A DNA stretch of 64,000 bases from contig NZ_SHLD01000001.1 of the NCBI RefSeq assembly GCF_004217615.1, positions 3,348,001 to 3,412,000 on the forward strand, read 5' to 3'. The DNA comes from Micromonospora kangleipakensis (GTDB lineage: Bacteria; Actinomycetota; Actinomycetes; Mycobacteriales; Micromonosporaceae). Under the pieces are notes generated by a model, which saw nothing but the letters and a program-made list of their open reading frames with translations, made no database searches and had not been told where the DNA came from. Shown piece by piece: positions 1 through 64,000 of the stretch. A program made the position numbers and the translations under genes. Positions within the stretch are counted from its first letter, which is position 1. Every line of letters starts with the position of its first letter.

Positions 1-156
1 TGCGCCGAGCCGGGTGACAGCGGCGGCTCGCTCTTCGCCGGCAACACCGCGCTCGGTCTGACCTCCGGCGGCAGCGGCAACTGCTCCTCCGGCGGCACCA
101 CCTACTTCCAGCCGGTGACCGAGGCGCTGAGCGTCTACGGCGTCAGCGTCTACTGA
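1..156 (+). CDS. Secreted trypsin-like serine protease (S1, streptogrisin-type), 3' end only
   Basis: The gene enters from the left edge; 51 codons and a TGA stop remain. The visible tail begins with a Cys and then has [10 protein letters not shown], the S1-family loop carrying the catalytic serine (GDSGGS), followed by a second Cys about 27 residues later that in streptogrisin-like proteases forms a disulfide around the active site. It ends in a tyrosine-rich C-terminus with no extra binding domain. Family knowledge says these are exported as pre-pro-proteins; signal peptide, His and Asp lie outside the window. A terminator-like hairpin follows. Confidence 0.85.
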
Positions 157-168
157 CCGATCAGCCGC

Positions 169-200
169 GAGCGGGTCGCCGGGTGACCGGCGGCCCGCTC
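169..200 (+). terminator. Hairpin terminator after the protease gene
   Basis: 14-nt arms (169-182 and 187-200) pair with one T-G wobble around the loop gtga, starting 13 nt after the protease stop. There is no T-run, as is usual for terminators of high-GC actinomycetes. Confidence 0.6.
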
Positions 201-422
201 CGGTGCGTCTGGGCCGGGGTTCCGGTGAGCAACGACAATGCCGTGACGATCAGCGCGTCCGCGTGGAACATCCCAGGCTGACGGATTCTGCCTCCACGGC
301 GGGAGGGCGGCGTCAACGTCCGCTGATGTGAACGCGAGATCGCCAGGTGGCGCGACCGGTGTCCGGTGCCCCTGACAGAATGCGAGGGGCAGAGGTGTAC
401 CGCAGATGAGGAGACGCAAGTC

Positions 423-2228
423 GTGATCCGTACCCATGACGCCGGCAGCCTGCGCGCGACGGACGCCGGCACCACGGTGACGCTCGCCGGGTGGGTGGCC
501 CGCCGGCGCGACCACGGCGGTGTCATCTTCGTCGACCTGCGCGACGGCTCCGGCGTGGTCCAGGTGGTCTTCCGCGAGGAGGACGCGCACGCGCTGCGCA
601 ACGAGTTCTGCGTGAAGGTCACCGGCGAGGTGACCCGCCGCCCCGCCGGCAACGAGAACCCGGACCTGCCCACCGGCGAGGTCGAGGTGACCGCCACCGA
701 GCTGGAGGTGCTCTCCGAGGCGGCCCCGCTGCCGCTGCCGGTGGACGACCAGATCGAGGCCGGCGACGACATCCGGCTCAAGTACCGCTACCTGGACCTG
801 CGCCGCAGCGGCCCGGCGAACGCGATGCGGCTGCGCTCGCGGGCCAACCAGCTCGCCCGGGGCGTGCTGCACGAGCGCGACTTTCTCGAGATCGAGACCC
901 CGACGCTGACCCGCTCCACCCCGGAGGGCGCCCGCGACTTCCTGGTCCCGGTCCGCCTCCAGCCGGGCAGCTGGTACGCCCTGCCGCAGTCGCCGCAGCT
1001 GTTCAAGCAGCTGCTCATGGTCGGCGGCATGGAGCGGTACTACCAGATCGCCCGCTGCTACCGGGACGAGGACTTCCGGGCCGACCGGCAGCCGGAGTTC
1101 ACCCAGCTCGACATCGAGATGTCCTTCGTCACCGAGGACGACGTGATCGACCTCGGCGAGGCGATCGTCTCGGCGCTCTGGAAGGACCTGGCCGGTTTCG
1201 AGATCTCCCGGCCGATCCCGCGGATCACCTGGCACGACGCGATGGCCCGGTACGGCTCGGACAAGCCGGACCTGCGTTACGGCGTCGAGCTGACCGAGCT
1301 GACCGACTACCTGCGCGACACCGAGTTCCGGGTCTTCGCCGGCGCGATCGACGCGGGCGGCTACGTCGGCGCGGTGGTCATGCCGGGCGGCGCCGGCCAG
1401 AGCCGCAAGGAGCTGGACGGCTGGCAGGACTGGGCCAAGGCGCGTGGCGCGCGCGGCCTGGCGTACGTGGTGCTCGACGCGGAGACCGGCGAGGCGCGCG
1501 GCCCGGTGGCGAAGAACCTCTCCGCCGAGCACCTGGGCGGGCTCGCCGACGCGGTCGGCGCCAAGCCGGGCGACGCGGTCTTCTTCGCCGCCAGCACGAA
1601 CACCCGCGAGGCGCAGGAGCTGCTCGGCGCGGCCCGGGTCGAGATCGCCAAGCGGGCCGGCCTGATCGACGAGAGCGCCTGGGCGTTCTGCTGGGTGGTC
1701 GACGCGCCCATGTTCGAGCGCACCGACGAGGGCGGCTGGACGGCCGTGCACCACCCGTTCACCTCGCCGAACGCCGAGTGGGTCGACAAGTTCGAGGAGG
1801 CCCCGGACCGGGCCCTGGCGTACGCGTACGACATCGTCTGCAACGGCAACGAGATCGGCGGCGGCTCCATCCGTATCCACCGGGGCGACGTGCAGAAGCG
1901 GGTCTTCGACCTGCTCGGCATCACCCCGGAGGAGGCGCAGGACAAGTTCGGCTTCCTGCTGGAGGCGTTCAAGTACGGCGCCCCGCCGCATGGCGGCATC
2001 GCCTTGGGCTGGGACCGGGTCTGCATGCTGCTCGCCGGCGCGGACTCGATCCGCGAGGTCATCGCCTTCCCGAAGACCCGGGGCGGCTTCGACCCGCTGA
2101 CCGGCGCGCCGACGCCGATCACCGCGCAGCAGCGCACCGAGGCGGGCATCGACGCCAAGCCGAAGGCCCCGACCGGGGTGCACGCCGGCACCGCCGGCCC
2201 GGTGGCGCCGGTCGCCGACCCCACCTGA
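423..2228 (+). CDS. aspS: Aspartyl-tRNA synthetase
   Basis: 601-residue class II synthetase that charges tRNA with aspartate. An N-terminal OB-fold anticodon-binding part (about residues 1-110) precedes the catalytic core; motif 2 is seen near residues 210-235 ([20 protein letters not shown]) and motif 3 near 525-537 (GGIALGWDR), with the bacterial insertion domain between them. I chose GTG at 423 because it gives the family N-terminus ([10 protein letters not shown]) and is preceded by GAGGAG at 408-413; an in-frame ATG at 366 would add 19 residues unlike the family. The C-terminus carries about 25 Ala/Pro/Thr-rich residues beyond the catalytic core. In many actinobacteria this enzyme type charges both tRNA-Asp and tRNA-Asn; that is not decided here. 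It is monocistronic, between two hairpins. Confidence 0.96.
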
Positions 2229-2241
2229 GCCGTCCCCACCT

Positions 2242-2282
2242 GATCGAGAGGTCTGCGTCATGATGACGCGGACCTCTCGATC
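2242..2282 (+). terminator. Strong hairpin terminator after aspS
   Basis: 19-nt arms (2242-2260 and 2264-2282) pair with a single T-G wobble around the 3-nt loop tga, 14 nt after the aspS stop. It is one of the strongest hairpins in the window and lies just upstream of the next gene, so it probably separates the two units. Confidence 0.75.
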
Positions 2283-2298
2283 GTTTCAGGGAACGGGG

Positions 2299-3117
2299 AT
2301 GCGAATGACACTGCTCGTGGTGGGGGCCAGCGGCTTCCTCGGCGCGGAGATCTGCCGGCAGGCGGTGGCCGCGGGGGAGCGGGTGGTCGGCACGTACCAC
2401 TCGGCCGCCGTCGCGGTGCCGGGCGTCGAGGCCCACCGGCTCGACGTCACCGACCGGGCCGCCGTGCGCGCGCTGGTCACCGCGGTACGCCCCGACGCCC
2501 TCATCGGCACCCCCTACCGGTACGACGACTGGGCGGTCACCGCCGACGGGGCGGCGAACATCGCCGTCGCCGCCGCCGAGGTGGGCGCCCGCCTCGTCCA
2601 CCTCTCCAGCGACGCGCTGCACGCCGGGCGCCCGTCGCCCTATCTGGACGACGACCCGCCCAGCCCGGTCTTCCCGTACGGGGCGGCGAAGGCGGCGGCG
2701 GAGACCGCGGTCCGGGCGATCGACCCGCGGGCGACGCTGGTGCGCACCTCGCTGATCGTGGGGGAGGGGAGCAAGCAGATCCAGCTCTGCCGCGACGCGC
2801 TCGCCGGCCGGGCCGCCCTCTTCACCGACGAGCTCCGCTGCCCGGTCGACGTGGTCGACCTGGCCGCCGCCGTCCTCGAACTGGTGCCCGCCGACCACGC
2901 CGGCCCGCTCAACGTGGCCGGCCCGGACGCGGTCAGCCGCGCCGAGCTGGGCCTGCTGGTGGCCCGCCAGGAGGGGATCGACCCGGCCGGGATGAAGACC
3001 ACCACCAGCGCCGCCTCCGGCCTGCACCGCCCCACCGACGTACGCCTCGACTCCGCCCGCGCCGCCAACCTGCTGCGGACCCGCCTGCGCGGGATCCGGG
3101 AACTCCTCGCCTCCTGA
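2299..3117 (+). CDS. NAD(P)-dependent reductase/epimerase, RmlD-like short-chain family
   Basis: 272 residues. The N-terminus has the Rossmann dinucleotide signature GASGFLG (Gly9, Gly12, Gly15), and YGAAK in mid-protein supplies the Tyr-x-x-x-Lys catalytic pair of extended short-chain dehydrogenases. HLSSDALHAG before it matches the serine-containing strand of dTDP-4-dehydrorhamnose reductase-like proteins. The substrate is unknown: no other nucleotide-sugar genes are nearby, so a role in rhamnose synthesis is not supported. ATG at 2299 is preceded by aggga at 2288-2292; an in-frame ATG at 2260 lies inside the aspS terminator and is rejected. Confidence 0.8.
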   Translation: MRMTLLVVGASGFLGAEICRQAVAAGERVVGTYHSAAVAVPGVEAHRLDVTDRAAVRALVTAVRPDALIGTPYRYDDWAVTADGAANIAVAAAEVGARLVHLSSDALHAGRPSPYLDDDPPSPVFPYGAAKAAAETAVRAIDPRATLVRTSLIVGEGSKQIQLCRDALAGRAALFTDELRCPVDVVDLAAAVLELVPADHAGPLNVAGPDAVSRAELGLLVARQEGIDPAGMKTTTSAASGLHRPTDVRLDSARAANLLRTRLRGIRELLAS

Positions 3118-3144
3118 CCCGCCTCGCCGCCGTCGTCAGATCAC

Positions 3145-3185
3145 GCACACTTTCTATGCACAATTATTGTGCATAGAAAGTGTGC
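3145..3185. promoter_or_regulatory. 20-bp perfect inverted repeat, likely ArsR-family operator
   Basis: The arms at 3145-3164 and 3166-3185 are perfect reverse complements of 20 nt separated by one T. The arms are AT-rich (core TTCTATGCACAAT) against the surrounding high GC. The motif ATTGTGCA is repeated a third time at about 3192-3199. The site ends 18 nt before the start of the regulator gene, and a possible -35 TTGTGC (3167-3172) and -10 TATTGT (3191-3196) overlap it. This is the geometry expected for autorepression by the adjacent winged-helix regulator. Confidence 0.75.
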
Positions 3186-3203
3186 ACGGATATTGTGCAA
3201 GGC

Positions 3204-3803
3204 ATGGAGAACGACGACCCGGGGACCCGACCCGAGCCCCGCGCGGTGCGGATCGACCACCGCCAGGTGCGGGTGCTCGCTCACCCGCTGCGCATGCGCC
3301 TCGTCGGCGCCCTGCGCGTGAAGGGTCCGGCCACCGCCACCGCCCTCGCCGAGCTGCTCGGCACGAACACCGGCGCCACCAGCTACCACCTCCGGCAGCT
3401 CGCCGAGGTCGGGCTGGTCGTCGAGGACCCCGACCGGGGCACCGGCCGGCAGCGCTGGTGGCGGGCCGCGCACGACGTCACCAACTGGGAGCCCACCGAC
3501 TTCGACGACGACCCCGACGCCCGGGCGGCCATCGAGTGGATCCAGGGCGACCAGGTGCGCCTCCTGGTGGAGCACGCCGAGCGGTGGTTCGCCGCTCAGC
3601 ACGAGTGGTCGCCCGCCTGGCGGGACGCCTTCGGCATGGGCGACAGCTTCATGACCATCCCGCCGGCCCGCCTGGAGGCCCTCAAGGCGGACCTGTGGCA
3701 GGTCCTCGAGCGCTACCGCACCGAAGCGGATCCGGCTGAGCCGGACGCCGAGCAGGTGCAGGTCTTCCTCGCCGCCTACCCGTTGATCCAGGAGATGCGA
3801 TGA
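3204..3803 (+). CDS. ArsR/SmtB-type winged-helix transcriptional regulator
   Basis: 199 residues. Residues about 20-95 form a winged helix: the segment after HPLRMRLVGAL reads as a recognition-helix pair (LAELLGTNTGATSYHLRQL) followed by a wing ending RWWRAAH. No CxC or metal-binding cysteine cluster of the classical arsenic sensors is visible, so the inducer is probably not a metal. The C-terminal half (about 100-199) is a helical extension typical of regulators paired with exporters. An in-frame GTG at 3180 falls in the operator, so ATG 3204 is preferred. Its stop overlaps the exporter start (ATGA), implying coupled translation and a regulator-exporter pair. Confidence 0.85.
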   Translation: MENDDPGTRPEPRAVRIDHRQVRVLAHPLRMRLVGALRVKGPATATALAELLGTNTGATSYHLRQLAEVGLVVEDPDRGTGRQRWWRAAHDVTNWEPTDFDDDPDARAAIEWIQGDQVRLLVEHAERWFAAQHEWSPAWRDAFGMGDSFMTIPPARLEALKADLWQVLERYRTEADPAEPDAEQVQVFLAAYPLIQEMR

Positions 3804-5170
3804 GCGCGCTGTCCGTACGCCAGGTCCGGTTCCGCTACCTCACCCTCTACGGCCTGCGCTGGCTGCCCACCGGCCTGATGATCCCGGTCATGATCCTGCT
3901 GATGCAGGAACGCGGCCTGACGCTCACCCAGATCGGCCTGGTCGGCACCGCACAGGGGCTGATCGTGCTCGCGCTGGAGCTGCCGACCGGCGGGCTCGCC
4001 GACGCACTCGGCCGCAAGCCGGTGCTCGTTGCCGCCTGGGTGGTCTGCCTGGCCTCGCTGGCCATCTTCGCGGTGGCCGACTCGTTCTGGCTCTTCTTCC
4101 TGTCCTGGGCTCTGCAGGGCGTCTACCGGGCGCTGGACAGCGGACCGCTGGAGTCCTGGTACGTCGACGCCACCCTCGCCGCCGACCCGAAGGCCGAGTA
4201 CGAGCCCGGCCTCGGCTACGCCGGCACCGTCATCGGCATCGCCATCGGCGCCGGCGCTCTGCTCAGCGGCGGCCTGGTCGCGCTGGGTCCGGTCGGCCCG
4301 GTCAGCGCGCTGACCCTGCCCGTGCTGGTGGCCATCGCCCTCCAGACGGTCGCCCTGATCGTCCTGCTGATGCTGCTGGTCGAGATCCGACCGGCCAAGG
4401 GCGCCGGCGCGCTGCGGGCCTCGATGGTCGAGGCGCCCCGGATGGTCGGGCAGGCGGTCGGACTGCTGCGCCGCTCCCGGGTGCTGCTCGCCCTGGTCTG
4501 CGTCGAGCTGTTCTGGGGCTTCGGGATGGTGACCTTCGAGTCGCTGCTGCCGGTCCGCCTCGCCGAGGTGGTCGGGGACGCCGATCGGGCGGCGGCGCTG
4601 CTCGGCCCGGCCAGCTCCGTGGCCTGGCTCGCCAACGCGGCCGGTGCCGCGCTGACCCCGCTGCTGCTGCGCCGGCTGGGCGCCGCGCCCAGCGCCGCGC
4701 TGCTGCGGATCCTGCAGGGCGTGACGGTGGTCGGGATGGGTGTCTTCGCCGGCCCGGTCGGGGTGCTCATCGCCTACCTGGCCTGCTACACCGTGCACGG
4801 CGCGTCCAACCCGCTGCACATGGGGCTGCTGCACCGCCAGGTCGACGGGCCGTACCGGACCAGCGTGATCTCGCTGAACTCGATGATGGCCCAGCCGGCC
4901 GGAGCGCTCGGCGGGCTCGTCCTGACCGCCCTGGCGGACCGCAGCAGCGTCAGCACCGCCATGTTCGTCGGCGCGGTGGTGCTCGCCCTGGCCGCCCCGC
5001 TCTACCTGCCGGCTTGGCGCGCCGGGCGGGCCGGCGCGGCGGCGGCCGACGGACCGGTCACCCGCGTGCCGACCGGTCCCGACGACACCCTCGCCGGTCC
5101 CGCTCCCGTCGTGCCGCCGCTGGCGGGCGACGCCGTGGATCCCGAGGGCACCCCGGCCCGGGCCCGGTGA
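3800..5170 (+). CDS. Major facilitator superfamily exporter
   Basis: 456-residue integral membrane protein with about 12 hydrophobic segments. MFS motif A is present between TM2 and TM3 (GGLADALGRKPVL, near residues 55-67), and a short cytoplasmic loop near 195-220 divides the two halves. The C-terminal 55 residues are soluble, Pro/Ala/Thr-rich. Cotranscribed with the ArsR-type regulator through a 4-nt overlap; by analogy with such pairs it probably exports a toxic small molecule. Substrate unknown. Confidence 0.88.
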   Translation: MSALSVRQVRFRYLTLYGLRWLPTGLMIPVMILLMQERGLTLTQIGLVGTAQGLIVLALELPTGGLADALGRKPVLVAAWVVCLASLAIFAVADSFWLFFLSWALQGVYRALDSGPLESWYVDATLAADPKAEYEPGLGYAGTVIGIAIGAGALLSGGLVALGPVGPVSALTLPVLVAIALQTVALIVLLMLLVEIRPAKGAGALRASMVEAPRMVGQAVGLLRRSRVLLALVCVELFWGFGMVTFESLLPVRLAEVVGDADRAAALLGPASSVAWLANAAGAALTPLLLRRLGAAPSAALLRILQGVTVVGMGVFAGPVGVLIAYLACYTVHGASNPLHMGLLHRQVDGPYRTSVISLNSMMAQPAGALGGLVLTALADRSSVSTAMFVGAVVLALAAPLYLPAWRAGRAGAAAADGPVTRVPTGPDDTLAGPAPVVPPLAGDAVDPEGTPARAR

Positions 5171-5177
5171 ACGACCA

Positions 5178-5205
5178 CGGCGGGCCCTGACGGCCGGGCC
5201 CGCCG
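5178..5205. terminator. Bidirectional hairpin between convergent genes
   Basis: 10-bp GC stem (5178-5187 with 5196-5205) and 8-nt loop, between the MFS stop at 5170 and the stop of the convergent acetyltransferase at 5218. It can serve both strands. Confidence 0.6.
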
Positions 5206-5217
5206 CTTGTCCCGCCC

Positions 5218-5958
5218 TCAACCCAGGTGGACCGAGCTGCGCGGCTCGGTGCCGGTGTAGCCGAGCCGGCGGTAGAGCCGGATCGCGCCGACGTTGTCCG
5301 TGTAGACGCCGAGCGCGACGAGGCCGTATCGCGCGGCCAGGGCCCGGGTCATCCCGGCGGTCAGCGCCGCCCCGAGCCCCCGGCCCCGCCGGTCGGTCGC
5401 CACGGTCAACCCGGCCAGGAAGCCGACGTCGCCCCGGCTGCGGTCCGCCCCGCACGCCACCAGGCGGTCCCCGTCCCGGATGCCGTACCAGTCGACGATC
5501 CGCGGGTCGCCCGGACGGGAGGTGGTGGTCGGGAAGGACTCCTCGATCAGCGCCGCGAGGGCCGGGTGGTCGGCCTCGGTGAGGCGGACCACCCGCTCCT
5601 CCTCCGGCTGGCGCGGCGGTGCAGCGGTGGTCCAGAGGAAGTCCCACTCGTCCAGCCGGGCCACGGTCAGCCGAGCCGTCACCTCGTCCCGGTCGGCCCG
5701 CGGCAGGTGCAGCCACTGACCCGGACGCAGCACCCCGTCGGCCACCAGGCCGGCGAAGACGTCCAGCGCCGGGCCGGGGGCACCGAGCGCGCCGCCGGCC
5801 GGCCCCTGCTCCGGCGGCAGCAGCCAGCCCACCGTCCCGTCCCGTCGCCAGCCGCGGGCCTCGCGGTCGCGCCAGAGCGCGTGCCGGGCGTACGGGTGGT
5901 GTCCGGTGGCGGCCAGGAGGGCGTCCCGACCCGTCAGCGCCTGGTCGGCAGTGATCAT
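5218..5958 (-). CDS. GNAT-family N-acetyltransferase
   Basis: 246 residues. The C-terminal half is a GNAT fold: RRGRGLGAALTAGM (about 190-203) is the acetyl-CoA pyrophosphate-binding motif A (Arg-x-x-Gly-x-Gly/Ala), and NVGAIRLYRRLGY near 220-232 is motif B. The first 115 residues, with an Asp- and Trp-rich segment, are a separate N-terminal domain that I do not recognise. Acceptor substrate unknown. Divergent from the next acetyltransferase, with only 26 nt between the start codons. Confidence 0.8.
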   Translation of the reverse strand: MITADQALTGRDALLAATGHHPYARHALWRDREARGWRRDGTVGWLLPPEQGPAGGALGAPGPALDVFAGLVADGVLRPGQWLHLPRADRDEVTARLTVARLDEWDFLWTTAAPPRQPEEERVVRLTEADHPALAALIEESFPTTTSRPGDPRIVDWYGIRDGDRLVACGADRSRGDVGFLAGLTVATDRRGRGLGAALTAGMTRALAARYGLVALGVYTDNVGAIRLYRRLGYTGTEPRSSVHLG

Positions 5959-5984
5959 GCCGCCAGCCTACGAGAGGAGTACCG

Positions 5985-6539
5985 ATGACCGAGTTGAGCT
6001 CCGTCCGTCCGGTCGAACTGGCCGGCGGCCGGTGCGCCCTGCGGGAGTGGCGGGACGACGACGCCGAGGCCCTGCACGCGCTCACCAATGACCCCCGCGT
6101 CACCGAGTGGGTGCTGGACGAGGCGCCGCCCTCGCTCGACGACATCCGGGCGGCCGTGCCGGCGTGGCGGCGCGAGGCGGCAGGCGAGCCGCGCCTGCAC
6201 TACCGGCTGGCCGTCGTGACGGGCGACCGGCCGGTGGGCCTGGGCAGCCTGACGGTGGAGAGCCCGGCCCACCGCCGGGGTGAGATCGGGTACGTGCTCC
6301 ATCCCGACCACTGGGGGCGCGGCCTCGGCACCGAGGTCGCCCGCCTGCTGCTGCGCCTCGGGTTCGGGGAGGTGGGCCTGCACCGGATCGAGGTCACCAC
6401 CCGTCCGGACCATGCCGCCTCCCGGCGGATGCTGGACAAGGCCGGCCTGCGGCCGGAGGGGGTCAGCCGGGAGCACCTGTTCGTCCGCGGCCGCTGGTGG
6501 GACTCGGTGCGGTACGCGGTGCTCGTCACGGACCGGTGA
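5985..6539 (+). CDS. RimJ/RimL-type GNAT acetyltransferase
   Basis: 184 residues of the Acetyltransf_3 type. The order is typical: LREWRDDDAEAL near the N-terminus, GEIGYVLHPDHWGRGLGTEVARLLL (about 98-122) holding the acetyl-CoA loop (WGRGLGT), HRIEVTTRPDHAASRRMLDKAGL (about 128-150), then a short basic tail. Members acetylate the N-terminus of ribosomal proteins or small molecules; the sequence alone does not say which. The start is preceded by gagaggag. No fusion or defect seen. Confidence 0.82.
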   Translation: MTELSSVRPVELAGGRCALREWRDDDAEALHALTNDPRVTEWVLDEAPPSLDDIRAAVPAWRREAAGEPRLHYRLAVVTGDRPVGLGSLTVESPAHRRGEIGYVLHPDHWGRGLGTEVARLLLRLGFGEVGLHRIEVTTRPDHAASRRMLDKAGLRPEGVSREHLFVRGRWWDSVRYAVLVTDR

Positions 6540-6565
6540 GCCGGCCGGCCCCGTTCCACGGTGGA

Positions 6566-6591
6566 GATTGACGAACAGACCGATTGGGTAC
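6566..6591 (+). promoter_or_regulatory. Sigma-B-type promoter candidate
   Basis: GATT at 6566-6569, 16 nt, then GGGTAC at 6586-6591. This matches the GNNT-N14-16-GGGTAC/T consensus of Streptomyces stress-type sigma factors. It lies 42 nt before the small membrane protein start, with a good Shine-Dalgarno in between. Assigned by pattern only. Confidence 0.45.
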
Positions 6592-6633
6592 ATCAAGCGC
6601 CGACCTACTGGGACCCCCCACCGGAGGAACGAC

Positions 6634-6846
6634 ATGCTCGCCATTCTCGCGGCCATCGTGTTCGGTTTCGCGCTGCTGCTCGACTTCCTGAACACGAACC
6701 TCGGCGCCCCCGACCTCTTCAACAACTGGACCCTGGCCCTGATCGGCTTCCTGCTGCTCTCGCTCTACCTGGCCGGGGTCGGCTCCGGTCCGCGCGGCGG
6801 TGGCGGCGGCCGCTGGTACCGGGGTCGCCGTCCGGGTCGTGGCTGA
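6634..6846 (+). CDS. Small two-TM membrane protein, hypothetical
   Basis: 70 residues: residues 1-17 and about 28-49 are hydrophobic helices, joined by the short polar link DFLNTNLGAPDLFNN, then a Gly/Arg-rich basic tail (GGGGGRWYRGRRPGRG). CGGAGGAAC about 7 nt before ATG is a strong ribosome site. No enzymatic motif. A positively charged cytoplasmic tail and a possible sigma-B promoter upstream suggest a stress-induced membrane protein, but this is inference. Confidence 0.7.
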   Translation: MLAILAAIVFGFALLLDFLNTNLGAPDLFNNWTLALIGFLLLSLYLAGVGSGPRGGGGGRWYRGRRPGRG

Positions 6847-6908
6847 CCGGAACGGATCACCGCTGGCCTGGTCCGCGGCGCGATTCCAGCGTCGCCGGCC
6901 GGGCCCGG

Positions 6909-6914
6909 TACTGT
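6909..6914 (+). promoter_or_regulatory. -10 box TACTGT for a leaderless rarA transcript
   Basis: TACTGT ends 7 nt before ATG 6922, so transcription would begin at or next to the start codon. No Shine-Dalgarno is present. No clear -35 hexamer was found. Confidence 0.45.
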
Positions 6915-6921
6915 CTTCGTG

Positions 6922-8424
6922 ATGGAGTCCGAAGCCCTCTTCACCCTCGGCGAACCCGCCGGAGCGCCCAGCGCCCCCGCGGGTTCCGGTGGCGTCGACG
7001 GGTTCACCGCCGTTGGCGAGGACTCGCCCCTGCCGGTGCGGATGCGGCCGGCCAGCATCGACGAGCTGGTCGGGCAGGACCACCTGCTCGCCCCGGGCGC
7101 GCCGCTGCGGCAGCTGGTCGGCGGCGCGGCGCCCATGTCGGTGATCCTCTGGGGCCCGCCGGGCAGCGGGAAGACCACCATCGCCCACCTCGTGGCCCGG
7201 GCCACCGACCGTCGCTTCGTCGCCATGTCGGCCCTCTCCGCCGGGGTGAAGGACGTCCGGGCGGTGATCGAGACCGCCCGCCGGCAGCGTCGTGCGGGCG
7301 GCCCGCAGACCGTGCTCTTCATCGACGAGGTGCACCGGTTCAGCAAGACCCAGCAGGACTCGCTGCTCGCCGCGGTGGAGGACCGGACGGTCACCCTGCT
7401 GGCCGCGACCACCGAGAACCCGTACTTCTCGGTCATCTCGCCGCTGTTGTCGCGGTGCGTGCTGCTCACCCTCCAGCCGCTGGACGACGACGCCGTCCGC
7501 GGCCTGCTGCGCCGCGCGGTCGCCGACGAGCGCGGCCTGCGCGGCGCGCTCACCCTGGAGACCGACGCCGAGGACCACCTCGTGCGCCTCGCCGGCGGGG
7601 ACGTGCGCAAGGCGCTGACCGCCCTGGAGGCGGCGGCCGCCACCGCCACGGCGCTCGGCGCCGGTCGGATCGAGCTGGCCACCGCCGAGCAGGCGGTCGA
7701 CGTCGCCGCCGTCCGCTACGACCGGGACGGCGACGCCCACTACGACGTGACCAGCGCGTTCATCAAGAGCATGCGCGGTTCGGACGTGGACGCGGCGCTG
7801 CACTGGCTGGCCCGGATGCTGGTCGCCGGTGAGGACGCCCGGTTCATCGCCCGCCGCCTGGTGATCTTCGCCAGCGAGGACGTCGGGATGGCCGACCCGA
7901 CCGCGCTGAGCGTCGCCACCGCCGCCGCGCACGCCGTGGAGTACGTGGGCCTGCCCGAGGCGCAGCTCAACCTCGCCCAGGCGGTGATCCACCTGGCGAC
8001 CGCCCCGAAGTCGAACTCGGCCACCACCGCCCTCGGCGCCGCCATCGCCGACGTGCGGGCCGGTCGCGGCGGCGCCGTGCCGCGCGCGCTGCGCGACTCG
8101 CACTACTCCGGCGCGCGGGGCCTCGGGCACGGCGCCGGCTACCGCTACCCGCACGACGACCACCGCGGTGTGGTCACCCAGCAGTACGCTCCGGACGACC
8201 TCGTCGGGACCGACTACTACCAGCCCAGCGGGCACGGCGCCGAGCGGTCGGTGGCCACCCGGCTGCCGCTGCTGCGCCGGATCGTCCGCGGGCTGGCCGC
8301 ACCGGCGGCGCGGGCGGAGCAGCCCGCACCGGCCGCCGTGAACGGTCGCCACCCGGCGAGCCCGGAGCGGGCCAGCGCGGCGGATGAGGGCGGCAGCGAC
8401 GCCGTCGGGGAGGGTCAGCAGTGA
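6922..8424 (+). CDS. rarA: Replication-associated recombination protein A (RarA/MgsA AAA+ ATPase)
   Basis: 500-residue AAA+ protein acting at stalled replication forks. Walker [10 protein letters not shown] is at residues 78-86, Walker [10 protein letters not shown] at about 132-140, sensor 1 in the ATTEN stretch near 160, and the arginine-finger region SPLLSRC near 175. The C-terminal half is the helical lid and MgsA-type tetramerisation domain ([11 protein letters not shown] near 315). The final 60 residues are a poorly conserved Ala/Glu-rich tail. ATG 6922 is chosen over the in-frame GTG at 6919 because a -10 box sits 7 nt before it. The stop overlaps the start of the next gene by one base. 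Confidence 0.93.
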
Positions 8425-11400
8425 TGGCGCGTGGTCCGGAGCGGCCGGAGGACGGCCCCGACGAGCGGCGGGACCCTCGTGCCAAGGGCCGCCGGTGGGG
8501 GCGCGGCAAGGCCGACGCCGAGCCGGACGGCGGGGTCGCCGGCGAGGAGTTCGGCTGGATCGACGACCTGCGTACGGCCAAGGAGCAGCGCACGGAGCTC
8601 GGCCCGGAAGGTGGCGGCCCGGGCCCGGCGTCGCCGCGCGGCCCGATGCCGCCCGCCGGCCCGCCGCCGCGCTCCGCGCCCCCCTCACCAGGGCCCGGCC
8701 GGGGCGCCCGGCCGGGAACCGTGCCCTCGCCCGGCGCGGGCCGCCCCGCTCCCGACGGGCCGCCCGTGCGGCGCAACCCGGCCGAGGCCGGGCCGGCGGC
8801 ACCCCCGGTCCGTCCCGCCGGGCCCGATCCGGCCGCCGGCCGGTCGCGCCCGGCCGACGGGCCCTGGCCCGGGTCGCCCGAGCCGGCCGGGCCCGTCCGC
8901 CGCCCGGCCGAGCCGTCCCGCCCCCCGCGCCGCGGCGTGGCCGGGTCCACCGGCGCGCACGGCACGGTCCCGCCGACCGCCGGCGGCCCGCAGGCTCCGA
9001 CCGGTCGGCCGCACCCTGGCCCGGCCGGCGGCGGACCCGCCCGGGGCGGGCAGCCGCCCGCGACCGGCTGGCCGGCGCCCGGGTCGGGCGTCCCCTCCGA
9101 CGGCCCCCGCTCCGCGCCGCCCGGCACCGGCCGGCGCGGCCCCGAGGGCCCTGGCGCCCCGACGTCCGCCCCGCCCACCTCGAGGGCGGGCCGGCGGGCC
9201 GTGCCCGAAGACGCCGAACCGGGTGGCCGTCCGGTCTCGGGCGCGGGCCCGCGCCCGGTCCCCGGCGGCACCGATCCTGGACTTCGCCCCGTCTCGGGCG
9301 CCGGCCGGCGGGGGTTGCCCGACGGTGGCGATCCCGGTGTCCGCCCGGTCTCGGGCGCGGGCCGGCGGGGGATGCCCGACGGCGCCGATCCCGGTGTCCG
9401 CCCGGTCTCCGGCGCGGGTCGTCGCTCCGCTCCGGCGGGCGCCGAGCCCGGCCGTCGTGGCGCACCGGCCGGGGATCCGCCCCGGGGGGCGGCGACTCCG
9501 CCCGGCGCGCCCTACCCGACCGTCGACCCGGCCACCGGCGCGCCGCGCCCCGGCCCGGGTGGAGCCGAGGGGCGGCGCCGTCGCGCGCCGGCCCAGTCGG
9601 GCCCCGCGGACCGGGCCACGGCCGGTGTGCCGCCAGTGACCGACGGCCCGACCGGGCCCGGTGCACCGCGCGCGGGCGGTCGTCGCCGCGCCAGCGAGCC
9701 CGAGGAGCCGGTCCTGCCGAGGAGCGGCAACGCACCGTCGGTGCCGGGGGACGTCACGTCGCCCGGGACCGCCCGCTCCGCGCCCGGCACCGACCCCGGA
9801 CGTGCGGCTGACCGTCGGCGTCCCCGACCGGAGCCGGCCGGCCCGGCCGCGCCCGGTCGTCGCGCCGCGCCCGACACCCCGTCGACCGGTGGCCGCCCGG
9901 CGGCGCCGGAGGTCACCGGGCCGCCGACCGGCCGTCGCGCGGCCGCCGGCGGTACCGAACTGCCGGCCGGCCGTCGGGCCGCCGGCGAGGACGGTGAGAG
10001 ACTGTCGGGCCGTCGTGGCGGGGCCGACGCGTCCGCGCCGCCCAGCCCGCGCCGCGCCGGGCGGGACGGCGGCGACGGGCCGCGCGGCGACCGCCCCGAG
10101 CGGCCGGCCGACTGGCTGCGCCAGGCCGGCCGCGGACACCACAGCGACCCGGCCCTGCCGGTGGTCGACCCGACGGCGCCGGCCGGGCCTGCGGTCGAGG
10201 AGCCGCCCGCCGGACGACGGGGCAGCCCCGCCGGCCCCGGTCGGGCCGCGACCGGCCGGACCGGCGCCGCCGTGCCGCCGGGACCGGCTGCCGTACCCGA
10301 TCAACCCGCCGGCGCCCGCGGGGCGGCGCGCCCCGGTCCCGCCCCGGCCGGCCCGCCGGGAGCGCCAACCCTCGGCGGCCCCGGTCCGGCCCCCGCCGGT
10401 CGTTCCGCTCCGCCCTCGGCCGCCGGCGACGGCCGGCCGGCCGGGCCGGCACGCGGCGCGGCCCGGCCGGGCGTCGCGCCCGACGGTTCCGTCCCACCCC
10501 GGTCGCCCGGGGCCGACCGGGTCGGCCCCCAGCCCGGCGACGTCGGCGCCCGCACCACGGGCGGGCAGCCCGCGGTGGCCCGCGCGGCCGCCCCCGTGTC
10601 CCGGCCCGCCGGACCCGACGAGCCACCGGTCGGCCGGTCGGCCCCGCCGCAGCGGGAGCCGGGCCGCCCGGAAGCGCGCGGCGCGGCGGCCGTACCGCCG
10701 CCCGGGCGTCCCGGCGACGTTCCCGCGGTGGCGCGCGCCGCCGCGGTCGTACCGCAGCCGGAGCCGATCGGTCCGCGGCCGCAACCGGCGGACCATTCCG
10801 GACCGGCGCTGCGGCGGGCCGGGTCGGAGTCGGCGGACGACGACCGGACGCCGGCCGCTGGCCTGCGTGGCGCCAGGTCCGAGCTGCGCCGGCAGATGCG
10901 CGAGCGGCGCCGCCTGCGGATGGGCGTCCTCGCGCTGGTCAGCCTGCTGCTGCTCGGCGCGGTGCCGCTCTACTTCGGCCTCCGGACGCTCAGCCGGGAC
11001 CCGGTCTTCGACTCCCTCGACGCGCTCGACGTGCCGAGCTGGGCGACGGTGAAGACCGTCGACAACGTCAGCGGCAGCCGCTGGTGCCTGCAGGACTGTC
11101 GGCTGCGGGAGCGGACCGTGGAGTCCCAGCAGGCGTGGAAGGAAACCGCCCAGGTGTACGAGCAGGCGCTGACCCGGGACGGCTGGCGGCAGTGGAAGGT
11201 GACCCGCTGCCCGGAGCAGCCGGTCAAGGGCAGCTACACCTGCTGGCGCCGGGACGAACTCACCCTCGACCTGTGGGTACGCGAGCCCACCTGCGCCCTG
11301 CCGCCGGTCAACGGGCAACCGGCGCCGTCTCCGGCGCCCTCGCCCGCAGCGGGGGAGTGCGCCGGCTCGTTGGTGTCGGTGAAGGTGCGCAACGCGATCG

Positions 11401-11513
11401 ACGACGAGCGGACCGGACCACAACCGAGCACTGACCCGTCACTCACCGGTGAGGATCCGTTCCCCACCCTCACCGACGATCCACTGGGCGAACAGACACG
11501 CTCACCGTCCTGA
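8424..11513 (+). CDS. Large Pro/Gly/Arg-rich one-pass membrane protein, hypothetical
   Basis: 1029 residues, not recognised. Residues 1-60 contain a conserved-looking patch EFGWIDDLRTAKEQR. Residues about 60-800 are low-complexity Pro, Gly, Ala and Arg with almost no hydrophobic runs, predicted disordered and cytoplasmic. A basic stretch (LRRQMRERRRLR) precedes one TM helix at about 833-855. The remaining 175 residues would be outside the cell and contain six Cys (WCLQDCR, TRCP, YTCWR, PTCAL, GECAG), probably disulfide-paired, with a folded-looking region up to about 970 and a Pro/Ser/Thr tail. Four 19-residue tandem repeats lie at about 266-341. Start ATG overlaps the rarA stop (TGATG). The position between rarA and DUF948-DUF6167-alaS suggests a fixed locus; role unknown. 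Confidence 0.75.
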   Translation: MARGPERPEDGPDERRDPRAKGRRWGRGKADAEPDGGVAGEEFGWIDDLRTAKEQRTELGPEGGGPGPASPRGPMPPAGPPPRSAPPSPGPGRGARPGTVPSPGAGRPAPDGPPVRRNPAEAGPAAPPVRPAGPDPAAGRSRPADGPWPGSPEPAGPVRRPAEPSRPPRRGVAGSTGAHGTVPPTAGGPQAPTGRPHPGPAGGGPARGGQPPATGWPAPGSGVPSDGPRSAPPGTGRRGPEGPGAPTSAPPTSRAGRRAVPEDAEPGGRPVSGAGPRPVPGGTDPGLRPVSGAGRRGLPDGGDPGVRPVSGAGRRGMPDGADPGVRPVSGAGRRSAPAGAEPGRRGAPAGDPPRGAATPPGAPYPTVDPATGAPRPGPGGAEGRRRRAPAQSGPADRATAGVPPVTDGPTGPGAPRAGGRRRASEPEEPVLPRSGNAPSVPGDVTSPGTARSAPGTDPGRAADRRRPRPEPAGPAAPGRRAAPDTPSTGGRPAAPEVTGPPTGRRAAAGGTELPAGRRAAGEDGERLSGRRGGADASAPPSPRRAGRDGGDGPRGDRPERPADWLRQAGRGHHSDPALPVVDPTAPAGPAVEEPPAGRRGSPAGPGRAATGRTGAAVPPGPAAVPDQPAGARGAARPGPAPAGPPGAPTLGGPGPAPAGRSAPPSAAGDGRPAGPARGAARPGVAPDGSVPPRSPGADRVGPQPGDVGARTTGGQPAVARAAAPVSRPAGPDEPPVGRSAPPQREPGRPEARGAAAVPPPGRPGDVPAVARAAAVVPQPEPIGPRPQPADHSGPALRRAGSESADDDRTPAAGLRGARSELRRQMRERRRLRMGVLALVSLLLLGAVPLYFGLRTLSRDPVFDSLDALDVPSWATVKTVDNVSGSRWCLQDCRLRERTVESQQAWKETAQVYEQALTRDGWRQWKVTRCPEQPVKGSYTCWRRDELTLDLWVREPTCALPPVNGQPAPSPAPSPAAGECAGSLVSVKVRNAIDDERTGPQPSTDPSLTGEDPFPTLTDDPLGEQTRSPS
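9219..9446 (+). repeat. 57-nt tandem repeat, four copies, in-frame
   Basis: Copies aligned on gtctcgg/gtctccg begin at 9234, 9291, 9348 and 9405, exactly 57 nt apart, encoding about 19 residues each around RPVSGAGRRGxPDGxDPG. Copies 2-4 are closest to one another; copy 1 has diverged in its second half. Confidence 0.85.
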
Positions 11514-11660
11514 GCCGGTTTCCATCACGGACGGTAGGGTCTGGGGCTGGCGGGCCCGCGTGCGCCCGTCGACCGCGGTGGTGGGTCGGCGCGGGGCGAG
11601 TGGGCAGGACGGTCGCGCGTTCCGGGACGTCGGATCCCGGAACGCCTGCTTGAGGAGGAC

Positions 11661-12128
11661 ATGCGCGTGGATGGTGGACAGATCGCTGCGCTGATCGCGG
11701 CCGGCGCGTTCCTGATGCTGGTGCTCGTGCTGGCGGTGCCGATCCTGCGGCTGCGGCACACCGTGGACGCGACGACCCGCATGATCAACGACCTGAATGA
11801 GCGCACCACGCCGCTGCTCGGCGACGTCAACGCCACCGTGAAGAACGTCAACGTCGCCCTGGAGCAGGTGCAGACCTCTCTCGACGGGGTCAACCTCCAG
11901 CTCGCCAAGGTGGACACCATGACCACTCACGCGCAGAACGTCACCGCCAACGTGGCGAACCTGGCCACCGTGGTCTCCGCCGCCGCGGCGAACCCCCTGG
12001 TGAAGGTGGCCGCGTTCGGCTATGGCGTGCGCCGGGCCGCCTCGGCCCGCCGGCACGCGGAGACCGAGCGCGAGGTGCGCGACACCATCAAGCAGCAGCG
12101 TCGGGCCGCCAAGCGCGGCAACCGCTGA
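11661..12128 (+). CDS. DUF948 domain-containing membrane protein
   Basis: 155 residues. One N-terminal TM helix (about 9-30) is followed by a long helical, coiled-coil-like segment (about 35-105: NDLNERTTPLLGDVNATVKNVNVALEQV is characteristic) and a basic tail ending KQQRRAAKRGNR. DUF948 proteins are membrane-anchored with an unknown general role, sometimes linked to stress. GAGGAGG sits 3-9 nt before ATG. It shares an operon with the DUF6167 gene 30 nt downstream and alaS. The 147 nt upstream hold no recognisable feature. Confidence 0.85.
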   Translation: MRVDGGQIAALIAAGAFLMLVLVLAVPILRLRHTVDATTRMINDLNERTTPLLGDVNATVKNVNVALEQVQTSLDGVNLQLAKVDTMTTHAQNVTANVANLATVVSAAAANPLVKVAAFGYGVRRAASARRHAETEREVRDTIKQQRRAAKRGNR

Positions 12129-12158
12129 CCGGCCGGCGCTGACCAGGAGGATGAGAAC

Positions 12159-12464
12159 ATGAGGCGGTTGTTCTGGCTGGGCATCGGGCTGGCAGTGGGC
12201 GTGCTGGTGGTGCGCAAGGCGACCAAAACGGCGCAGGCGTACACGCCAGCCGGCATCGCCAGCGGCCTGTCGGAATCCGCTGGCGGCCTGGTCGAGTCGC
12301 TGCGTAGCTTCGTGGAGGACGTCCGGGTCGGGATGGCCGAGCGCGAGCAGGAGATCCACGAGGCGTTCGCCCGCGGCGAGACGTTCGACGACCAGTTCGC
12401 CGAGCTGCGCGAGGACCCGCGCATCGGCGACCGAGAGATTTTCCCGGAGGAGCACCAGCGATGA
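12159..12464 (+). CDS. DUF6167-family small membrane protein
   Basis: 101 residues: a TM helix near residues 4-20 ([16 protein letters not shown]), then an amphipathic helical region (about 30-75) and an acidic tail ending FPEEHQR. This family is found in actinobacteria next to alaS and DUF948. A CAGGAGG ribosome site precedes the ATG. Its stop overlaps alaS by 4 nt (ATGA). No function is known. Confidence 0.8.
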
Positions 12465-15139
12465 AGACGGCGGAGATCAAGCGGCGGTACCTCGCGCACT
12501 TCGAGGCGAACGGCCATGCCGTGGTGCCGTCCGCTCCGCTGCCCGCCATCAGCGACCCGAACCTGCTGTTCGTCAACGCCGGCATGGTGCAGTTCGTCCC
12601 CTACTTCCTGGGCCAGCAGACCCCGCCGTACTCCCGCGCGGTCAGCGTCCAGAAGTGCATCCGGACGCCGGACATCGACGAGGTCGGCAAGACCAGCCGG
12701 CACGGCACGTTCTTCCAGATGAACGGCAACTTCTCCTTCGGCGACTACTTCAAGGACGGGGCCATCCCGCTCGCCTGGGACCTGGTCACCAAGCCGCTGG
12801 ACCAGGGCGGTTTCGGGCTGGACCCGGAGCGGATCTGGCCGACGGTCTACCTGGACGACGACGAGGCGTACCAGATCTGGCGCTCCGTCGGGGTGCCCGC
12901 CGAGCGGATCGTCCGCCGGGGCAAGGCGGACAACTTCTGGTCGATGGGCATCCCCGGCCCCTGCGGCCCGTGCTCCGAGCTGTTCTACGACCGTGGCCCG
13001 GAGTACGGCCGCGAGGGCGGCCCGGCGGTCGACGAGGACCGCTACATGGAGTTCTGGAACCTCGTCTTCATGCAGTTCGAGCGGGGTCCGGGCACCAGCA
13101 AGGAGGACTACCCGATCCTCGGCGAGCTGCCGGCGAAGAACATCGACACCGGCATGGGCCTGGAGCGGATGGCCTCCATCCTCCAAGGCGTCGACAACCT
13201 CTACGAGATCGACGAGGTCCGGCCGATCCTCGACCGGGCCGCCGAGCTGACCGGCAAGCGGTACGGCGCGCGCTCCGGCCACGTGGCCAGCCAGTCGCAC
13301 CCGGACGACGTCCGGCTGCGGGTGATCGCCGACCACGTGCGCACCGCGCTGATGCTGATCGGCGACGGCGTCACCCCGTCGAACGAGGGCCGTGGCTACG
13401 TGCTGCGCCGGATCATGCGCCGGGCGATCCGCGCGGTCCGGCTGCTCGGCTATCAGGACCGGGCGCTGCCCGAGCTGCTGCCGGTGGCCCGGGACTGCAT
13501 GTCGCCGTCGTACCCGGAGCTGTCCGCCGAGTTCGGCCGGATCTCCCAGTACGCGTACGCCGAGGAGGACGCGTTCCTCGCCACGCTGCGGTCGGGTACC
13601 ACCATCCTGGACACCGCGATCGCGGAGACCAAGTCGGCCGGCAAGGCGGCGATCTCCGGCGACAAGGCGTTCCAGCTCCACGACACGTACGGCTTCCCGA
13701 TCGACCTGACCCTGGAGATCGCGGCCGAGCAGGGGCTCCAGGTCGACGCGGAGGGCTTCCGCCGGCTGATGGCCGACCAGCGGAGCCGGGCGAAGGCGGA
13801 CGCGCAGGCGCGCAAGACCGGGCACACCGACGTGTCGGCGTACCGGTCGGTGCTCGACGGCGGTGGTCCGGTGGAGTTCACCGGCTACACCGAGCTGAAC
13901 CGGGAGTCGCGGGTGCGGGCGCTGCTCGCCGGCGGCGCCGAGGTCGGCGCGGCGGTCGAGGGCGACACGATCGAGCTGGTGCTCGACACCACCCCGTTCT
14001 ATGCCGAGGGCGGCGGCCAGCAGCCGGACCAGGGTCTGATCACGGTCGGCGGCGGCCAGCTCGAGGTCTTCGACGTGCAGCAGCCGGTGCCGGGCCTGAT
14101 CGTGCACCGGGCGCGGGTGGTCCGGGGCGAGGTGCGCGCCGGGGAGACCGGGTACGCCGAGATCGACGTGTCCCGGCGGCGGGCGATCTCCCGCTCGCAC
14201 ACCGCGACCCACCTGGTGCACCAGACCATGCGCAACTTCCTCGGCGAGTCGGCCACCCAGGCGGGTTCGCTGAACGCGCCGGGCCGGCTGCGGTTCGACT
14301 TCAACACCCCGACCGGGGTGGCGCCGAGCGTGCTGCACGACGTGGAGCAGCAGGTCAACGAGGTGCTCCTGGCCGACATGGAGGTGCACGCCTTCATCAC
14401 CACCCAGGAGGAGGCCCGCCGGATCGGCGCGATGGCGCTCTTCGGCGAGAAGTACGGCGAGCGGGTCCGGGTCGTCGAGGTCGGCGACTACGCCCGGGAG
14501 CTGTGCGGTGGCACGCACGTGGCCCGGTCGGCGCAGCTCGGCCTGGTGAAGATCCTCTCCGAGGCCTCGGTCGGCTCGGGCGTGCGCCGGATCGAGGCCC
14601 TCGTCGGCATGGACGCCTTCGGTTTCCTGGCCCGCGAGCACCTGCTGGTCTCCCGGCTGGCCGAGCTGTTCCGGGTCCCCGGCGACCAGGTCGCCGACCG
14701 GGTGGAGCAGACCGTCACCCAGCTGCGCGACGCGGAGAAGGAGCTCGAGAAGCTCCGCGCCCAGCTGGTCCTCGGCGGCGCGGCGGCGCTCGCCGGGCAG
14801 GCGAAGGACGTGCGCGGGGTGGCGTACGTCGGCACCGAGGCGCCCGAGGGGGCGGCCGGCAACGACGTGCGGACCCTGGCCCAGGAGATCCGGGGTCGGA
14901 TCGACCCGGCCCGGCCGGCGGTGGTCGCCGTGGCGGCCCGGGCAGGAGGCAAGGCGTCCCTGGTGGTGGCGGTCAACCAGGCCGCGCGCGGTCGCGGCCT
15001 GACCGCCAAGGAGCTGGTCAAGACGGCCTTCTCCGGCCGCGGTGGCGGCAGCGACGACCTCGCCCAGGGTGGTGGCCTGCCGGCGGCCGAGGCGCCGAAC
15101 CTGCTGGCCACCGTGGAGAAGGCGATCGCCGACGCGTGA
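12461..15139 (+). CDS. alaS: Alanyl-tRNA synthetase
   Basis: 892-residue class II synthetase. Order: aminoacylation core (1-about 250, with [19 protein letters not shown] motif-2 region near 73-92), tRNA-recognition helices (about 250-460), editing domain with the zinc-binding HxxxH (SHTATH, about 578-583) and CGGTH (about 681-685), then a C-terminal C-Ala/oligomerisation region ending near 892. Length and all zinc ligands are normal. It starts inside the stop of the DUF6167 gene, and a hairpin follows it. Confidence 0.96.
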
Positions 15140-15154
15140 TGGCGCACCGACTGC

Positions 15155-15187
15155 GGCCAGGGCGGACCACACCGGTCCGCCCTGGCC
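15155..15187 (+). terminator. Hairpin terminator between alaS and ruvX
   Basis: 14-bp perfect arms (15155-15168 and 15174-15187) around the loop acacc, 15 nt after the alaS stop. No T-run. If it is efficient, ruvX-mltG-aroE need their own promoter in the 22 nt that remain, or it acts as a partial attenuator. Confidence 0.6.
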
Positions 15188-15209
15188 TGTCACAGGGCGG
15201 TGTCCGATA

Positions 15210-15671
15210 ATGGCTGAGCTGTCCCGTGGGGTCCGGTTGGGGGTGGACGTCGGGCAGGTCCGGGTCGGCGTCTCCCGCTCCGACCCGCACGGCATCCTGG
15301 CCACCCCGCTGGTCACCCTCGCCCGGGACCTGACCGCCGCGGCCGACGCGGTGCCCGCCGACATGGCGGCGCTGGTCGACCTCATCGCGGAGCACGAGGC
15401 CGTCGAGGTCGTGGTGGGCCTTCCGGTCAATCTTGCCGGCAAACACGGCCCGGCGGCGACGAACGTCTCGGCGTACGCTGCCCGTCTGGCCGATGTAATA
15501 GCGCCGGTTCCGGTGGCGCTGACGGACGAGAGGATGTCGACCGTCGTGGCTAGTCGTAGGCTGGCCGAACGTGGCGTCCGGGGAAAGCGCCAACGGGCGG
15601 TGGTCGACCAGGCCGCCGCGGTGGAGATTCTGCAGAGCTGGCTGGACGCGCAGCGGAGGCGGACGCAATGA
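15210..15671 (+). CDS. ruvX: Putative pre-16S rRNA nuclease / Holliday junction resolvase-like RuvX (YqgF)
   Basis: 153 residues with the RNase H-like fold of YqgF. The first catalytic Asp is in LGVDVGQVRVGV (near residue 13), a glutamate follows in the VVVGLPVN region, and TDERMST with a later VDQAAA(V)EIL contributes the last acidic residue. In bacteria this protein matures the 16S rRNA 5' end and has also been assigned a resolvase role. No ribosome site is evident. Stop overlaps mltG by 4 nt. Confidence 0.88.
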   Translation: MAELSRGVRLGVDVGQVRVGVSRSDPHGILATPLVTLARDLTAAADAVPADMAALVDLIAEHEAVEVVVGLPVNLAGKHGPAATNVSAYAARLADVIAPVPVALTDERMSTVVASRRLAERGVRGKRQRAVVDQAAAVEILQSWLDAQRRRTQ

Positions 15672-16888
15672 TCGACGATCTGGATCTGGTTCTCGACGAG
15701 TCGGAGAGGGGGGAGAAGGGCCGGCACCGGCGCGGCGCCGTGGCCAAGCGCAACGGCAAGTCGGGCGGCCGGGGCAAGACGATCTTCGCCCTGCTGATGG
15801 CCCTCGTGCTGCTGGGCGGCATCGGCGGGGGCGCGTACGTCGGCTTCGACCGGATCCGCAACCACTTCGTCACCCCGGACTACGACGGCCCCGGCTCGGG
15901 CGAGGCGCTGGTCGAGGTGAAGGCCGGCGACACCCTCACCGACATCGGGGACTCCCTCTACGACGCCGGGGTGGTGAAGAGCACCAAGGCGTTCATCGAG
16001 GCCGCGGAGGCCAACTCCCGCAGCAAGAACATCCAGGTCGGCCGGTACAAGGTCCGGAAGCAGATGAAGGCCGCCGACGCGGTGACCCTGCTGCTCGACC
16101 CGAAGAGCCGGGTGGTGAACGGGGTGACCATCCCCGAGGGCACCATCAGCCTGGCGATCTACGACATTCTCTCCAAGCAGACCAAGATCCCGGTCGCCGA
16201 CTTCAAGGCTGCCGCGAAGGATCCGGTCAAGCTGGGCGTGCCGGCCTACTGGTTCACGCGTGGCGACGGCAAGAAGGGCCCGAAGAGCATCGAGGGCTTC
16301 CTCTTCCCGGCGACCTACGAGATCCCGCCGAAGGCGACCGCCGAGCAGATCCTGTCGATGATGGTGGACCAGTTCCTCACCGTCACCAAGGAGTTGAACT
16401 TCGTCGAGAAGGCGCAGCAGGAGCGGAAGATCTCCCCGTACGAGGCGCTGATCACCGCGTCCATCGCGCAGGCCGAGTCGGTCAACCACGTGGACCTGCC
16501 GAAGGTCTCCCGGGTGATCTACAACCGGGTCTACGCCGGCAAGATCGGCTGTAACTGCCTGGGGATCGACAGCGGCATCAACTACTGGCTGCGGTTGCAG
16601 GGCAAGGAGCCGAAGGACTCCGACGACCTGCTGCAGAGCGAGATCCACAACCTGAAGAACCCGTACAACACGCACGACGTGGCGGGGTTGCCCATTACGC
16701 CGATCAGCAACCCCGGCGAGGACGCGCTCAAGGGGGCGCTGACCCCGCCGACCGGGGACTGGATCTTCTTCATGACCATCGACCAGAAGGGCACGATGGG
16801 GTACGGCTCCAACGACGCGGACTACCGCAAGCTGATCCGGACGATGTGCGACAACAAGGTGCTGACCGGATCGAACTGCACGTCGTGA
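15668..16888 (+). CDS. mltG: Endolytic murein transglycosylase MltG
   Basis: 406 residues. A basic cytoplasmic lead (1-37) precedes one TM helix (38-60). The extracellular part has a LysM-like subdomain (about 75-140: VEVKAGDTLTDIGDSLYDAGVV) and the catalytic YceG domain from about 210. Glu270, in ITASIAQAES, aligns with the catalytic glutamate of the family. It cleaves glycan strands during elongation and is coupled to PBP activity. Coupled by overlaps to ruvX (ATGA) and aroE (GTGA). Confidence 0.93.
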   Translation: MIDDLDLVLDESERGEKGRHRRGAVAKRNGKSGGRGKTIFALLMALVLLGGIGGGAYVGFDRIRNHFVTPDYDGPGSGEALVEVKAGDTLTDIGDSLYDAGVVKSTKAFIEAAEANSRSKNIQVGRYKVRKQMKAADAVTLLLDPKSRVVNGVTIPEGTISLAIYDILSKQTKIPVADFKAAAKDPVKLGVPAYWFTRGDGKKGPKSIEGFLFPATYEIPPKATAEQILSMMVDQFLTVTKELNFVEKAQQERKISPYEALITASIAQAESVNHVDLPKVSRVIYNRVYAGKIGCNCLGIDSGINYWLRLQGKEPKDSDDLLQSEIHNLKNPYNTHDVAGLPITPISNPGEDALKGALTPPTGDWIFFMTIDQKGTMGYGSNDADYRKLIRTMCDNKVLTGSNCTS

Positions 16889-17697
16889 GGGCCGCTGTCG
16901 TCGGCAAGCCGATCGCCCACTCGCTCTCCCCGGTGATCCACGAGGCGGGGTACGCGGCGGCCGGGTTGACCGGGTGGTCGTACACCCGGTTGGAGTGCGG
17001 GGCCGAGGAACTGCCCGACCTGGTCGCCGGGCTCGGCCCGGAGTGGGCCGGGCTGTCGGTGACCATGCCGGGCAAGGAGGCGGCGCTCGCGCTGGCCGAC
17101 CAGGTCTCGCCGGTCGCCGCCGCCGTCGGCGCCGCCAACACGCTGGTACGCCGACCCGACGGCTCCTGGTACGCCGACAACACTGACGTGACCGGAATGG
17201 TCGAGGTGCTCGCGGCCGCCGGGTGCGCGTCGGGCGTCGTCGTAACCGTGCTCGGCGCGGGCGGCACCGCCCGGGCCGCCCTCGCCGCGGCAGCCCGGCT
17301 CGGCGCGGCCGAGGTGACCGTGGTGGCCCGGCGCCCGGAGGCCGTCCACGAACTGCGCCCGGTGGCCGGCGCGGTGGGCGTGCCGCTGACCGGCGCGGCC
17401 TGGGACGGGGCGCCGAGCCACGCCCGGGCCGACGTGGTGATCTCCACCGTGCCGAAGGGCGTGGCCGACCCCCTCGCCGAGAACTTCGACTGGCGGCCGG
17501 GGACGGTCTTCTTCGACGCTCTCTACGATCCCTGGCCCACCCCGCTCGCCGCCGCCGCGCTCGCCGCCGGCTGCCGGGTGGTCTCCGGGCTGGACCTGCT
17601 GCTGGCCCAGGCGGTCGGCCAGTTCGAGCAGTTCACCGGCGTCCCCGCGCCCCGCGAGGCGATGGCCGCCGCTCTGGCCGCCGCTCGCGCCGGCTGA
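16885..17697 (+). CDS. aroE: Shikimate dehydrogenase
   Basis: 270 residues. SLSP at 13-16 binds shikimate, Lys64 (VTMPGKEAA) and Asp101 (NTDVTGM) are the catalytic pair, and VLGAGGTARAA (near 115-125) is the NADP-binding glycine loop. It reduces 3-dehydroshikimate. The GTG start overlaps the mltG stop (GTGA); an in-frame ATG 39 nt upstream would extend into mltG with non-family residues, so it is rejected. The reversed cofactor half (residues 110-235) and the C-terminal substrate helix are intact. Confidence 0.92.
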   Translation: MRAAVVGKPIAHSLSPVIHEAGYAAAGLTGWSYTRLECGAEELPDLVAGLGPEWAGLSVTMPGKEAALALADQVSPVAAAVGAANTLVRRPDGSWYADNTDVTGMVEVLAAAGCASGVVVTVLGAGGTARAALAAAARLGAAEVTVVARRPEAVHELRPVAGAVGVPLTGAAWDGAPSHARADVVISTVPKGVADPLAENFDWRPGTVFFDALYDPWPTPLAAAALAAGCRVVSGLDLLLAQAVGQFEQFTGVPAPREAMAAALAAARAG

Positions 17698-17879
17698 GCC
17701 GGCCCGGCCGTGCCGGGCGCCGAATCACCCGCGCCGGGCGCCAATGCGACTGCGGCGGGTGCCGACCCGACCGCCAGCCGACCCGGCCATGCCCGCCGCC
17801 TGGGCGCGGCCAGGGCGGGACGCCACGTCCGCAGGGCGGGACGCGGTGGGCACGGCGTCGTGGCGGCCACCGGGCGTGA

Positions 17880-17885
17880 CAGACT
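17880..17885 (+). promoter_or_regulatory. -10 box CAGACT for a leaderless aroC transcript
   Basis: CAGACT is followed by 7 nt and the GTG start of aroC. Together with the absence of a Shine-Dalgarno this points to a leaderless mRNA. The 195 nt between aroE and aroC otherwise hold only GC-rich sequence with a repeated gccgggcgcc. Confidence 0.45.
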
Positions 17886-17892
17886 GACCGCT

Positions 17893-19071
17893 GTGTTGCG
17901 CTGGCTGACTGCAGGTGAATCGCACGGACCCGCCCTCGTCGCGATGCTGGAGGGGGTGCCCGCCGGGATCGAGGTGACCACCGGGGAGATCGCCGGTGAG
18001 CTGGCCCGGCGCCGGCTCGGCTACGGCCGGGGCGCCCGGATGTCGTTCGAGCAGGACGAGATCGAGATCATCGGTGGGTTCCGGCACGGGGTCACCATCG
18101 GCAGCCCGGTGGCGATTCGGGTGGGCAACTCGGAGTGGCCCAAGTGGCGCGCCGTGATGGCGGCCGACCCGGTCGACCCGGAGGAGCTGGCCGGGCAGGC
18201 CCGCAACGCGCCGCTCACCCGCCCCCGGCCGGGCCACGCCGACCTGGCCGGCATGCAGAAGTACGGCCACACCGACGCCCGGCCGATCCTTGAGCGGGCC
18301 AGCGCCCGCGAGACCGCCGCCCGGGTCGCCGTGGGCACCGTCGCCAAGGCCCTCGTCAAGCAGGCGCTCGGCGTCGAGATCGTCTCCCACGTGGTGGAGC
18401 TGGGCCCGGTCGCCGCCAAGCCCGGGCTGCGCCCCACCCCCTCCGACGCGGAGCGGATCGACGCGGACCCGCTGCGCTGCCTCGACCCGGAGGCGAGCGC
18501 CCGGATGGTCGCCGAGGTCGACGCCGCGAAGAAGGCCGCCGACACGCTCGGCGGCGTGGTCGAGGTGCTCGCGTACGGGGTCCCGCCGGGCCTGGGCAGC
18601 CACGTGCAGTGGGACCGCAAGCTCGACGCCCGGCTGGCCACCGCGCTGATGTCCATTCAGGCGATCAAGGGCGTGGAGATCGGCGACGGCTGGCAGCAGG
18701 CCCGCTCCCGCGGTTCCGAGGCGCACGACGAGATCCTGCCGACCGCCACCGGGGTGCGCCGGATCACCGACCGGGCCGGCGGCCTGGAGGGTGGCATCAC
18801 CACCGGCGAGCCGCTGCGGGTGAAGGCGGCGATGAAGCCGATCTCCTCGCTGAACCGGGCCCTGGCCACCGTCGACGTCACCACCGGTGAGCCGGCCACC
18901 GCGATCAACCAGCGCTCGGACGTCTGCGCGGTGCCCGCCGCGGCGGTGGTCGCCGAGGCGATGGTCGCCCTGGTGCTCGCCGAGGCGGCGGTGGAGAAGT
19001 TCGGCGGCGACTCGATCGCCGAGATGCGCCGCAACCTCGCCGGCTACCTCGACGCCCTGGTGATCCGGTGA
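17893..19071 (+). CDS. aroC: Chorismate synthase
   Basis: 392 residues. It converts EPSP to chorismate with reduced FMN, the last common step of aromatic synthesis. Family signatures seen: GESHGPAL near the N-terminus, [35 protein letters not shown] near 115-150, and later [13 protein letters not shown] and the MKPISS region. The GTG start gives the expected N-terminus [12 protein letters not shown]; upstream in-frame starts would add a 61-residue Arg/Pro-rich peptide absent from the family. A dispersed repeat follows the stop. Confidence 0.94.
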
Positions 19072-19117
19072 GCGCGAGGAGTGCAGCGGAGCGGAGCCCC
19101 GCAGTCGCGAACGAAAG
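19068..19117 (+). repeat. Repeat-like segment at the aroC-aroK junction
   Basis: The segment beginning with the last base pairs of the aroC stop and containing agccccgcagtcgcgaacga resembles, from memory, a short dispersed sequence at gene ends in Micromonospora chromosomes. Only one copy is present here, so its repeated nature cannot be shown from this window. Confidence 0.35.
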
Positions 19118-19149
19118 ACGGACCCGGTGACGGCGGGGAGCGTGGCCCG

Positions 19150-19645
19150 GTGAACCGGCCGGTCTGCGTGCTGGTCGGGGCGCCCGGCTCCGGCAAGACC
19201 ACCGTCGGCCAGGCGCTCGCCGCCGAGTTGGGCGTCGAGTTCCGGGACACCGACCTCGACATCGAGCAGCTCGCCGGCAAGCCGATCCCGGAGATCTTCG
19301 TCGACGAGGGGGAGGACCACTTCCGTACCCTCGAACGGGCGGCGGTGGCGGCGGCGCTGGCCTCGCACGGCGGGGTGCTCGCCCTCGGCGGCGGCGCGAT
19401 CCTCGCCGAGGAGAACCGCGCGGCGCTGATCGGGCACACCGTGGTGCACCTCTCGGTGGAGCTGCCCGACGCGGTGAAGCGGATCGGTCTCGGCGCCGGG
19501 CGACCGCTGCTGGCGATCAATCCGCGGGCCACCCTCAAGCACCTGATGGAGCAGCGCCGTCCGCTCTACGCCGAGGTGGCCACCGCGACCGTGCTGACCG
19601 ACGGGCGCACCCCGGAGGAGATCGCGGCGGAGGTTGCCGCCCTGC

Positions 19646-19656
<11 letters not shown>
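19150..19656 (+). CDS. aroK: Shikimate kinase
   Basis: 168 residues. The P-loop GAPGSGKTT is at 10-18, shikimate-binding Asp residues follow in [11 protein letters not shown] (about 33-43), Arg in EDHFRTLE, and the second glycine loop GGGAI near 80. It phosphorylates shikimate at O3. GTG 19150 has GGGGAG 9 nt upstream; an in-frame ATG at 19081 lies in the repeat-like spacer. The 3' end overlaps the 3' end of the convergent ctaG gene by 11 nt. Confidence 0.92.
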
Positions 19657-22592
<2,936 letters not shown>

Positions 22593-22615
22593 GCCGGTCG
22601 CCCGGGGCCGCAGGG

Positions 22616-22661
22616 CCGATACCCGGTGTGACTGTTGCCGCCACTGCAGCAGAGCAGAGGG
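22616..22661 (+). repeat. Partial copy of dispersed repeat family B
   Basis: The stretch ending gcagcagagcagaggg matches the right half of the hairpin repeat at 33176-33262 (including cccggtgt, ttgccg and ctgcagcagagca). The left arm is absent here, so it cannot form the long stem. Confidence 0.6.
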
Positions 22662-22756
22662 GGCGCGGTGGGACCGGTGGGCGGTCGGCGCCGGCACCCG
22701 GGATGACCCTCGGGCTCGGCGGGACAGCGGCGGCCCTGTCGGTTCGACACAGCTAG

Positions 22757-22762
22757 TAGACT
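22757..22762 (+). promoter_or_regulatory. -10 box TAGACT upstream of efp
   Basis: TAGACT lies 38 nt before the efp ATG, leaving room for the AAGGCAGGA ribosome site. No good -35 was found at 16-18 nt. It would let efp-nusB be transcribed separately from aroBQ. Confidence 0.4.
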
Positions 22763-22800
22763 TTGCAGGTCTGTCCGCCAATTGATGATCAAGGCAGGAA

Positions 22801-23358
22801 ATGGCCACCACCAACGAGCTCAAAAACGGCCTCGTACTCAACCTCGACGGGGAGCTCTGGGCCGTCGTCGAGTTCCAGCACGTCAAGCCCGGTAAGGGTG
22901 GCGCCTTCGTGCGCACCACGCTGAAGAACGTGCTGTCCGGCAAGGTCGTTGACAAGACCTTCAACGCGGGCACCAAGGTCGAGACCGCGACCGTCGACAA
23001 GCGCACCATGCAGTACCTGTACGCCGACGGCGAGGACTACGTCTTCATGGATCTGGAGACGTTCGACCAGATCACCGTCCCCGGCGGCACCGTCGGCGAG
23101 GCCGCCAACTACCTCCTGCCGGAGGCGGAGGCGACCGTCGCCACGCACGAGGGTGTCCCGCTCTACATCGAGCTGCCGACCTCCGTCGTGCTGGAGGTCA
23201 CCTACACCGAGCCGGGTCTGCAGGGCGACCGGTCGACCGGCGGCAACAAGCCGGCCACCGTCGAGACCGGCGCGACCGTGCAGGTGCCGCTCTTCATCAC
23301 CACCGGCGAGAAGATCAAGGTCGACACCCGCGACGGCCGTTACCTCGGCCGCGCCTGA
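22801..23358 (+). CDS. efp: Translation elongation factor P
   Basis: 185 residues, three beta-barrel domains. The tip of domain I reads KPGKGGA with Lys32 at the place modified in some bacteria; no modification genes (epmA, or the rhamnosyl system that uses Arg) are nearby and the residue is Lys. It relieves ribosome stalling at polyproline, relevant here because the proline-rich 1029-residue protein is encoded in the same region. It overlaps nusB by one base (TGATG). Confidence 0.96.
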
Positions 23359-23792
23359 TGGCTGAGGGTCCCAAGCAGCAGATGCCGGCGCGCCGCAAGG
23401 CGCGCAAGCGGGCGCTGGACGTGCTCTTCGAGGCGGATCTGCGCGACCGGCCCCCGGTCGAGGTGCTCGCCGGCTACATCGAGCGGATCGAGAAGCCCCG
23501 CCCGGAGCACCTGGGCTACGCGGTCAGCCTGGTCGAGGGCGTCGCCGCGCACCTCGACCGGATCGACGAGCTGATCGCCAGCTACGCCGAGGGCTGGACG
23601 CTCGAGCGGATGCCGGTGGTCGACCGTAACCTCGCCCGGATCGCCGTCTACGAGCTGCTGTACGTCGACGACATCGACGACGCGGTGGCGATCAGCGAGG
23701 CCGTGGAGCTGGCCCGGCAGATGTCGACCGACGACTCGCCGCGCTTCCTCAACGGGGTGCTCGGCCGGATCGCCGAGTACGCCACCCGCTGA
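23358..23792 (+). CDS. nusB: Transcription antitermination factor NusB
   Basis: 144-residue all-helical protein. A basic N-terminal helix (RRKARKRALDVLFEADLR) binds boxA RNA with NusE; the C-terminal bundle contains VDRNLARIAVYELLY and PRFLNGVLGRIAEY. It acts in rRNA antitermination. Coupled to efp, ended by a strong hairpin. Confidence 0.93.
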   Translation: MAEGPKQQMPARRKARKRALDVLFEADLRDRPPVEVLAGYIERIEKPRPEHLGYAVSLVEGVAAHLDRIDELIASYAEGWTLERMPVVDRNLARIAVYELLYVDDIDDAVAISEAVELARQMSTDDSPRFLNGVLGRIAEYATR

Positions 23793-23830
23793 GTCGCGGC
23801 CGACGCGCCGCGGCGACCGCACCCGTACGA

Positions 23831-23866
23831 CGAAAGGGCCCGTGCCGGACGGCACGGGCCCTTTCG
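23831..23866. terminator. Bidirectional terminator between nusB and bldD
   Basis: Perfect 16-bp stem (23831-23846 with 23851-23866), loop ggac, A-rich left and T-rich right ends (GAAAGG / CCTTTC), between convergent nusB and bldD. This is the clearest intrinsic terminator in the window. Confidence 0.88.
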
Positions 23867-23880
23867 GTTGCTGCTACGGG

Positions 23881-24369
23881 TCAGGACGCGAAGAACGCCC
23901 GGGGGTCGGCGACCAGCACACCGTGCTCGGTGAGCCGCTCGATCAGGCCCGACGGCGAGGCGTCGTAGACGATCGCCAGCGCGCGCAGGTCGTCGGCGCG
24001 GATGGAGAGCACCCGGCCGTTGTAGTCACCGCGCTGCTGCTGGATGGCACGGGCGTACCGGGCGACGTAGGCGAGGTCCTCGGAGGCCTCGTCGTAGAGC
24101 CGCTCCAGGTCGAGGACGATCTTGCTGGTCGGCTCGTGGCGCACCCCGCTGCCGTCGGGCAGCAGCTCCGAGACGGGAACGCGGTAGAAGTCGGCCAGCT
24201 CCGCCAGGCGGGACACGGTGACGGCCCGGTCGCCGCGCTCGTACGAGCCGACCACCACGGCCTTCCACCGCCCGTTCGACTTCTCCTCCACACCCTGCAG
24301 GGACAGGCCCTGCTGCTGGCGGATGGAGCGCAGGCGGGCGCCCAGCGACTTGGCGTATTCAGAGGGCAT
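23881..24369 (-). CDS. bldD: Developmental regulator BldD (c-di-GMP-responsive)
   Basis: 162 residues. N-terminal HTH of the XRE type (about 8-70) with the BldD-specific EEKSNGRWKAVVVGSYERGDRAVTV. The C-terminal domain keeps the c-di-GMP signature: Arg-Gly-Asp at 113-115, eight residues, then Arg-Ala-Asp-Asp at 124-127. In Streptomyces, a c-di-GMP tetramer dimerises BldD, which then represses sporulation genes. The conserved place next to nusB supports orthology. ATG is preceded by GGGAG. The 285 nt up to pyrR hold both promoter regions; I could not identify a BldD box confidently. Confidence 0.93.
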   Translation of the reverse strand: MPSEYAKSLGARLRSIRQQQGLSLQGVEEKSNGRWKAVVVGSYERGDRAVTVSRLAELADFYRVPVSELLPDGSGVRHEPTSKIVLDLERLYDEASEDLAYVARYARAIQQQRGDYNGRVLSIRADDLRALAIVYDASPSGLIERLTEHGVLVADPRAFFAS

Positions 24370-24620
24370 TCGGACACTCCCAGTGCTGCTCGGGGTTCTC
24401 CCAGCTATCGCTACGGAGCGTGACGGTACGGGGATTGCGACACCTGGTCAAGTGGTCGTGACAACACCGTTGGGGGGCACGGGGGGAGTTATCCCCATTT
24501 CGCCACCCTGATCCTGGGGTCAGTACCGGCGGCGGTCGGCCCGGTGACCGCTGGTAACGTGGCGTGAAGCCCCGGTCCGGGCCGTTCGCGGCCGGACCGG
24601 CAACCCAGACGTCCTTTAAC

Positions 24621-24648
24621 GACCCGTCCCGTGAGGCGGGGAAGGAGG
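24621..24648 (+). promoter_or_regulatory. PyrR-binding RNA loop overlapping the pyrR ribosome site
   Basis: CCCGTCCCGTGAGGCGGG at 24623-24640 can fold into a short stem with the loop UCCnGnGAGG, matching the known anti-antiterminator core to which PyrR-UMP binds. The AAGGAGG ribosome site (24642-24648) starts just after it, so binding would block translation rather than cause termination. PyrR-dependent translational repression is established for Mycobacterium smegmatis; here it is inferred from sequence. Confidence 0.7.
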
Positions 24649-24654
24649 TCCGCC

Positions 24655-25239
24655 GTGGCCTACCCACCGGCTGCCCAGTCGTCGCCGCCGCGACAACCCT
24701 CGGTGAAGGTGATCCTCGCCGCCGCCGACGTGTCGCGCGTGGTCGACCGCATCGCCCACCAGATCCTCGAGAAGACCCAGGGCGCCGCCGACACCGTGCT
24801 GCTCGGCATCCCCACCCGGGGCGTACCGCTCGCCCGCCGGCTCGCCGCGCGGATCAGCACCTTCGAGGACGTGGCCGTCCCGGTCGGCGTGCTCGACATC
24901 ACCCTCTACCGCGACGACCTGCGCCGGCACGCCACCCGCGCGGTCGGCCCGACCGAGCTGCCGCCCGGCGGGATCGACGGCAAGCGGGTCATCCTCGTCG
25001 ACGACGTGCTCTTCTCCGGCCGCACCGTGCGGGCCGCCCTGGACGCGCTCAGCGACGTCGGCCGCCCCGCCTCCGTGCAGCTCGCCGTCCTGGTCGACCG
25101 CGGCCACCGCGAGCTGCCGATCCGCGCCGACTACGTCGGCAAGAACATCCCGACCGCGCTCGCCGAGAGCGTGAAGGTCACCCTCGGCGAGACGGACGGC
25201 GCCGACGAGGTCAAGCTGTACGGGGGGAATCCCGCATGA
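24655..25239 (+). CDS. pyrR: Bifunctional pyr regulator / uracil phosphoribosyltransferase PyrR
   Basis: 194 residues. The PRPP-binding loop [18 protein letters not shown] sits near 114-131, and [14 protein letters not shown] near 55-68 belongs to the same PRTase fold. It binds pyr mRNA with UMP/UTP to repress the operon and has weak UPRTase activity. The first 20 residues are a Pro/Ser/Gln-rich extension. GTG 24655 has AAGGAGG 6 nt upstream; an in-frame start at 24631 lies within the RNA loop. The stop overlaps the pyrB start (ATGA). Confidence 0.93.
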
Positions 25240-26162
25240 TCCGGCATCTGCTCTCCGGCGGCGACCTCGACGCGGCCACCGCCACCCTGATCCTGGACAC
25301 CGCCGCCGAGATGGCCACCGTCGCCGGCCGCGAGGTCAAGAAGCTCCCCGCGCTGCGCGGCCGGACCGTGGTGAACCTCTTCTACGAGGACTCCACCCGC
25401 ACCCGGATCTCGTTCGAGGCGGCCGCCAAGCGGCTCAGCGCCGACGTGATCAACTTTTCCGCCAAGGGCTCCAGCGTGACCAAGGGCGAGAGCCTGAAGG
25501 ACACCGCGCTCACCCTCCAGGCGATGGGCGCCGACGCGGTGGTCGTCCGGCATCCCGCCTCCGGGGCCCCGCACCGGCTGGCCAACTGGGTGGAGGGGTC
25601 GGTGGTCAACGCCGGCGACGGCACCCACGAGCACCCCACCCAGGCGCTGCTCGACGCATACACGATGCGCTCCCGGCTGGGTCGGCTCGCCGGCCTGCAC
25701 GTCGCGATCGTCGGCGACGTGCTGCACTCCCGGGTGGCCCGCTCGAACGTGCTGCTGCTCTCCACCCTCGGCGCCAAGGTCACCCTGGTCGGCCCGCCCA
25801 CGCTGATCCCCGTCGACATCTCCGGGGCGCTCGCGCCGGGCACCGACGTCTCCTACGACCTCGACGCTGTGCTGCCCGGCGCGGACGTGGTGATGATGCT
25901 GCGGGTGCAGCGGGAGCGGATGAACGACTCCTACTTCCCCTCCGCCCGCGAGTACGCCCGCCGCTACGGCCTGGACGGCCCGCGGATGCGCCGGCTGCCC
26001 GAGCACGCGATCGTCATGCACCCCGGCCCGATGAACCGGGGCATGGAGATCACGCCCGAGGTCGCCGACTCGCCCCGCTCCACCATCGTCGAACAGGTCG
26101 CCAACGGGGTCTCCGTGCGGATGGCCGTCCTCTACCTGCTGCTCGGAGGGAACAACCGGTGA
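25236..26162 (+). CDS. pyrB: Aspartate carbamoyltransferase, catalytic chain
   Basis: 308 residues. Carbamoyl-phosphate site STRTRISFE (about 52-60), Lys in the [17 protein letters not shown] loop (80s), HPTQALLD near 135 and the aspartate loop VQRERM (about 226-231). No pyrI regulatory subunit is nearby, as usual for actinobacteria. It overlaps both pyrR and pyrC by 4 nt. Confidence 0.95.
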
Positions 26163-27436
26163 CCGCGTACCTGATCAAGAGCGTGAGCGTCGTCGGCGCC
26201 GCGCCGACCGACCTGCTGATCCGCGACGGCGTCGTGGCGGAGGTCGGCGCGGGGCTGACCGCGCCGGACGCCACGGTGATCGACGGCGCCGGCCTGGTCG
26301 CCCTGCCCGGCCTGGTCGACCTGCACACCCACCTGCGCGAGCCCGGCCGGGAGGACGCCGAGACCGTCGAATCGGGCTCCCGGGCGGCGGCGCTGGGCGG
26401 CTACACCGCGGTCTGCGCGATGGCCAACACCTCCCCGGTCGCCGACACCGCCGGCGTGGTCGAGCAGGTCTGGCGGCTCGGCCGGGAGGCCGGGCTGGTC
26501 GACGTGCAGCCCATCGGCGCGGTCACCGTCGGGCTGGCCGGCGGGCAGCTCGCCGAGCTGGGCGCGATGGCCGACTCGGCGGCCCGGGTGCGGATCTTCT
26601 CCGACGACGGGCACTGCGTCGCCGACCCGAAGCTGATGCGCCGGGCGTTGGAGTACGTCAAGGCGTTCGACGGGGTGATCGCGCAGCACGCCGAGGAGCC
26701 GCGGCTCACCGAGGGCGCGCAGATGCACGAGGGCGAGGTCTCCACCCGGCTCGGGCTGACCGGCTGGCCGGCGGTCGCCGAGGAGGCGATCATCGCCCGG
26801 GACGTGCTGCTGGCCGAGCACGTCGGCAGCCGGCTGCACATCTGCCACGTCTCCACCGCCGGCAGCGTCGAGGTGCTGCGGCACGCGAAGGCGCGCGGCG
26901 TGAAGGTCACCGCCGAGGTGACCCCGCACCACCTGCTGCTCACCGACTCCAAGGCCGAGACGTACGACCCGGTCTACAAGGTGAACCCGCCGCTACGGAC
27001 CGGCACCGACGTCGCCGCGCTCCGCGCCGCGCTGGCCGAGGGCGTGATCGACATCATCGCCACCGACCACGCCCCGCACGCCGTGGAGGACAAGGAGTGC
27101 GAGTGGGCGTACGCCCGGCCGGGCATGCTCGGCCTGGAGACGGCGCTCTCCATCGCGCTCGACGTGCTCGGCCCGCAGTGGGACCTGATCGCCGAGCGGA
27201 TGTCCCGCGCCCCGGCCCGGATCGCCGGCCTGGAGGGGCACGGCGTCGACCCGGCCCCCGGCGTGCCGGCCAACCTGACCCTGGTCGACCCGGCCGCCCG
27301 CCGCACCATCGAGCCGGCGGAGCTGGCCAGTCGCAGTCGCAACACCCCGTACGCCCGCATGACGCTGCCGGGTCGCATCGTGGCGACCTTCCTGCGCGGC
27401 GAGCCGACGGTCCTGGACGGAAAGGCAGTCAAGTGA
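26159..27436 (+). CDS. pyrC: Dihydroorotase
   Basis: 425 residues, amidohydrolase of the type I group. [10 protein letters not shown] (about 54-63) supplies the two metal His, [10 protein letters not shown] (about 228) and TDHAPH (about 301-306) the other ligands including the catalytic Asp. No carboxylated Lys is obvious in a SxK context, in keeping with type I enzymes that use Asp. It closes carbamoyl-aspartate to dihydroorotate. GTGA overlaps on both sides. Confidence 0.94.
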
Positions 27437-28630
27437 CCCGCAGACGTTCCGCGATCCTCGTTCTCGAGGACGGGCGCACGTTCCACGGCGAGGCGTACGG
27501 CAGCGTCGGGGAGACCTTCGGCGAGGCGGTCTTCAACACCGGCATGACCGGCTACCAGGAGACCCTGACCGACCCGTCCTACCACCGCCAGGTGGTGGTG
27601 CAGACCGCCCCGCACATCGGCAACACCGGCGTGAACGACGAGGACGACGAGTCCGGCCGGATCTGGGTCGCCGGGTACGTGGTCCGCGACCCGGCCCGGA
27701 TCGGCTCCAACTGGCGGGCCACCGGCGGGCTGGAGGACCGGCTCGCCGCCGAGGGCGTGGTCGGCATCAGCGGCGTCGACACCCGGGCGCTGACCCGGCA
27801 CCTGCGCGAGCGGGGCGCCATGCGGGTCGGCATCTCCAGCATCGACGACGACCCGCGCGCCCTGCTGGCCCGGGTCCGCCAGTCGCCGCAGATGGTCGGC
27901 GCGGACCTCTCCGCCGAGGTGACCACAGAGAAGCCGTACGTGGTCGAGGCGCAGGGCGAGCACCGGTTCACGGTCGCCGCGCTGGACCTGGGCATCAAGC
28001 GCAACGTGCCGCGCCGGCTCGCCGCCCGGGGGGTCACCACCCACGTGCTGCCCGCCGGTTCGAGCATCGAGGACCTGCTCGCCACCGGCGCGGACGCGGT
28101 CTTCTTCTCGCCCGGCCCGGGCGACCCGGCCACCGCCCACGGCCCGGTCACGCTCGCCCAGGAGGTGCTGCGCCGGCGGGTCCCGCTGTTCGGCATCTGC
28201 TTCGGCAGCCAGATCCTCGGCCGGGCGCTCGGCTTCGGCACCTACAAGCTCGGCTACGGCCACCGCGGCATCAACCAGCCGGTGCTCGACCGGGCCACCG
28301 GCAAGGTCGAGGTGACCAGCCACAACCACGGCTTCGCCGTCCAGGTCCCGGGCGCTGGGGCGGGGGCGGTGGTCCCCGACCAGGTGATCGAGACCGAGTT
28401 CGGCGGCGTTCAGGTGTCGCACGTCTGCCTCAATGACAACGTGGTCGAGGGGCTGCGGGCGAAGGACGTGCCCGCCTTCACCGTCCAGTACCACCCCGAG
28501 GCGGCGGCCGGCCCGCACGACGCGGACTACCTCTTCGACCGTTTCGCCGAACTGATCGAGGGCCGCGGCCTCGACCGGATGCGCAGCGAGGGCCGCGGCC
28601 TCGACCGACAGCAGAGTGAAGGCGGCAAGA

Positions 28631-28638
<8 letters not shown>
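27433..28638 (+). CDS. carA: Carbamoyl-phosphate synthase, glutaminase subunit
   Basis: 401 residues. The C-terminal half is a class I glutamine amidotransferase: nucleophile Cys256 in [10 protein letters not shown] and the His-Glu pair in [11 protein letters not shown]. The N-terminal half contacts CarB ([18 protein letters not shown]). It releases ammonia into the CarB tunnel. The C-terminal tail is odd: [19 protein letters not shown] is a ten-residue duplication where orthologues usually end soon after ELIEG, so about 25 residues appear to have been added. It overlaps carB by 8 nt. Confidence 0.95.
28558..28607 (+). repeat. 30-nt tandem duplication in the carA tail
   Basis: gagggccgcggcctcgaccg occurs identically at 28558-28577 and 28588-28607, 30 nt apart and in frame (EGRGLDR twice). 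The core gaggccgcggcctc is itself near-palindromic. Confidence 0.85.
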
Positions 28639-32008
<3,370 letters not shown>

Positions 32009-32025
32009 CCCCCCGGATCGCAGCG

Positions 32026-32084
32026 TCGATCATGAAGTTGTTGCCTCGACACGCCGAGGCGGCGGGCAACAACTTCATGATCGA
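32026..32084. repeat. Dispersed hairpin repeat, family A, copy 1
   Basis: 20-bp perfect arms (32026-32045 and 32065-32084; core gatcatgaagttgttgcc) with a 19-nt loop that can itself pair (cctcg/cgagg). The same core arm recurs at 61105-61164. It lies between carB and pyrD and may act as a terminator or as a REP-like element. Confidence 0.8.
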
Positions 32085-32105
32085 TCACTCCCGGGGAGGC
32101 CGCGC

Positions 32106-33146
32106 GTGATCTTTGAGAAGGTCGTGCGGCCGGGGCTGTTCCGGGTGGGGGGTGGGGACGCCGAGGCGGCGCACGAGTGGACGTTGCGGCGACTGGCCGC
32201 GGTGTCCCGGCGGCCGGCGGCGCTCGCCGCGCTGCGGGCCCGCTACCTCCGGCGGGCGCCGCGGACGTTGTTCGGGGTGGAGTTCCCGAACCCGGTCGGG
32301 TTGGCCGCGGGGATGGACAAGAACGGGGTGGCGCTGCCGGCCTGGCCGGCGCTCGGCTTCGGCTTCGTCGAGGTCGGCACGGTCACCGCGCACGCCCAGC
32401 CGGGCAACCCCCGGCCCCGGCTGTTCCGGCTGCGGGACAGCGAGGCCGTGGTGAACCGGATGGGGTTCAACAACGCCGGCGCCGCGGCCCTGGCCGACCG
32501 GCTGGCGGCGCTGCCCCGCCCGATCGGCGTACCGCTGGGCATCTCCCTCGGCAAGTCCAAGGTGACCCCGCTGGACGAGGCCGTCGAGGACTACCTGGCC
32601 TCCTACCGGGCGCTGCAGGGGCACGGCGACTACTTCGCCGTCAACGTCTCCTCGCCGAACACCCCGGGGCTACGGTCCCTCCAGGACAAGTCCCACCTGG
32701 ACGCGCTGCTCGCGGCGCTGGTGGGGGAGAAGCCGGTGCTGGTGAAGATCGCCCCGGACCTCACCGAGCCGGCGATCGCCGAGCTGCTGGAGGTCTGCCT
32801 GGACCGGGGCGCGGCCGGGGTGATCGCCACCAACACGACGCTGGCCCGCGACGGGCTCGCCCCGGCCGACCGGGAGCGCGGCGCGGAGAGCGGCGGCCTC
32901 TCCGGCCGTCCGCTGGCCGGACGCGCCCGCGAGGTGGTCGCCTTCGTGCACCGGGAGACCGGCGGCCGGCTGCCGGTGATCGGCGTCGGCGGCATCCTGG
33001 ACCCGGACGACGCGGCCCGGATGTTCGACGCCGGAGCGAGCCTCGTCCAGCTCTACACCGGATTCATCTACCGTGGCCCGGCCCTGGTCCGCGCGGCCGC
33101 CCGCGCGGCGGCCGGGGCGGCGGCGGTCCCGGCCGGCCACCGGTGA
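32106..33146 (+). CDS. pyrD: Dihydroorotate dehydrogenase (quinone), class 2
   Basis: 346 residues. The extended N-terminal helix (1-45) that docks to the membrane quinone identifies class 2. FMN/substrate motifs: [10 protein letters not shown] (about 62-71), NRMGFNNAG (about 118-126), [12 protein letters not shown] with the catalytic Ser near 182, and TNTTLARDG and GVGGI for the phosphate. It passes electrons to menaquinone. GGGGAGG lies 6 nt before the GTG. The last 20 residues are Ala-rich. Confidence 0.95.
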
Positions 33147-33175
33147 ACCAGAGCCGGGAGAGGCCCCCTCGGCGC

Positions 33176-33262
33176 TCCCTTTGCTCTGCTGCCCCCGGCG
33201 CAACGGCCGCCGTCCGGTATCCGGACACCCGGTGTTGCCGTCGCTGCAGCAGAGCAAAGGGA
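33176..33262. repeat. Dispersed hairpin repeat, family B, full copy
   Basis: 17-nt perfect inverted arms (33176-33192 and 33246-33262; tccctttgctctgctgc) enclose 53 nt that include a second small hairpin (gtccgg tat ccggac). A partial copy is at 22616-22661. It occupies the 216-nt gap between pyrD and bioA. Confidence 0.75.
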
Positions 33263-33362
33263 TCGCGGGAGCACCGTCCGGCCCCGCCGGCGTGCGGCTC
33301 GGTCCGCCCGTGCCGGCCATCGGGGTGCGCACCAGTCCGCGCGAGGACACGAAGGAGGGCCC

Positions 33363-34637
33363 GTGACGCCTGAGGAGATCCTGGCCGCCGACCGCCGGCA
33401 CGTCTGGCACCCGTACGCGGCGCTGCCGCCGGCCAACCCGCCCCACGTGGTGGCGAGCGCGGAGGGCGTACGGCTGCGGCTGGCCGACGGCCGGGAGCTC
33501 GTCGACGGGATGTCGTCGTGGTGGGCGGCGATCCACGGCTACCGCCACCCCGTGCTCGACGCGGCGGTCACCGACCAGCTCGGCCGGATGAGCCACGTGA
33601 TGTTCGGCGGGCTCACCCACGAGCCCGCGGTCCGGCTGGCCAGCACCCTGGTCGAGCTGGCCCCCGACGGCCTGGAACACGTCTTCCTCGCCGACTCCGG
33701 CTCGGTCAGCGTCGAGGTGGCGGTGAAGATGTGCCTGCAGTACCAGCGGGCCACCGGCCGGCCGGAACGCCGCCGGCTGGGCACCTGGCGGGGCGGCTAC
33801 CACGGGGACACCTTCCATCCGATGAGCGTGTGCGACCCGGAGGGCGGGATGCACCACCTCTGGGGGGACGTGCTGCCCCGGCAGGTCTTCGCGCCGGTGC
33901 CGCCGGGCGGTTTCGACACCCCGCCGGACCCGGCGTACGAGCAGGCCCTGGTCGACGCGGTGGAGCGGCACGCCGACGAGCTGGCGGCGGTGATCGTGGA
34001 GCCGGTGGTCCAGGGCGCCGGCGGGATGCGCTTCCACCACCCGCACTACCTGCGGCTGCTGCGCGAGGTGACCCGGGCGCACGGCGTCCTGCTCATCTTC
34101 GACGAGATCGCCACCGGCCTCGGCCGTACCGGCACGATGTTCGCCGCCGAGCACGCCGGCGTCACCCCGGACGTGCTCTGCGTCGGCAAGGCGCTCACCG
34201 GCGGTTACCTGACCCTGGCCGCCGCGCTCTGCACGCCCGAGATCGCCCGCGGCATCTCGGCGGGCGGGGTGCTGGCGCACGGTCCCACGTTCATGGGCAA
34301 CCCGCTCGCCTGCGCGGTCGCCAACGCCTCGCTGGACCTGCTGCGGGCCGGGGACTGGGCCGGGCAGGTGGCGAGGATCCAGGACGGGCTGCGGGCCGGG
34401 CTGGAGCCGCTGCGCGACGCGCCCGGGGTGGCGGACGTGCGAATCCTGGGCGCGATCGGCGTGGTCCAGCTCGACCACGAGGTGGACCTGGCCCGGGCCA
34501 CCGCGGCCGCGGTGGCGCAGGGCGTCTGGCTGCGCCCGTTCCGCGACCTGGTCTACACCATGCCGCCGTACGTCACCGACGATGCCGACGTGGCGCGGAT
34601 CGTGAGCGGCGTCGAGGCGGCGGTCAAGGCCGGCTGA
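33363..34637 (+). CDS. bioA: Adenosylmethionine-8-amino-7-oxononanoate aminotransferase
   Basis: 424-residue fold-type I PLP enzyme. PLP lysine is Lys276 ([12 protein letters not shown]), the cofactor Asp is in [13 protein letters not shown] (about 245), and [11 protein letters not shown] near the N-terminus plus [11 protein letters not shown] around 50-60 are BioA substrate-site signatures, distinguishing it from ornithine or GABA aminotransferases. It converts KAPA to DAPA using SAM in biotin synthesis. No other bio gene is in the window. GAAGGAGG precedes GTG. Confidence 0.9.
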
Positions 34638-34758
34638 GGCAGGCGTACCGGGGGAGCGGGCCGATGGTCCGCCACGCCGCCCGAACACGACGAGCGGCGG
34701 CGTTCACCGCCGTAGGACACCGCGGCGCGGCGCCGCGCGGAGGAGAGGGAGAGTCGCG

Positions 34759-35595
34759 ATGGAGAGCTTCGGGGTCCGCCTGCACCGGGCCGTGGCCGAA
34801 CGGGGACCGCTCTGCGTGGGGATCGACCCGCATCCGGGCCTGCTGGCGCGTTGGGGGCTGTCCGACGACGTCGCCGGGCTCGACCGGTTCGCCCGGACTG
34901 TGGTCGAGGCGTTGGGTGACCGGATTGCGGTGGTCAAGCCCCAGTCGGCTTGTTTTGAGCGGTTCGGCGCCCGGGGTGTCGGAATTCTTGAGTCAACTAT
35001 CCGACAGTTACGGGATTCGGGCTCGCTCGTTCTGCTCGACGTCAAGCGCGGCGACATCGGTTCGACGGTCAGCGCGTACGCCTCGGCCTACCTTGATCCA
35101 TCCAGCCCGCTGTATGTCGACGCGATCACGGCCAGCCCCTATCTCGGGGTCGGATCCCTCGCGCCGATGTTCGAGCTGGCCGCCGCGCACGGCGGTGGCG
35201 TCTTCGTCCTGGCGCTCACCTCGAACCCGGAGGGCACCTCGGTGCAGCGCGCCGTCACGGCCGACGGGCGGACCGTCGCGCAGACCGTGATCGACGAGAT
35301 TTCCCAGCTCAACAGGGGTGCCGAGCCGCTCGGCAGCTTCGGTCTGGTGGTCGGCGCGACGATCGGCGACACCGGTCACGACCTCTCGGCGGTGAACGGT
35401 CCGCTGCTCGCGCCGGGGCTCGGCGCCCAGGGTGGCACGGCGGCCGACCTGCGGAACGTCTTCGGCTCCAGCCTGCCCTCGGTGCTGCCCTCGTACTCCC
35501 GCGAGGTCCTGCACGCGGGACCGGACATCGCCGGCCTGCGGGCTGCGGCGGACCGGGTTCTGGGCGACTGCCGGGCCGCGCTGGCCACCTCCTGA
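34759..35595 (+). CDS. pyrF: Orotidine 5'-phosphate decarboxylase, type 2
   Basis: 278 residues, actinobacterial/mycobacterial type. GIDPHPGLL near 20 and the catalytic Asp-Lys pair in LLDVKRGDIGS (Lys96) are seen, then ASPYLGVGSLAPMF and PGLGAQGG for the phosphate. It produces UMP. gaggagagggaga precedes ATG. pyrE is not in the window. Base composition drops slightly around 34930-35050, not enough to claim transfer. Confidence 0.93.
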   Translation: MESFGVRLHRAVAERGPLCVGIDPHPGLLARWGLSDDVAGLDRFARTVVEALGDRIAVVKPQSACFERFGARGVGILESTIRQLRDSGSLVLLDVKRGDIGSTVSAYASAYLDPSSPLYVDAITASPYLGVGSLAPMFELAAAHGGGVFVLALTSNPEGTSVQRAVTADGRTVAQTVIDEISQLNRGAEPLGSFGLVVGATIGDTGHDLSAVNGPLLAPGLGAQGGTAADLRNVFGSSLPSVLPSYSREVLHAGPDIAGLRAAADRVLGDCRAALATS

Positions 35596-35641
35596 CTGAC
35601 TGACGGCTCGGTCACTTTGCGCTGATCCTCGCGCGTCCACG

Positions 35642-35670
35642 TTGCCGAAATCTCCGATGACCGCTAGTTT
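35642..35670 (+). promoter_or_regulatory. Sigma-70-type promoter candidate for mihF
   Basis: TTGCCG (35642-35647), 17 nt, TAGTTT (35665-35670), about 104 nt upstream of the mihF start. This 179-nt gap is locally AT-richer than its surroundings, as expected for a strong promoter of an abundant nucleoid protein. Confidence 0.5.
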
Positions 35671-35774
35671 TCCCCGCGCTGGGAACCACGGACCCCTTTG
35701 GTTGCCAGCGACACCACGTTTCACAGATGCGGCGGTGCGCCCCGCCCGCCGCGATAGGGACCTGAGGAGAACTG

Positions 35775-36092
35775 GTGCCGCTCCCGTCACTGACCCCCGA
35801 GCAGCGCGCTGCCGCGCTGGAGAAGGCCGCGGAGATCCGCAAGGCCCGTGCAAAGCTGAAGGAGGACCTGAAGCAGGGCAAGACCAACCTCGCCACGGTC
35901 CTCGAGCAGGCCGAGTCCAACGACGTCGTCGGCAAGCTGAAGGTGTCGGCCGTCCTGCAGGCCATGCCGGGCATCGGCAAGATCCGGGCCACCCAGATCA
36001 TGGAGAAGCTCAAGATCGCCGACAGCCGCCGACTGCGTGGCCTGGGCGAGCAGCAGCGCAAGGCTCTGCTTGGAGAGTTCGCCGCCAACTGA
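35775..36092 (+). CDS. mihF: Integration host factor, actinobacterial type (MihF)
   Basis: 105 residues. Helical N-terminal region (EQRAAALEKAAEIRKARAKLKEDLKQG) and a helix-two-turn-helix DNA-binding core, VSAVLQAMPGIGKIRATQIMEKLKIADSRRLRGLG (about 58-92). This is the mycobacterial/streptomycete IHF, unrelated to enterobacterial IHF. It bends DNA and affects nucleoid structure and phage integration. GTG with GGAGA upstream. Its neighbour is the guanylate kinase homologue, as in other actinobacteria. Confidence 0.94.
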   Translation: MPLPSLTPEQRAAALEKAAEIRKARAKLKEDLKQGKTNLATVLEQAESNDVVGKLKVSAVLQAMPGIGKIRATQIMEKLKIADSRRLRGLGEQQRKALLGEFAAN

Positions 36093-36117
36093 ACGCCGCA
36101 ACGTGTAGAAACAAGCG

Positions 36118-36651
36118 GTGAGCACGGATGACGAGGCGCGCCCGGCGGCTCGGCTCACTGTCCTGGCCGGACCTTCCGGGGCCGGCACGGAGAGTGTCGT
36201 CGAGCTGGTCCGGGCGCGTTTCCCGTCCGCCTGGGTTCCCGTGGCGGCCACCACCCGGCCGCCCGGTGCGGGCGAGGTGGACGGCGTGGACCGGCTCTTC
36301 CTCGCCCCGGCCGCGTTCGAGCGGATGATCGCCGGCGACGAGCTGCTGGAGTGGAGCCGGATCGGGCCGTACCGGCGCGGTATCCCGCGCGCGGGGATCC
36401 GCTCCCGGCTGGCCGCCGGCCGGCCGGTGCTGCTCCCGCTGGACCTGCCCGGCGCGCTCGCTGTCCGGGCCGTGGCGCCGGACGCGCAGCTGGTGCTCCT
36501 CGCCCCGCCCGGCTACCGGCCGGACCCGGCCCTGGCGGCGACCTTCTCCCATGCCGTGACGCACGACCGTGCCGAGCGCGCGGCCGACGAGCTGGTAGGC
36601 TTGCTCGGTTCTTCCTTCCTGGCTCCGGCCCAACCGCGCCCGAGCGGTTGA
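36118..36651 (+). CDS. Guanylate kinase homologue lacking catalytic residues (likely pseudoenzyme)
   Basis: 177 residues at the usual gmk position (after mihF, before rpoZ). The order of motifs is that of guanylate kinase (P-loop, TTRxPxxGE, AxxLLEW, LLPLDLPGA, LVLLAPP), but key residues are changed: the P-loop reads GPSGAGTES at 18-26, with Thr24 where the essential Lys should be; the GMP-binding Arg is Gly50 and the GMP-binding Tyr is Arg59. The lid with RGTE..IxxRL and the following helices are largely missing, giving about 20-25 residues less than normal. The reading frame is intact. If this is right, active GMP kinase must be encoded elsewhere. I did not give it the symbol gmk for that reason. 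Confidence 0.8.
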   Translation: MSTDDEARPAARLTVLAGPSGAGTESVVELVRARFPSAWVPVAATTRPPGAGEVDGVDRLFLAPAAFERMIAGDELLEWSRIGPYRRGIPRAGIRSRLAAGRPVLLPLDLPGALAVRAVAPDAQLVLLAPPGYRPDPALAATFSHAVTHDRAERAADELVGLLGSSFLAPAQPRPSG

Positions 36652-36695
36652 GAGACCACCGCTTTCGCGCGGTGCAGAGACGCAGAGGTTAATTC

Positions 36696-36959
36696 GTGGG
36701 ATCCATCGCCAACCCCGAAGGCATCACCAACCCGCCGATCGACGAGCTCCTCGAGAAGACGACCTCGAAGTACGCGCTGGTGATCTTCGCCGCCAAGCGC
36801 GCGCGTCAGATCAACGCCTACTACAGCCAGCTCGGTGAGGGCCTGCTGGAGTACGTCGGTCCGCTCGTGGAGACCACCCCGCAGGAGAAGCCGCTCTCGA
36901 TCGCCATGCGCGAGATCAACGCGGGCCTGCTCACCGCCGAGCCGACCGACCAGCCGTAA
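36696..36959 (+). CDS. rpoZ: RNA polymerase omega subunit
   Basis: 87 residues. [37 protein letters not shown] (about 11-46) is the actinobacterial omega core that clamps beta-prime; the tail [15 protein letters not shown] is also typical. It aids polymerase assembly. AGAGGT lies 7 nt before GTG. A small hairpin (ACCGC tttcgc GCGGT) is 20-40 nt upstream. Confidence 0.95.
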
Positions 36960-36973
36960 GCCCGCCCGCGTCG

Positions 36974-38182
36974 ATGTCCGCCGAGATCGTCCTCGGGGTC
37001 GGCGGTGGCATCGCCGCCTACAAGGCGTGTGAGCTGCTCCGGCTCTTCACCGAGTCGGGTCATCACGTCCGGGTCGTGCCGACCGCGTCGGCGCTCCGCT
37101 TCGTCGGGGCGCCGACCTGGGCCGCGCTCTCCGGGCGGCCGGTCGCCGACGACGTCTGGTCCGACGTGCACGAGGTGCCGCACGTCCGCCTCGGTCAGCA
37201 CGCCGACCTGGTGGTGGTCGCGCCGACCACGGCCGACCTGCTCGCCAAGGCCGCCCACGGGCTCGCCGACGACCTGCTGAGCAACACCCTGCTGACCGCC
37301 CGCTGCCCGGTCCTGCTCGCCCCGGCCATGCACACCGAGATGTGGGAGCACCCCGCCACCGTCGCGAACGTCGCGACCCTGCGGTCCCGGGGCGTCCGGG
37401 TGATCGAGCCCGCGGTCGGCCGGCTCACCGGCGCCGACACCGGCAAGGGCCGACTGCCCGACCCGGCGGAGATCTTCGCCGTCGCCCGCCGTGCCCTCGC
37501 CCGGGGCGTCACCGCCCCGGCCGACCTGGCCGGCCGGCACGTGGTGGTCACCGCCGGCGGCACCCGCGAGCCACTCGACCCGGTCCGGTTCCTCGGCAAC
37601 CGCTCCTCCGGCAAGCAGGGGTACGCCTTCGCCCGCGCGGCGGTCGCCCGGGGCGCCCGGGTCACCCTGGTGTCGGCGAACGTCTCGCTCGCCGACCCGG
37701 CCGGCGTCGACCTGGTCCGGGTGGGCACCACCGAGGAGCTGCGCAAGGCGACCCTGGAGGCCGCGGCCGGCGCGGACGCCGTGGTGATGGCCGCCGCTCC
37801 CGCCGATTTCCGTCCGGCGACGTACGCGCCTGGCAAAATCAAGAAGGCGGACGACGGCAGCGCGCCGACGATCGACCTGGTCACGAACCCGGACATCGCC
37901 GCCGAGCTGGGCCGTCGCCGTCGACCCGAACAGGTGCTGGTGGTGTTCGCCGCCGAGACCGGCGACGCCGAGGCCAACGGCCGGGCCAAGCTGGCCCGCA
38001 AGCGGGCGGACCTCATCGTCATCAACGAGGTCGGCCCGGACAAGGTCTTCGGCGCCGAGACCAACGCGGCGACCGTCATCGGTGCGGACGGCTCGGTCGC
38101 CCGGCTTGCCGAGCGGTCCAAGGAGGACCTCGCCGACGACGTCTGGGATCTCGTCGTGGCCCGGCTGGCCGACCGGTCCTGA
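36974..38182 (+). CDS. coaBC: Phosphopantothenoylcysteine decarboxylase / phosphopantothenate-cysteine ligase
   Basis: 402 residues, bifunctional. CoaC flavoprotein half (1-about 185): GVGGGIAAYKA, the substrate-flap region APAMHTEMW (PxMxxxMW) near 115-123. CoaB half: TAGGTREPLDPVRFLGNRSSGKQGYA (about 190-216) and APADFRPATYAPGKIKK (about 273-290) with the Lys-Lys of the nucleotide site. It makes 4'-phosphopantetheine for CoA. It starts 15 nt after rpoZ. Confidence 0.94.
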   Translation: MSAEIVLGVGGGIAAYKACELLRLFTESGHHVRVVPTASALRFVGAPTWAALSGRPVADDVWSDVHEVPHVRLGQHADLVVVAPTTADLLAKAAHGLADDLLSNTLLTARCPVLLAPAMHTEMWEHPATVANVATLRSRGVRVIEPAVGRLTGADTGKGRLPDPAEIFAVARRALARGVTAPADLAGRHVVVTAGGTREPLDPVRFLGNRSSGKQGYAFARAAVARGARVTLVSANVSLADPAGVDLVRVGTTEELRKATLEAAAGADAVVMAAAPADFRPATYAPGKIKKADDGSAPTIDLVTNPDIAAELGRRRRPEQVLVVFAAETGDAEANGRAKLARKRADLIVINEVGPDKVFGAETNAATVIGADGSVARLAERSKEDLADDVWDLVVARLADRS

Positions 38183-38207
38183 ACACTGGTCACCACCGCA
38201 TTCCCTG

Positions 38208-38231
38208 AGTCACCCTCGAGGCACGGTGACT
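38208..38231. other. Inverted repeat upstream of metK
   Basis: AGTCACC (38208-38214) and GGTGACT (38225-38231) form a 7-bp dyad with a palindromic CTCGAG in the spacer; TAAACT immediately overlaps the right arm and could be a -10 box. It may be an operator or a weak terminator for coaBC. No known SAM-riboswitch core was recognised in the 99-nt leader. Confidence 0.4.
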
Positions 38232-38281
38232 AAACTGCCGCGGAGCGACCGTATAAGAGTTTTCAAGTGCTTAGGAGTGCC

Positions 38282-39472
<1,191 letters not shown>

Positions 39473-39486
39473 CCGGCACCAGGCGC

Positions 39487-39522
39487 AGCGACCGGCGACC
39501 CGCACCCGGGTCGCCGGTCGCT
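39487..39522. terminator. Hairpin terminator between metK and priA
   Basis: 15-bp perfect stem (39487-39501 with 39508-39522), 6-nt loop, starting 14 nt after the metK stop and ending 9 nt before the priA start codon, so the priA leader is partly buried in it. Confidence 0.7.
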
Positions 39523-39531
39523 CGTGTCTGC

Positions 39532-41547
39532 GTGGACATGCCCCTGGCCCACCTGGACCGCCCCTTCGACTACCTGGTCCCCGCCGAGCTGGACGCCGAG
39601 GCGGTCCCCGGCGTCCGGGTCAAGGTGCGCTTCGCCGGCCAGCTGGTCGACGGCTGGCTGCTGGAGCGGGTCGAGCAGTCCGACCACCCCCGGCTGGCGT
39701 ACCTGGAGAAGGTCGTCTCGCCGGTGCCGGTGCTCGCGCCGGAGATCGCCCGGCTGGCCCGGGCGGTGGCCGACCGGTACGCCGGCAGTCTCGCCGACGT
39801 GCTCCGCCTCGCCGTGCCGCCCCGGCACGCCCGCGCCGAGAAGGAGCTCGTCGGCGCCGCGCCGCCCCCGGCCGACACCGCCCCGGCCGGCCCGGCCGCC
39901 GGCACCGCCGGCGGCACCGGCACCCCTCCGGTCGGCGCAACCGTCGTCCCCGCCGGCACCGCCTCGGCCGGCCCGACCGCCGAGGCGGTACCGCTCGACC
40001 CGCGCGGCTGGCGGGACTACCCGGCCGGGCCGGCGTTCCTCCGCGCGCTCACCGACGGGCGGGCGCCCCGCGCGGTCTGGTCGGCCCTGCCGGGGGAAGA
40101 CTGGGCCGCCCGGCACGCCGACGCCGTCGCCGCCACCGTGGCCGGCGGCCGGGGCGCGCTGATCGTGGTGGCCGACGCCCGGGACCTGGACCGGCTCGAC
40201 GCCGCGCTGACCGGCACGCTCGGGCCCGACCGGCACGTCTGTCTCTCCGCCGCGCTCGGACCGGCCCGGCGCTACCGCGCCTTCCTCGCCGCCCGGCGGG
40301 CCGAGGCGCCCGTGGTGATCGGCACCCGCGCGGCGATGTTCGCCCCGGTGGACCGGCTCGGCCTGGTGGCGATCTGGGACGACGGCGACGACCTGCACGC
40401 CGAGCAACGGGCGCCGTACCCGCACGCGCGGGAGGTGCTGCTCACCCGGGCCCAGCTCGGCGGGGCGGCGGCCCTGGTCGGCGGGTACGCCCGGACCGCC
40501 GAGGCGCAGCTGCTGGTGGAGACCGGCTGGGCCCGAGAGGTGGTCGCCGACCGGACGACCGTGCGGGCGCGTACCCCGGCGATCGCGCCGACCGGCGACG
40601 ACCCGCAGCTGGCCCGCGACCCCGGCGCGGCGACGGCCCGGCTGCCCAGCCTGGCCTGGACCACCGCCCGGGACACCCTGCGCGCCGACGCCCCGGTGCT
40701 GGTGCAGGTGCCCCGCCGCGGCTACCTGCCCTCGGTCGCCTGCGCCGACTGCCGGACCCCGGCCCGCTGCCCGCACTGCGCCGGCCCGCTCGCGCTGCCC
40801 TCCGCCGCCGGGACGCCCGCCTGTCGCTGGTGCGGCCGGGTCGCCGCCGCGTACGCCTGCCCGGAGTGCGGCGGGCGGCGGCTGCGCGCCTCCGTCACCG
40901 GCGCCCGGCGCACCGCCGAGGAGCTGGGCCGCGCCTTCCCCGGGGTGCCCGTCCGCACCTCGGGCCGGGAGGAGGTGCTCACCACCGTGCCCGCCGGGGC
41001 CGGCCTGGTGATCGCCACCCCCGGCGCGGAGCCGGTCGCCGAGGGCGGCTACGGGGCGGTGCTGCTGCTCGACTCGTGGGCGCTGCTCACCCGGGCCGAC
41101 CTGCGGGCCGGCGAGGAGGCGCTGCGTCGCTGGCTGGCCGCCGCAGCCCTGGCCCGGCCGGGCGCGGCCGGCGGCCGGGTGGTGGTGGTCGCCGACGGCG
41201 CCCTCGCGCCGGTGCAGGCGCTGCTGCGCTGGGACGCGGCCTGGTTCGCCGCCCGGGAGCTGGCCGAGCGGCGGGAGCTGGGCTTCCCGCCGGCGGTGAA
41301 GATGGCCAGCGTCACCGGCCCGGCCGAGGCGGTGGCCGACCTGCTCGCCGGGGCCCGGCTGCCGGACGACGCCGAGGTGCTCGGCCCGGTCCCCGCCGAC
41401 GAGGGCCGGGAGCGGATGCTGGTGCGGGTGCCGCGCGCCCGGGCCGCCGCCCTCGCCGAGGCGCTGCACACGGCCGCCGGGCAGCGCAGCGCCCGCAAGG
41501 CCGCCGATCCGGTCCGCCTCCAGGTAGACCCGCTGAGCCTGTTCTGA
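39532..41547 (+). CDS. priA: Probable replication restart protein PriA (helicase-motif-poor type)
   Basis: 671 residues. The N-terminal 3'-DNA-binding domain (VDMPLAHLDRPFDYLVP) and the cysteine-rich zinc-binding region (about 402-446; CADC..CPHC..CRWC..CPEC) match PriA, but Walker A is absent: the P-loop position holds a plain GEDW stretch, as in mycobacterial and streptomycete PriA. It probably loads or remodels without helicase action. There is a Pro/Ala linker near 105-160. The first start in frame is GTG 39532; codons directly upstream (ARVC) also look PriA-like, so the true start may be a rarer codon inside the hairpin. No ribosome site is seen. Confidence 0.88.
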   Translation: MDMPLAHLDRPFDYLVPAELDAEAVPGVRVKVRFAGQLVDGWLLERVEQSDHPRLAYLEKVVSPVPVLAPEIARLARAVADRYAGSLADVLRLAVPPRHARAEKELVGAAPPPADTAPAGPAAGTAGGTGTPPVGATVVPAGTASAGPTAEAVPLDPRGWRDYPAGPAFLRALTDGRAPRAVWSALPGEDWAARHADAVAATVAGGRGALIVVADARDLDRLDAALTGTLGPDRHVCLSAALGPARRYRAFLAARRAEAPVVIGTRAAMFAPVDRLGLVAIWDDGDDLHAEQRAPYPHAREVLLTRAQLGGAAALVGGYARTAEAQLLVETGWAREVVADRTTVRARTPAIAPTGDDPQLARDPGAATARLPSLAWTTARDTLRADAPVLVQVPRRGYLPSVACADCRTPARCPHCAGPLALPSAAGTPACRWCGRVAAAYACPECGGRRLRASVTGARRTAEELGRAFPGVPVRTSGREEVLTTVPAGAGLVIATPGAEPVAEGGYGAVLLLDSWALLTRADLRAGEEALRRWLAAAALARPGAAGGRVVVVADGALAPVQALLRWDAAWFAARELAERRELGFPPAVKMASVTGPAEAVADLLAGARLPDDAEVLGPVPADEGRERMLVRVPRARAAALAEALHTAAGQRSARKAADPVRLQVDPLSLF

Positions 41548-41560
41548 CCGCCGCCGTACG

Positions 41561-41628
41561 CCCGGCAAGTAGCCATATTCACGGAACGAGTGGCCATCCC
41601 GGGTCGAATGGCTACTCTTGCCGTGAAT
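41561..41628. other. Three-arm structure with alternative pairing after priA
   Basis: A 21-nt left arm at 41577-41597 pairs with 41608-41628 (18 of 21 positions) over a 10-nt loop. A second left arm at 41563-41576 (ggcaagtagccat) pairs with most of the same right arm (atggctact...ttgcc). The two stems exclude each other. It sits 14 nt after the priA stop with no T-run. Confidence 0.6.
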
Positions 41629-41803
41629 CTGCGCGGCTCCTGTGGCCGGTCGTCGGACCACGCGTGCGGCAAACGGGTGGTAGCTGCGTGATAGCATCGC
41701 CCGTCATGCCCGGGCGCACGGATGGCGCGACGAAGGCGGGAACGCGTCGATCCGACGCCAAATCGATGATGTCAATCAGCCGGTGAGCAGGGGTGGACCA
41801 GTC

Positions 41804-42787
41804 GTGACCGTTCGTCAATCGATCGTCTTCAACGGCGACCTCGGCAGCGGCAAGAGCACCGTCTCCGTCGAGATCGCCAAGCGGCTGGGGCTGCGCCGGG
41901 TCAGCGTCGGCGACCTCTACCGGCAGATGGCGCAGGAGCGGCAGATGACCGCGCTCCAGCTCAACCTGCACGCCGAGCTGGACCAGGCGGTCGACGGCTA
42001 CGTCGACCAGCTCCAGCGGGACATCGCGGCCTCCGGCGAGTCGCTGGTGATGGACTCCCGGCTGGCCTGGCACTTCTTCACCGACGCGCTCAAGGTGCAC
42101 ATGATCACCGAGCCGACCGAGGCGGCCCGGCGGGTGCTCGCCCGCCCGTCCGGCCCGGCCGAGAGCTACGCCTCGCTGGAGGAGGCGAAGGCCAAGCTCC
42201 GGGAGCGCAGCGAGAGCGAGCGCGGCCGGTTCATCGTCCGGTACGGCGTCGACAAGGCCCGGCTGCGCAACTACGACCTGATCTGCGACACCACCCGGGC
42301 CACCCCGGAGCAGGTGATCGCGCACATCATCGACGCGTACGAGGGCCGGTTCGGCGCCGACGTGCTGGCCGACGCCCCGCCGCTGCTGCTGCTCGACCCG
42401 GCCCGGGTCTACCCGACCGAGGACATCACCACCCTGCGCGGGCTCTGGGACTCCGAGTTCGTCGGCGAGGTGGCCGGGGCCGGCGACGAGGCCCTCGAAC
42501 CGCTGCGGATCGGCTACACCGGCGAGTACTTCTTCGTCGTCGACGGGCACCGCCGGCTCAGCGCCGCCGTCCAGAGCGGCTTCCCCCTCGTCCCGGCCCG
42601 GCTGGTCGCCGAGGTGGAGGAGCCGGTGGTCGGCGGGATGAGCGCGGTCGACTACTTCGCCGCCCAGGTCCGCCCCAGCATGATCCACGACTGGGAGGCC
42701 GCCCACGGCATCGCGCTGCCGCTGCCCGAGCACGCCCTGCTCGGCGGGGACGCGGTGCTGGCCGGGGAGCCGGGCACCGGCGCCTGA
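41804..42787 (+). CDS. P-loop (cytidylate kinase-like) kinase fused to a ParB/sulfiredoxin-like domain
   Basis: 327 residues. The N-terminal half (about 1-190) is a small-molecule kinase: P-loop GDLGSGKST at 11-19, and VSVGDLYRQMAQERQM (about 33-48) resembles the NMP-binding segment of archaeal-type CMP kinases; SGESLVMDSRLAWHF and RSESERGRFIVRYGVD follow as core strand and lid. The C-terminal part (about 200-275) has DPARVYPTEDITTLR and YFFVVDGHRRLSAAVQSG, the ParB/sulfiredoxin-type DGHRR box that in other proteins binds CTP or ATP. Function unknown. GTG 41804 is preferred (AGGGG upstream); GTG 41783 is possible and adds 7 residues. It lies between priA and def in an accessory insert. Confidence 0.65.
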   Translation: MTVRQSIVFNGDLGSGKSTVSVEIAKRLGLRRVSVGDLYRQMAQERQMTALQLNLHAELDQAVDGYVDQLQRDIAASGESLVMDSRLAWHFFTDALKVHMITEPTEAARRVLARPSGPAESYASLEEAKAKLRERSESERGRFIVRYGVDKARLRNYDLICDTTRATPEQVIAHIIDAYEGRFGADVLADAPPLLLLDPARVYPTEDITTLRGLWDSEFVGEVAGAGDEALEPLRIGYTGEYFFVVDGHRRLSAAVQSGFPLVPARLVAEVEEPVVGGMSAVDYFAAQVRPSMIHDWEAAHGIALPLPEHALLGGDAVLAGEPGTGA

Positions 42788-42796
42788 GCGCGCGAC

Positions 42797-43523
42797 CTAC
42801 CGGACCGGCGCGGCCGGGTGGCGGCGGTCCGCCCGGGCCGCGGCAGCCGACGCGAACGCCCGCACCATCGGGTGCGGCTCGTCGCCGTCGCCAGCCAGCT
42901 CGGGCTGGAAGAGGGTGGCCAGAAAGAACGGGTGTCCGGGCAGCTCGGCCACCCGTACCTGGCCGTCGTCGTCGCGCCCGGTGAAACGCAGGCCGTGCGC
43001 GACGAGAGTCTCCAGGTGGCGGTGGTTGAGGCCGTAGCCGCACTGGTACCGCTCCACGCTGCGTTTCGACGCCGGTCGCCCGCTGCGCCAGTGAGCCGGC
43101 GGTGAAGCGCACCGCCCCCTCGTGTCCGCGCAGGGCGCAGGAGAGCGGCTCGATGAGCAGGTCCTCCGCCCCGGGCGTGTTCTCGGCGTGCGCGACGCCG
43201 GTCAGGCCGCACACCGCCCGGGCGTACTCCAGCAGGGTGTGCTGGAAGCCGCCGCAGGTGGCCAGGAAGGGAAGGGCGCCGGTGCGGGCGGTGCGCACCG
43301 CGCGGAGGGCGCCCTGCTCGCTGCGGTACGGGCTGCCCGGCAGCAGCCAGATCCCGTCGAACTCGTCCAGCCGGCTCGCCGCCACCTCCTCCGTGGGGAT
43401 CCAGTAGGCGTCGAGGTCGATGCCGTGGCGCTCGCGCAGCGCGGCCAGCAGGGCGGGCACCCGGGTATGCGACCGGACGGCGGGGGAGCGATCGGCGACG
43501 AGGGCGAGGCGGGCAGCGGTCAT
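42797..43523 (-). pseudogene. Glutamine amidotransferase-like protein (CTP synthase C-terminal-related), frameshifted
   Basis: Two frames together give one class I amidotransferase-like protein of about 241 residues. Frame 1 from ATG 43523 reads TAARLALVADRSPAVRSH and includes PGSPYRSEQGALRAVRTA and the nucleophile elbow FLATCGGFQHTLLEYA, to about 43065; the rest (SVERYQCGYGLNHRHLETLVAHG and ATLFQPELAGDG) continues in another frame to a TAG at 42797-42799. One extra base in the TTT run at 43064-43066 would explain it. The His of the usual H-P-E triad is replaced by Gln in FQPEL, normal for this family. A sequencing error cannot be excluded. The family is annotated elsewhere as CTP synthase C-terminal region-related; substrate unknown. 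Confidence 0.75.
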
Positions 43524-43562
43524 GCGACCATCCTCGCCCCGGCGGTGGATCAGGTCCAACGA

Positions 43563-43583
43563 TGATCTCTGCTGCCGCGATCA
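43563..43583. promoter_or_regulatory. LysR-type operator candidate
   Basis: TGATC (43563-43567), 11 nt, GATCA (43579-43583), a T-N11-A dyad in the divergent gap between the amidotransferase pseudogene and the lysR-type gene, 15 nt before the latter's start. A classical LysR regulator site position. Confidence 0.5.
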
Positions 43584-43598
43584 GAAAGGCTTATCGAC

Positions 43599-44459
43599 AT
43601 GGACCCGCACCTGCTGCGCACCTTCACCGTCGTGGCGCGCCTCCGGTCGTTCTCCGCGGCGGCCGTGGAGCTCGGCTACACCCAGTCGGCGGTGAGCCAG
43701 CACGTCGCCGCGCTGGAGGCCGACCTCGGCGCACGTCTGCTGGACCGCCGGCCGGTGGCGCCGACCGTCGCGGGGGAGCGGCTGCTGACGTATGCCGGGC
43801 CGATCCTGCTCAGGCTGGCCGCCGCCCGGACCGACCTGGCCCGGCTGGCCGCCCCGCGCCCCGGTCGGCTGCGGGTCGGCGCCACGCCGCTGGCCGTTCC
43901 GGCGGCGGCGACCCTGGCGGCCGGCGAGGCAGCGGCCGGGCTGGTGCTCCGGGTCACGGCGCGGAACGAGCTGGTGCGGCAGGTCGCGACCGACGACCTC
44001 GACCTCGGTCTGCTGGACGGGTTCACCGCCCCGAACGACCCGCTGCCGGTCACCGACCTCGGCCCGACGGAGGTGTCGGTGCACGGGCAGGAGCCGGCCG
44101 TCGTGACGCTGCCCCGGACGCACCCGCTGGCCGGCAGGTCGGCCCTGGCCCTGGCGGACCTGGCCGACGCGCGCTGGATCGACGCGCCCGACGTCGCGGC
44201 GCCGCTGCCGCAGCTGCGGGCCGCCACCGGCACGGACGGGTTCCGTTCCGCCGTCCGGTACGACGGGACCGAGGTCGCCGGCCTGCTCGCCGCGGTCGCC
44301 GCCGGCCACGGCCTCGCGGTGCTGCCCGCCGGGACCGTCCGGGCCCATGCCGAGCTGGTCGGGGTCGACGTGCGCGAGCCGCGGCTGGTGCACCGGGTGG
44401 AGCTGATCCGGCCGGCAGGTTCGGCGGGGGATCGCCGGATCGGCGCAACGGGCGCATGA
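43599..44459 (+). CDS. LysR-family transcriptional regulator
   Basis: 286 residues. N-terminal winged HTH (1-62): RTFTVVARLRSFSAAAVELGYTQSAVSQHVAALEADLGARLLDR. The effector domain (about 88-275) has the LVLRVTARNELVRQVATDDLDLGLLDG pattern of a two-lobed periplasmic-binding-like fold. Divergent from the amidotransferase pseudogene and 31 nt before a P450 gene; it probably controls one or both. Inducer unknown. Confidence 0.88.
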   Translation: MDPHLLRTFTVVARLRSFSAAAVELGYTQSAVSQHVAALEADLGARLLDRRPVAPTVAGERLLTYAGPILLRLAAARTDLARLAAPRPGRLRVGATPLAVPAAATLAAGEAAAGLVLRVTARNELVRQVATDDLDLGLLDGFTAPNDPLPVTDLGPTEVSVHGQEPAVVTLPRTHPLAGRSALALADLADARWIDAPDVAAPLPQLRAATGTDGFRSAVRYDGTEVAGLLAAVAAGHGLAVLPAGTVRAHAELVGVDVREPRLVHRVELIRPAGSAGDRRIGATGA

Positions 44460-44490
44460 TGAAGGTCGCCTATCTCCCGGGAGGCTGACC

Positions 44491-45762
44491 GTGGATCCTG
44501 CCGACGCCCTCGCGCTGCTGATGTCCCCGCAGGGGCGGGTGAACCCCTATCCCACCTACGAGCGGTTGCGGGCGCACGGTCCGGTCGTCCAGGCCGGGCC
44601 GGTCTTCTACGCGGTCACCGGCTACGCCGAGGCCGACGAGATCCTCCGCGACCCCCGGTTCGGGGTGATGGATGACGACCTGCGCGACCAGTTCCTGCCC
44701 GGCTGGCGGGAGAGCCCGGCCGTGGCGTCGATCTCCCGGTCGATGCTGCGCACCAACCCGCCGGACCACAGCCGGATGCGGCGGCTCGCGGCGGGCGCCT
44801 TCACCCCGCGCCGGATCGCCGCGATGCGCGACGTGGTGGTCGCCCAGGCCGACGAGCTGGTCGACGAGATGCGGGACCGGGGGCACGCCGGCGAGCCGGT
44901 GGACTTCATGGCCGACTTCGCGTACCCGCTGCCGGTCGGGGTGATCTGCGCCCTGCTCGGCGTGCCGGCGGCGGACCGGCCGCTGTTCCGGCGCTGGGCT
45001 GCCGACCTGACCGGCGTGCTGGAGCCGGAGATCACCCCCGAGGAGCTGGCCGTCGCCGACCGGGGCGCCACCGAGCTGCGCGACTACTTCGCCGAGCTGG
45101 TACGGGCCCGCCGCCGCGCCCCGGCCGACGACCTGACCACCGCCCTGGTGCAGGTGCACGACGCCGACGGCGAGCGGCTCTCCGGCGACGAGCTGCTGGC
45201 CAACCTGGTGGTGCTGCTGGTGGCCGGCTTCGAGACGACCACCAACCTGCTCGGCAACGGCCTCGTGGTGCTGCTCGGCCACCCCCGCGCGGCCGAGGCG
45301 CTGCGCGGGCACCCGGAGTTCGCCGCCGCATACGTCGACGAGCTGCTGCGCTACGACTCGCCGGTCCAGCTCACCTCCCGGATGAGCACCGCCCCGGCCA
45401 GCTACGGCGGGCTCGACCTGCCCGCCGGCAGCTGGCTGATCGTGATGCTCGGCGCCGCCAACCGGGACCCCCGCCGGTACCCGGAGCCGGGGCGGTTCGA
45501 CCCCTGGCGGGCGCAGATCCACCCGCTCTCCTTCGGCGCCGGCCCGCACTACTGCCTCGGGGCGGGGCTGGCCCGGCTGGAGGCGCAGGTCGCCTTCCCG
45601 CTGCTGCTGAGCCGGCTGCCCGGGCTGGCCCTGGCCGGCGAGCCGGAGCGGCGGGTCCGGCTGACCCTGCGCGGCTACGCCACCCTGCCGGTGACCGTGG
45701 GTGAGGAGTCCCCGCTCACCGATCGCGGTACGCCGGCCGGGGCGGCCCGGGCCACTCCGTAG
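44491..45762 (+). CDS. Cytochrome P450
   Basis: 423 residues, soluble bacterial class. I-helix AGFETTTN (about 247-254, acidic-Thr pair), K-helix EXXR in DELLRYDSP (Glu-x-x-Arg), and the heme loop FGAGPHYCLGAGLARLE with Cys355 as axial ligand. GGGAGG lies 6 nt before GTG. No ferredoxin or reductase gene is nearby. Substrate unknown; proximity to a LysR gene suggests induced oxidation of a small molecule. Confidence 0.92.
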   Translation: MDPADALALLMSPQGRVNPYPTYERLRAHGPVVQAGPVFYAVTGYAEADEILRDPRFGVMDDDLRDQFLPGWRESPAVASISRSMLRTNPPDHSRMRRLAAGAFTPRRIAAMRDVVVAQADELVDEMRDRGHAGEPVDFMADFAYPLPVGVICALLGVPAADRPLFRRWAADLTGVLEPEITPEELAVADRGATELRDYFAELVRARRRAPADDLTTALVQVHDADGERLSGDELLANLVVLLVAGFETTTNLLGNGLVVLLGHPRAAEALRGHPEFAAAYVDELLRYDSPVQLTSRMSTAPASYGGLDLPAGSWLIVMLGAANRDPRRYPEPGRFDPWRAQIHPLSFGAGPHYCLGAGLARLEAQVAFPLLLSRLPGLALAGEPERRVRLTLRGYATLPVTVGEESPLTDRGTPAGAARATP

Positions 45763-45807
45763 ACTGGTACTGCAGAATTCGTCCCGCCGTCGAAGGAGCC
45801 ACCCCGC

Positions 45808-46365
45808 GTGACCGTTCAGCCCATCCGTCTGTTCGGGGATCCGGTGCTGCGCACGCCGGCCGATCCGGTGGTCGACTTCGACGCCGAGCTGCGCAAGCTC
45901 GTCGCCGACCTGACCGACACGATGCGCGAGCAGAGCGGCGCCGGTCTGGCCGCGCCCCAGCTCGGCGTGGGCCTGCGGGTGTTCACCTTCGACGTGGACG
46001 ACGTGCTCGGCCACCTGGTCAACCCGGTGCTGGAGTTCCCCGACGAGGAGGAACAGGACGGCCCGGAGGGCTGCCTCTCCATCCCCGGGCTCTACTTCGA
46101 CACCAAGCGCCGGCAGAACGTGATCGCCAAGGGGTTCAGCGCCTTCGGTGACCCGATGCAGATCGTGGGCAGCGGCCTGATGGCCCGCTGCGTGCAGCAC
46201 GAGACCGACCACCTCGACGGGGTGCTCTTCGTCGACCGGCTGGATCCCGAAGGGCGCAAGGAGGCCATGAAGGCGATCCGCCAGGCCGAGTGGTACGACC
46301 AGGCCGCCCCGCCGGTGGTCAAGCTCAGCCCGCATCTGAGCAATCCGTTCGGTCTGGGTAGGTGA
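45808..46365 (+). CDS. def: Peptide deformylase
   Basis: 185 residues. The three family motifs: GAGLAAPQ at 44-51, EGCLS near 89-93 (metal Cys), QHETDHLDG near 130-138 (HExxH-type metal His and catalytic Glu). It removes the formyl group from nascent proteins. GAAGGAGCC precedes GTG; TAGACT at 45752-45757 may be a -10 box. Adjacent to fmt, as often seen. Confidence 0.95.
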
Positions 46366-46372
46366 GTCGCCG

Positions 46373-47299
46373 GTGCGTCTGATCTTCGCCGGCACTCCGG
46401 CCGTCGCCGGTCCCGCCCTGGACGCCATCGCCGCGTCCGGCCACGAGCTGCTGGCCGTGGTCACCCGTCCCGACGCGCCGGCCGGTCGCGGCCGGGGCCT
46501 GGTCCGTTCGCCCGTCGGCGCCTGGGCCGACGCGCACGGCGTCGAGGTGCTCACCCCGGCCCGCCCCCGCGAGCCCGAGTTCCTGGACCGGCTCCGCGAG
46601 CTGGCGCCGGACTGCGTGCCGGTGGTCGCGTACGGCGCGCTGGTCCCGCCGGTCGCGCTGGAGATCCCCCGGCATGGCTGGATCAACCTGCACTTCTCGC
46701 TGCTGCCCGCCTGGCGGGGCGCGGCGCCGGTGCAGCACGCCGTGCTGCACGGCGACGAGCTCACCGGGGCCAGCGTCTTCCAGCTCGAGCAGGGGCTGGA
46801 CACCGGCCCGGTGTACGGCACGCTGACCGACGAGGTCCGTCCCGCGGACACCTCGGGCGACCTGCTGGAGCGGCTCGCCCACTCCGGCGCCGGCCTGCTG
46901 GTGGCGGTCCTCGACGCGATCGAGGCCGGCACCGCGCGGGCCGAGCCGCAGCCGGCCGACAGGGTGTCCCTCGCCCCGAAGCTGACCGTCGAGGACGCCC
47001 GGGTGCGCTGGGGCGATCCGGCCTTCGCCGTCGACCGGCGGATCCGCGCCTGCACGCCGGCCCCCGGCCCGTGGACGACCTTCCGGGGTGAGCGGGTCAA
47101 GCTCGGCCCGGTCGTCCCGGTGGCGAACGGCCCCGAGCTGAAGCCCGGCGAGCTGCTGGTGGAGAAGGCCCGGGTGCTGGCCGGTACGGCCACCGTCCCG
47201 GTGCTGCTCGGCGAGGTGCGGGCGGCCGGCAAGAAGGCCATGTCGGCGAGCGACTGGGCGCGCGGCGCCCGGGTCGCCGCCGGGGAGGTGCTCGCGTGA
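46373..47299 (+). CDS. fmt: Methionyl-tRNA formyltransferase
   Basis: 308 residues. Formyltransferase core with [10 protein letters not shown] and [24 protein letters not shown] (about 103-126), the catalytic Asn-His-Asp region, and a C-terminal OB-like tRNA-binding domain from about 205. It formylates initiator Met-tRNA. Seven nt after def; stop overlaps rsmB (GTGA). Confidence 0.95.
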
Positions 47300-48942
47300 C
47301 CGGGCCGGCCGAGCCCCGGGGTGAGCGCCACTCCGACGAGGGCCTACGCGGCCCGTCGACCGGACGGCCGTCCGGCGGCGAGCGGGGCGGGTTCGGCCGT
47401 GCCGACGGTCCGCGCTCCGACGAGGGTGGCCGCGGCGAGCGGCCCGGGGACCGGGGCCGGTCCTTCGGGGCCGAGCGCGGCGACCGGTACCCGCGCGGCG
47501 GGCGAGCGGGCCAGGGCGGGGACCGCCCGCGCGGCGGCCAGTTCGGCGCGGACCGGCGTGGCGCCGGCCGGCGGCCGGTCCGGCCCGCCGTCGACGTGCC
47601 GCGGCAGATCGCGTACCAGGCGATCGCGGCGGTGCACCGGGACGACGCGTACGCCAACCTGGTGCTGCCCGCGATGCTGCGGGAGGAGGGGCTGGTCGGT
47701 CGGGACGCCGCCTTCGCCACCGAGCTGACCTACGGCACGCTGCGCCAGACCGGCACCCTCGACGCGATCATCACCGACGCCGCCGGCCGCGACGTGCAGC
47801 GGATCGACCCGCCGGTACGCGACGCGCTGCGGCTCGGGGCGTACCAGCTCCTGCACACCCGGGTGCCCGCGCACGCGGCGGTCTCCTCGACCGTCGACCT
47901 GGTGCGGTCGGTGGTCCCGGGCGCCACCGGCTTCGCCAACGCGGTGCTGCGGGAAATCACCACCCGGGACCACGACGGCTGGGTGGCGAAGCTCGCCCCG
48001 GCGACGGAGACCGACCCGGTCGGACACCTCGCGCTGGCGTACAGCCACCCGCAGTGGATCGTCCGGGCCTTCGCCGAGGCACTCGGCGGCGATCTCGGCG
48101 AGACGGAACGGCTGCTGATCGAGGACAACGAACGACCACCGGTGCACCTGTGCGCCCGGCCCGGCCTGGCCGATCCGGTGGAGCTGGCCGACGAGGTGGG
48201 GGGTGCCCCGGGCGCCTTCTCGCCGTACGCGGTCTACCTCTCCGGCGGCGCGCCGGGCGAGCTGCGGGCGGTCCTCGACGGTCGGGCGCACGTCCAGGAC
48301 GAGGGCTCCCAGCTGGTGGCGAACGCCCTGGTGGCCGCGCCGCTGGACGGCCCGGACGGCCGCTGGCTCGACCTCTGCGCCGGTCCGGGCGGCAAAGCCG
48401 GCCTGCTCGGCGCCCTCGCCGCGCAGCGGGGCGCCCGGCTCACCGCGGTGGAGGTGGCCGAGCACCGGGCCCGGCTGGTCGAGCAGGCGACCCGAGGGCT
48501 GCCGGTGACCGTGCTCGCCACCGACGGCCGGACGGTCGGCGCCGACCCGACGCTGCCCGAGGGGCACTTCGACCGGGTGCTGGTCGACGCCCCCTGCACC
48601 GGTCTGGGCTCGCTGCGCCGCCGGCCGGAGTCCCGCTGGCGCCGCCAGCCGTCCGACCTGCCGCCGCTGACCCGGTTGCAGCGGGAGCTGCTCACCGCGG
48701 CGCTGCGGGCCGTCCGCCCGGGCGGTGTGGTCGCCTACGTCACCTGCTCACCGCACACGGTGGAGACGCACGTGACGGTGACCGAGGCCGCCCGCCGCTG
48801 CGGCCTGCCGGTCGACTTCGTTGACGCCCGGCCGCTGCTGCCGGCGGGCATGCCGGGGCTGGGCGACGGGCCGACGGTGCAGCTCTGGCCGCACCGGCAC
48901 GGCACCGACGCGATGTTCCTGGCGGTGCTGCGCCGGGGCTGA
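47296..48942 (+). CDS. rsmB: 16S rRNA m5C967 methyltransferase RsmB with RGG-rich N-terminal extension
   Basis: 548 residues. Residues 1-about 95 are a low-complexity Arg/Gly/Asp extension ([34 protein letters not shown]). A NusB-like RNA-binding domain follows (about 100-250, [24 protein letters not shown]), then a Rossmann methyltransferase: SAM loop [12 protein letters not shown] (about 355-366), [10 protein letters not shown] (about 432-441) and [10 protein letters not shown] (about 481-490) with the two active-site Cys. It methylates C967 in 16S rRNA. The extension resembles RGG boxes of RNA-binding proteins. Confidence 0.93.
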
Positions 48943-48972
48943 ACCCGCGACGCACCGCATTGACCTGCTCGG

Positions 48973-49171
48973 ATGCGGTGGGGTATGCCTGCACCGCCCG
49001 ACCCGCGGGCGCACCCGGCGCCCGGGGTCGTCCGGGCGGGCTCGATGGACCCCGAGGAGGCGCCGCCCTGGGGCGGGTTCGGCCGTGAGCTTGGCGTGTG
49101 GCGGCGCCGGGCGGGCCTGACCCAGGCGCAGCTGGCCCTGCGGGTCGGCTACCACCACAGCGTCATCAGCA
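48973..49171 (+). pseudogene. Truncated XRE-family HTH regulator
   Basis: The frame holds [30 protein letters not shown], the first helices of an XRE-type HTH, and then stops being homologous at about 49171. Downstream sequence is a different gene in another frame. Start unclear: ATG 48973, 48985 or 49045. Only the DNA-binding N-terminus survives, so function is doubtful. Confidence 0.65.
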
Positions 49172-49652
49172 CACCGAGTACACGCTCACGGTGGGCGGCG
49201 CCGGCGGCCAGCTGATCGGCAACAGCAACTTCGAGTCGGGCACCACGCCGTGGACCGCCACCTCGGGCGTGATCACCAACTCGACCAGCCAGACGGCCCG
49301 GACCGGCTCCTACAAGGCCTGGCTGGACGGGTACGGCAGCACCCACACCGACACGCTGTCCCAGTCGGTGACCGTGCTGGCCGGCTGCGCCAGCTACACC
49401 CTGGCCTTTTGGCTGCACATCGACACGGCCGAGACCACCACCTCGACGGCGTACGACAGGCTGACCGCCCAGGTCGGCACCACCACGCTGGCGACCTACT
49501 CGAACCTCAACGGCGGCAGCGGCTACGTGCAGCGCACGTTCAACGTGGCCGCGTACGCCGGCCAGACCGTCACGCTGAAGTTCACCGGGGTCGAGGACTC
49601 GTCGCTGCAGACGAGCTTCGTCGTCGACGACGTGACGGTGCAGGCCAGCTAG
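49171..49652 (+). pseudogene. C-terminal carbohydrate-binding-like domain remnant of a secreted protein
   Basis: About 160 residues with no own start: [24 protein letters not shown] begins the domain and [31 protein letters not shown] ends it at a TAG. This is the jelly-roll-type C-terminal module found in many exported actinobacterial enzymes. The catalytic part is missing; the sequence joins the HTH fragment directly, consistent with a deletion that fused two gene ends. Confidence 0.7.
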
Positions 49653-50744
49653 CTAGTGTGCTGCGCTAGAAATCCGCCTACAAAATCGTGCGAGTGATTC
49701 GAGAATCTCCTCGGCGGTTTTGGTCCAGGTGAAGGGCCTGGGGTTGGTGTTCCAGTCTGCGATCCAGGTGCGGATGTCGGCTTCCAGGCTGTGAACGCTC
49801 TTGTGGGCGCCGCGGCGGATCTTCTGCTCTGTGAGGTAGCCGAACCAGCGTTCGACCTGGTTGATCCAGGAGGAACCGGTCGGTGTGAAGTGCATGTGGA
49901 AGCGGGGATGGCGGGCCAGCCAGGCCCGCACGGCGGGGGTCTTGTGGGTGCCGTAGTTGTCGCAGACCAGGTGCACGTCCAGATCGGCTGGGACGGCTTT
50001 GTCGATCGTGGCCAGGAACTTCTTGAACTCGGTCGCGCGGTGCTGGCGGTGCAGTTCGCCGATGACGGTGCCGTCGGCGATGTTGAACGCGGCGAACAGG
50101 CTGGTGATGCCGTTGCGGACGTAGTCGTGGGTGCGCCGTTCGGGCATGCCGGGCATCATCGGCAGCACCGGCTGGGACCGGTCCAGGGCCTGGATCTGCG
50201 ACTTCTCATCCACGCAGAGCACCACGGCCCGTTCGGGCGGGTTGTGGTAGAGCCCGACCACGTCGACGACCTTCTCGATGAACTGCGGATCCGTGGAGAG
50301 CTTGAACGTGTCGGCCAGATGCGGCTTGAGGCCGAAGTCCCGCCAGATCCGCCCGACGGTGGACTTCGACAGTCCGGACCTCTCCGCCATGGAGGTACGC
50401 GACCAGTGGGTGGCGTTACGTGGCGTCTGCTCCAAGGTGGCGACGACGACCTCTTCGACCCGGTCCACACCGATGGACGCAGGACGGCCCGGTCGCGGCT
50501 CATCGATCACTCCGTCCAGGCGCAGCTTCAAAAATCGCCGACGCCATTTGCCCACCGTGGACAGATGAACGCCCACAGCCGCCGCCACATCAGTGTTCGA
50601 GCCGCCATCGGCACAGGACAGAATGATCCGGGAACGCATCGCGAGGACCTGCGCCGTCTTCGCCCGCCGCGACCATCGGGTCAACGTCGCACGTTCTTCA
50701 TCAGTCAACGTCAGCGGCGGGGTGGGACGCCCAGTCCTCGGCAT
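49653..50744 (-). CDS. IS630-family transposase
   Basis: 363 residues. N-terminal HTH pair (about 45-135; DVAAAVGVHLSTVGKWRRRF and AERSGLSKSTVGRIWRDFGL) and a DDE core: Asp in LCVDEKSQIQ (about 178), Asp in LVCDNYGTHK (about 263) and Glu in NQVERWFGYL (about 303). All three catalytic residues are present, so it may be active. The TAG stop is formed at the element's TA edge. Confidence 0.9.
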   Translation of the reverse strand: MPRTGRPTPPLTLTDEERATLTRWSRRAKTAQVLAMRSRIILSCADGGSNTDVAAAVGVHLSTVGKWRRRFLKLRLDGVIDEPRPGRPASIGVDRVEEVVVATLEQTPRNATHWSRTSMAERSGLSKSTVGRIWRDFGLKPHLADTFKLSTDPQFIEKVVDVVGLYHNPPERAVVLCVDEKSQIQALDRSQPVLPMMPGMPERRTHDYVRNGITSLFAAFNIADGTVIGELHRQHRATEFKKFLATIDKAVPADLDVHLVCDNYGTHKTPAVRAWLARHPRFHMHFTPTGSSWINQVERWFGYLTEQKIRRGAHKSVHSLEADIRTWIADWNTNPRPFTWTKTAEEILESLARFCRRISSAAH

Positions 50745-50790
50745 CCCACCACCATACCCACTTATCAGGCGAATTTCTGGCGCACCACAC
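49656..50790 (-). mobile_element. IS630-family insertion sequence, complete
   Basis: 1135 bp flanked by TA (49654-49655 and 50791-50792). Terminal inverted repeats: left GTGTGCTGCGCTAGAAAT, right (complement) GTGTGGTGCGCCAGAAAT, about 20 of 23 matching. Both ends are also preceded by CTAG, so the exact boundary could shift by up to three bases. One intact transposase. It lies directly after the carbohydrate-binding-like remnant and 5-10 nt before the TnpB element. Confidence 0.88.
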
Positions 50791-50798
50791 TAGTGCTC

Positions 50799-52275
50799 TG
50801 ACCACAAACGTCGGCCGGGTTGGTCGGGGTTGGGAAATGTCGTAGGGCTGGTGTTGGCTTCGGTTCGTGCCTCGCCGTCGGGATCCCGCCGCTCCGCGGG
50901 TGGTGCATCCCACCGCGCGTGTCGCGTTGCGGGTGACGCCGGGTCAGCGGCGGCGGTGTTTCGGGCTGCTGCGCTCGGCCGGTGACGTGTGGGCGTGTGT
51001 GCTGGAGGTCAACGCGTGGTGCCACCGCCGCCGCGACGCGCCGCTGGTCGCCTATCAACAGCTGTGCCGGGAGTTGGCCGCATCCGGGCCGGGCACGTTC
51101 GCCGAACTGGACACCACCGGCGCCCGGTCGGTGTTGCGCCGGTTCTCCGATGCGTGGTTCGCGGCGGCGAAACGCCGCAAGGACGGTGACCTGTCGGCCC
51201 GGTTCCCCGTCGCCGGCGGGGGTTGGTACCGGTGCGCTGGTACCACGGCACGTTCACCCTCGACGGGCGTTGGGTCCGGATCCCGACCGCGAAAGGTACG
51301 TCGCCGTTGTGGGTGCGCCTGGCGCGCGACGTGCCGTATCCGGTCGAGCAGGTCCGGTCGGTCACCCTGCTGTGTGAGGGTGGCCGCCTGTTCCTGGACG
51401 TGACCGCTGAGGTGCCGGTGGCGGTCTACCCGCCCGGTGAGCAACCGGATCCGGCCCGGGTGGGCGGGGTGGATCTGGGGATCATCCACCCGTACGCCGT
51501 GGCCGGCCCGGACGGGGAGGGACTGTTGGTGTCGGGGCGGGCGATCCGCGCCGAGCACCGCATGCACCTGGCCGACACCAAAGCCCGCCGCCGCGCTGTG
51601 GCACGTCGGGTGCCGAAGCCGGGTGAGAAGGGGTCGCGGCGGTGGCGGCAGTACCGGCGTCGGGCCCACCTGGTGGAGGGCCGGCACCGGCGCAGGGTCC
51701 GTCAGGCCCAGCACGAGGCCGCCCGCGGCGTGGTCTCGTGGGCGGTGCGGCAGCGGGTCGGTGTCCTGCACGTCGGTGACCCCCGCGGGGTGCTCGACAT
51801 CCCTACCGGGCGGCGGCACAACCTGCGGTTGCGGCAGTGGCAGATCGGCCGGCTCCTGCAGGTCCTCACCGACAAGGCCACCCTCGCCGGGATCACCGTC
51901 CGGCTGGTCGACGAACGCGGCACCTCCTCCACCTGCCCCGCCTGCCGAAGGCGGGTACCGAAACCCCGTGGCAGGACGTTGTCCTGCCCGCACTGCGCGT
52001 TCTCCGGGCACCGTGACCTGGTCGCGGCGGCCAGCATCGCCACCCGTGTTCCGGGCGGCGGATCCACCACCCCGGCAGCGGTCGTGCTGCCGCAGGTGGT
52101 CACGCACCGTCGAGCCGGCCGGCACCTCCCCGGCGCCGGCCAGTCCCGACGTGACCCCCGCCGCCCACCCCGGGCGGCGCGAGGATCAGTTGGCCCGCGG
52201 AGGCCCGCCCCACCCGGTGGGGAGTCGCTCGCCCCCAAGGCGAGGATCCACAACACCCACCGCAAACCCGGTGAA
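50799..52275 (+). mobile_element. TnpB-only element (IS200/IS605 or IS607 group)
   Basis: A unit with tnpB, a 5' end starting near tgaccacaaacg (50799) and a 3' end near 52273, defined by alignment with the deletion derivative at 56097-56518. No tnpA (serine or tyrosine type) is present, so it would need a transposase in trans. The 3' end carries two small hairpins resembling an omega-RNA scaffold. Confidence 0.7.
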
Positions 52276-52281
52276 CGTTAG
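50867..52281 (+). pseudogene. TnpB (RNA-guided nuclease family), frameshifted
   Basis: Two frames make one TnpB of about 470 residues. Frame 1 (50867 to about 51205) has VALRVTPGQRRRCFGLLRSAGDVWACVLEVNAW and LSARFP; frame 2 from about 51205 gives RRRRGLVPVRWYHGTFTLDGR and the RuvC part. The shift fits loss of one C in the run at 51205-51208. RuvC-I Asp is in VGGVDLGI, the zinc finger is CPAC...CPHC, and the last Asp is in GHRDLVAA. At the RuvC-II position it reads VLHVGDPRGV where classical TnpB has Glu. The C-terminus continues about 80 Arg/Pro-rich residues over the element end. Confidence 0.75.
52205..52275 (+). ncRNA. Putative omega-RNA (reRNA) 3' scaffold of the TnpB element
   Basis: Two adjacent hairpins: CCCCAC-ccg-GTGGGG (52208-52222) and CTCGCC-cccaa-GGCGAG (52228-52244), followed by about 30 nt of conserved sequence to the element end. 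The second hairpin is kept unchanged in the deletion derivative. Omega-RNA at the 3' end of tnpB is established for the family; expression here is inference. Confidence 0.45.
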
Positions 52282-52333
52282 TGGACACCGCACTAGGCGG
52301 GACCCGGGCGGGGCGGGCGACGGCCCGCACCGC

Positions 52334-53224
52334 TCACTGGACCGGCAGGCCCTTGGTCCCGGCGCCCTTCAACGACCGGGTCAACGTGCGGTCGTCGACC
52401 CAGAGGAAGCACTGCACGCCGTGGTTGCCGTCCTGCCACTCCTGCTCGAAGGGGTGGTAGATGACCGTGCCGGCGCGGTACTGCATGTCGCTGTTGTTCG
52501 GCACCTTGACGTACTTGGCGATCAGCCCCCGGCACGCCTTGTGCGCCCGCAGCGAGGTGCGCTGGAACTCGTCGTAGCTGATGTCCGGCGCCTGCCAGAC
52601 GCCGACGAACTCGGCGTGGTGCTTGGCGGTGCAGGCGACCGGCCGCATCTGGTCGATGTCGTCCTTGACGAGCTTCGGGTTGAAGCAGCCGTAGGCGAGC
52701 GGGGAGCCCGGGGCCAGCGCGTTGCGCAACGAGGCGCTGCGCGGGGTGATGCTGCTGTCGTCGAGGCCGGCCACCTCGGAGACGTCGCAGCGGAACCAGC
52801 GGGCGCCGCCCGTCCAGGCCAGCGCCGACGGGAAGATGACGGAGACCAACAGCCGCCCGGAACGCCAGTCGGCGCCGACCGCCTTGCTGACCTGCTTGTC
52901 GCAGTCGGCGCGGGCCGTCCGTACGCCGGTCGAGCCGGCCTTCGGGGGAGCGCCCCGCTCGGCGTTCGGCCCGGTCAGCGTGCCGACGTGCAGGGTCTCC
53001 GCCCGGTGCGTGGCGGTGCACTCGACCGGGTTGTAGCCGCTGAGGTAGCCGACGTCCTGGACCGTGGGGTGGCAGGCCTCGTTCTCCGGCACGAAGGCCT
53101 CCGCCGGCGCGAGGTCCGGCCAGTCGTCGGCCAGGTTCCGGTCCACCCCGGCCGGCGCGCCGCAGCCGGTGAGCGCCAGCGCCGCCGTCCCGGTCACGAC
53201 GACCGCCGTCCACCATCGTCGCAT
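52334..53224 (-). CDS. Septum-formation-domain lipoprotein (paralogue 1)
   Basis: 296 residues. Signal peptide RRWWTAVVVTGTAALALTG with lipobox LTGC (Cys at about 20), so it is lipid-anchored outside the membrane. Two repeats of a Cys...Cys-x-x-x-His motif (AEFVPENEACHPTVQDVGYLSG...VECTATHRAETLHVG and the later VACTAKHHAEFVGVW) are typical of the septum-formation family (Pfam Septum_form). Ends at LPVQ. The family role is not well defined. Adjacent to a paralogue with the same layout. Confidence 0.8.
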   Translation of the reverse strand: MRRWWTAVVVTGTAALALTGCGAPAGVDRNLADDWPDLAPAEAFVPENEACHPTVQDVGYLSGYNPVECTATHRAETLHVGTLTGPNAERGAPPKAGSTGVRTARADCDKQVSKAVGADWRSGRLLVSVIFPSALAWTGGARWFRCDVSEVAGLDDSSITPRSASLRNALAPGSPLAYGCFNPKLVKDDIDQMRPVACTAKHHAEFVGVWQAPDISYDEFQRTSLRAHKACRGLIAKYVKVPNNSDMQYRAGTVIYHPFEQEWQDGNHGVQCFLWVDDRTLTRSLKGAGTKGLPVQ

Positions 53225-53310
53225 CCGCCGACCTCCCCGTCGTCCGTCGTCGCGCCGACCCGGCTGGCACCGCCGGTACGCCACGGCGCAGCAGCATACG
53301 GCAATCGGGC

Positions 53311-54198
53311 TCAGGTGACGGGGAGTCCCTGCGGACCGACGCCGCGCATCGTGCGGGTCAGCTTCCGGTCGTCGCTCCACAGGAAACAGCGCACCCCCCG
53401 GTCGCCCTCCTCCCACTCCCGCTGGGACGGCGGGTAGAAGATCGAGCCGGCCCGGTACGGCAGCTCGCTGTTGTTCGGCACGTTGGCGAAGACGGCGATG
53501 AGCGCCCTGCAGCGCCGGTGCACCAGCTGGCTGGACCGGGTGAACTGCGCCCAGCTCATGTCGCGTTCCACGTAGACGCCGACGAACTCGGCCCGGTGCG
53601 GTTCGGTGCAGAGCACCGGCGCCATGTAGTTCAGGTTGTCGCCGATCAGCTTGGGGTCGAAGCAGCGGTGGACCAGCGGATTGTCACCGACCATCGCGCC
53701 GCGCAGGCTGCCCACCCGGTTGACCGGCCGGGTGTTGTCGATGCTGTCGGTCTCGGCCAGGTCGCACCGGTACCAGCGGGCGCCGGCGAGCCAGGCGGTC
53801 ACCGAGGGCAGCGCGATGTTCATGGTGAGCCGGGCGGAGTGCCAGTCCCCGCCGATCACCTCCTGGGCCCGCTGGTCGCATTCCGCCCGGGCGGTCCGCA
53901 GCGCGGGGGAGCCCGGTTCGGGGCGGGCGTCGGCCGCCGCCGGCCCGGTGAAGGTGCCGATGTGCACGGCCTCGGCCAGGTGGCTGCGCCCGCAGGCCAC
54001 CGTCTCGTAGGTGTCGGCCTGCACGACCGCGGTGACCCGGGGCAGGCAGGCGTCCGTGGCGGGCAAGAACAACTGGGGCGCCGGCAGGGCGGGCCAGTCG
54101 TCGGTCAGGTCGCCGTCGGCCCGGTGCGGCTGGACGCAGCCGCTCAGGACCGCCGTCGCCGTGCCGGCCAGCGCCAGCGCCACGAGCCACCGTCGCAT
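53311..54198 (-). CDS. Septum-formation-domain lipoprotein (paralogue 2)
   Basis: 295 residues, same plan as its neighbour: lipobox LSGC within RRWLVALALAGTATAVLSGC, then the two Cys-x-x-x-His modules (ATDACLPRV...VACGRSHLAEAVHIG and VLCTEPHRAEFVGVY), and the shared C-terminal VRCFLWSDDRKLTRTMRG..GPQGLPV. The two proteins look like a tandem duplication. Same strand, 86 nt apart. The 259 nt upstream contain a 16-nt palindrome with TTTT. Confidence 0.8.
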   Translation of the reverse strand: MRRWLVALALAGTATAVLSGCVQPHRADGDLTDDWPALPAPQLFLPATDACLPRVTAVVQADTYETVACGRSHLAEAVHIGTFTGPAAADARPEPGSPALRTARAECDQRAQEVIGGDWHSARLTMNIALPSVTAWLAGARWYRCDLAETDSIDNTRPVNRVGSLRGAMVGDNPLVHRCFDPKLIGDNLNYMAPVLCTEPHRAEFVGVYVERDMSWAQFTRSSQLVHRRCRALIAVFANVPNNSELPYRAGSIFYPPSQREWEEGDRGVRCFLWSDDRKLTRTMRGVGPQGLPVT

Positions 54199-54317
54199 CC
54201 TCCGCCCCTTTCGGGAGATGGCAGCCGGTCGCCGCGGCCCGTGCGGCGTTCCCCGCCAACGGGCGTGCGGCAGATGTGACCGTCCCCGATGGAGTGTTGC
54301 GGTGTTTCCGTCGATCG

Positions 54318-54337
54318 GCCAGTCGCGACTGGCTTTT
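54318..54337 (+). terminator. Palindrome with T-run upstream of rpe
   Basis: GCCAGTCGCGACTGGC (54318-54333) is followed directly by TTTT. It has the look of a rightward intrinsic terminator, but no rightward gene ends just before it; it could be a remnant or an operator. Confidence 0.4.
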
Positions 54338-54445
54338 CGTCCGGGAAATCGGGTCCGGGAGGGCCGATTCTGCACCACCGGTCACGGCTGGGTCACAGCG
54401 GGTCCCGGTTGGTGCCGTGCTGCAGGCGGCGGGTGACCGCGTTCG

Positions 54446-54451
54446 TACACT
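54446..54451 (+). promoter_or_regulatory. -10 box TACACT for leaderless rpe
   Basis: TACACT is followed by 6 nt and GTG 54458; no Shine-Dalgarno is seen. Pattern matches the other leaderless candidates. Confidence 0.45.
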
Positions 54452-54457
54452 GGCCCC

Positions 54458-55138
54458 GTGACCGTACCGCCGCCCATCGTCGCGCCCAGCATCCTGGCCG
54501 CCGATTTCGCCCGCCTCGCCGACGAGGTCCGCGCCATAGAGCACGCCGCCGACTGGTTGCACGTGGACGTCATGGACAACCACTTCGTGCCGAACCTGAC
54601 CATCGGCCTGCCGGTGGTGCAGAGCCTGCGCGCCGCGACCGAGCTCCCCTTCGACGTGCACCTCATGATCGAGGACCCGCGCCGCTGGGCGCCCGGGTAC
54701 GCCGACGCCGGGGCGTACAACGTGACGTTCCACGCCGAGGCGTGCGACGACCCGGTGGCCCTGGCGAAGGACCTGCGCTCGGCCGGGGCGAAGGCGGGGC
54801 TGGCGATCGACCGGGACACCCCGATCGAGCCGTACCTCGACCTGCTGCCCAGCTTCGACACCCTGCTGATCATGACGATCAAGGCCGGGTTCGGCGGTCA
54901 GCGGTTCATCCCGCAGCTCCTCGACAAGGTGCGGGCCGCCCGGCGGCACGTCGACAGCGGTCACCTGGAGCTGCGCATCGAGGTCGACGGCGGGATCGCC
55001 GCCGACACCATCGAGCAGGCGGCGGCCGCCGGCGCGGACGCCTTCGTCGCCGGCACCGCCGTCTACGGCGCCGACGACCCCGCCGAGGCGGTACGCCGCC
55101 TGCGCGCCCTGGCGGAACGCGCGGCCACCGGGGCCTGA
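54458..55138 (+). CDS. rpe: Ribulose-phosphate 3-epimerase
   Basis: 226-residue TIM barrel. [11 protein letters not shown] with Ser/Asp near 11-15, [20 protein letters not shown] (about 33-52) with the metal His and catalytic Asp, DVHLMIEDP with another metal His, and VDGGI (about 176) with the second catalytic Asp. It interconverts ribulose-5-P and xylulose-5-P. In many actinobacteria rpe directly follows rsmB; here 5.5 kb of accessory DNA lies between. One nt before the response regulator. Confidence 0.95.
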
Positions 55139-55139
55139 G

Positions 55140-56096
55140 GTGGACCCGGCCGGTGAGCGACCCGACGTCATCCTGGTCGTCGACGACGACGAGGACATCG
55201 CGCGTTTCGTCGAGTTCAACCTGCGGCTGCACGGCTTCGAGGTGCTCCACGCCAGCGACGGCCAGGAGGCGCTCGAGGTGATCGAGCGGCAACGCCCCGA
55301 CCTGGCCGTGGTCGACCTGATGATGCCGCGCATCGACGGCCTGGAGCTGACCCGCCGGCTGCGCGCCGACCCGATGACCTCCGCCCTGCCGGTGATCATG
55401 CTGACCGCCAAGGGGATGACGCAGGACAAGGTCAACGGTCTCAGCGTCGGTGCCGACGACTACCTGGTGAAGCCCTTCGACACCCTGGAGCTGGTGGCCC
55501 GGGTCAACTCCACGCTGCGCCGCAACAAGGAGTTCCGGGAGGTCTCGCCGCTGACCGGGCTGCCCGGCAACAGCCGGATCCGGCGGGAGATCAGCGACCG
55601 GGTCCGCAACGGGGTGGACTACGCGGTCGGGTACATCGACATCGACCGGTTCAAGAGCGTCAACGACCGGTACGGCTTCGTCCGCGGCGACGAGTTCATC
55701 TCCGCCCTGGCCCGCAGCCTGCACCGGGCGGTGGTCTCGATCGGGCTGCCGCCGGCCTTCCTCGGCCACGTCGGCGGCGACGACTTCGTCATCGTCTGCA
55801 CCCCCGGCCAGGTCCGGCCGCTGACCAGCAGGGCGGTGGTCGACTTCGAGAAGGCCGCGGACGCCCTCTACGACCCCACCGACCGGGAGCGCGGCTTCGT
55901 CGAGCTCAAGGACCGGCGGGGCAACATCCGGCGGGCCGCCCTGGTCACCCTCTCCATCGGCGTCTCCCTCTCCGACTCCGGGAAGCGCTTCACCGATCCA
56001 CTGGAGGCGATCGCGGTGGCCTCGGAGATGAAGACGGTCGCGAAGAGCCAGCCCGGGTCGTACGTGGCGGTCGACCGGCGGCGCGGCGTCACGTGA
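55140..56096 (+). CDS. Response regulator with degenerate GGDEF domain
   Basis: 318 residues. Receiver domain (about 9-125): acidic pocket Asp15-Asp16, phospho-acceptor Asp59 in AVVDLMMP, Lys in DDYLVKPFD. It is followed by a GGDEF-like domain (about 138-310) with LTGLPGN, YIDIDRFKSVNDRYGF and the signature at 212-216, which is GGDDF, with Asp in place of the consensus Glu. No RxxD inhibitory site is visible just upstream. No sensor kinase is adjacent. The domain may bind rather than make c-di-GMP, or be inactive. The stop directly abuts the TnpB-element derivative. Confidence 0.85.
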   Translation: MDPAGERPDVILVVDDDEDIARFVEFNLRLHGFEVLHASDGQEALEVIERQRPDLAVVDLMMPRIDGLELTRRLRADPMTSALPVIMLTAKGMTQDKVNGLSVGADDYLVKPFDTLELVARVNSTLRRNKEFREVSPLTGLPGNSRIRREISDRVRNGVDYAVGYIDIDRFKSVNDRYGFVRGDEFISALARSLHRAVVSIGLPPAFLGHVGGDDFVIVCTPGQVRPLTSRAVVDFEKAADALYDPTDRERGFVELKDRRGNIRRAALVTLSIGVSLSDSGKRFTDPLEAIAVASEMKTVAKSQPGSYVAVDRRRGVT

Positions 56097-56518
56097 GTAA
56101 CCGGTTTCCGGTGGGTGTGGTGGATCCTCGCCTTGGGGGCGAGCGACTCCCGACCGGGTGGTGGGGCGGCGTCCGAAAACCGGCGCAACACCGAGCGTGC
56201 ACCCGCGGTGTCCAGTTCGCCGAACGTGCCCGGCCCCGATGCCGACAACTCCCGGCACAACTCCTGATAGCCCACCAGCGGCGCATCCTGGCGGCGGCGT
56301 CGCCACGCATTGATCTCCAGCACGCACGCCCATACGTCTCCGGCTGAGCGCAGCAGCCCGAAACACCGCCGCCGCTGTCCAGACGTCACCCGCAATGCGA
56401 CGCGAGCGGTGCCGTGCACGACCGGCAGGGCGGCAGGATCGCGACGGCGAGGCACAAATCGAAGCCAACACCCGTACGACAATTATCGACGCCGACCACC
56501 CGCGAGCGTTTGTGGTCA
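56097..56518 (-). mobile_element. Internally deleted derivative of the TnpB element
   Basis: Read on the minus strand it matches the 5' end of the 50799 element (tgaccacaaacg, then tnpB codons through ARSVLRRFSDA) and then jumps to its 3' end (GxESLAPKARIHxTHRKPV), omitting about 1 kb of tnpB. Coding similarity is high but with many third-position differences. Both ends and the CTCGCC/GGCGAG hairpin (56127-56143) are kept. It could move only in trans. Confidence 0.8.
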
Positions 56519-56587
56519 AGGCCATAGCTCGTCTCATGGCGACGCGGACCGCTCTCCGTGCAAGACTGCCGGTGTACCCACCACGCG

Positions 56588-56747
56588 CTGGCGGGGCTCG
56601 GTGAAATTCCGAACCGGCGGTGATCCACGGTCCGACCGTGGTAAGCCCGCGACCCGGACGGCTTCGGCCGGACGGTGGACCTGGTGAGAATCCGGGGCCG
56701 ACGGTGGGGAGCGGTCCGTCCGCTCCCCGAAAGTCCGGATGGGAGAC
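56588..56747 (+). ncRNA. FMN riboswitch (RFN element)
   Basis: The conserved core is seen: ggggctcggtgaaattccga, accggcggtgat, the paired segments after it, gacggtgg with ggtgagaatccgg, ggccgacggt, and the 3' closing agtccggatgggagac. P1 is closed by the 5' and 3' ends. It lies 180-340 nt before ribD and controls the rib operon by FMN binding. It starts about 70 nt from the inserted TnpB derivative. Confidence 0.93.
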
Positions 56748-56807
56748 AGCGCGCGGGACGGGGAGGGCCCCTGCCGGCCGCTGGCATCCTCAGCGCCGCG
56801 TGGGCTC

Positions 56808-56832
56808 CCGGGGTCGGCTGTGCCGTCCCCGG
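56808..56832 (+). promoter_or_regulatory. Hairpin in the FMN riboswitch expression platform
   Basis: ccggggtcggc and gccgtccccgg pair (10 of 11) around tgt. No T-run; a translation- or Rho-based switch is more likely than an intrinsic terminator. The 178 nt from riboswitch to ribD hold no other gene. Confidence 0.4.
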
Positions 56833-56925
56833 ATCTCCGCCGCCGCCTGCCTGCGGCATACCGTGCCGACTGCCTCCCGCCCTCGCCCGCGCGCGAACCG
56901 GCGAGTGAGAGGGCAGGGACAGGCG

Positions 56926-57987
56926 ATGGCGAGCGTCTCCATCGACGAGGCGATGCGTCGCGCGATCGCGCTGGGCGCCCGCGGGCTCGGCACCACCAGC
57001 CCCAACCCGGTGGTCGGCTGCGTGCTCCTCGACCCGGACGGCGAGGTCGTCGGCGAGGGCTTCCACGCCTACGCCGGCGGGCCGCACGCCGAGATCGTCG
57101 CGCTCGCCCAGGCCGGCCGCCGCGCCCGCGGCGGCACCGCCGTGGTCACCCTGGAACCCTGCGACCACACCGGCCGCACCGGCCCCTGCAGCCACGCCCT
57201 GATCCAGGCCGGCGTGGCCCGGGTGGTGGTCGCCGTCGGCGACCCCAACCCGGTCGCCTCCGGTGGCGCCGCCACCCTGCGCGCCGCCGGGATCCAGGTC
57301 GATTTCGGGGTACGCGCCGAGGAGGCCGAGGCCGGCAACGTCGCCTGGCTGACCTCGATGCGCCGCGGCTGGCCCTACGTCATCTGGAAGTACGCCGCCA
57401 CCCTCGACGGGCGCTCGGCCGCGGCCGACGGGACCAGCATGTGGATCACCTCCGAGGCGGCCCGGATGGACGTGCACGCGCTGCGCGGCACCGTCGACGC
57501 GGTGATCGCCGGGGTCGGCACCGTGCTCGCCGACGATCCCCGGCTCACCGCCCGCAACCTGCGCGACGGCACCCTCGCGATCCGGCAGCCGCTGCGCGTG
57601 GTGGTGGACAGCTCGGGGCGTACGCCCGCCGCGGCCCGGGTCCGCGACGGCGCCGCGCGGACCTGGATCGCCACCGCCGCGGAGGTCGGGGCGGGCCCGG
57701 ACGGCCGGGTCGACCTGCCGGCGCTCCTGGCCGAGCTGCACCACCGCGGCGTGCGGGCGGCCCTGCTGGAGGGCGGCCCCCAACTGGCCGGCGCGTTCCT
57801 CGCCGCCGGGCTGGTCGACAAGTTCGTCGGGTACGTCGCGCCGAAGCTGCTTGGCGCCGGCCCCACCGCCCTGCTCGACGCGGGTGTGGGCACCATCGCC
57901 GACGCCATCGATCTGGAGATCACCGACGTTACGCAGGTCGGTCCCGACCTGCGGATCACCGCGCTGCCCCGGAAGAGGGAGGCCTGA
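56926..57987 (+). CDS. ribD: Bifunctional riboflavin biosynthesis protein RibD (deaminase/reductase)
   Basis: 353 residues. Deaminase half (1-about 145): zinc site HAE in GGPHAEIVAL (near 53) and PCDHTGRTGPC (about 77-87). Reductase half (about 150-353): WKYAATLDGRSAAADGTSMWITSE, DAVIAGVGTVLADDPRLTAR and LEGGPQLAGAFL with NADPH contacts. It makes the pyrimidine precursor from GTP-derived intermediates. ATG 56926 with gggacagg upstream. First gene of the operon. Confidence 0.95.
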   Translation: MASVSIDEAMRRAIALGARGLGTTSPNPVVGCVLLDPDGEVVGEGFHAYAGGPHAEIVALAQAGRRARGGTAVVTLEPCDHTGRTGPCSHALIQAGVARVVVAVGDPNPVASGGAATLRAAGIQVDFGVRAEEAEAGNVAWLTSMRRGWPYVIWKYAATLDGRSAAADGTSMWITSEAARMDVHALRGTVDAVIAGVGTVLADDPRLTARNLRDGTLAIRQPLRVVVDSSGRTPAAARVRDGAARTWIATAAEVGAGPDGRVDLPALLAELHHRGVRAALLEGGPQLAGAFLAAGLVDKFVGYVAPKLLGAGPTALLDAGVGTIADAIDLEITDVTQVGPDLRITALPRKREA

Positions 57988-57988
57988 C

Positions 57989-58618
57989 ATGTTCACCGGC
58001 ATCGTCGAGGAGCTGGGCGAGGTCGTCCGGACCACCGACACCGGGGGTGACTCGGCGCTGGTCGCCATCCGCGGCCCGCTGGTCACCTCGGACGCCCGGC
58101 ACGGCGACTCCATCGCCGTCAACGGGGTCTGTCTGACGGTGGTCGACGTCGACGGCGGCGTCTTCACCGCCGACGTGATGGGGGAGACCCTGCGCCGCTC
58201 CGCGCTCGGCGCGCTGCGCCCGGGCGACCCGGTCAACCTGGAGCGCGCCGCCGCGCTCGGCAGCCGGCTCGGCGGCCACCTGGTGCAGGGCCACGTCGAC
58301 GGGGTCGGCGAGCTGATCTCCCGGGAGCCGGCCGCGCAGTGGGAGACGGTCCGGTTCCGGCTTCCCGCCGCGCTGTCCCGGTACGTGGTGGAGAAGGGCT
58401 CGATCACCATCGACGGCATCTCGCTGACCGTCGCCGAGGTCGGCGACGACTGGTTCGCCGTCGGGCTGATCCCCACCACCCTCAAGTTGACCACGCTCGG
58501 CGCCAAGGGCGTCGGCGCCCCGGTCAACCTGGAGGTGGACGTCGTGGCGAAGTACGTCGAGCGGCTGCTCGGCGACCGGCTTGCCGGCGGCGCGGCCGTC
58601 CCGGGCGGTGAGCTCTGA
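57989..58618 (+). CDS. ribE: Riboflavin synthase, alpha chain
   Basis: 209 residues of two similar lumazine-binding barrels: [12 protein letters not shown] at the start and [19 protein letters not shown] at about 90-110, with repeats around 100 residues apart; the second half has [10 protein letters not shown]. It dismutates two lumazines to riboflavin. It starts 1 nt after ribD and overlaps the next gene by one base. Confidence 0.93.
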
Positions 58619-59313
58619 TGGGCCCGCTCGGCTGGCTGCTCGACGCCCAGGTCCAGGTGGCCGGCTCGCCGGTGCTGGTCCGGGAGATCGTCGGCAACGT
58701 CTTCGGCCTGGCCTCGGCGCTGTTCGGGCTGCGCCGGCTGGTCTGGGCCTGGCCGGTCGGCATGATCGGCAACGCGCTGCTCTTCACCGTCTTCCTCGGC
58801 GGCGTCTTCGTCACCCCGCAGGCGCACGACCTCTACGGCCAGGCCGGCCGGCAGGTCTTCTTCTTCGCGGTCAGCGTCTACGGCTGGTGGCGCTGGTCGC
58901 GCAACCGCCGCTCCGCGGCGGGGGAGCAGCCCGCCGTGACGCCCCGGTGGGCCACCGGCCGGGAACGCCTCGGCCTGCTCGCCGCGGCGGCGGTCGGCAC
59001 CGCGGCCGGGTACCCGGTGCTCGCCGCGCTCGGCTCGTGGGGTCCGCTGCCGGACGCCTGGATCCTGGTCGGCAGCCTGCTCGCCACGTACGGCATGGCC
59101 CGCGGCTGGGTCGAGTTCTGGCTGATCTGGATCGCCGTCGACGCGGTCGGCGTGCCGCTGCTGCTGCGCGGCGGCTTCTACCCGTCGGCCGCCATGTACC
59201 TGGTCTACGGCGCCTTCTGCGTCTGGGGCCTGGCCGCCTGGTGGCGCGCCTCGCGGACCACCCCGCCGGTCCGCACCCCGATCCCGCCCACCTATTCGGA
59301 GGCCGTCGCATGA
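58618..59313 (+). CDS. PnuC-family transporter, probable riboflavin uptake (PnuX-like)
   Basis: 231 residues with about seven TM helices. [31 protein letters not shown] (about 26-56) and VSVYGWWRW (about 84-92) are PnuC-family features; [15 protein letters not shown] is the last conserved helix. PnuC proteins move nicotinamide riboside, but this copy is inside an FMN-riboswitch operon between ribE and ribBA; actinobacterial PnuX transports riboflavin. Substrate assignment is by context. ATGA overlap with ribBA. Confidence 0.8.
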
Positions 59314-60575
59314 CCACCTTTGGCAGCATTGAGCAGGCGGTGGCGGACATCGCCGCCGGGCGGCCCGTCGTCGTGGTCGACGACGAGGACCGCGAGAACG
59401 AGGGCGACCTGATCTTCGCGGCCGAGCTGGCCACGCCCGAGCTGGTCGCCTTCATGGTCCGGTACACCTCGGGCTACATCTGCGTGCCGCTGACCGAGAG
59501 CGAGTGCGACCGGCTGGACCTGCCGCCGATGCACCACACCAACCAGGACCGGCGCGGCACCGCGTACACGGTGACCGTGGACGCCCGGGAGGGGGTCAGC
59601 ACCGGTATCTCGGCGGCCGACCGGTCGCACACCATCCGGCTGCTCGCCGACGCCGCCACCGACCCCACCGACCTGGCCCGCCCCGGGCACGTGGTGCCGC
59701 TGCGGGCCCGCGAGGGCGGGGTGCTGCGCCGGCCCGGGCACACCGAGGCGGCCGTCGACCTGACCCGGCTGGCCGGGCTGCGCCCGGCCGGGGTGCTCTG
59801 CGAGCTGGTCAACGACGACGGCACCATGATGCGCCTGCCGGACCTGGAGAAGTTCTGCGCCGAGCACGGGCTGACCCTGGTCACCATCGCCGACCTGATC
59901 GCGTACCGGCGGCGGACCGAGAAGCAGGTGGAGCAGGTCGCGGACGCGCGGATGCCCACCCCGTACGGGGTGTTCCGGGCGCTCGGTTACCGCAGCGACT
60001 ACGACTCGGCCGAGCACGTCGCGCTGGTGATGGGCGACCTCGGCGACGGTCAGGACGTGCTGGTCCGGGTGCACTCCGAGTGCCTCACCGGGGACGTCTT
60101 CGGCTCGCTGCGCTGCGACTGCGGCCCGCAGTTGCAGGCCGCGCTGGCCCGGGTGGCGCAGGAGGGGCGCGGGGTGGTGCTCTACGTGCGCGGGCACGAG
60201 GGGCGCGGGATCGGCCTGCTGCACAAGCTCCAGGCGTACCAGCTCCAGGACCTGGGCCGGGACACCGTGGACGCGAACCTCGACCTGGGGCTGCCCGCCG
60301 ACGCCCGCGACTACGGCACCGGCGCGCAGATCCTCTACGACCTCGGCGTGCGCTCGATGCGGCTGCTCACCAACAACCCGGCCAAGCGGGCCGGCCTGGA
60401 GGGCTACGGCCTCACCGTGAGCGGCCGCGAGGGGCTGCCGATCCGGTCGAACCCGGAGAACGTGCGGTACCTGCGGACCAAGCGGGACCGGATGGGGCAC
60501 CTGCTGGACGAGTTGGACGAGGTGACCGAGGCGCCGATGGGCCGCCCGGTCGACGGCGACGAGATCGGAGCGTAG
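59310..60575 (+). CDS. ribBA: Bifunctional DHBP synthase / GTP cyclohydrolase II
   Basis: 421 residues. RibB half (1-about 205): [16 protein letters not shown] (about 25-40) with acidic metal residues and HTEAAVDL (about 150) with the catalytic His-Glu. RibA half (about 210-421): zinc site Cys-x-x-Gly-Asp...Cys-Asp-Cys in [21 protein letters not shown] (about 259-279) and [13 protein letters not shown] (about 297-309). It supplies both precursors of riboflavin. Starts 4 nt inside the transporter gene. Confidence 0.95.
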
Positions 60576-60577
60576 AC

Positions 60578-61075
60578 ATGGCGGGTTTCGGCGAACCGGG
60601 CGTGACGTCGGTGGACGCCGCCGGGCTGACCGTCGGCGTGGTCGCCGCGCGCTGGCACGGCGACCTGACCGACCACATGGTCGACCGGGCGGTCGCCGCC
60701 GCGCAGGCGTGCGGGGCCCGGGCGGTGGTGTCCCGGGTCGCCGGCTCGGTGGAGCTGCCCGTGGTGGCCCAGGCGATGGCCCGGCGCTACGACGTGGTGG
60801 TCGCCCTCGGCGTGGTGGTCCGCGGCGCGACCGCGCACTTCGACTACGTCTGCCGTTCGGTCACCGACGGGCTGACCCGGGTGGCCTTGGACGAGGGAAA
60901 GCCGGTCGCGCACGGGGTGCTGACGGTGGAGACGATCGAGCAGGCCCGGGACCGGGCCGGGCTGCCCGGCTCGGCGGAGGACAAGGGCTGGGCGGCGACC
61001 GTCGCCGCGTTGGACGCCGCGCTGGCGATCCGCGGCGTCGCCACCAACGGCCACCGCGTCGGCTTCACCGGCTGA
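60578..61075 (+). CDS. ribH: 6,7-Dimethyl-8-ribityllumazine synthase
   Basis: 165 residues. The family strands are visible: [16 protein letters not shown] (about 20-35), [38 protein letters not shown] (about 53-90) with the His of the active site in AHFDY, and [15 protein letters not shown]. It forms large hollow capsids in this family. It starts 2 nt after ribBA and is the last rib gene; a hairpin repeat follows. Confidence 0.94.
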
Positions 61076-61104
61076 CGGCGCCTCCAGCCCCCCGCCCGCA
61101 GGCG

Positions 61105-61164
61105 GTGATCATGAAGTTGTTGTCGGCGCCCCGCGGCGTGTCGTGGCGACAACTTCATGATCAC
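61105..61164. repeat. Dispersed hairpin repeat, family A, copy 2
   Basis: 16-bp perfect arms (61105-61120 and 61149-61164; gtgatcatgaagttgt) with a GC-rich loop that can extend the stem by gtcg/cgac around a bulge. Core shared with 32026-32084. Placed between ribH and hisE. Confidence 0.8.
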
Positions 61165-61254
61165 AGGGTGGCGGCGCCGCGGGGGCGTGGGGGGGATGAC
61201 GCGCCCGGACCCGGTGGGTGCCGGTGGTCGGGGCGGCTGGAAGAATCGCATCCC

Positions 61255-61518
61255 GTGAAGACGTTCGAGGAGTTGTTCGCCGAGCTGCAGGCCAAGGCCG
61301 CCGCCGGCACCCCGGGCTCCGGCACGGTCGCCGCGCTGGAGAAGGGGGTGCACTTCATCGGCAAGAAGGTCGTCGAGGAGGCGGCCGAGTCGTGGATGGC
61401 CGCCGAGCACGAGGGCCCCGAGCGGGCCGCCGAGGAGATCTCCCAGCTGCTCTACCAGGCCCAGGTGCTGATGCTCGCCACCGGTCTCGAGCTCAAGGAC
61501 GTCTACCGACATCTGTGA
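61255..61518 (+). CDS. hisE: Phosphoribosyl-ATP pyrophosphatase
   Basis: 87 residues, single domain (not fused to HisI). [14 protein letters not shown] at the start and the acidic signature [17 protein letters not shown]...[16 protein letters not shown] (about 38-74) with metal-binding Glu/Asp residues of the MazG-like fold. It hydrolyses PR-ATP to PR-AMP. AAGAAT 61241-61246 may be a -10 box, 8 nt before GTG. Followed 45 nt later by hisG. Confidence 0.93.
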
Positions 61519-61563
61519 GTGCCCCCACCCGTTGATCAATCCGGATCGAAGGAGCACTCCGTC

Positions 61564-62409
61564 ATGCTGCGTGTCGCCATTCCGAACAAGGGCACCCTGG
61601 CCGAGCCGGCCGCCGAGATGCTGCGCGAGGCCGGTTACCGGCAGCGCCGCGACCCCAAGGACCTGGTCTGCCGGGACGAGGCCAACGACGTGGAATTCCT
61701 CTACCTGCGTCCCCGGGACATCGCCACCTACGTCGGCTCCGGCGACCTGGACCTCGGCATCACCGGCCGGGACCTGCTGGTCGACTCCGGCGCCCCGGCC
61801 GAGGAGGTCGTCGACCTCGCCTTCGGCGGGGCGACCTTCCGCTTCGCCGCCGGCCCGGACACCATCGACTCGCCCAAGGAGCTGGGCGGGCACCGGATCG
61901 CCACCGCGTACCCGGGGGTGGTCCGCCGCTACCTCGACGACAACGGCCTGACCGCGGACGTCATCCGGCTCGACGGCGCGGTGGAGAACGCCGTCCGCCT
62001 CGGCGTGGCCGACGTGGTGGCCGACGTCGTCTCCACCGGGGCCACCCTGCGCCAGGCCGGGCTGCAGATCATCGGCGAGCCGCTGCTGGTCTCCTCGGCG
62101 GTGCTGGTCCGGCGCGCCGGGGCGCCCGGCTGCGCCCAGGCCGAGCAGCTGCTCCGCCGGCTGCACGGCGTGCTGGTCGCCCGGCGCTACGTGATGCTCG
62201 CCTACGACGTGCCGGCCGGCCTGCTCGACCGGGCCAGCTCGCTGACCCCCGGGATCGAGTCGCCGACCGTCTCCCCGCTGCACCGGGAGGGCTGGGTCGC
62301 CGTGCAGGCGATGGTGCAGCGCGACGACGTGCACCGGATCATGGACGAGCTCTACGAGCTGGGTGCCCGGGCGATCCTGGTCACCAACATCCACGCCTGC
62401 CGGCTGTGA
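61564..62409 (+). CDS. hisG: ATP phosphoribosyltransferase, long form
   Basis: 281 residues. Type III PRT fold with RVAIPNKGTL at the N-terminus, the loop VDSGAPAEEVVDL, and the PRPP site in ADVVADVVSTGATLRQAGL (about 145-165). The C-terminal domain (about 205-281, ending RAILVTNIHACRL) is the histidine-feedback regulatory part of the long form, so no HisZ is needed. AAGGAG is 9 nt before ATG 61564. First step of histidine synthesis. GTGA overlap with the next gene. Confidence 0.95.
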   Translation: MLRVAIPNKGTLAEPAAEMLREAGYRQRRDPKDLVCRDEANDVEFLYLRPRDIATYVGSGDLDLGITGRDLLVDSGAPAEEVVDLAFGGATFRFAAGPDTIDSPKELGGHRIATAYPGVVRRYLDDNGLTADVIRLDGAVENAVRLGVADVVADVVSTGATLRQAGLQIIGEPLLVSSAVLVRRAGAPGCAQAEQLLRRLHGVLVARRYVMLAYDVPAGLLDRASSLTPGIESPTVSPLHREGWVAVQAMVQRDDVHRIMDELYELGARAILVTNIHACRL

Positions 62410-63368
62410 GGCCGCTCCCGCCGTCGGCCGCCCTCGCCATGGTGGTGCTGGGCGGCGCGGCCTCCGCGGCCCAGGGCGTGGTCAACGCCGAGCTGGGCGA
62501 GCGCGCCGGCAGCCCGGTGCTCGGCGCGGTGGTCAACAACCTCGGCGGCAGCCTGCTCGTCGCGGTGGGGTTGCTCGCCGTCCCGTCGATGCGCGCCGGG
62601 CTGGCCGCGCTGCGTCGGTCCCGGCTGCCCTGGTGGTCGTACCTGGGCGGGCTCGGAGGCGCGGCGATCGTGGTGATCGGCACGTACGTCGTCCCGGTGC
62701 TCGGGGTGGCGGTCTTCACCATCGCCCAGGTCGCCGGCGGCAGCGTCGGCGGGCTGGCGGTGGACCGGGCCGGCCTGGCCCCGGTGGGGCGGCTGCCGTT
62801 CACCGTGCCCCGGGTGGCCGGGGCGCTGCTCGGCGTCGGCGCGGTGACCCTGGCCCAGCTCGGCCGCCCGGTCGGCGACCTGGCGGTCGGGCTGGTGCTG
62901 CTCGCGGTGGCGGGTGGCCTGGCGGTCGCCCTCCAGTCGGCGCTGAACGGGCGGGTCTCCGCCGCCGGCAGCACCGCCGCCGGGATCGCGGTCAACTTCG
63001 CCGTCGGCACGCCGGTGATCCTGGCGGTCGCGGCGCTGGTCGGCGCGTTCGCCGCCCGCCCCAGCTGGCCGGGGCAGTGGTGGCTGTACGGGGGCGGCCT
63101 GCTCGGCGTCGGCATTGTGCTCTCCCTGCTGGTCGGGGTACGCGCGGTCGGCGTGCTGCGGACCGGCCTGGCGCTGGTCGCCGGGCAGCTCGGCGGCGCC
63201 CTCCTGCTGGACGTGCTGCTGCCCGGCGGCGCCGGCGCGCGGCTGCCGGTGCTGGCCGGCGCGGCGCTCACCCTGGTCGCGGTCGTGGTGGCCGGTGGCC
63301 GGCGACGCGCCGTGATCCGCGTGGCACCGGACCGGAGCCCGGAGCCGGATGGCAGACTGGTCGGGTGA
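62406..63368 (+). CDS. DMT-family transporter (YdcZ/DUF606 type)
   Basis: 320 residues, about ten TM helices in two similar halves. Each half begins with a Gln/Asn-rich helix (AASAAQGVVNAELGERAGSPVLGAVVNN and VALQSALNGRVSAAGSTAAGIAVNF), the typical YdcZ tandem pattern. Substrate unknown. Overlaps hisG and the next gene by 4 nt each, so it is in the his operon by transcription, though no functional link is evident. Confidence 0.85.
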   Translation: MRPLPPSAALAMVVLGGAASAAQGVVNAELGERAGSPVLGAVVNNLGGSLLVAVGLLAVPSMRAGLAALRRSRLPWWSYLGGLGGAAIVVIGTYVVPVLGVAVFTIAQVAGGSVGGLAVDRAGLAPVGRLPFTVPRVAGALLGVGAVTLAQLGRPVGDLAVGLVLLAVAGGLAVALQSALNGRVSAAGSTAAGIAVNFAVGTPVILAVAALVGAFAARPSWPGQWWLYGGGLLGVGIVLSLLVGVRAVGVLRTGLALVAGQLGGALLLDVLLPGGAGARLPVLAGAALTLVAVVVAGGRRRAVIRVAPDRSPEPDGRLVG

Positions 63369-63835
63369 GCAATTCACTGGTGACCGTGCGGCCGCGGCGG
63401 ATCCGGCTGGTCTGCTGGGCCTCGGCGGCGACCCTGCTGGTGGTCTTCAGCCTGGTGGCGACCTCGCTGACCGGCCGGACCGGTGACGGCTACGGCACGT
63501 TCCAGCGCGGCGACCAGCTGGCCATGATCGGCCTGGGCGTCTTCGGCGCGCTCGGCATCCTGCTCTTCACCCGGCCACGGGTGGTGGCCGACGCCTGGGG
63601 CGTCCGGGTCCGCAACGTGATCGGCTCGTACGAGCTGCCCTGGGAGGTCGTCCGGGGGGTCCGGTTCGACCGGGGCGCCCCGTGGGCCAGCCTGGAGCTG
63701 CACGACGACGACCTGCTGCCGATGGTCGCCCTGCAGGCGGCCGACAAGGAGCTGGCGGTCGAGGGCGTGCGCGCCCTGCGCCGCCTCCACCAGGCGCACC
63801 TGGCCGCCCTCGCCGACGGCCCCGCCGCCCGCTGA
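63365..63835 (+). CDS. PH domain-containing membrane protein (CFP-6-like)
   Basis: 156 residues. Two TM helices (about 15-33 and 50-70) then a bacterial PH-like domain: RPRVVADAWGVRVRNVIGSYELPWEVVRGVRF (about 77-108) and WASLELHDDDLLPMVALQA. Resembles the mycobacterial low-molecular-weight antigen 6 family, commonly near hisG. CAGACT at 63353-63358 lies 6 nt before GTG. The last 165 nt of the window have no gene; a tgtagtgttg stretch near 63967 may be a promoter for a gene to the right. Confidence 0.8.
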   Translation: MSNSLVTVRPRRIRLVCWASAATLLVVFSLVATSLTGRTGDGYGTFQRGDQLAMIGLGVFGALGILLFTRPRVVADAWGVRVRNVIGSYELPWEVVRGVRFDRGAPWASLELHDDDLLPMVALQAADKELAVEGVRALRRLHQAHLAALADGPAAR

Positions 63836-64000
63836 CGGCGACCCCGCCGCCCGGGCTCGCCCACCGCCGGCGACCCGCCCCGACGGCCCGCCCGCCGGGC
63901 GGCCCGACCCGCCCCGACGACCCGGCTGACCTGCGAGCCCCGGTTTGGGGATGGCTGAGGTCAGGGTGTAGTGTTGCCGAGTCGACCAGACTGCCCCCGT

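Follow-up and report, generated by a model that had tools for sequence, protein, structure and literature searches.

Guanylate kinase (Gmk) is near universal in bacteria and normally essential, and the conversion of GMP to GDP, an established step of GTP synthesis, must persist in the cell. In Pseudomonas putida KT2440, a horizontally acquired dNMPK, PP_1964, replaces a disrupted tmk, a substitution that was tested experimentally; the abstract of that report describes a gene that "landed" at a locus with the same activity (PMC10653934). For the Archaea, a 2014 survey gives the GMP kinase gene as unidentified and favours an AK6-like adenylate kinase (PMC4177761). Our literature search found no paper on guanylate kinase in Micromonospora or the Micromonosporaceae, and for Actinoplanes and Salinispora none on the topic by title.

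The present analysis concerns a stretch of 64,000 nucleotides (the window) from Micromonospora kangleipakensis, whose genome is a complete single contig of 7.27 Mb. The window holds a degenerate guanylate kinase homologue, here called the gmk remnant, and, 5.2 kb downstream of it, the gene for a kinase of another family, here called NMPK, which is the candidate replacement GMP kinase.

The gmk remnant and its locus

The gmk remnant (36118..36651, forward strand) has a GTG start, 177 amino acids, and no internal stop. It lies between mihF (35775..36092, forward strand; NF041260, 139.8 bits), which encodes the actinobacterial integration host factor, and rpoZ (36696..36959, forward strand; TIGR00690, 80.5 bits), which encodes the omega subunit of RNA polymerase, so that the intact frame at the gmk locus described in the original prediction is borne out. 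The same mihF-rpoZ interval holds full-length gmk at one of the loci compared (L200) and decayed copies at three others (L201, L205, and L206). The match of the remnant to Pfam Guanylate_kin (PF00625), at 54 bits, is confined to residues 11-131, and NCBIfam guanyl_kin (TIGR03263) gives 90.6 bits, below its equivalog cut-off of 160.45; in a profile search, the best solved-structure matches are guanylate kinases (e.g., 1s4q, 101.6 bits).

Alignment of orthologues recovered the defects that had been read from the single sequence, several of them common to the genus. The P-loop Lys is Thr, the GMP-contacting Arg (R41) is Gly, the GMP-contacting Tyr (Y50) is Arg (we take the residue numbers to follow those of yeast Gmk), and the LID is mostly missing, with 11 residues and none of its Arg left, versus 36 residues in the nine full-length sequences aligned. 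Further changes affect the residue after the P-loop Lys, which is Glu, as well as S34 (Ala), Y78 (Arg), and S/T80 (Ile); R38, E69, and D98 are retained. Among 12 aligned Micromonospora sequences, the P-loop Lys has been replaced in every one (by Arg in ten and by Thr and Val in one each), and all 12 share Y50R and Y78R. R41 is Arg in ten, Cys in one, and Gly in that of the window, and this last change is thus peculiar to the window's genome. Other genomes show these defects too, so they are no assembly accident. These replacements suggest that the remnant is without catalytic activity.

The original prediction offered two ways out of the loss of an essential enzyme, a second, active gmk elsewhere in the genome or an enzyme that works differently. 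The first was not borne out: a profile search of the complete genome found no Gmk-family gene besides the remnant, and at an E limit of 10 the Gmk profile otherwise picked up short P-loop stretches, with E values of at least 0.26. The prediction had also counted the lack of another gmk against a non-catalytic remnant. No other gmk was indeed found, but that argument presumed that GMP can be phosphorylated by Gmk alone.

Loss and decay of gmk in the family

The remnant is typical of its genus. Of a further 36 genomes in the genus, 35 carry a single match of 40-64 bits, the exception being G014 (92% complete), in which there is none; among the matches listed for the genus, 36/36 are free of internal stops. 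In other families of the order, 22 of 24 genomes have one match of 136-168 bits. The remaining two depart from this pattern or have no match, G049 being one without, and the matches listed for these families number 23.

We sampled 300 genomes of the family and took as full-score gmk any match above the guanyl_kin cut-off. By this measure 165 genomes have a full-score gmk and 135 fall below. The 106 genomes of the window's genus comprise 104 with low-scoring remnants and two without a match, and the other 29 comprise 20 with remnants, eight blanks (7/7 genomes of g66, plus G121, which is 77% complete), and G115. In G115, which belongs to an otherwise gmk-full genus, gmk matches in two overlapping frames (C1 6858101-6858633, L067); this is probably a frameshift or sequencing error. 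In a sample of 394 genomes from the class, 377 have a full-score gmk. The 17 below the cut-off are three of the window's genus, 11 match-less drafts, G354 (75% complete, with a weak gmk match), and G413 and G499, whose two gmk matches each are likely a split gene.

Stages of decay were compared in an alignment of 28 decayed and nine full Gmk sequences. Of the 28 decayed sequences, 27 are without the LID and 16 without the P-loop Lys; R38 and D98 are kept in all 28, and E69 in 27. In the seven g54 sequences the LID is missing but Lys, R41, Y50, and Y78 are intact, and the Micromonospora remnants have lost Lys, Y50, and Y78 in addition to the LID. The copy of G143 still encodes 33 LID residues, with altered Arg, and its P-loop Gly is altered as well. 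The loss of the LID in G082 is independent, its congeners carrying 36 residues. Decay has gone further in G333, where an internal deletion and a frame change leave two pieces of gmk in different frames, and in G328, which has no gmk match between mihF and rpoZ.

These genomes bear on the second way out, that the remnant itself is still a GMP kinase with an altered mechanism. It is the only Gmk-family gene of its genome and it keeps R38, E69, and D98; against this, the P-loop Lys is replaced, the LID is deleted with its Arg, and relatives live with gmk missing (7/7 g66 genomes and G328) or broken (G333). Because relatives manage with gmk missing or destroyed, we regard an altered mechanism as extremely improbable.

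Selection on the remnant was estimated as dN/dS (NG86, pairwise medians) from 13 Micromonospora sequences, two of them identical, in 77 pairs. The median is 0.50 (range 0.32-1.02), and in neutral simulations the median lay at 0.90-1.40 and the lower 2.5% point at 0.59-0.81. Comparison medians are 0.28 for full gmk, 0.26 for the g54 remnants, and 0.63 for five g32/g40 remnants; the neighbouring genes in Micromonospora stand at 0.03 (rpoZ) and 0.04 (mihF). A value between neutral and constrained indicates that selection is relaxed but not absent. The dN/dS measurement proposed in the original prediction thus finds some purifying selection remaining, and together with the uninterrupted frames it supports the description of the gene as a retained pseudoenzyme.

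Part of the conservation at the 3' end of the remnant seems to belong to DNA rather than protein. Alignment of upstream regions found a conserved element at 36592..36615 (forward strand), with a -10-like TAGGCT at 36596-36601; its sequence, CTGGTAGG[AC]TT, occurs in 15 of 19 aligned 150-base stretches upstream of rpoZ, among them those of G328 and G333, whose gmk frame has been destroyed. The element is probable rpoZ promoter or leader DNA, and since it persists without the frame, it accounts for part of the conservation of the remnant's C-terminus.

The original prediction suggested that the protein has been kept in a non-catalytic role, perhaps as a sensor of GMP or ppGpp; it might for instance bind these nucleotides and act on rpoZ expression or on RNA polymerase. 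Such a regulator would be compatible with NMPK as the GMP kinase. The open frame in all 36 listed matches of the genus, a median dN/dS below the neutral simulations, and the persistence of R38, D98, and (but for one sequence) E69 through decay speak in its favour. However, G328, G333, and all of g66 lack the gene or have it broken, selection on it is far weaker than on rpoZ and mihF with some pairs reaching 1.02, and the P-loop, Y50, and Y78 differ among lineages. The 3' element outlives the frame, moreover, and translation through the operon can also keep a frame open. We regard a regulatory role as possible but rather doubtful; the remnant is most likely a non-catalytic, dispensable relic under weak selection.

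NMPK, a candidate replacement kinase

NMPK (41804..42787, forward strand) starts with GTG at 41804 and encodes 327 amino acids. In the window's group it sits just behind the operon of the gmk remnant; the frame directly upstream in the window (39532..41547, forward strand), delimited as an open reading frame and by neighbourhood comparison, is presumably priA. NMPK surfaced when an adenylate-kinase profile was run on 28 genomes, as a weak match (E 0.002-0.016) to an open reading frame of about 320-390 amino acids (1067 in G333) that was found in 15/15 gmk-less genomes. Public databases name the proteins "AAA family ATPase" or "cytidylate kinase."

The N-terminus (about residues 1-180) is a P-loop NMP-kinase domain of the archaeal (d)CMP-kinase type with an intact P-loop, NGDLGSGKST. 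It scores 62.5 bits with AAA_18, and the best NCBIfam match is TIGR02173 (cyt_kin_arch), to whose model positions 3-165 of 169 residues 7-177 align. The score of 84.2 bits, like the 87-95 bits of eight other members, is below the equivalog cut-off of 102.1. In a profile search of solved structures, NMPK matched adenylate and cytidylate kinases, for the most part around the P-loop. The protein carries an extra C-terminal domain of about 140 amino acids (42365-42784), in which a VDGHRRLSAA motif was seen by eye; weak ParB_N/ParBc_2 (PF02195-type) matches, with best E values of 0.065-0.15, were obtained for two of six C-termini, that of the window not among them. This domain is longer in copies from gmk-less genomes and shorter or decayed in many others. 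Relatives of about 242-245 amino acids were seen in two Candidatus Limnocylindrales MAGs (P0217 and P0234), Chloroflexota-type by name. For NMPK, 595 pairs from 35 sequences give a dN/dS of 0.26 for the whole gene and 0.19 for the kinase portion, a constraint comparable to that on full gmk, yet with values well above that of rpoZ.

Upstream of NMPK, at 41688..41708 (forward strand), the window has a conserved promoter-like stretch, GTGATAGCATCGCCCGTCATG, whose core GTGRTASCATCGCCC is common to nearly all of 14 aligned upstream regions; it is a putative promoter of NMPK. Between priA and NMPK, at 41565-41630, interleaved inverted repeats, GTAGCCAT/ATGGCTAC and ATTCACGG/CCGTGAAT, can be read by eye. 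They were found in none of 13 aligned relatives, and are therefore perhaps a small insertion. A search for known RNAs upstream of NMPK or the gmk remnant returned two sub-threshold microRNA-like matches only.

The case for NMPK as a substitute is based on its distribution. It is present in 157 of the 300 family genomes: in 133 of the 135 without a full-score gmk (106/106 of the window's genus and 27/29 of the others), and in 24 of the 165 with one, or 23 if G086, a weak match at 2e-7, is excluded. The two exceptions lacking both are G121, with its 77% completeness, and G115, with its frame-split gmk. Outside the genus, the association between NMPK and gmk loss has a Fisher p of 7e-18, uncorrected for kinship and with G115 counted as gmk-full. 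Across 20 genomes, NMPK is the top AAA_18 match, among the matches listed, in 10/10 that are gmk-less (59.7-72 bits), and the best match in the ten gmk-full genomes is 50 bits. In the class sample of 394 genomes, NMPK was found (E up to 1e-10) only in the three of the window's genus. In the class, 360 genomes reach 90% completeness with contamination no higher than 5%; three of these, from outside the family (G338, G375, and G554), have neither a gmk match nor NMPK; all are drafts of at least 100 contigs each, and either draft gaps, the simple reason, or another solution there would account for them.

A species tree of 35 chosen taxa, built from metK, coaBC, and priA (1163 columns), places gmk decay or loss at no fewer than four separate positions in the family, and NMPK is present at each. 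These are (i) a clade of g1, g32, g42, g54, and g58 (support 0.89); (ii) G082 inside g45 (1.0); (iii) g66, sister to g46 (0.99); and (iv) G143 inside g33 (1.0). In cases (ii) and (iv) the congeners (G112 and G132 for G082, G070 and G107 for G143) retain a full gmk and lack NMPK. Since support is below 0.7 for the node that unites g40 with the first clade, g40 could represent a fifth independent loss. A back-of-envelope estimate of the chance that NMPK would join four unrelated losses, using its frequency in gmk-full genomes, is (24/165)^4, or about 4e-4. Eight genomes (G328, G333, G006, G069, G103, G164, G214, and G268) show a second high-scoring metK-like match besides the copy at the locus.

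The NMPK proteins might instead be second (d)CMP kinases, as annotated, with the tie to gmk loss a by-product of kinship. TIGR02173 is after all the best NCBIfam match of the protein. But none of the nine scores reaches that model's cut-off, and the association recurs in separate losses nested among gmk-full congeners. Canonical Cmk, moreover, is present in 25/25 genomes tested, 17 of them gmk-less; NMPK is therefore unneeded for CMP, a point that bears on need and not on activity, and loss of Cmk as the reason for NMPK is rejected. We consider the annotated function, as an explanation of the association, quite improbable.

GDP might also be made by another enzyme, such as a promiscuous Tmk or Adk or a kinase outside our search, with NMPK doing something else. 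The genomes encode many P-loop kinases (AAA_18 matches reach at least 26 per genome among the matches listed), and the search covered some families, with Adk, Cmk, PPK2, and AAA_18 profiles. Among those covered, no Adk paralogue is common to the gmk-less genomes of the window's group, and PPK2 is missing in 6/18 gmk-less genomes and is hence no general substitute. Only NMPK tracks gmk loss so closely in these scans, and a different GDP-forming enzyme is in our judgment distinctly unlikely. Identical-score adk matches lie at both ends of the window's contig (C1 2209-2766 and 7263886-7264443; L143 and L167), probably a terminal redundancy of the assembly.

In a midpoint-rooted tree of 33 genome copies and 13 database proteins, the 18 NMPK copies from gmk-less genomes group together (support 0.70, or 0.94 without G143), along with one metagenome protein, P0221. 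Next to them (0.94) are the copies of g46 genomes that have both genes (G113 and G133). The g66 and g40 copies cluster (0.96), contradicting the species tree. The gene follows priA in the window, G328, G333, and G116, and in G082 it is flanked by bioA and pyrF, at 1.6 kb from the gmk remnant. Its distance to the gmk locus is 12 kb in G143 and 16 kb in G077, and in G122 and G164 it lies beyond the gmk neighbourhood that was retrieved. The differing locations and the grouping of g66 with g40 suggest horizontal transfer, and the data fit a gain of NMPK by transfer with gmk decay afterwards. A biosynthetic-cluster or resistance context for NMPK in gmk-full genomes was considered and rejected: ten neighbouring frames at five loci have no common theme, comprising transporters, regulators, methyltransferases, an esterase, and YchJ-like and aminoglycoside-adenylyltransferase-like frames, or having no match.

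Probable displacement of gmk and comparison with known systems

We judge it quite probable that NMPK took over the step from GMP to GDP by non-orthologous displacement and that the resident gmk then decayed. The resident gene is lost or apparently inactive, and a kinase of another family is present across at least four losses. As we reconstruct it from the sequences, a kinase akin to archaeal-type (d)CMP kinases would have reached this bacterial family, apparently through horizontal transfer, and assumed the phosphorylation of GMP. The resident gmk, freed from catalysis, would have decayed, losing its LID to an in-frame deletion, exchanging the P-loop Lys and other GMP contacts as well in the Micromonospora line, and disappearing altogether from some lines. 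We infer this order, gain of NMPK before decay of gmk, and likewise the activity of NMPK on GMP.

More broadly, NMPK could represent a new class of GMP kinase from archaeal-type CMP-kinase stock that spreads horizontally as an accessory gene and makes gmk dispensable where it settles, the same stock being the source of the archaeal GMP kinase; this wider proposal is speculative and, taken whole, unlikely.

A large group that lives without Gmk, with remnants at several stages of decay, is a natural experiment on the replacement of an essential enzyme. Two misleading annotations are corrected, that of the remnants as guanylate kinase and that of the probable GMP kinase as an ATPase or a cytidylate kinase. 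The proposed displacement is also relevant to metabolic models of these antibiotic producers.

Each of the two proteins differs from its closest family. The remnant shares with bacterial Gmk (PF00625, TIGR03263) the mihF-rpoZ locus, a fold-level match, and R38, E69, and D98, but lacks the P-loop Lys and the LID and scores 90.6 rather than at least 160.45 bits. NMPK aligns with the archaeal-type (d)CMP kinases of TIGR02173 over nearly the full length of that model, but falls below its cut-off, has the extra C-terminal domain, and occurs beside a canonical Cmk where gmk is lost.

The P. putida case is alike in that an essential NMP-kinase function was taken by an acquired kinase and the resident gene is a pseudogene, and the gene that "landed" there resembles NMPK in G082, so close to the gmk remnant (PMC10653934). 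It is unlike in concerning a TMP kinase and a T4-like dNMPK in one strain, with experiments, whereas the present case concerns a putative GMP kinase of another kinase family in several lineages and hundreds of species, as read from sequences.

The Archaea resemble Micromonospora in converting GMP to GDP without a PF00625 Gmk (PMC4177761), and PF00625 had no match in four archaeal control genomes. Given an archaeal GMP kinase gene listed as unidentified in that survey (PMC4177761) and an NMPK that would derive from archaeal-type CMP-kinase stock, a direct test is possible, and this stock is a concrete candidate family for the archaeal enzyme.
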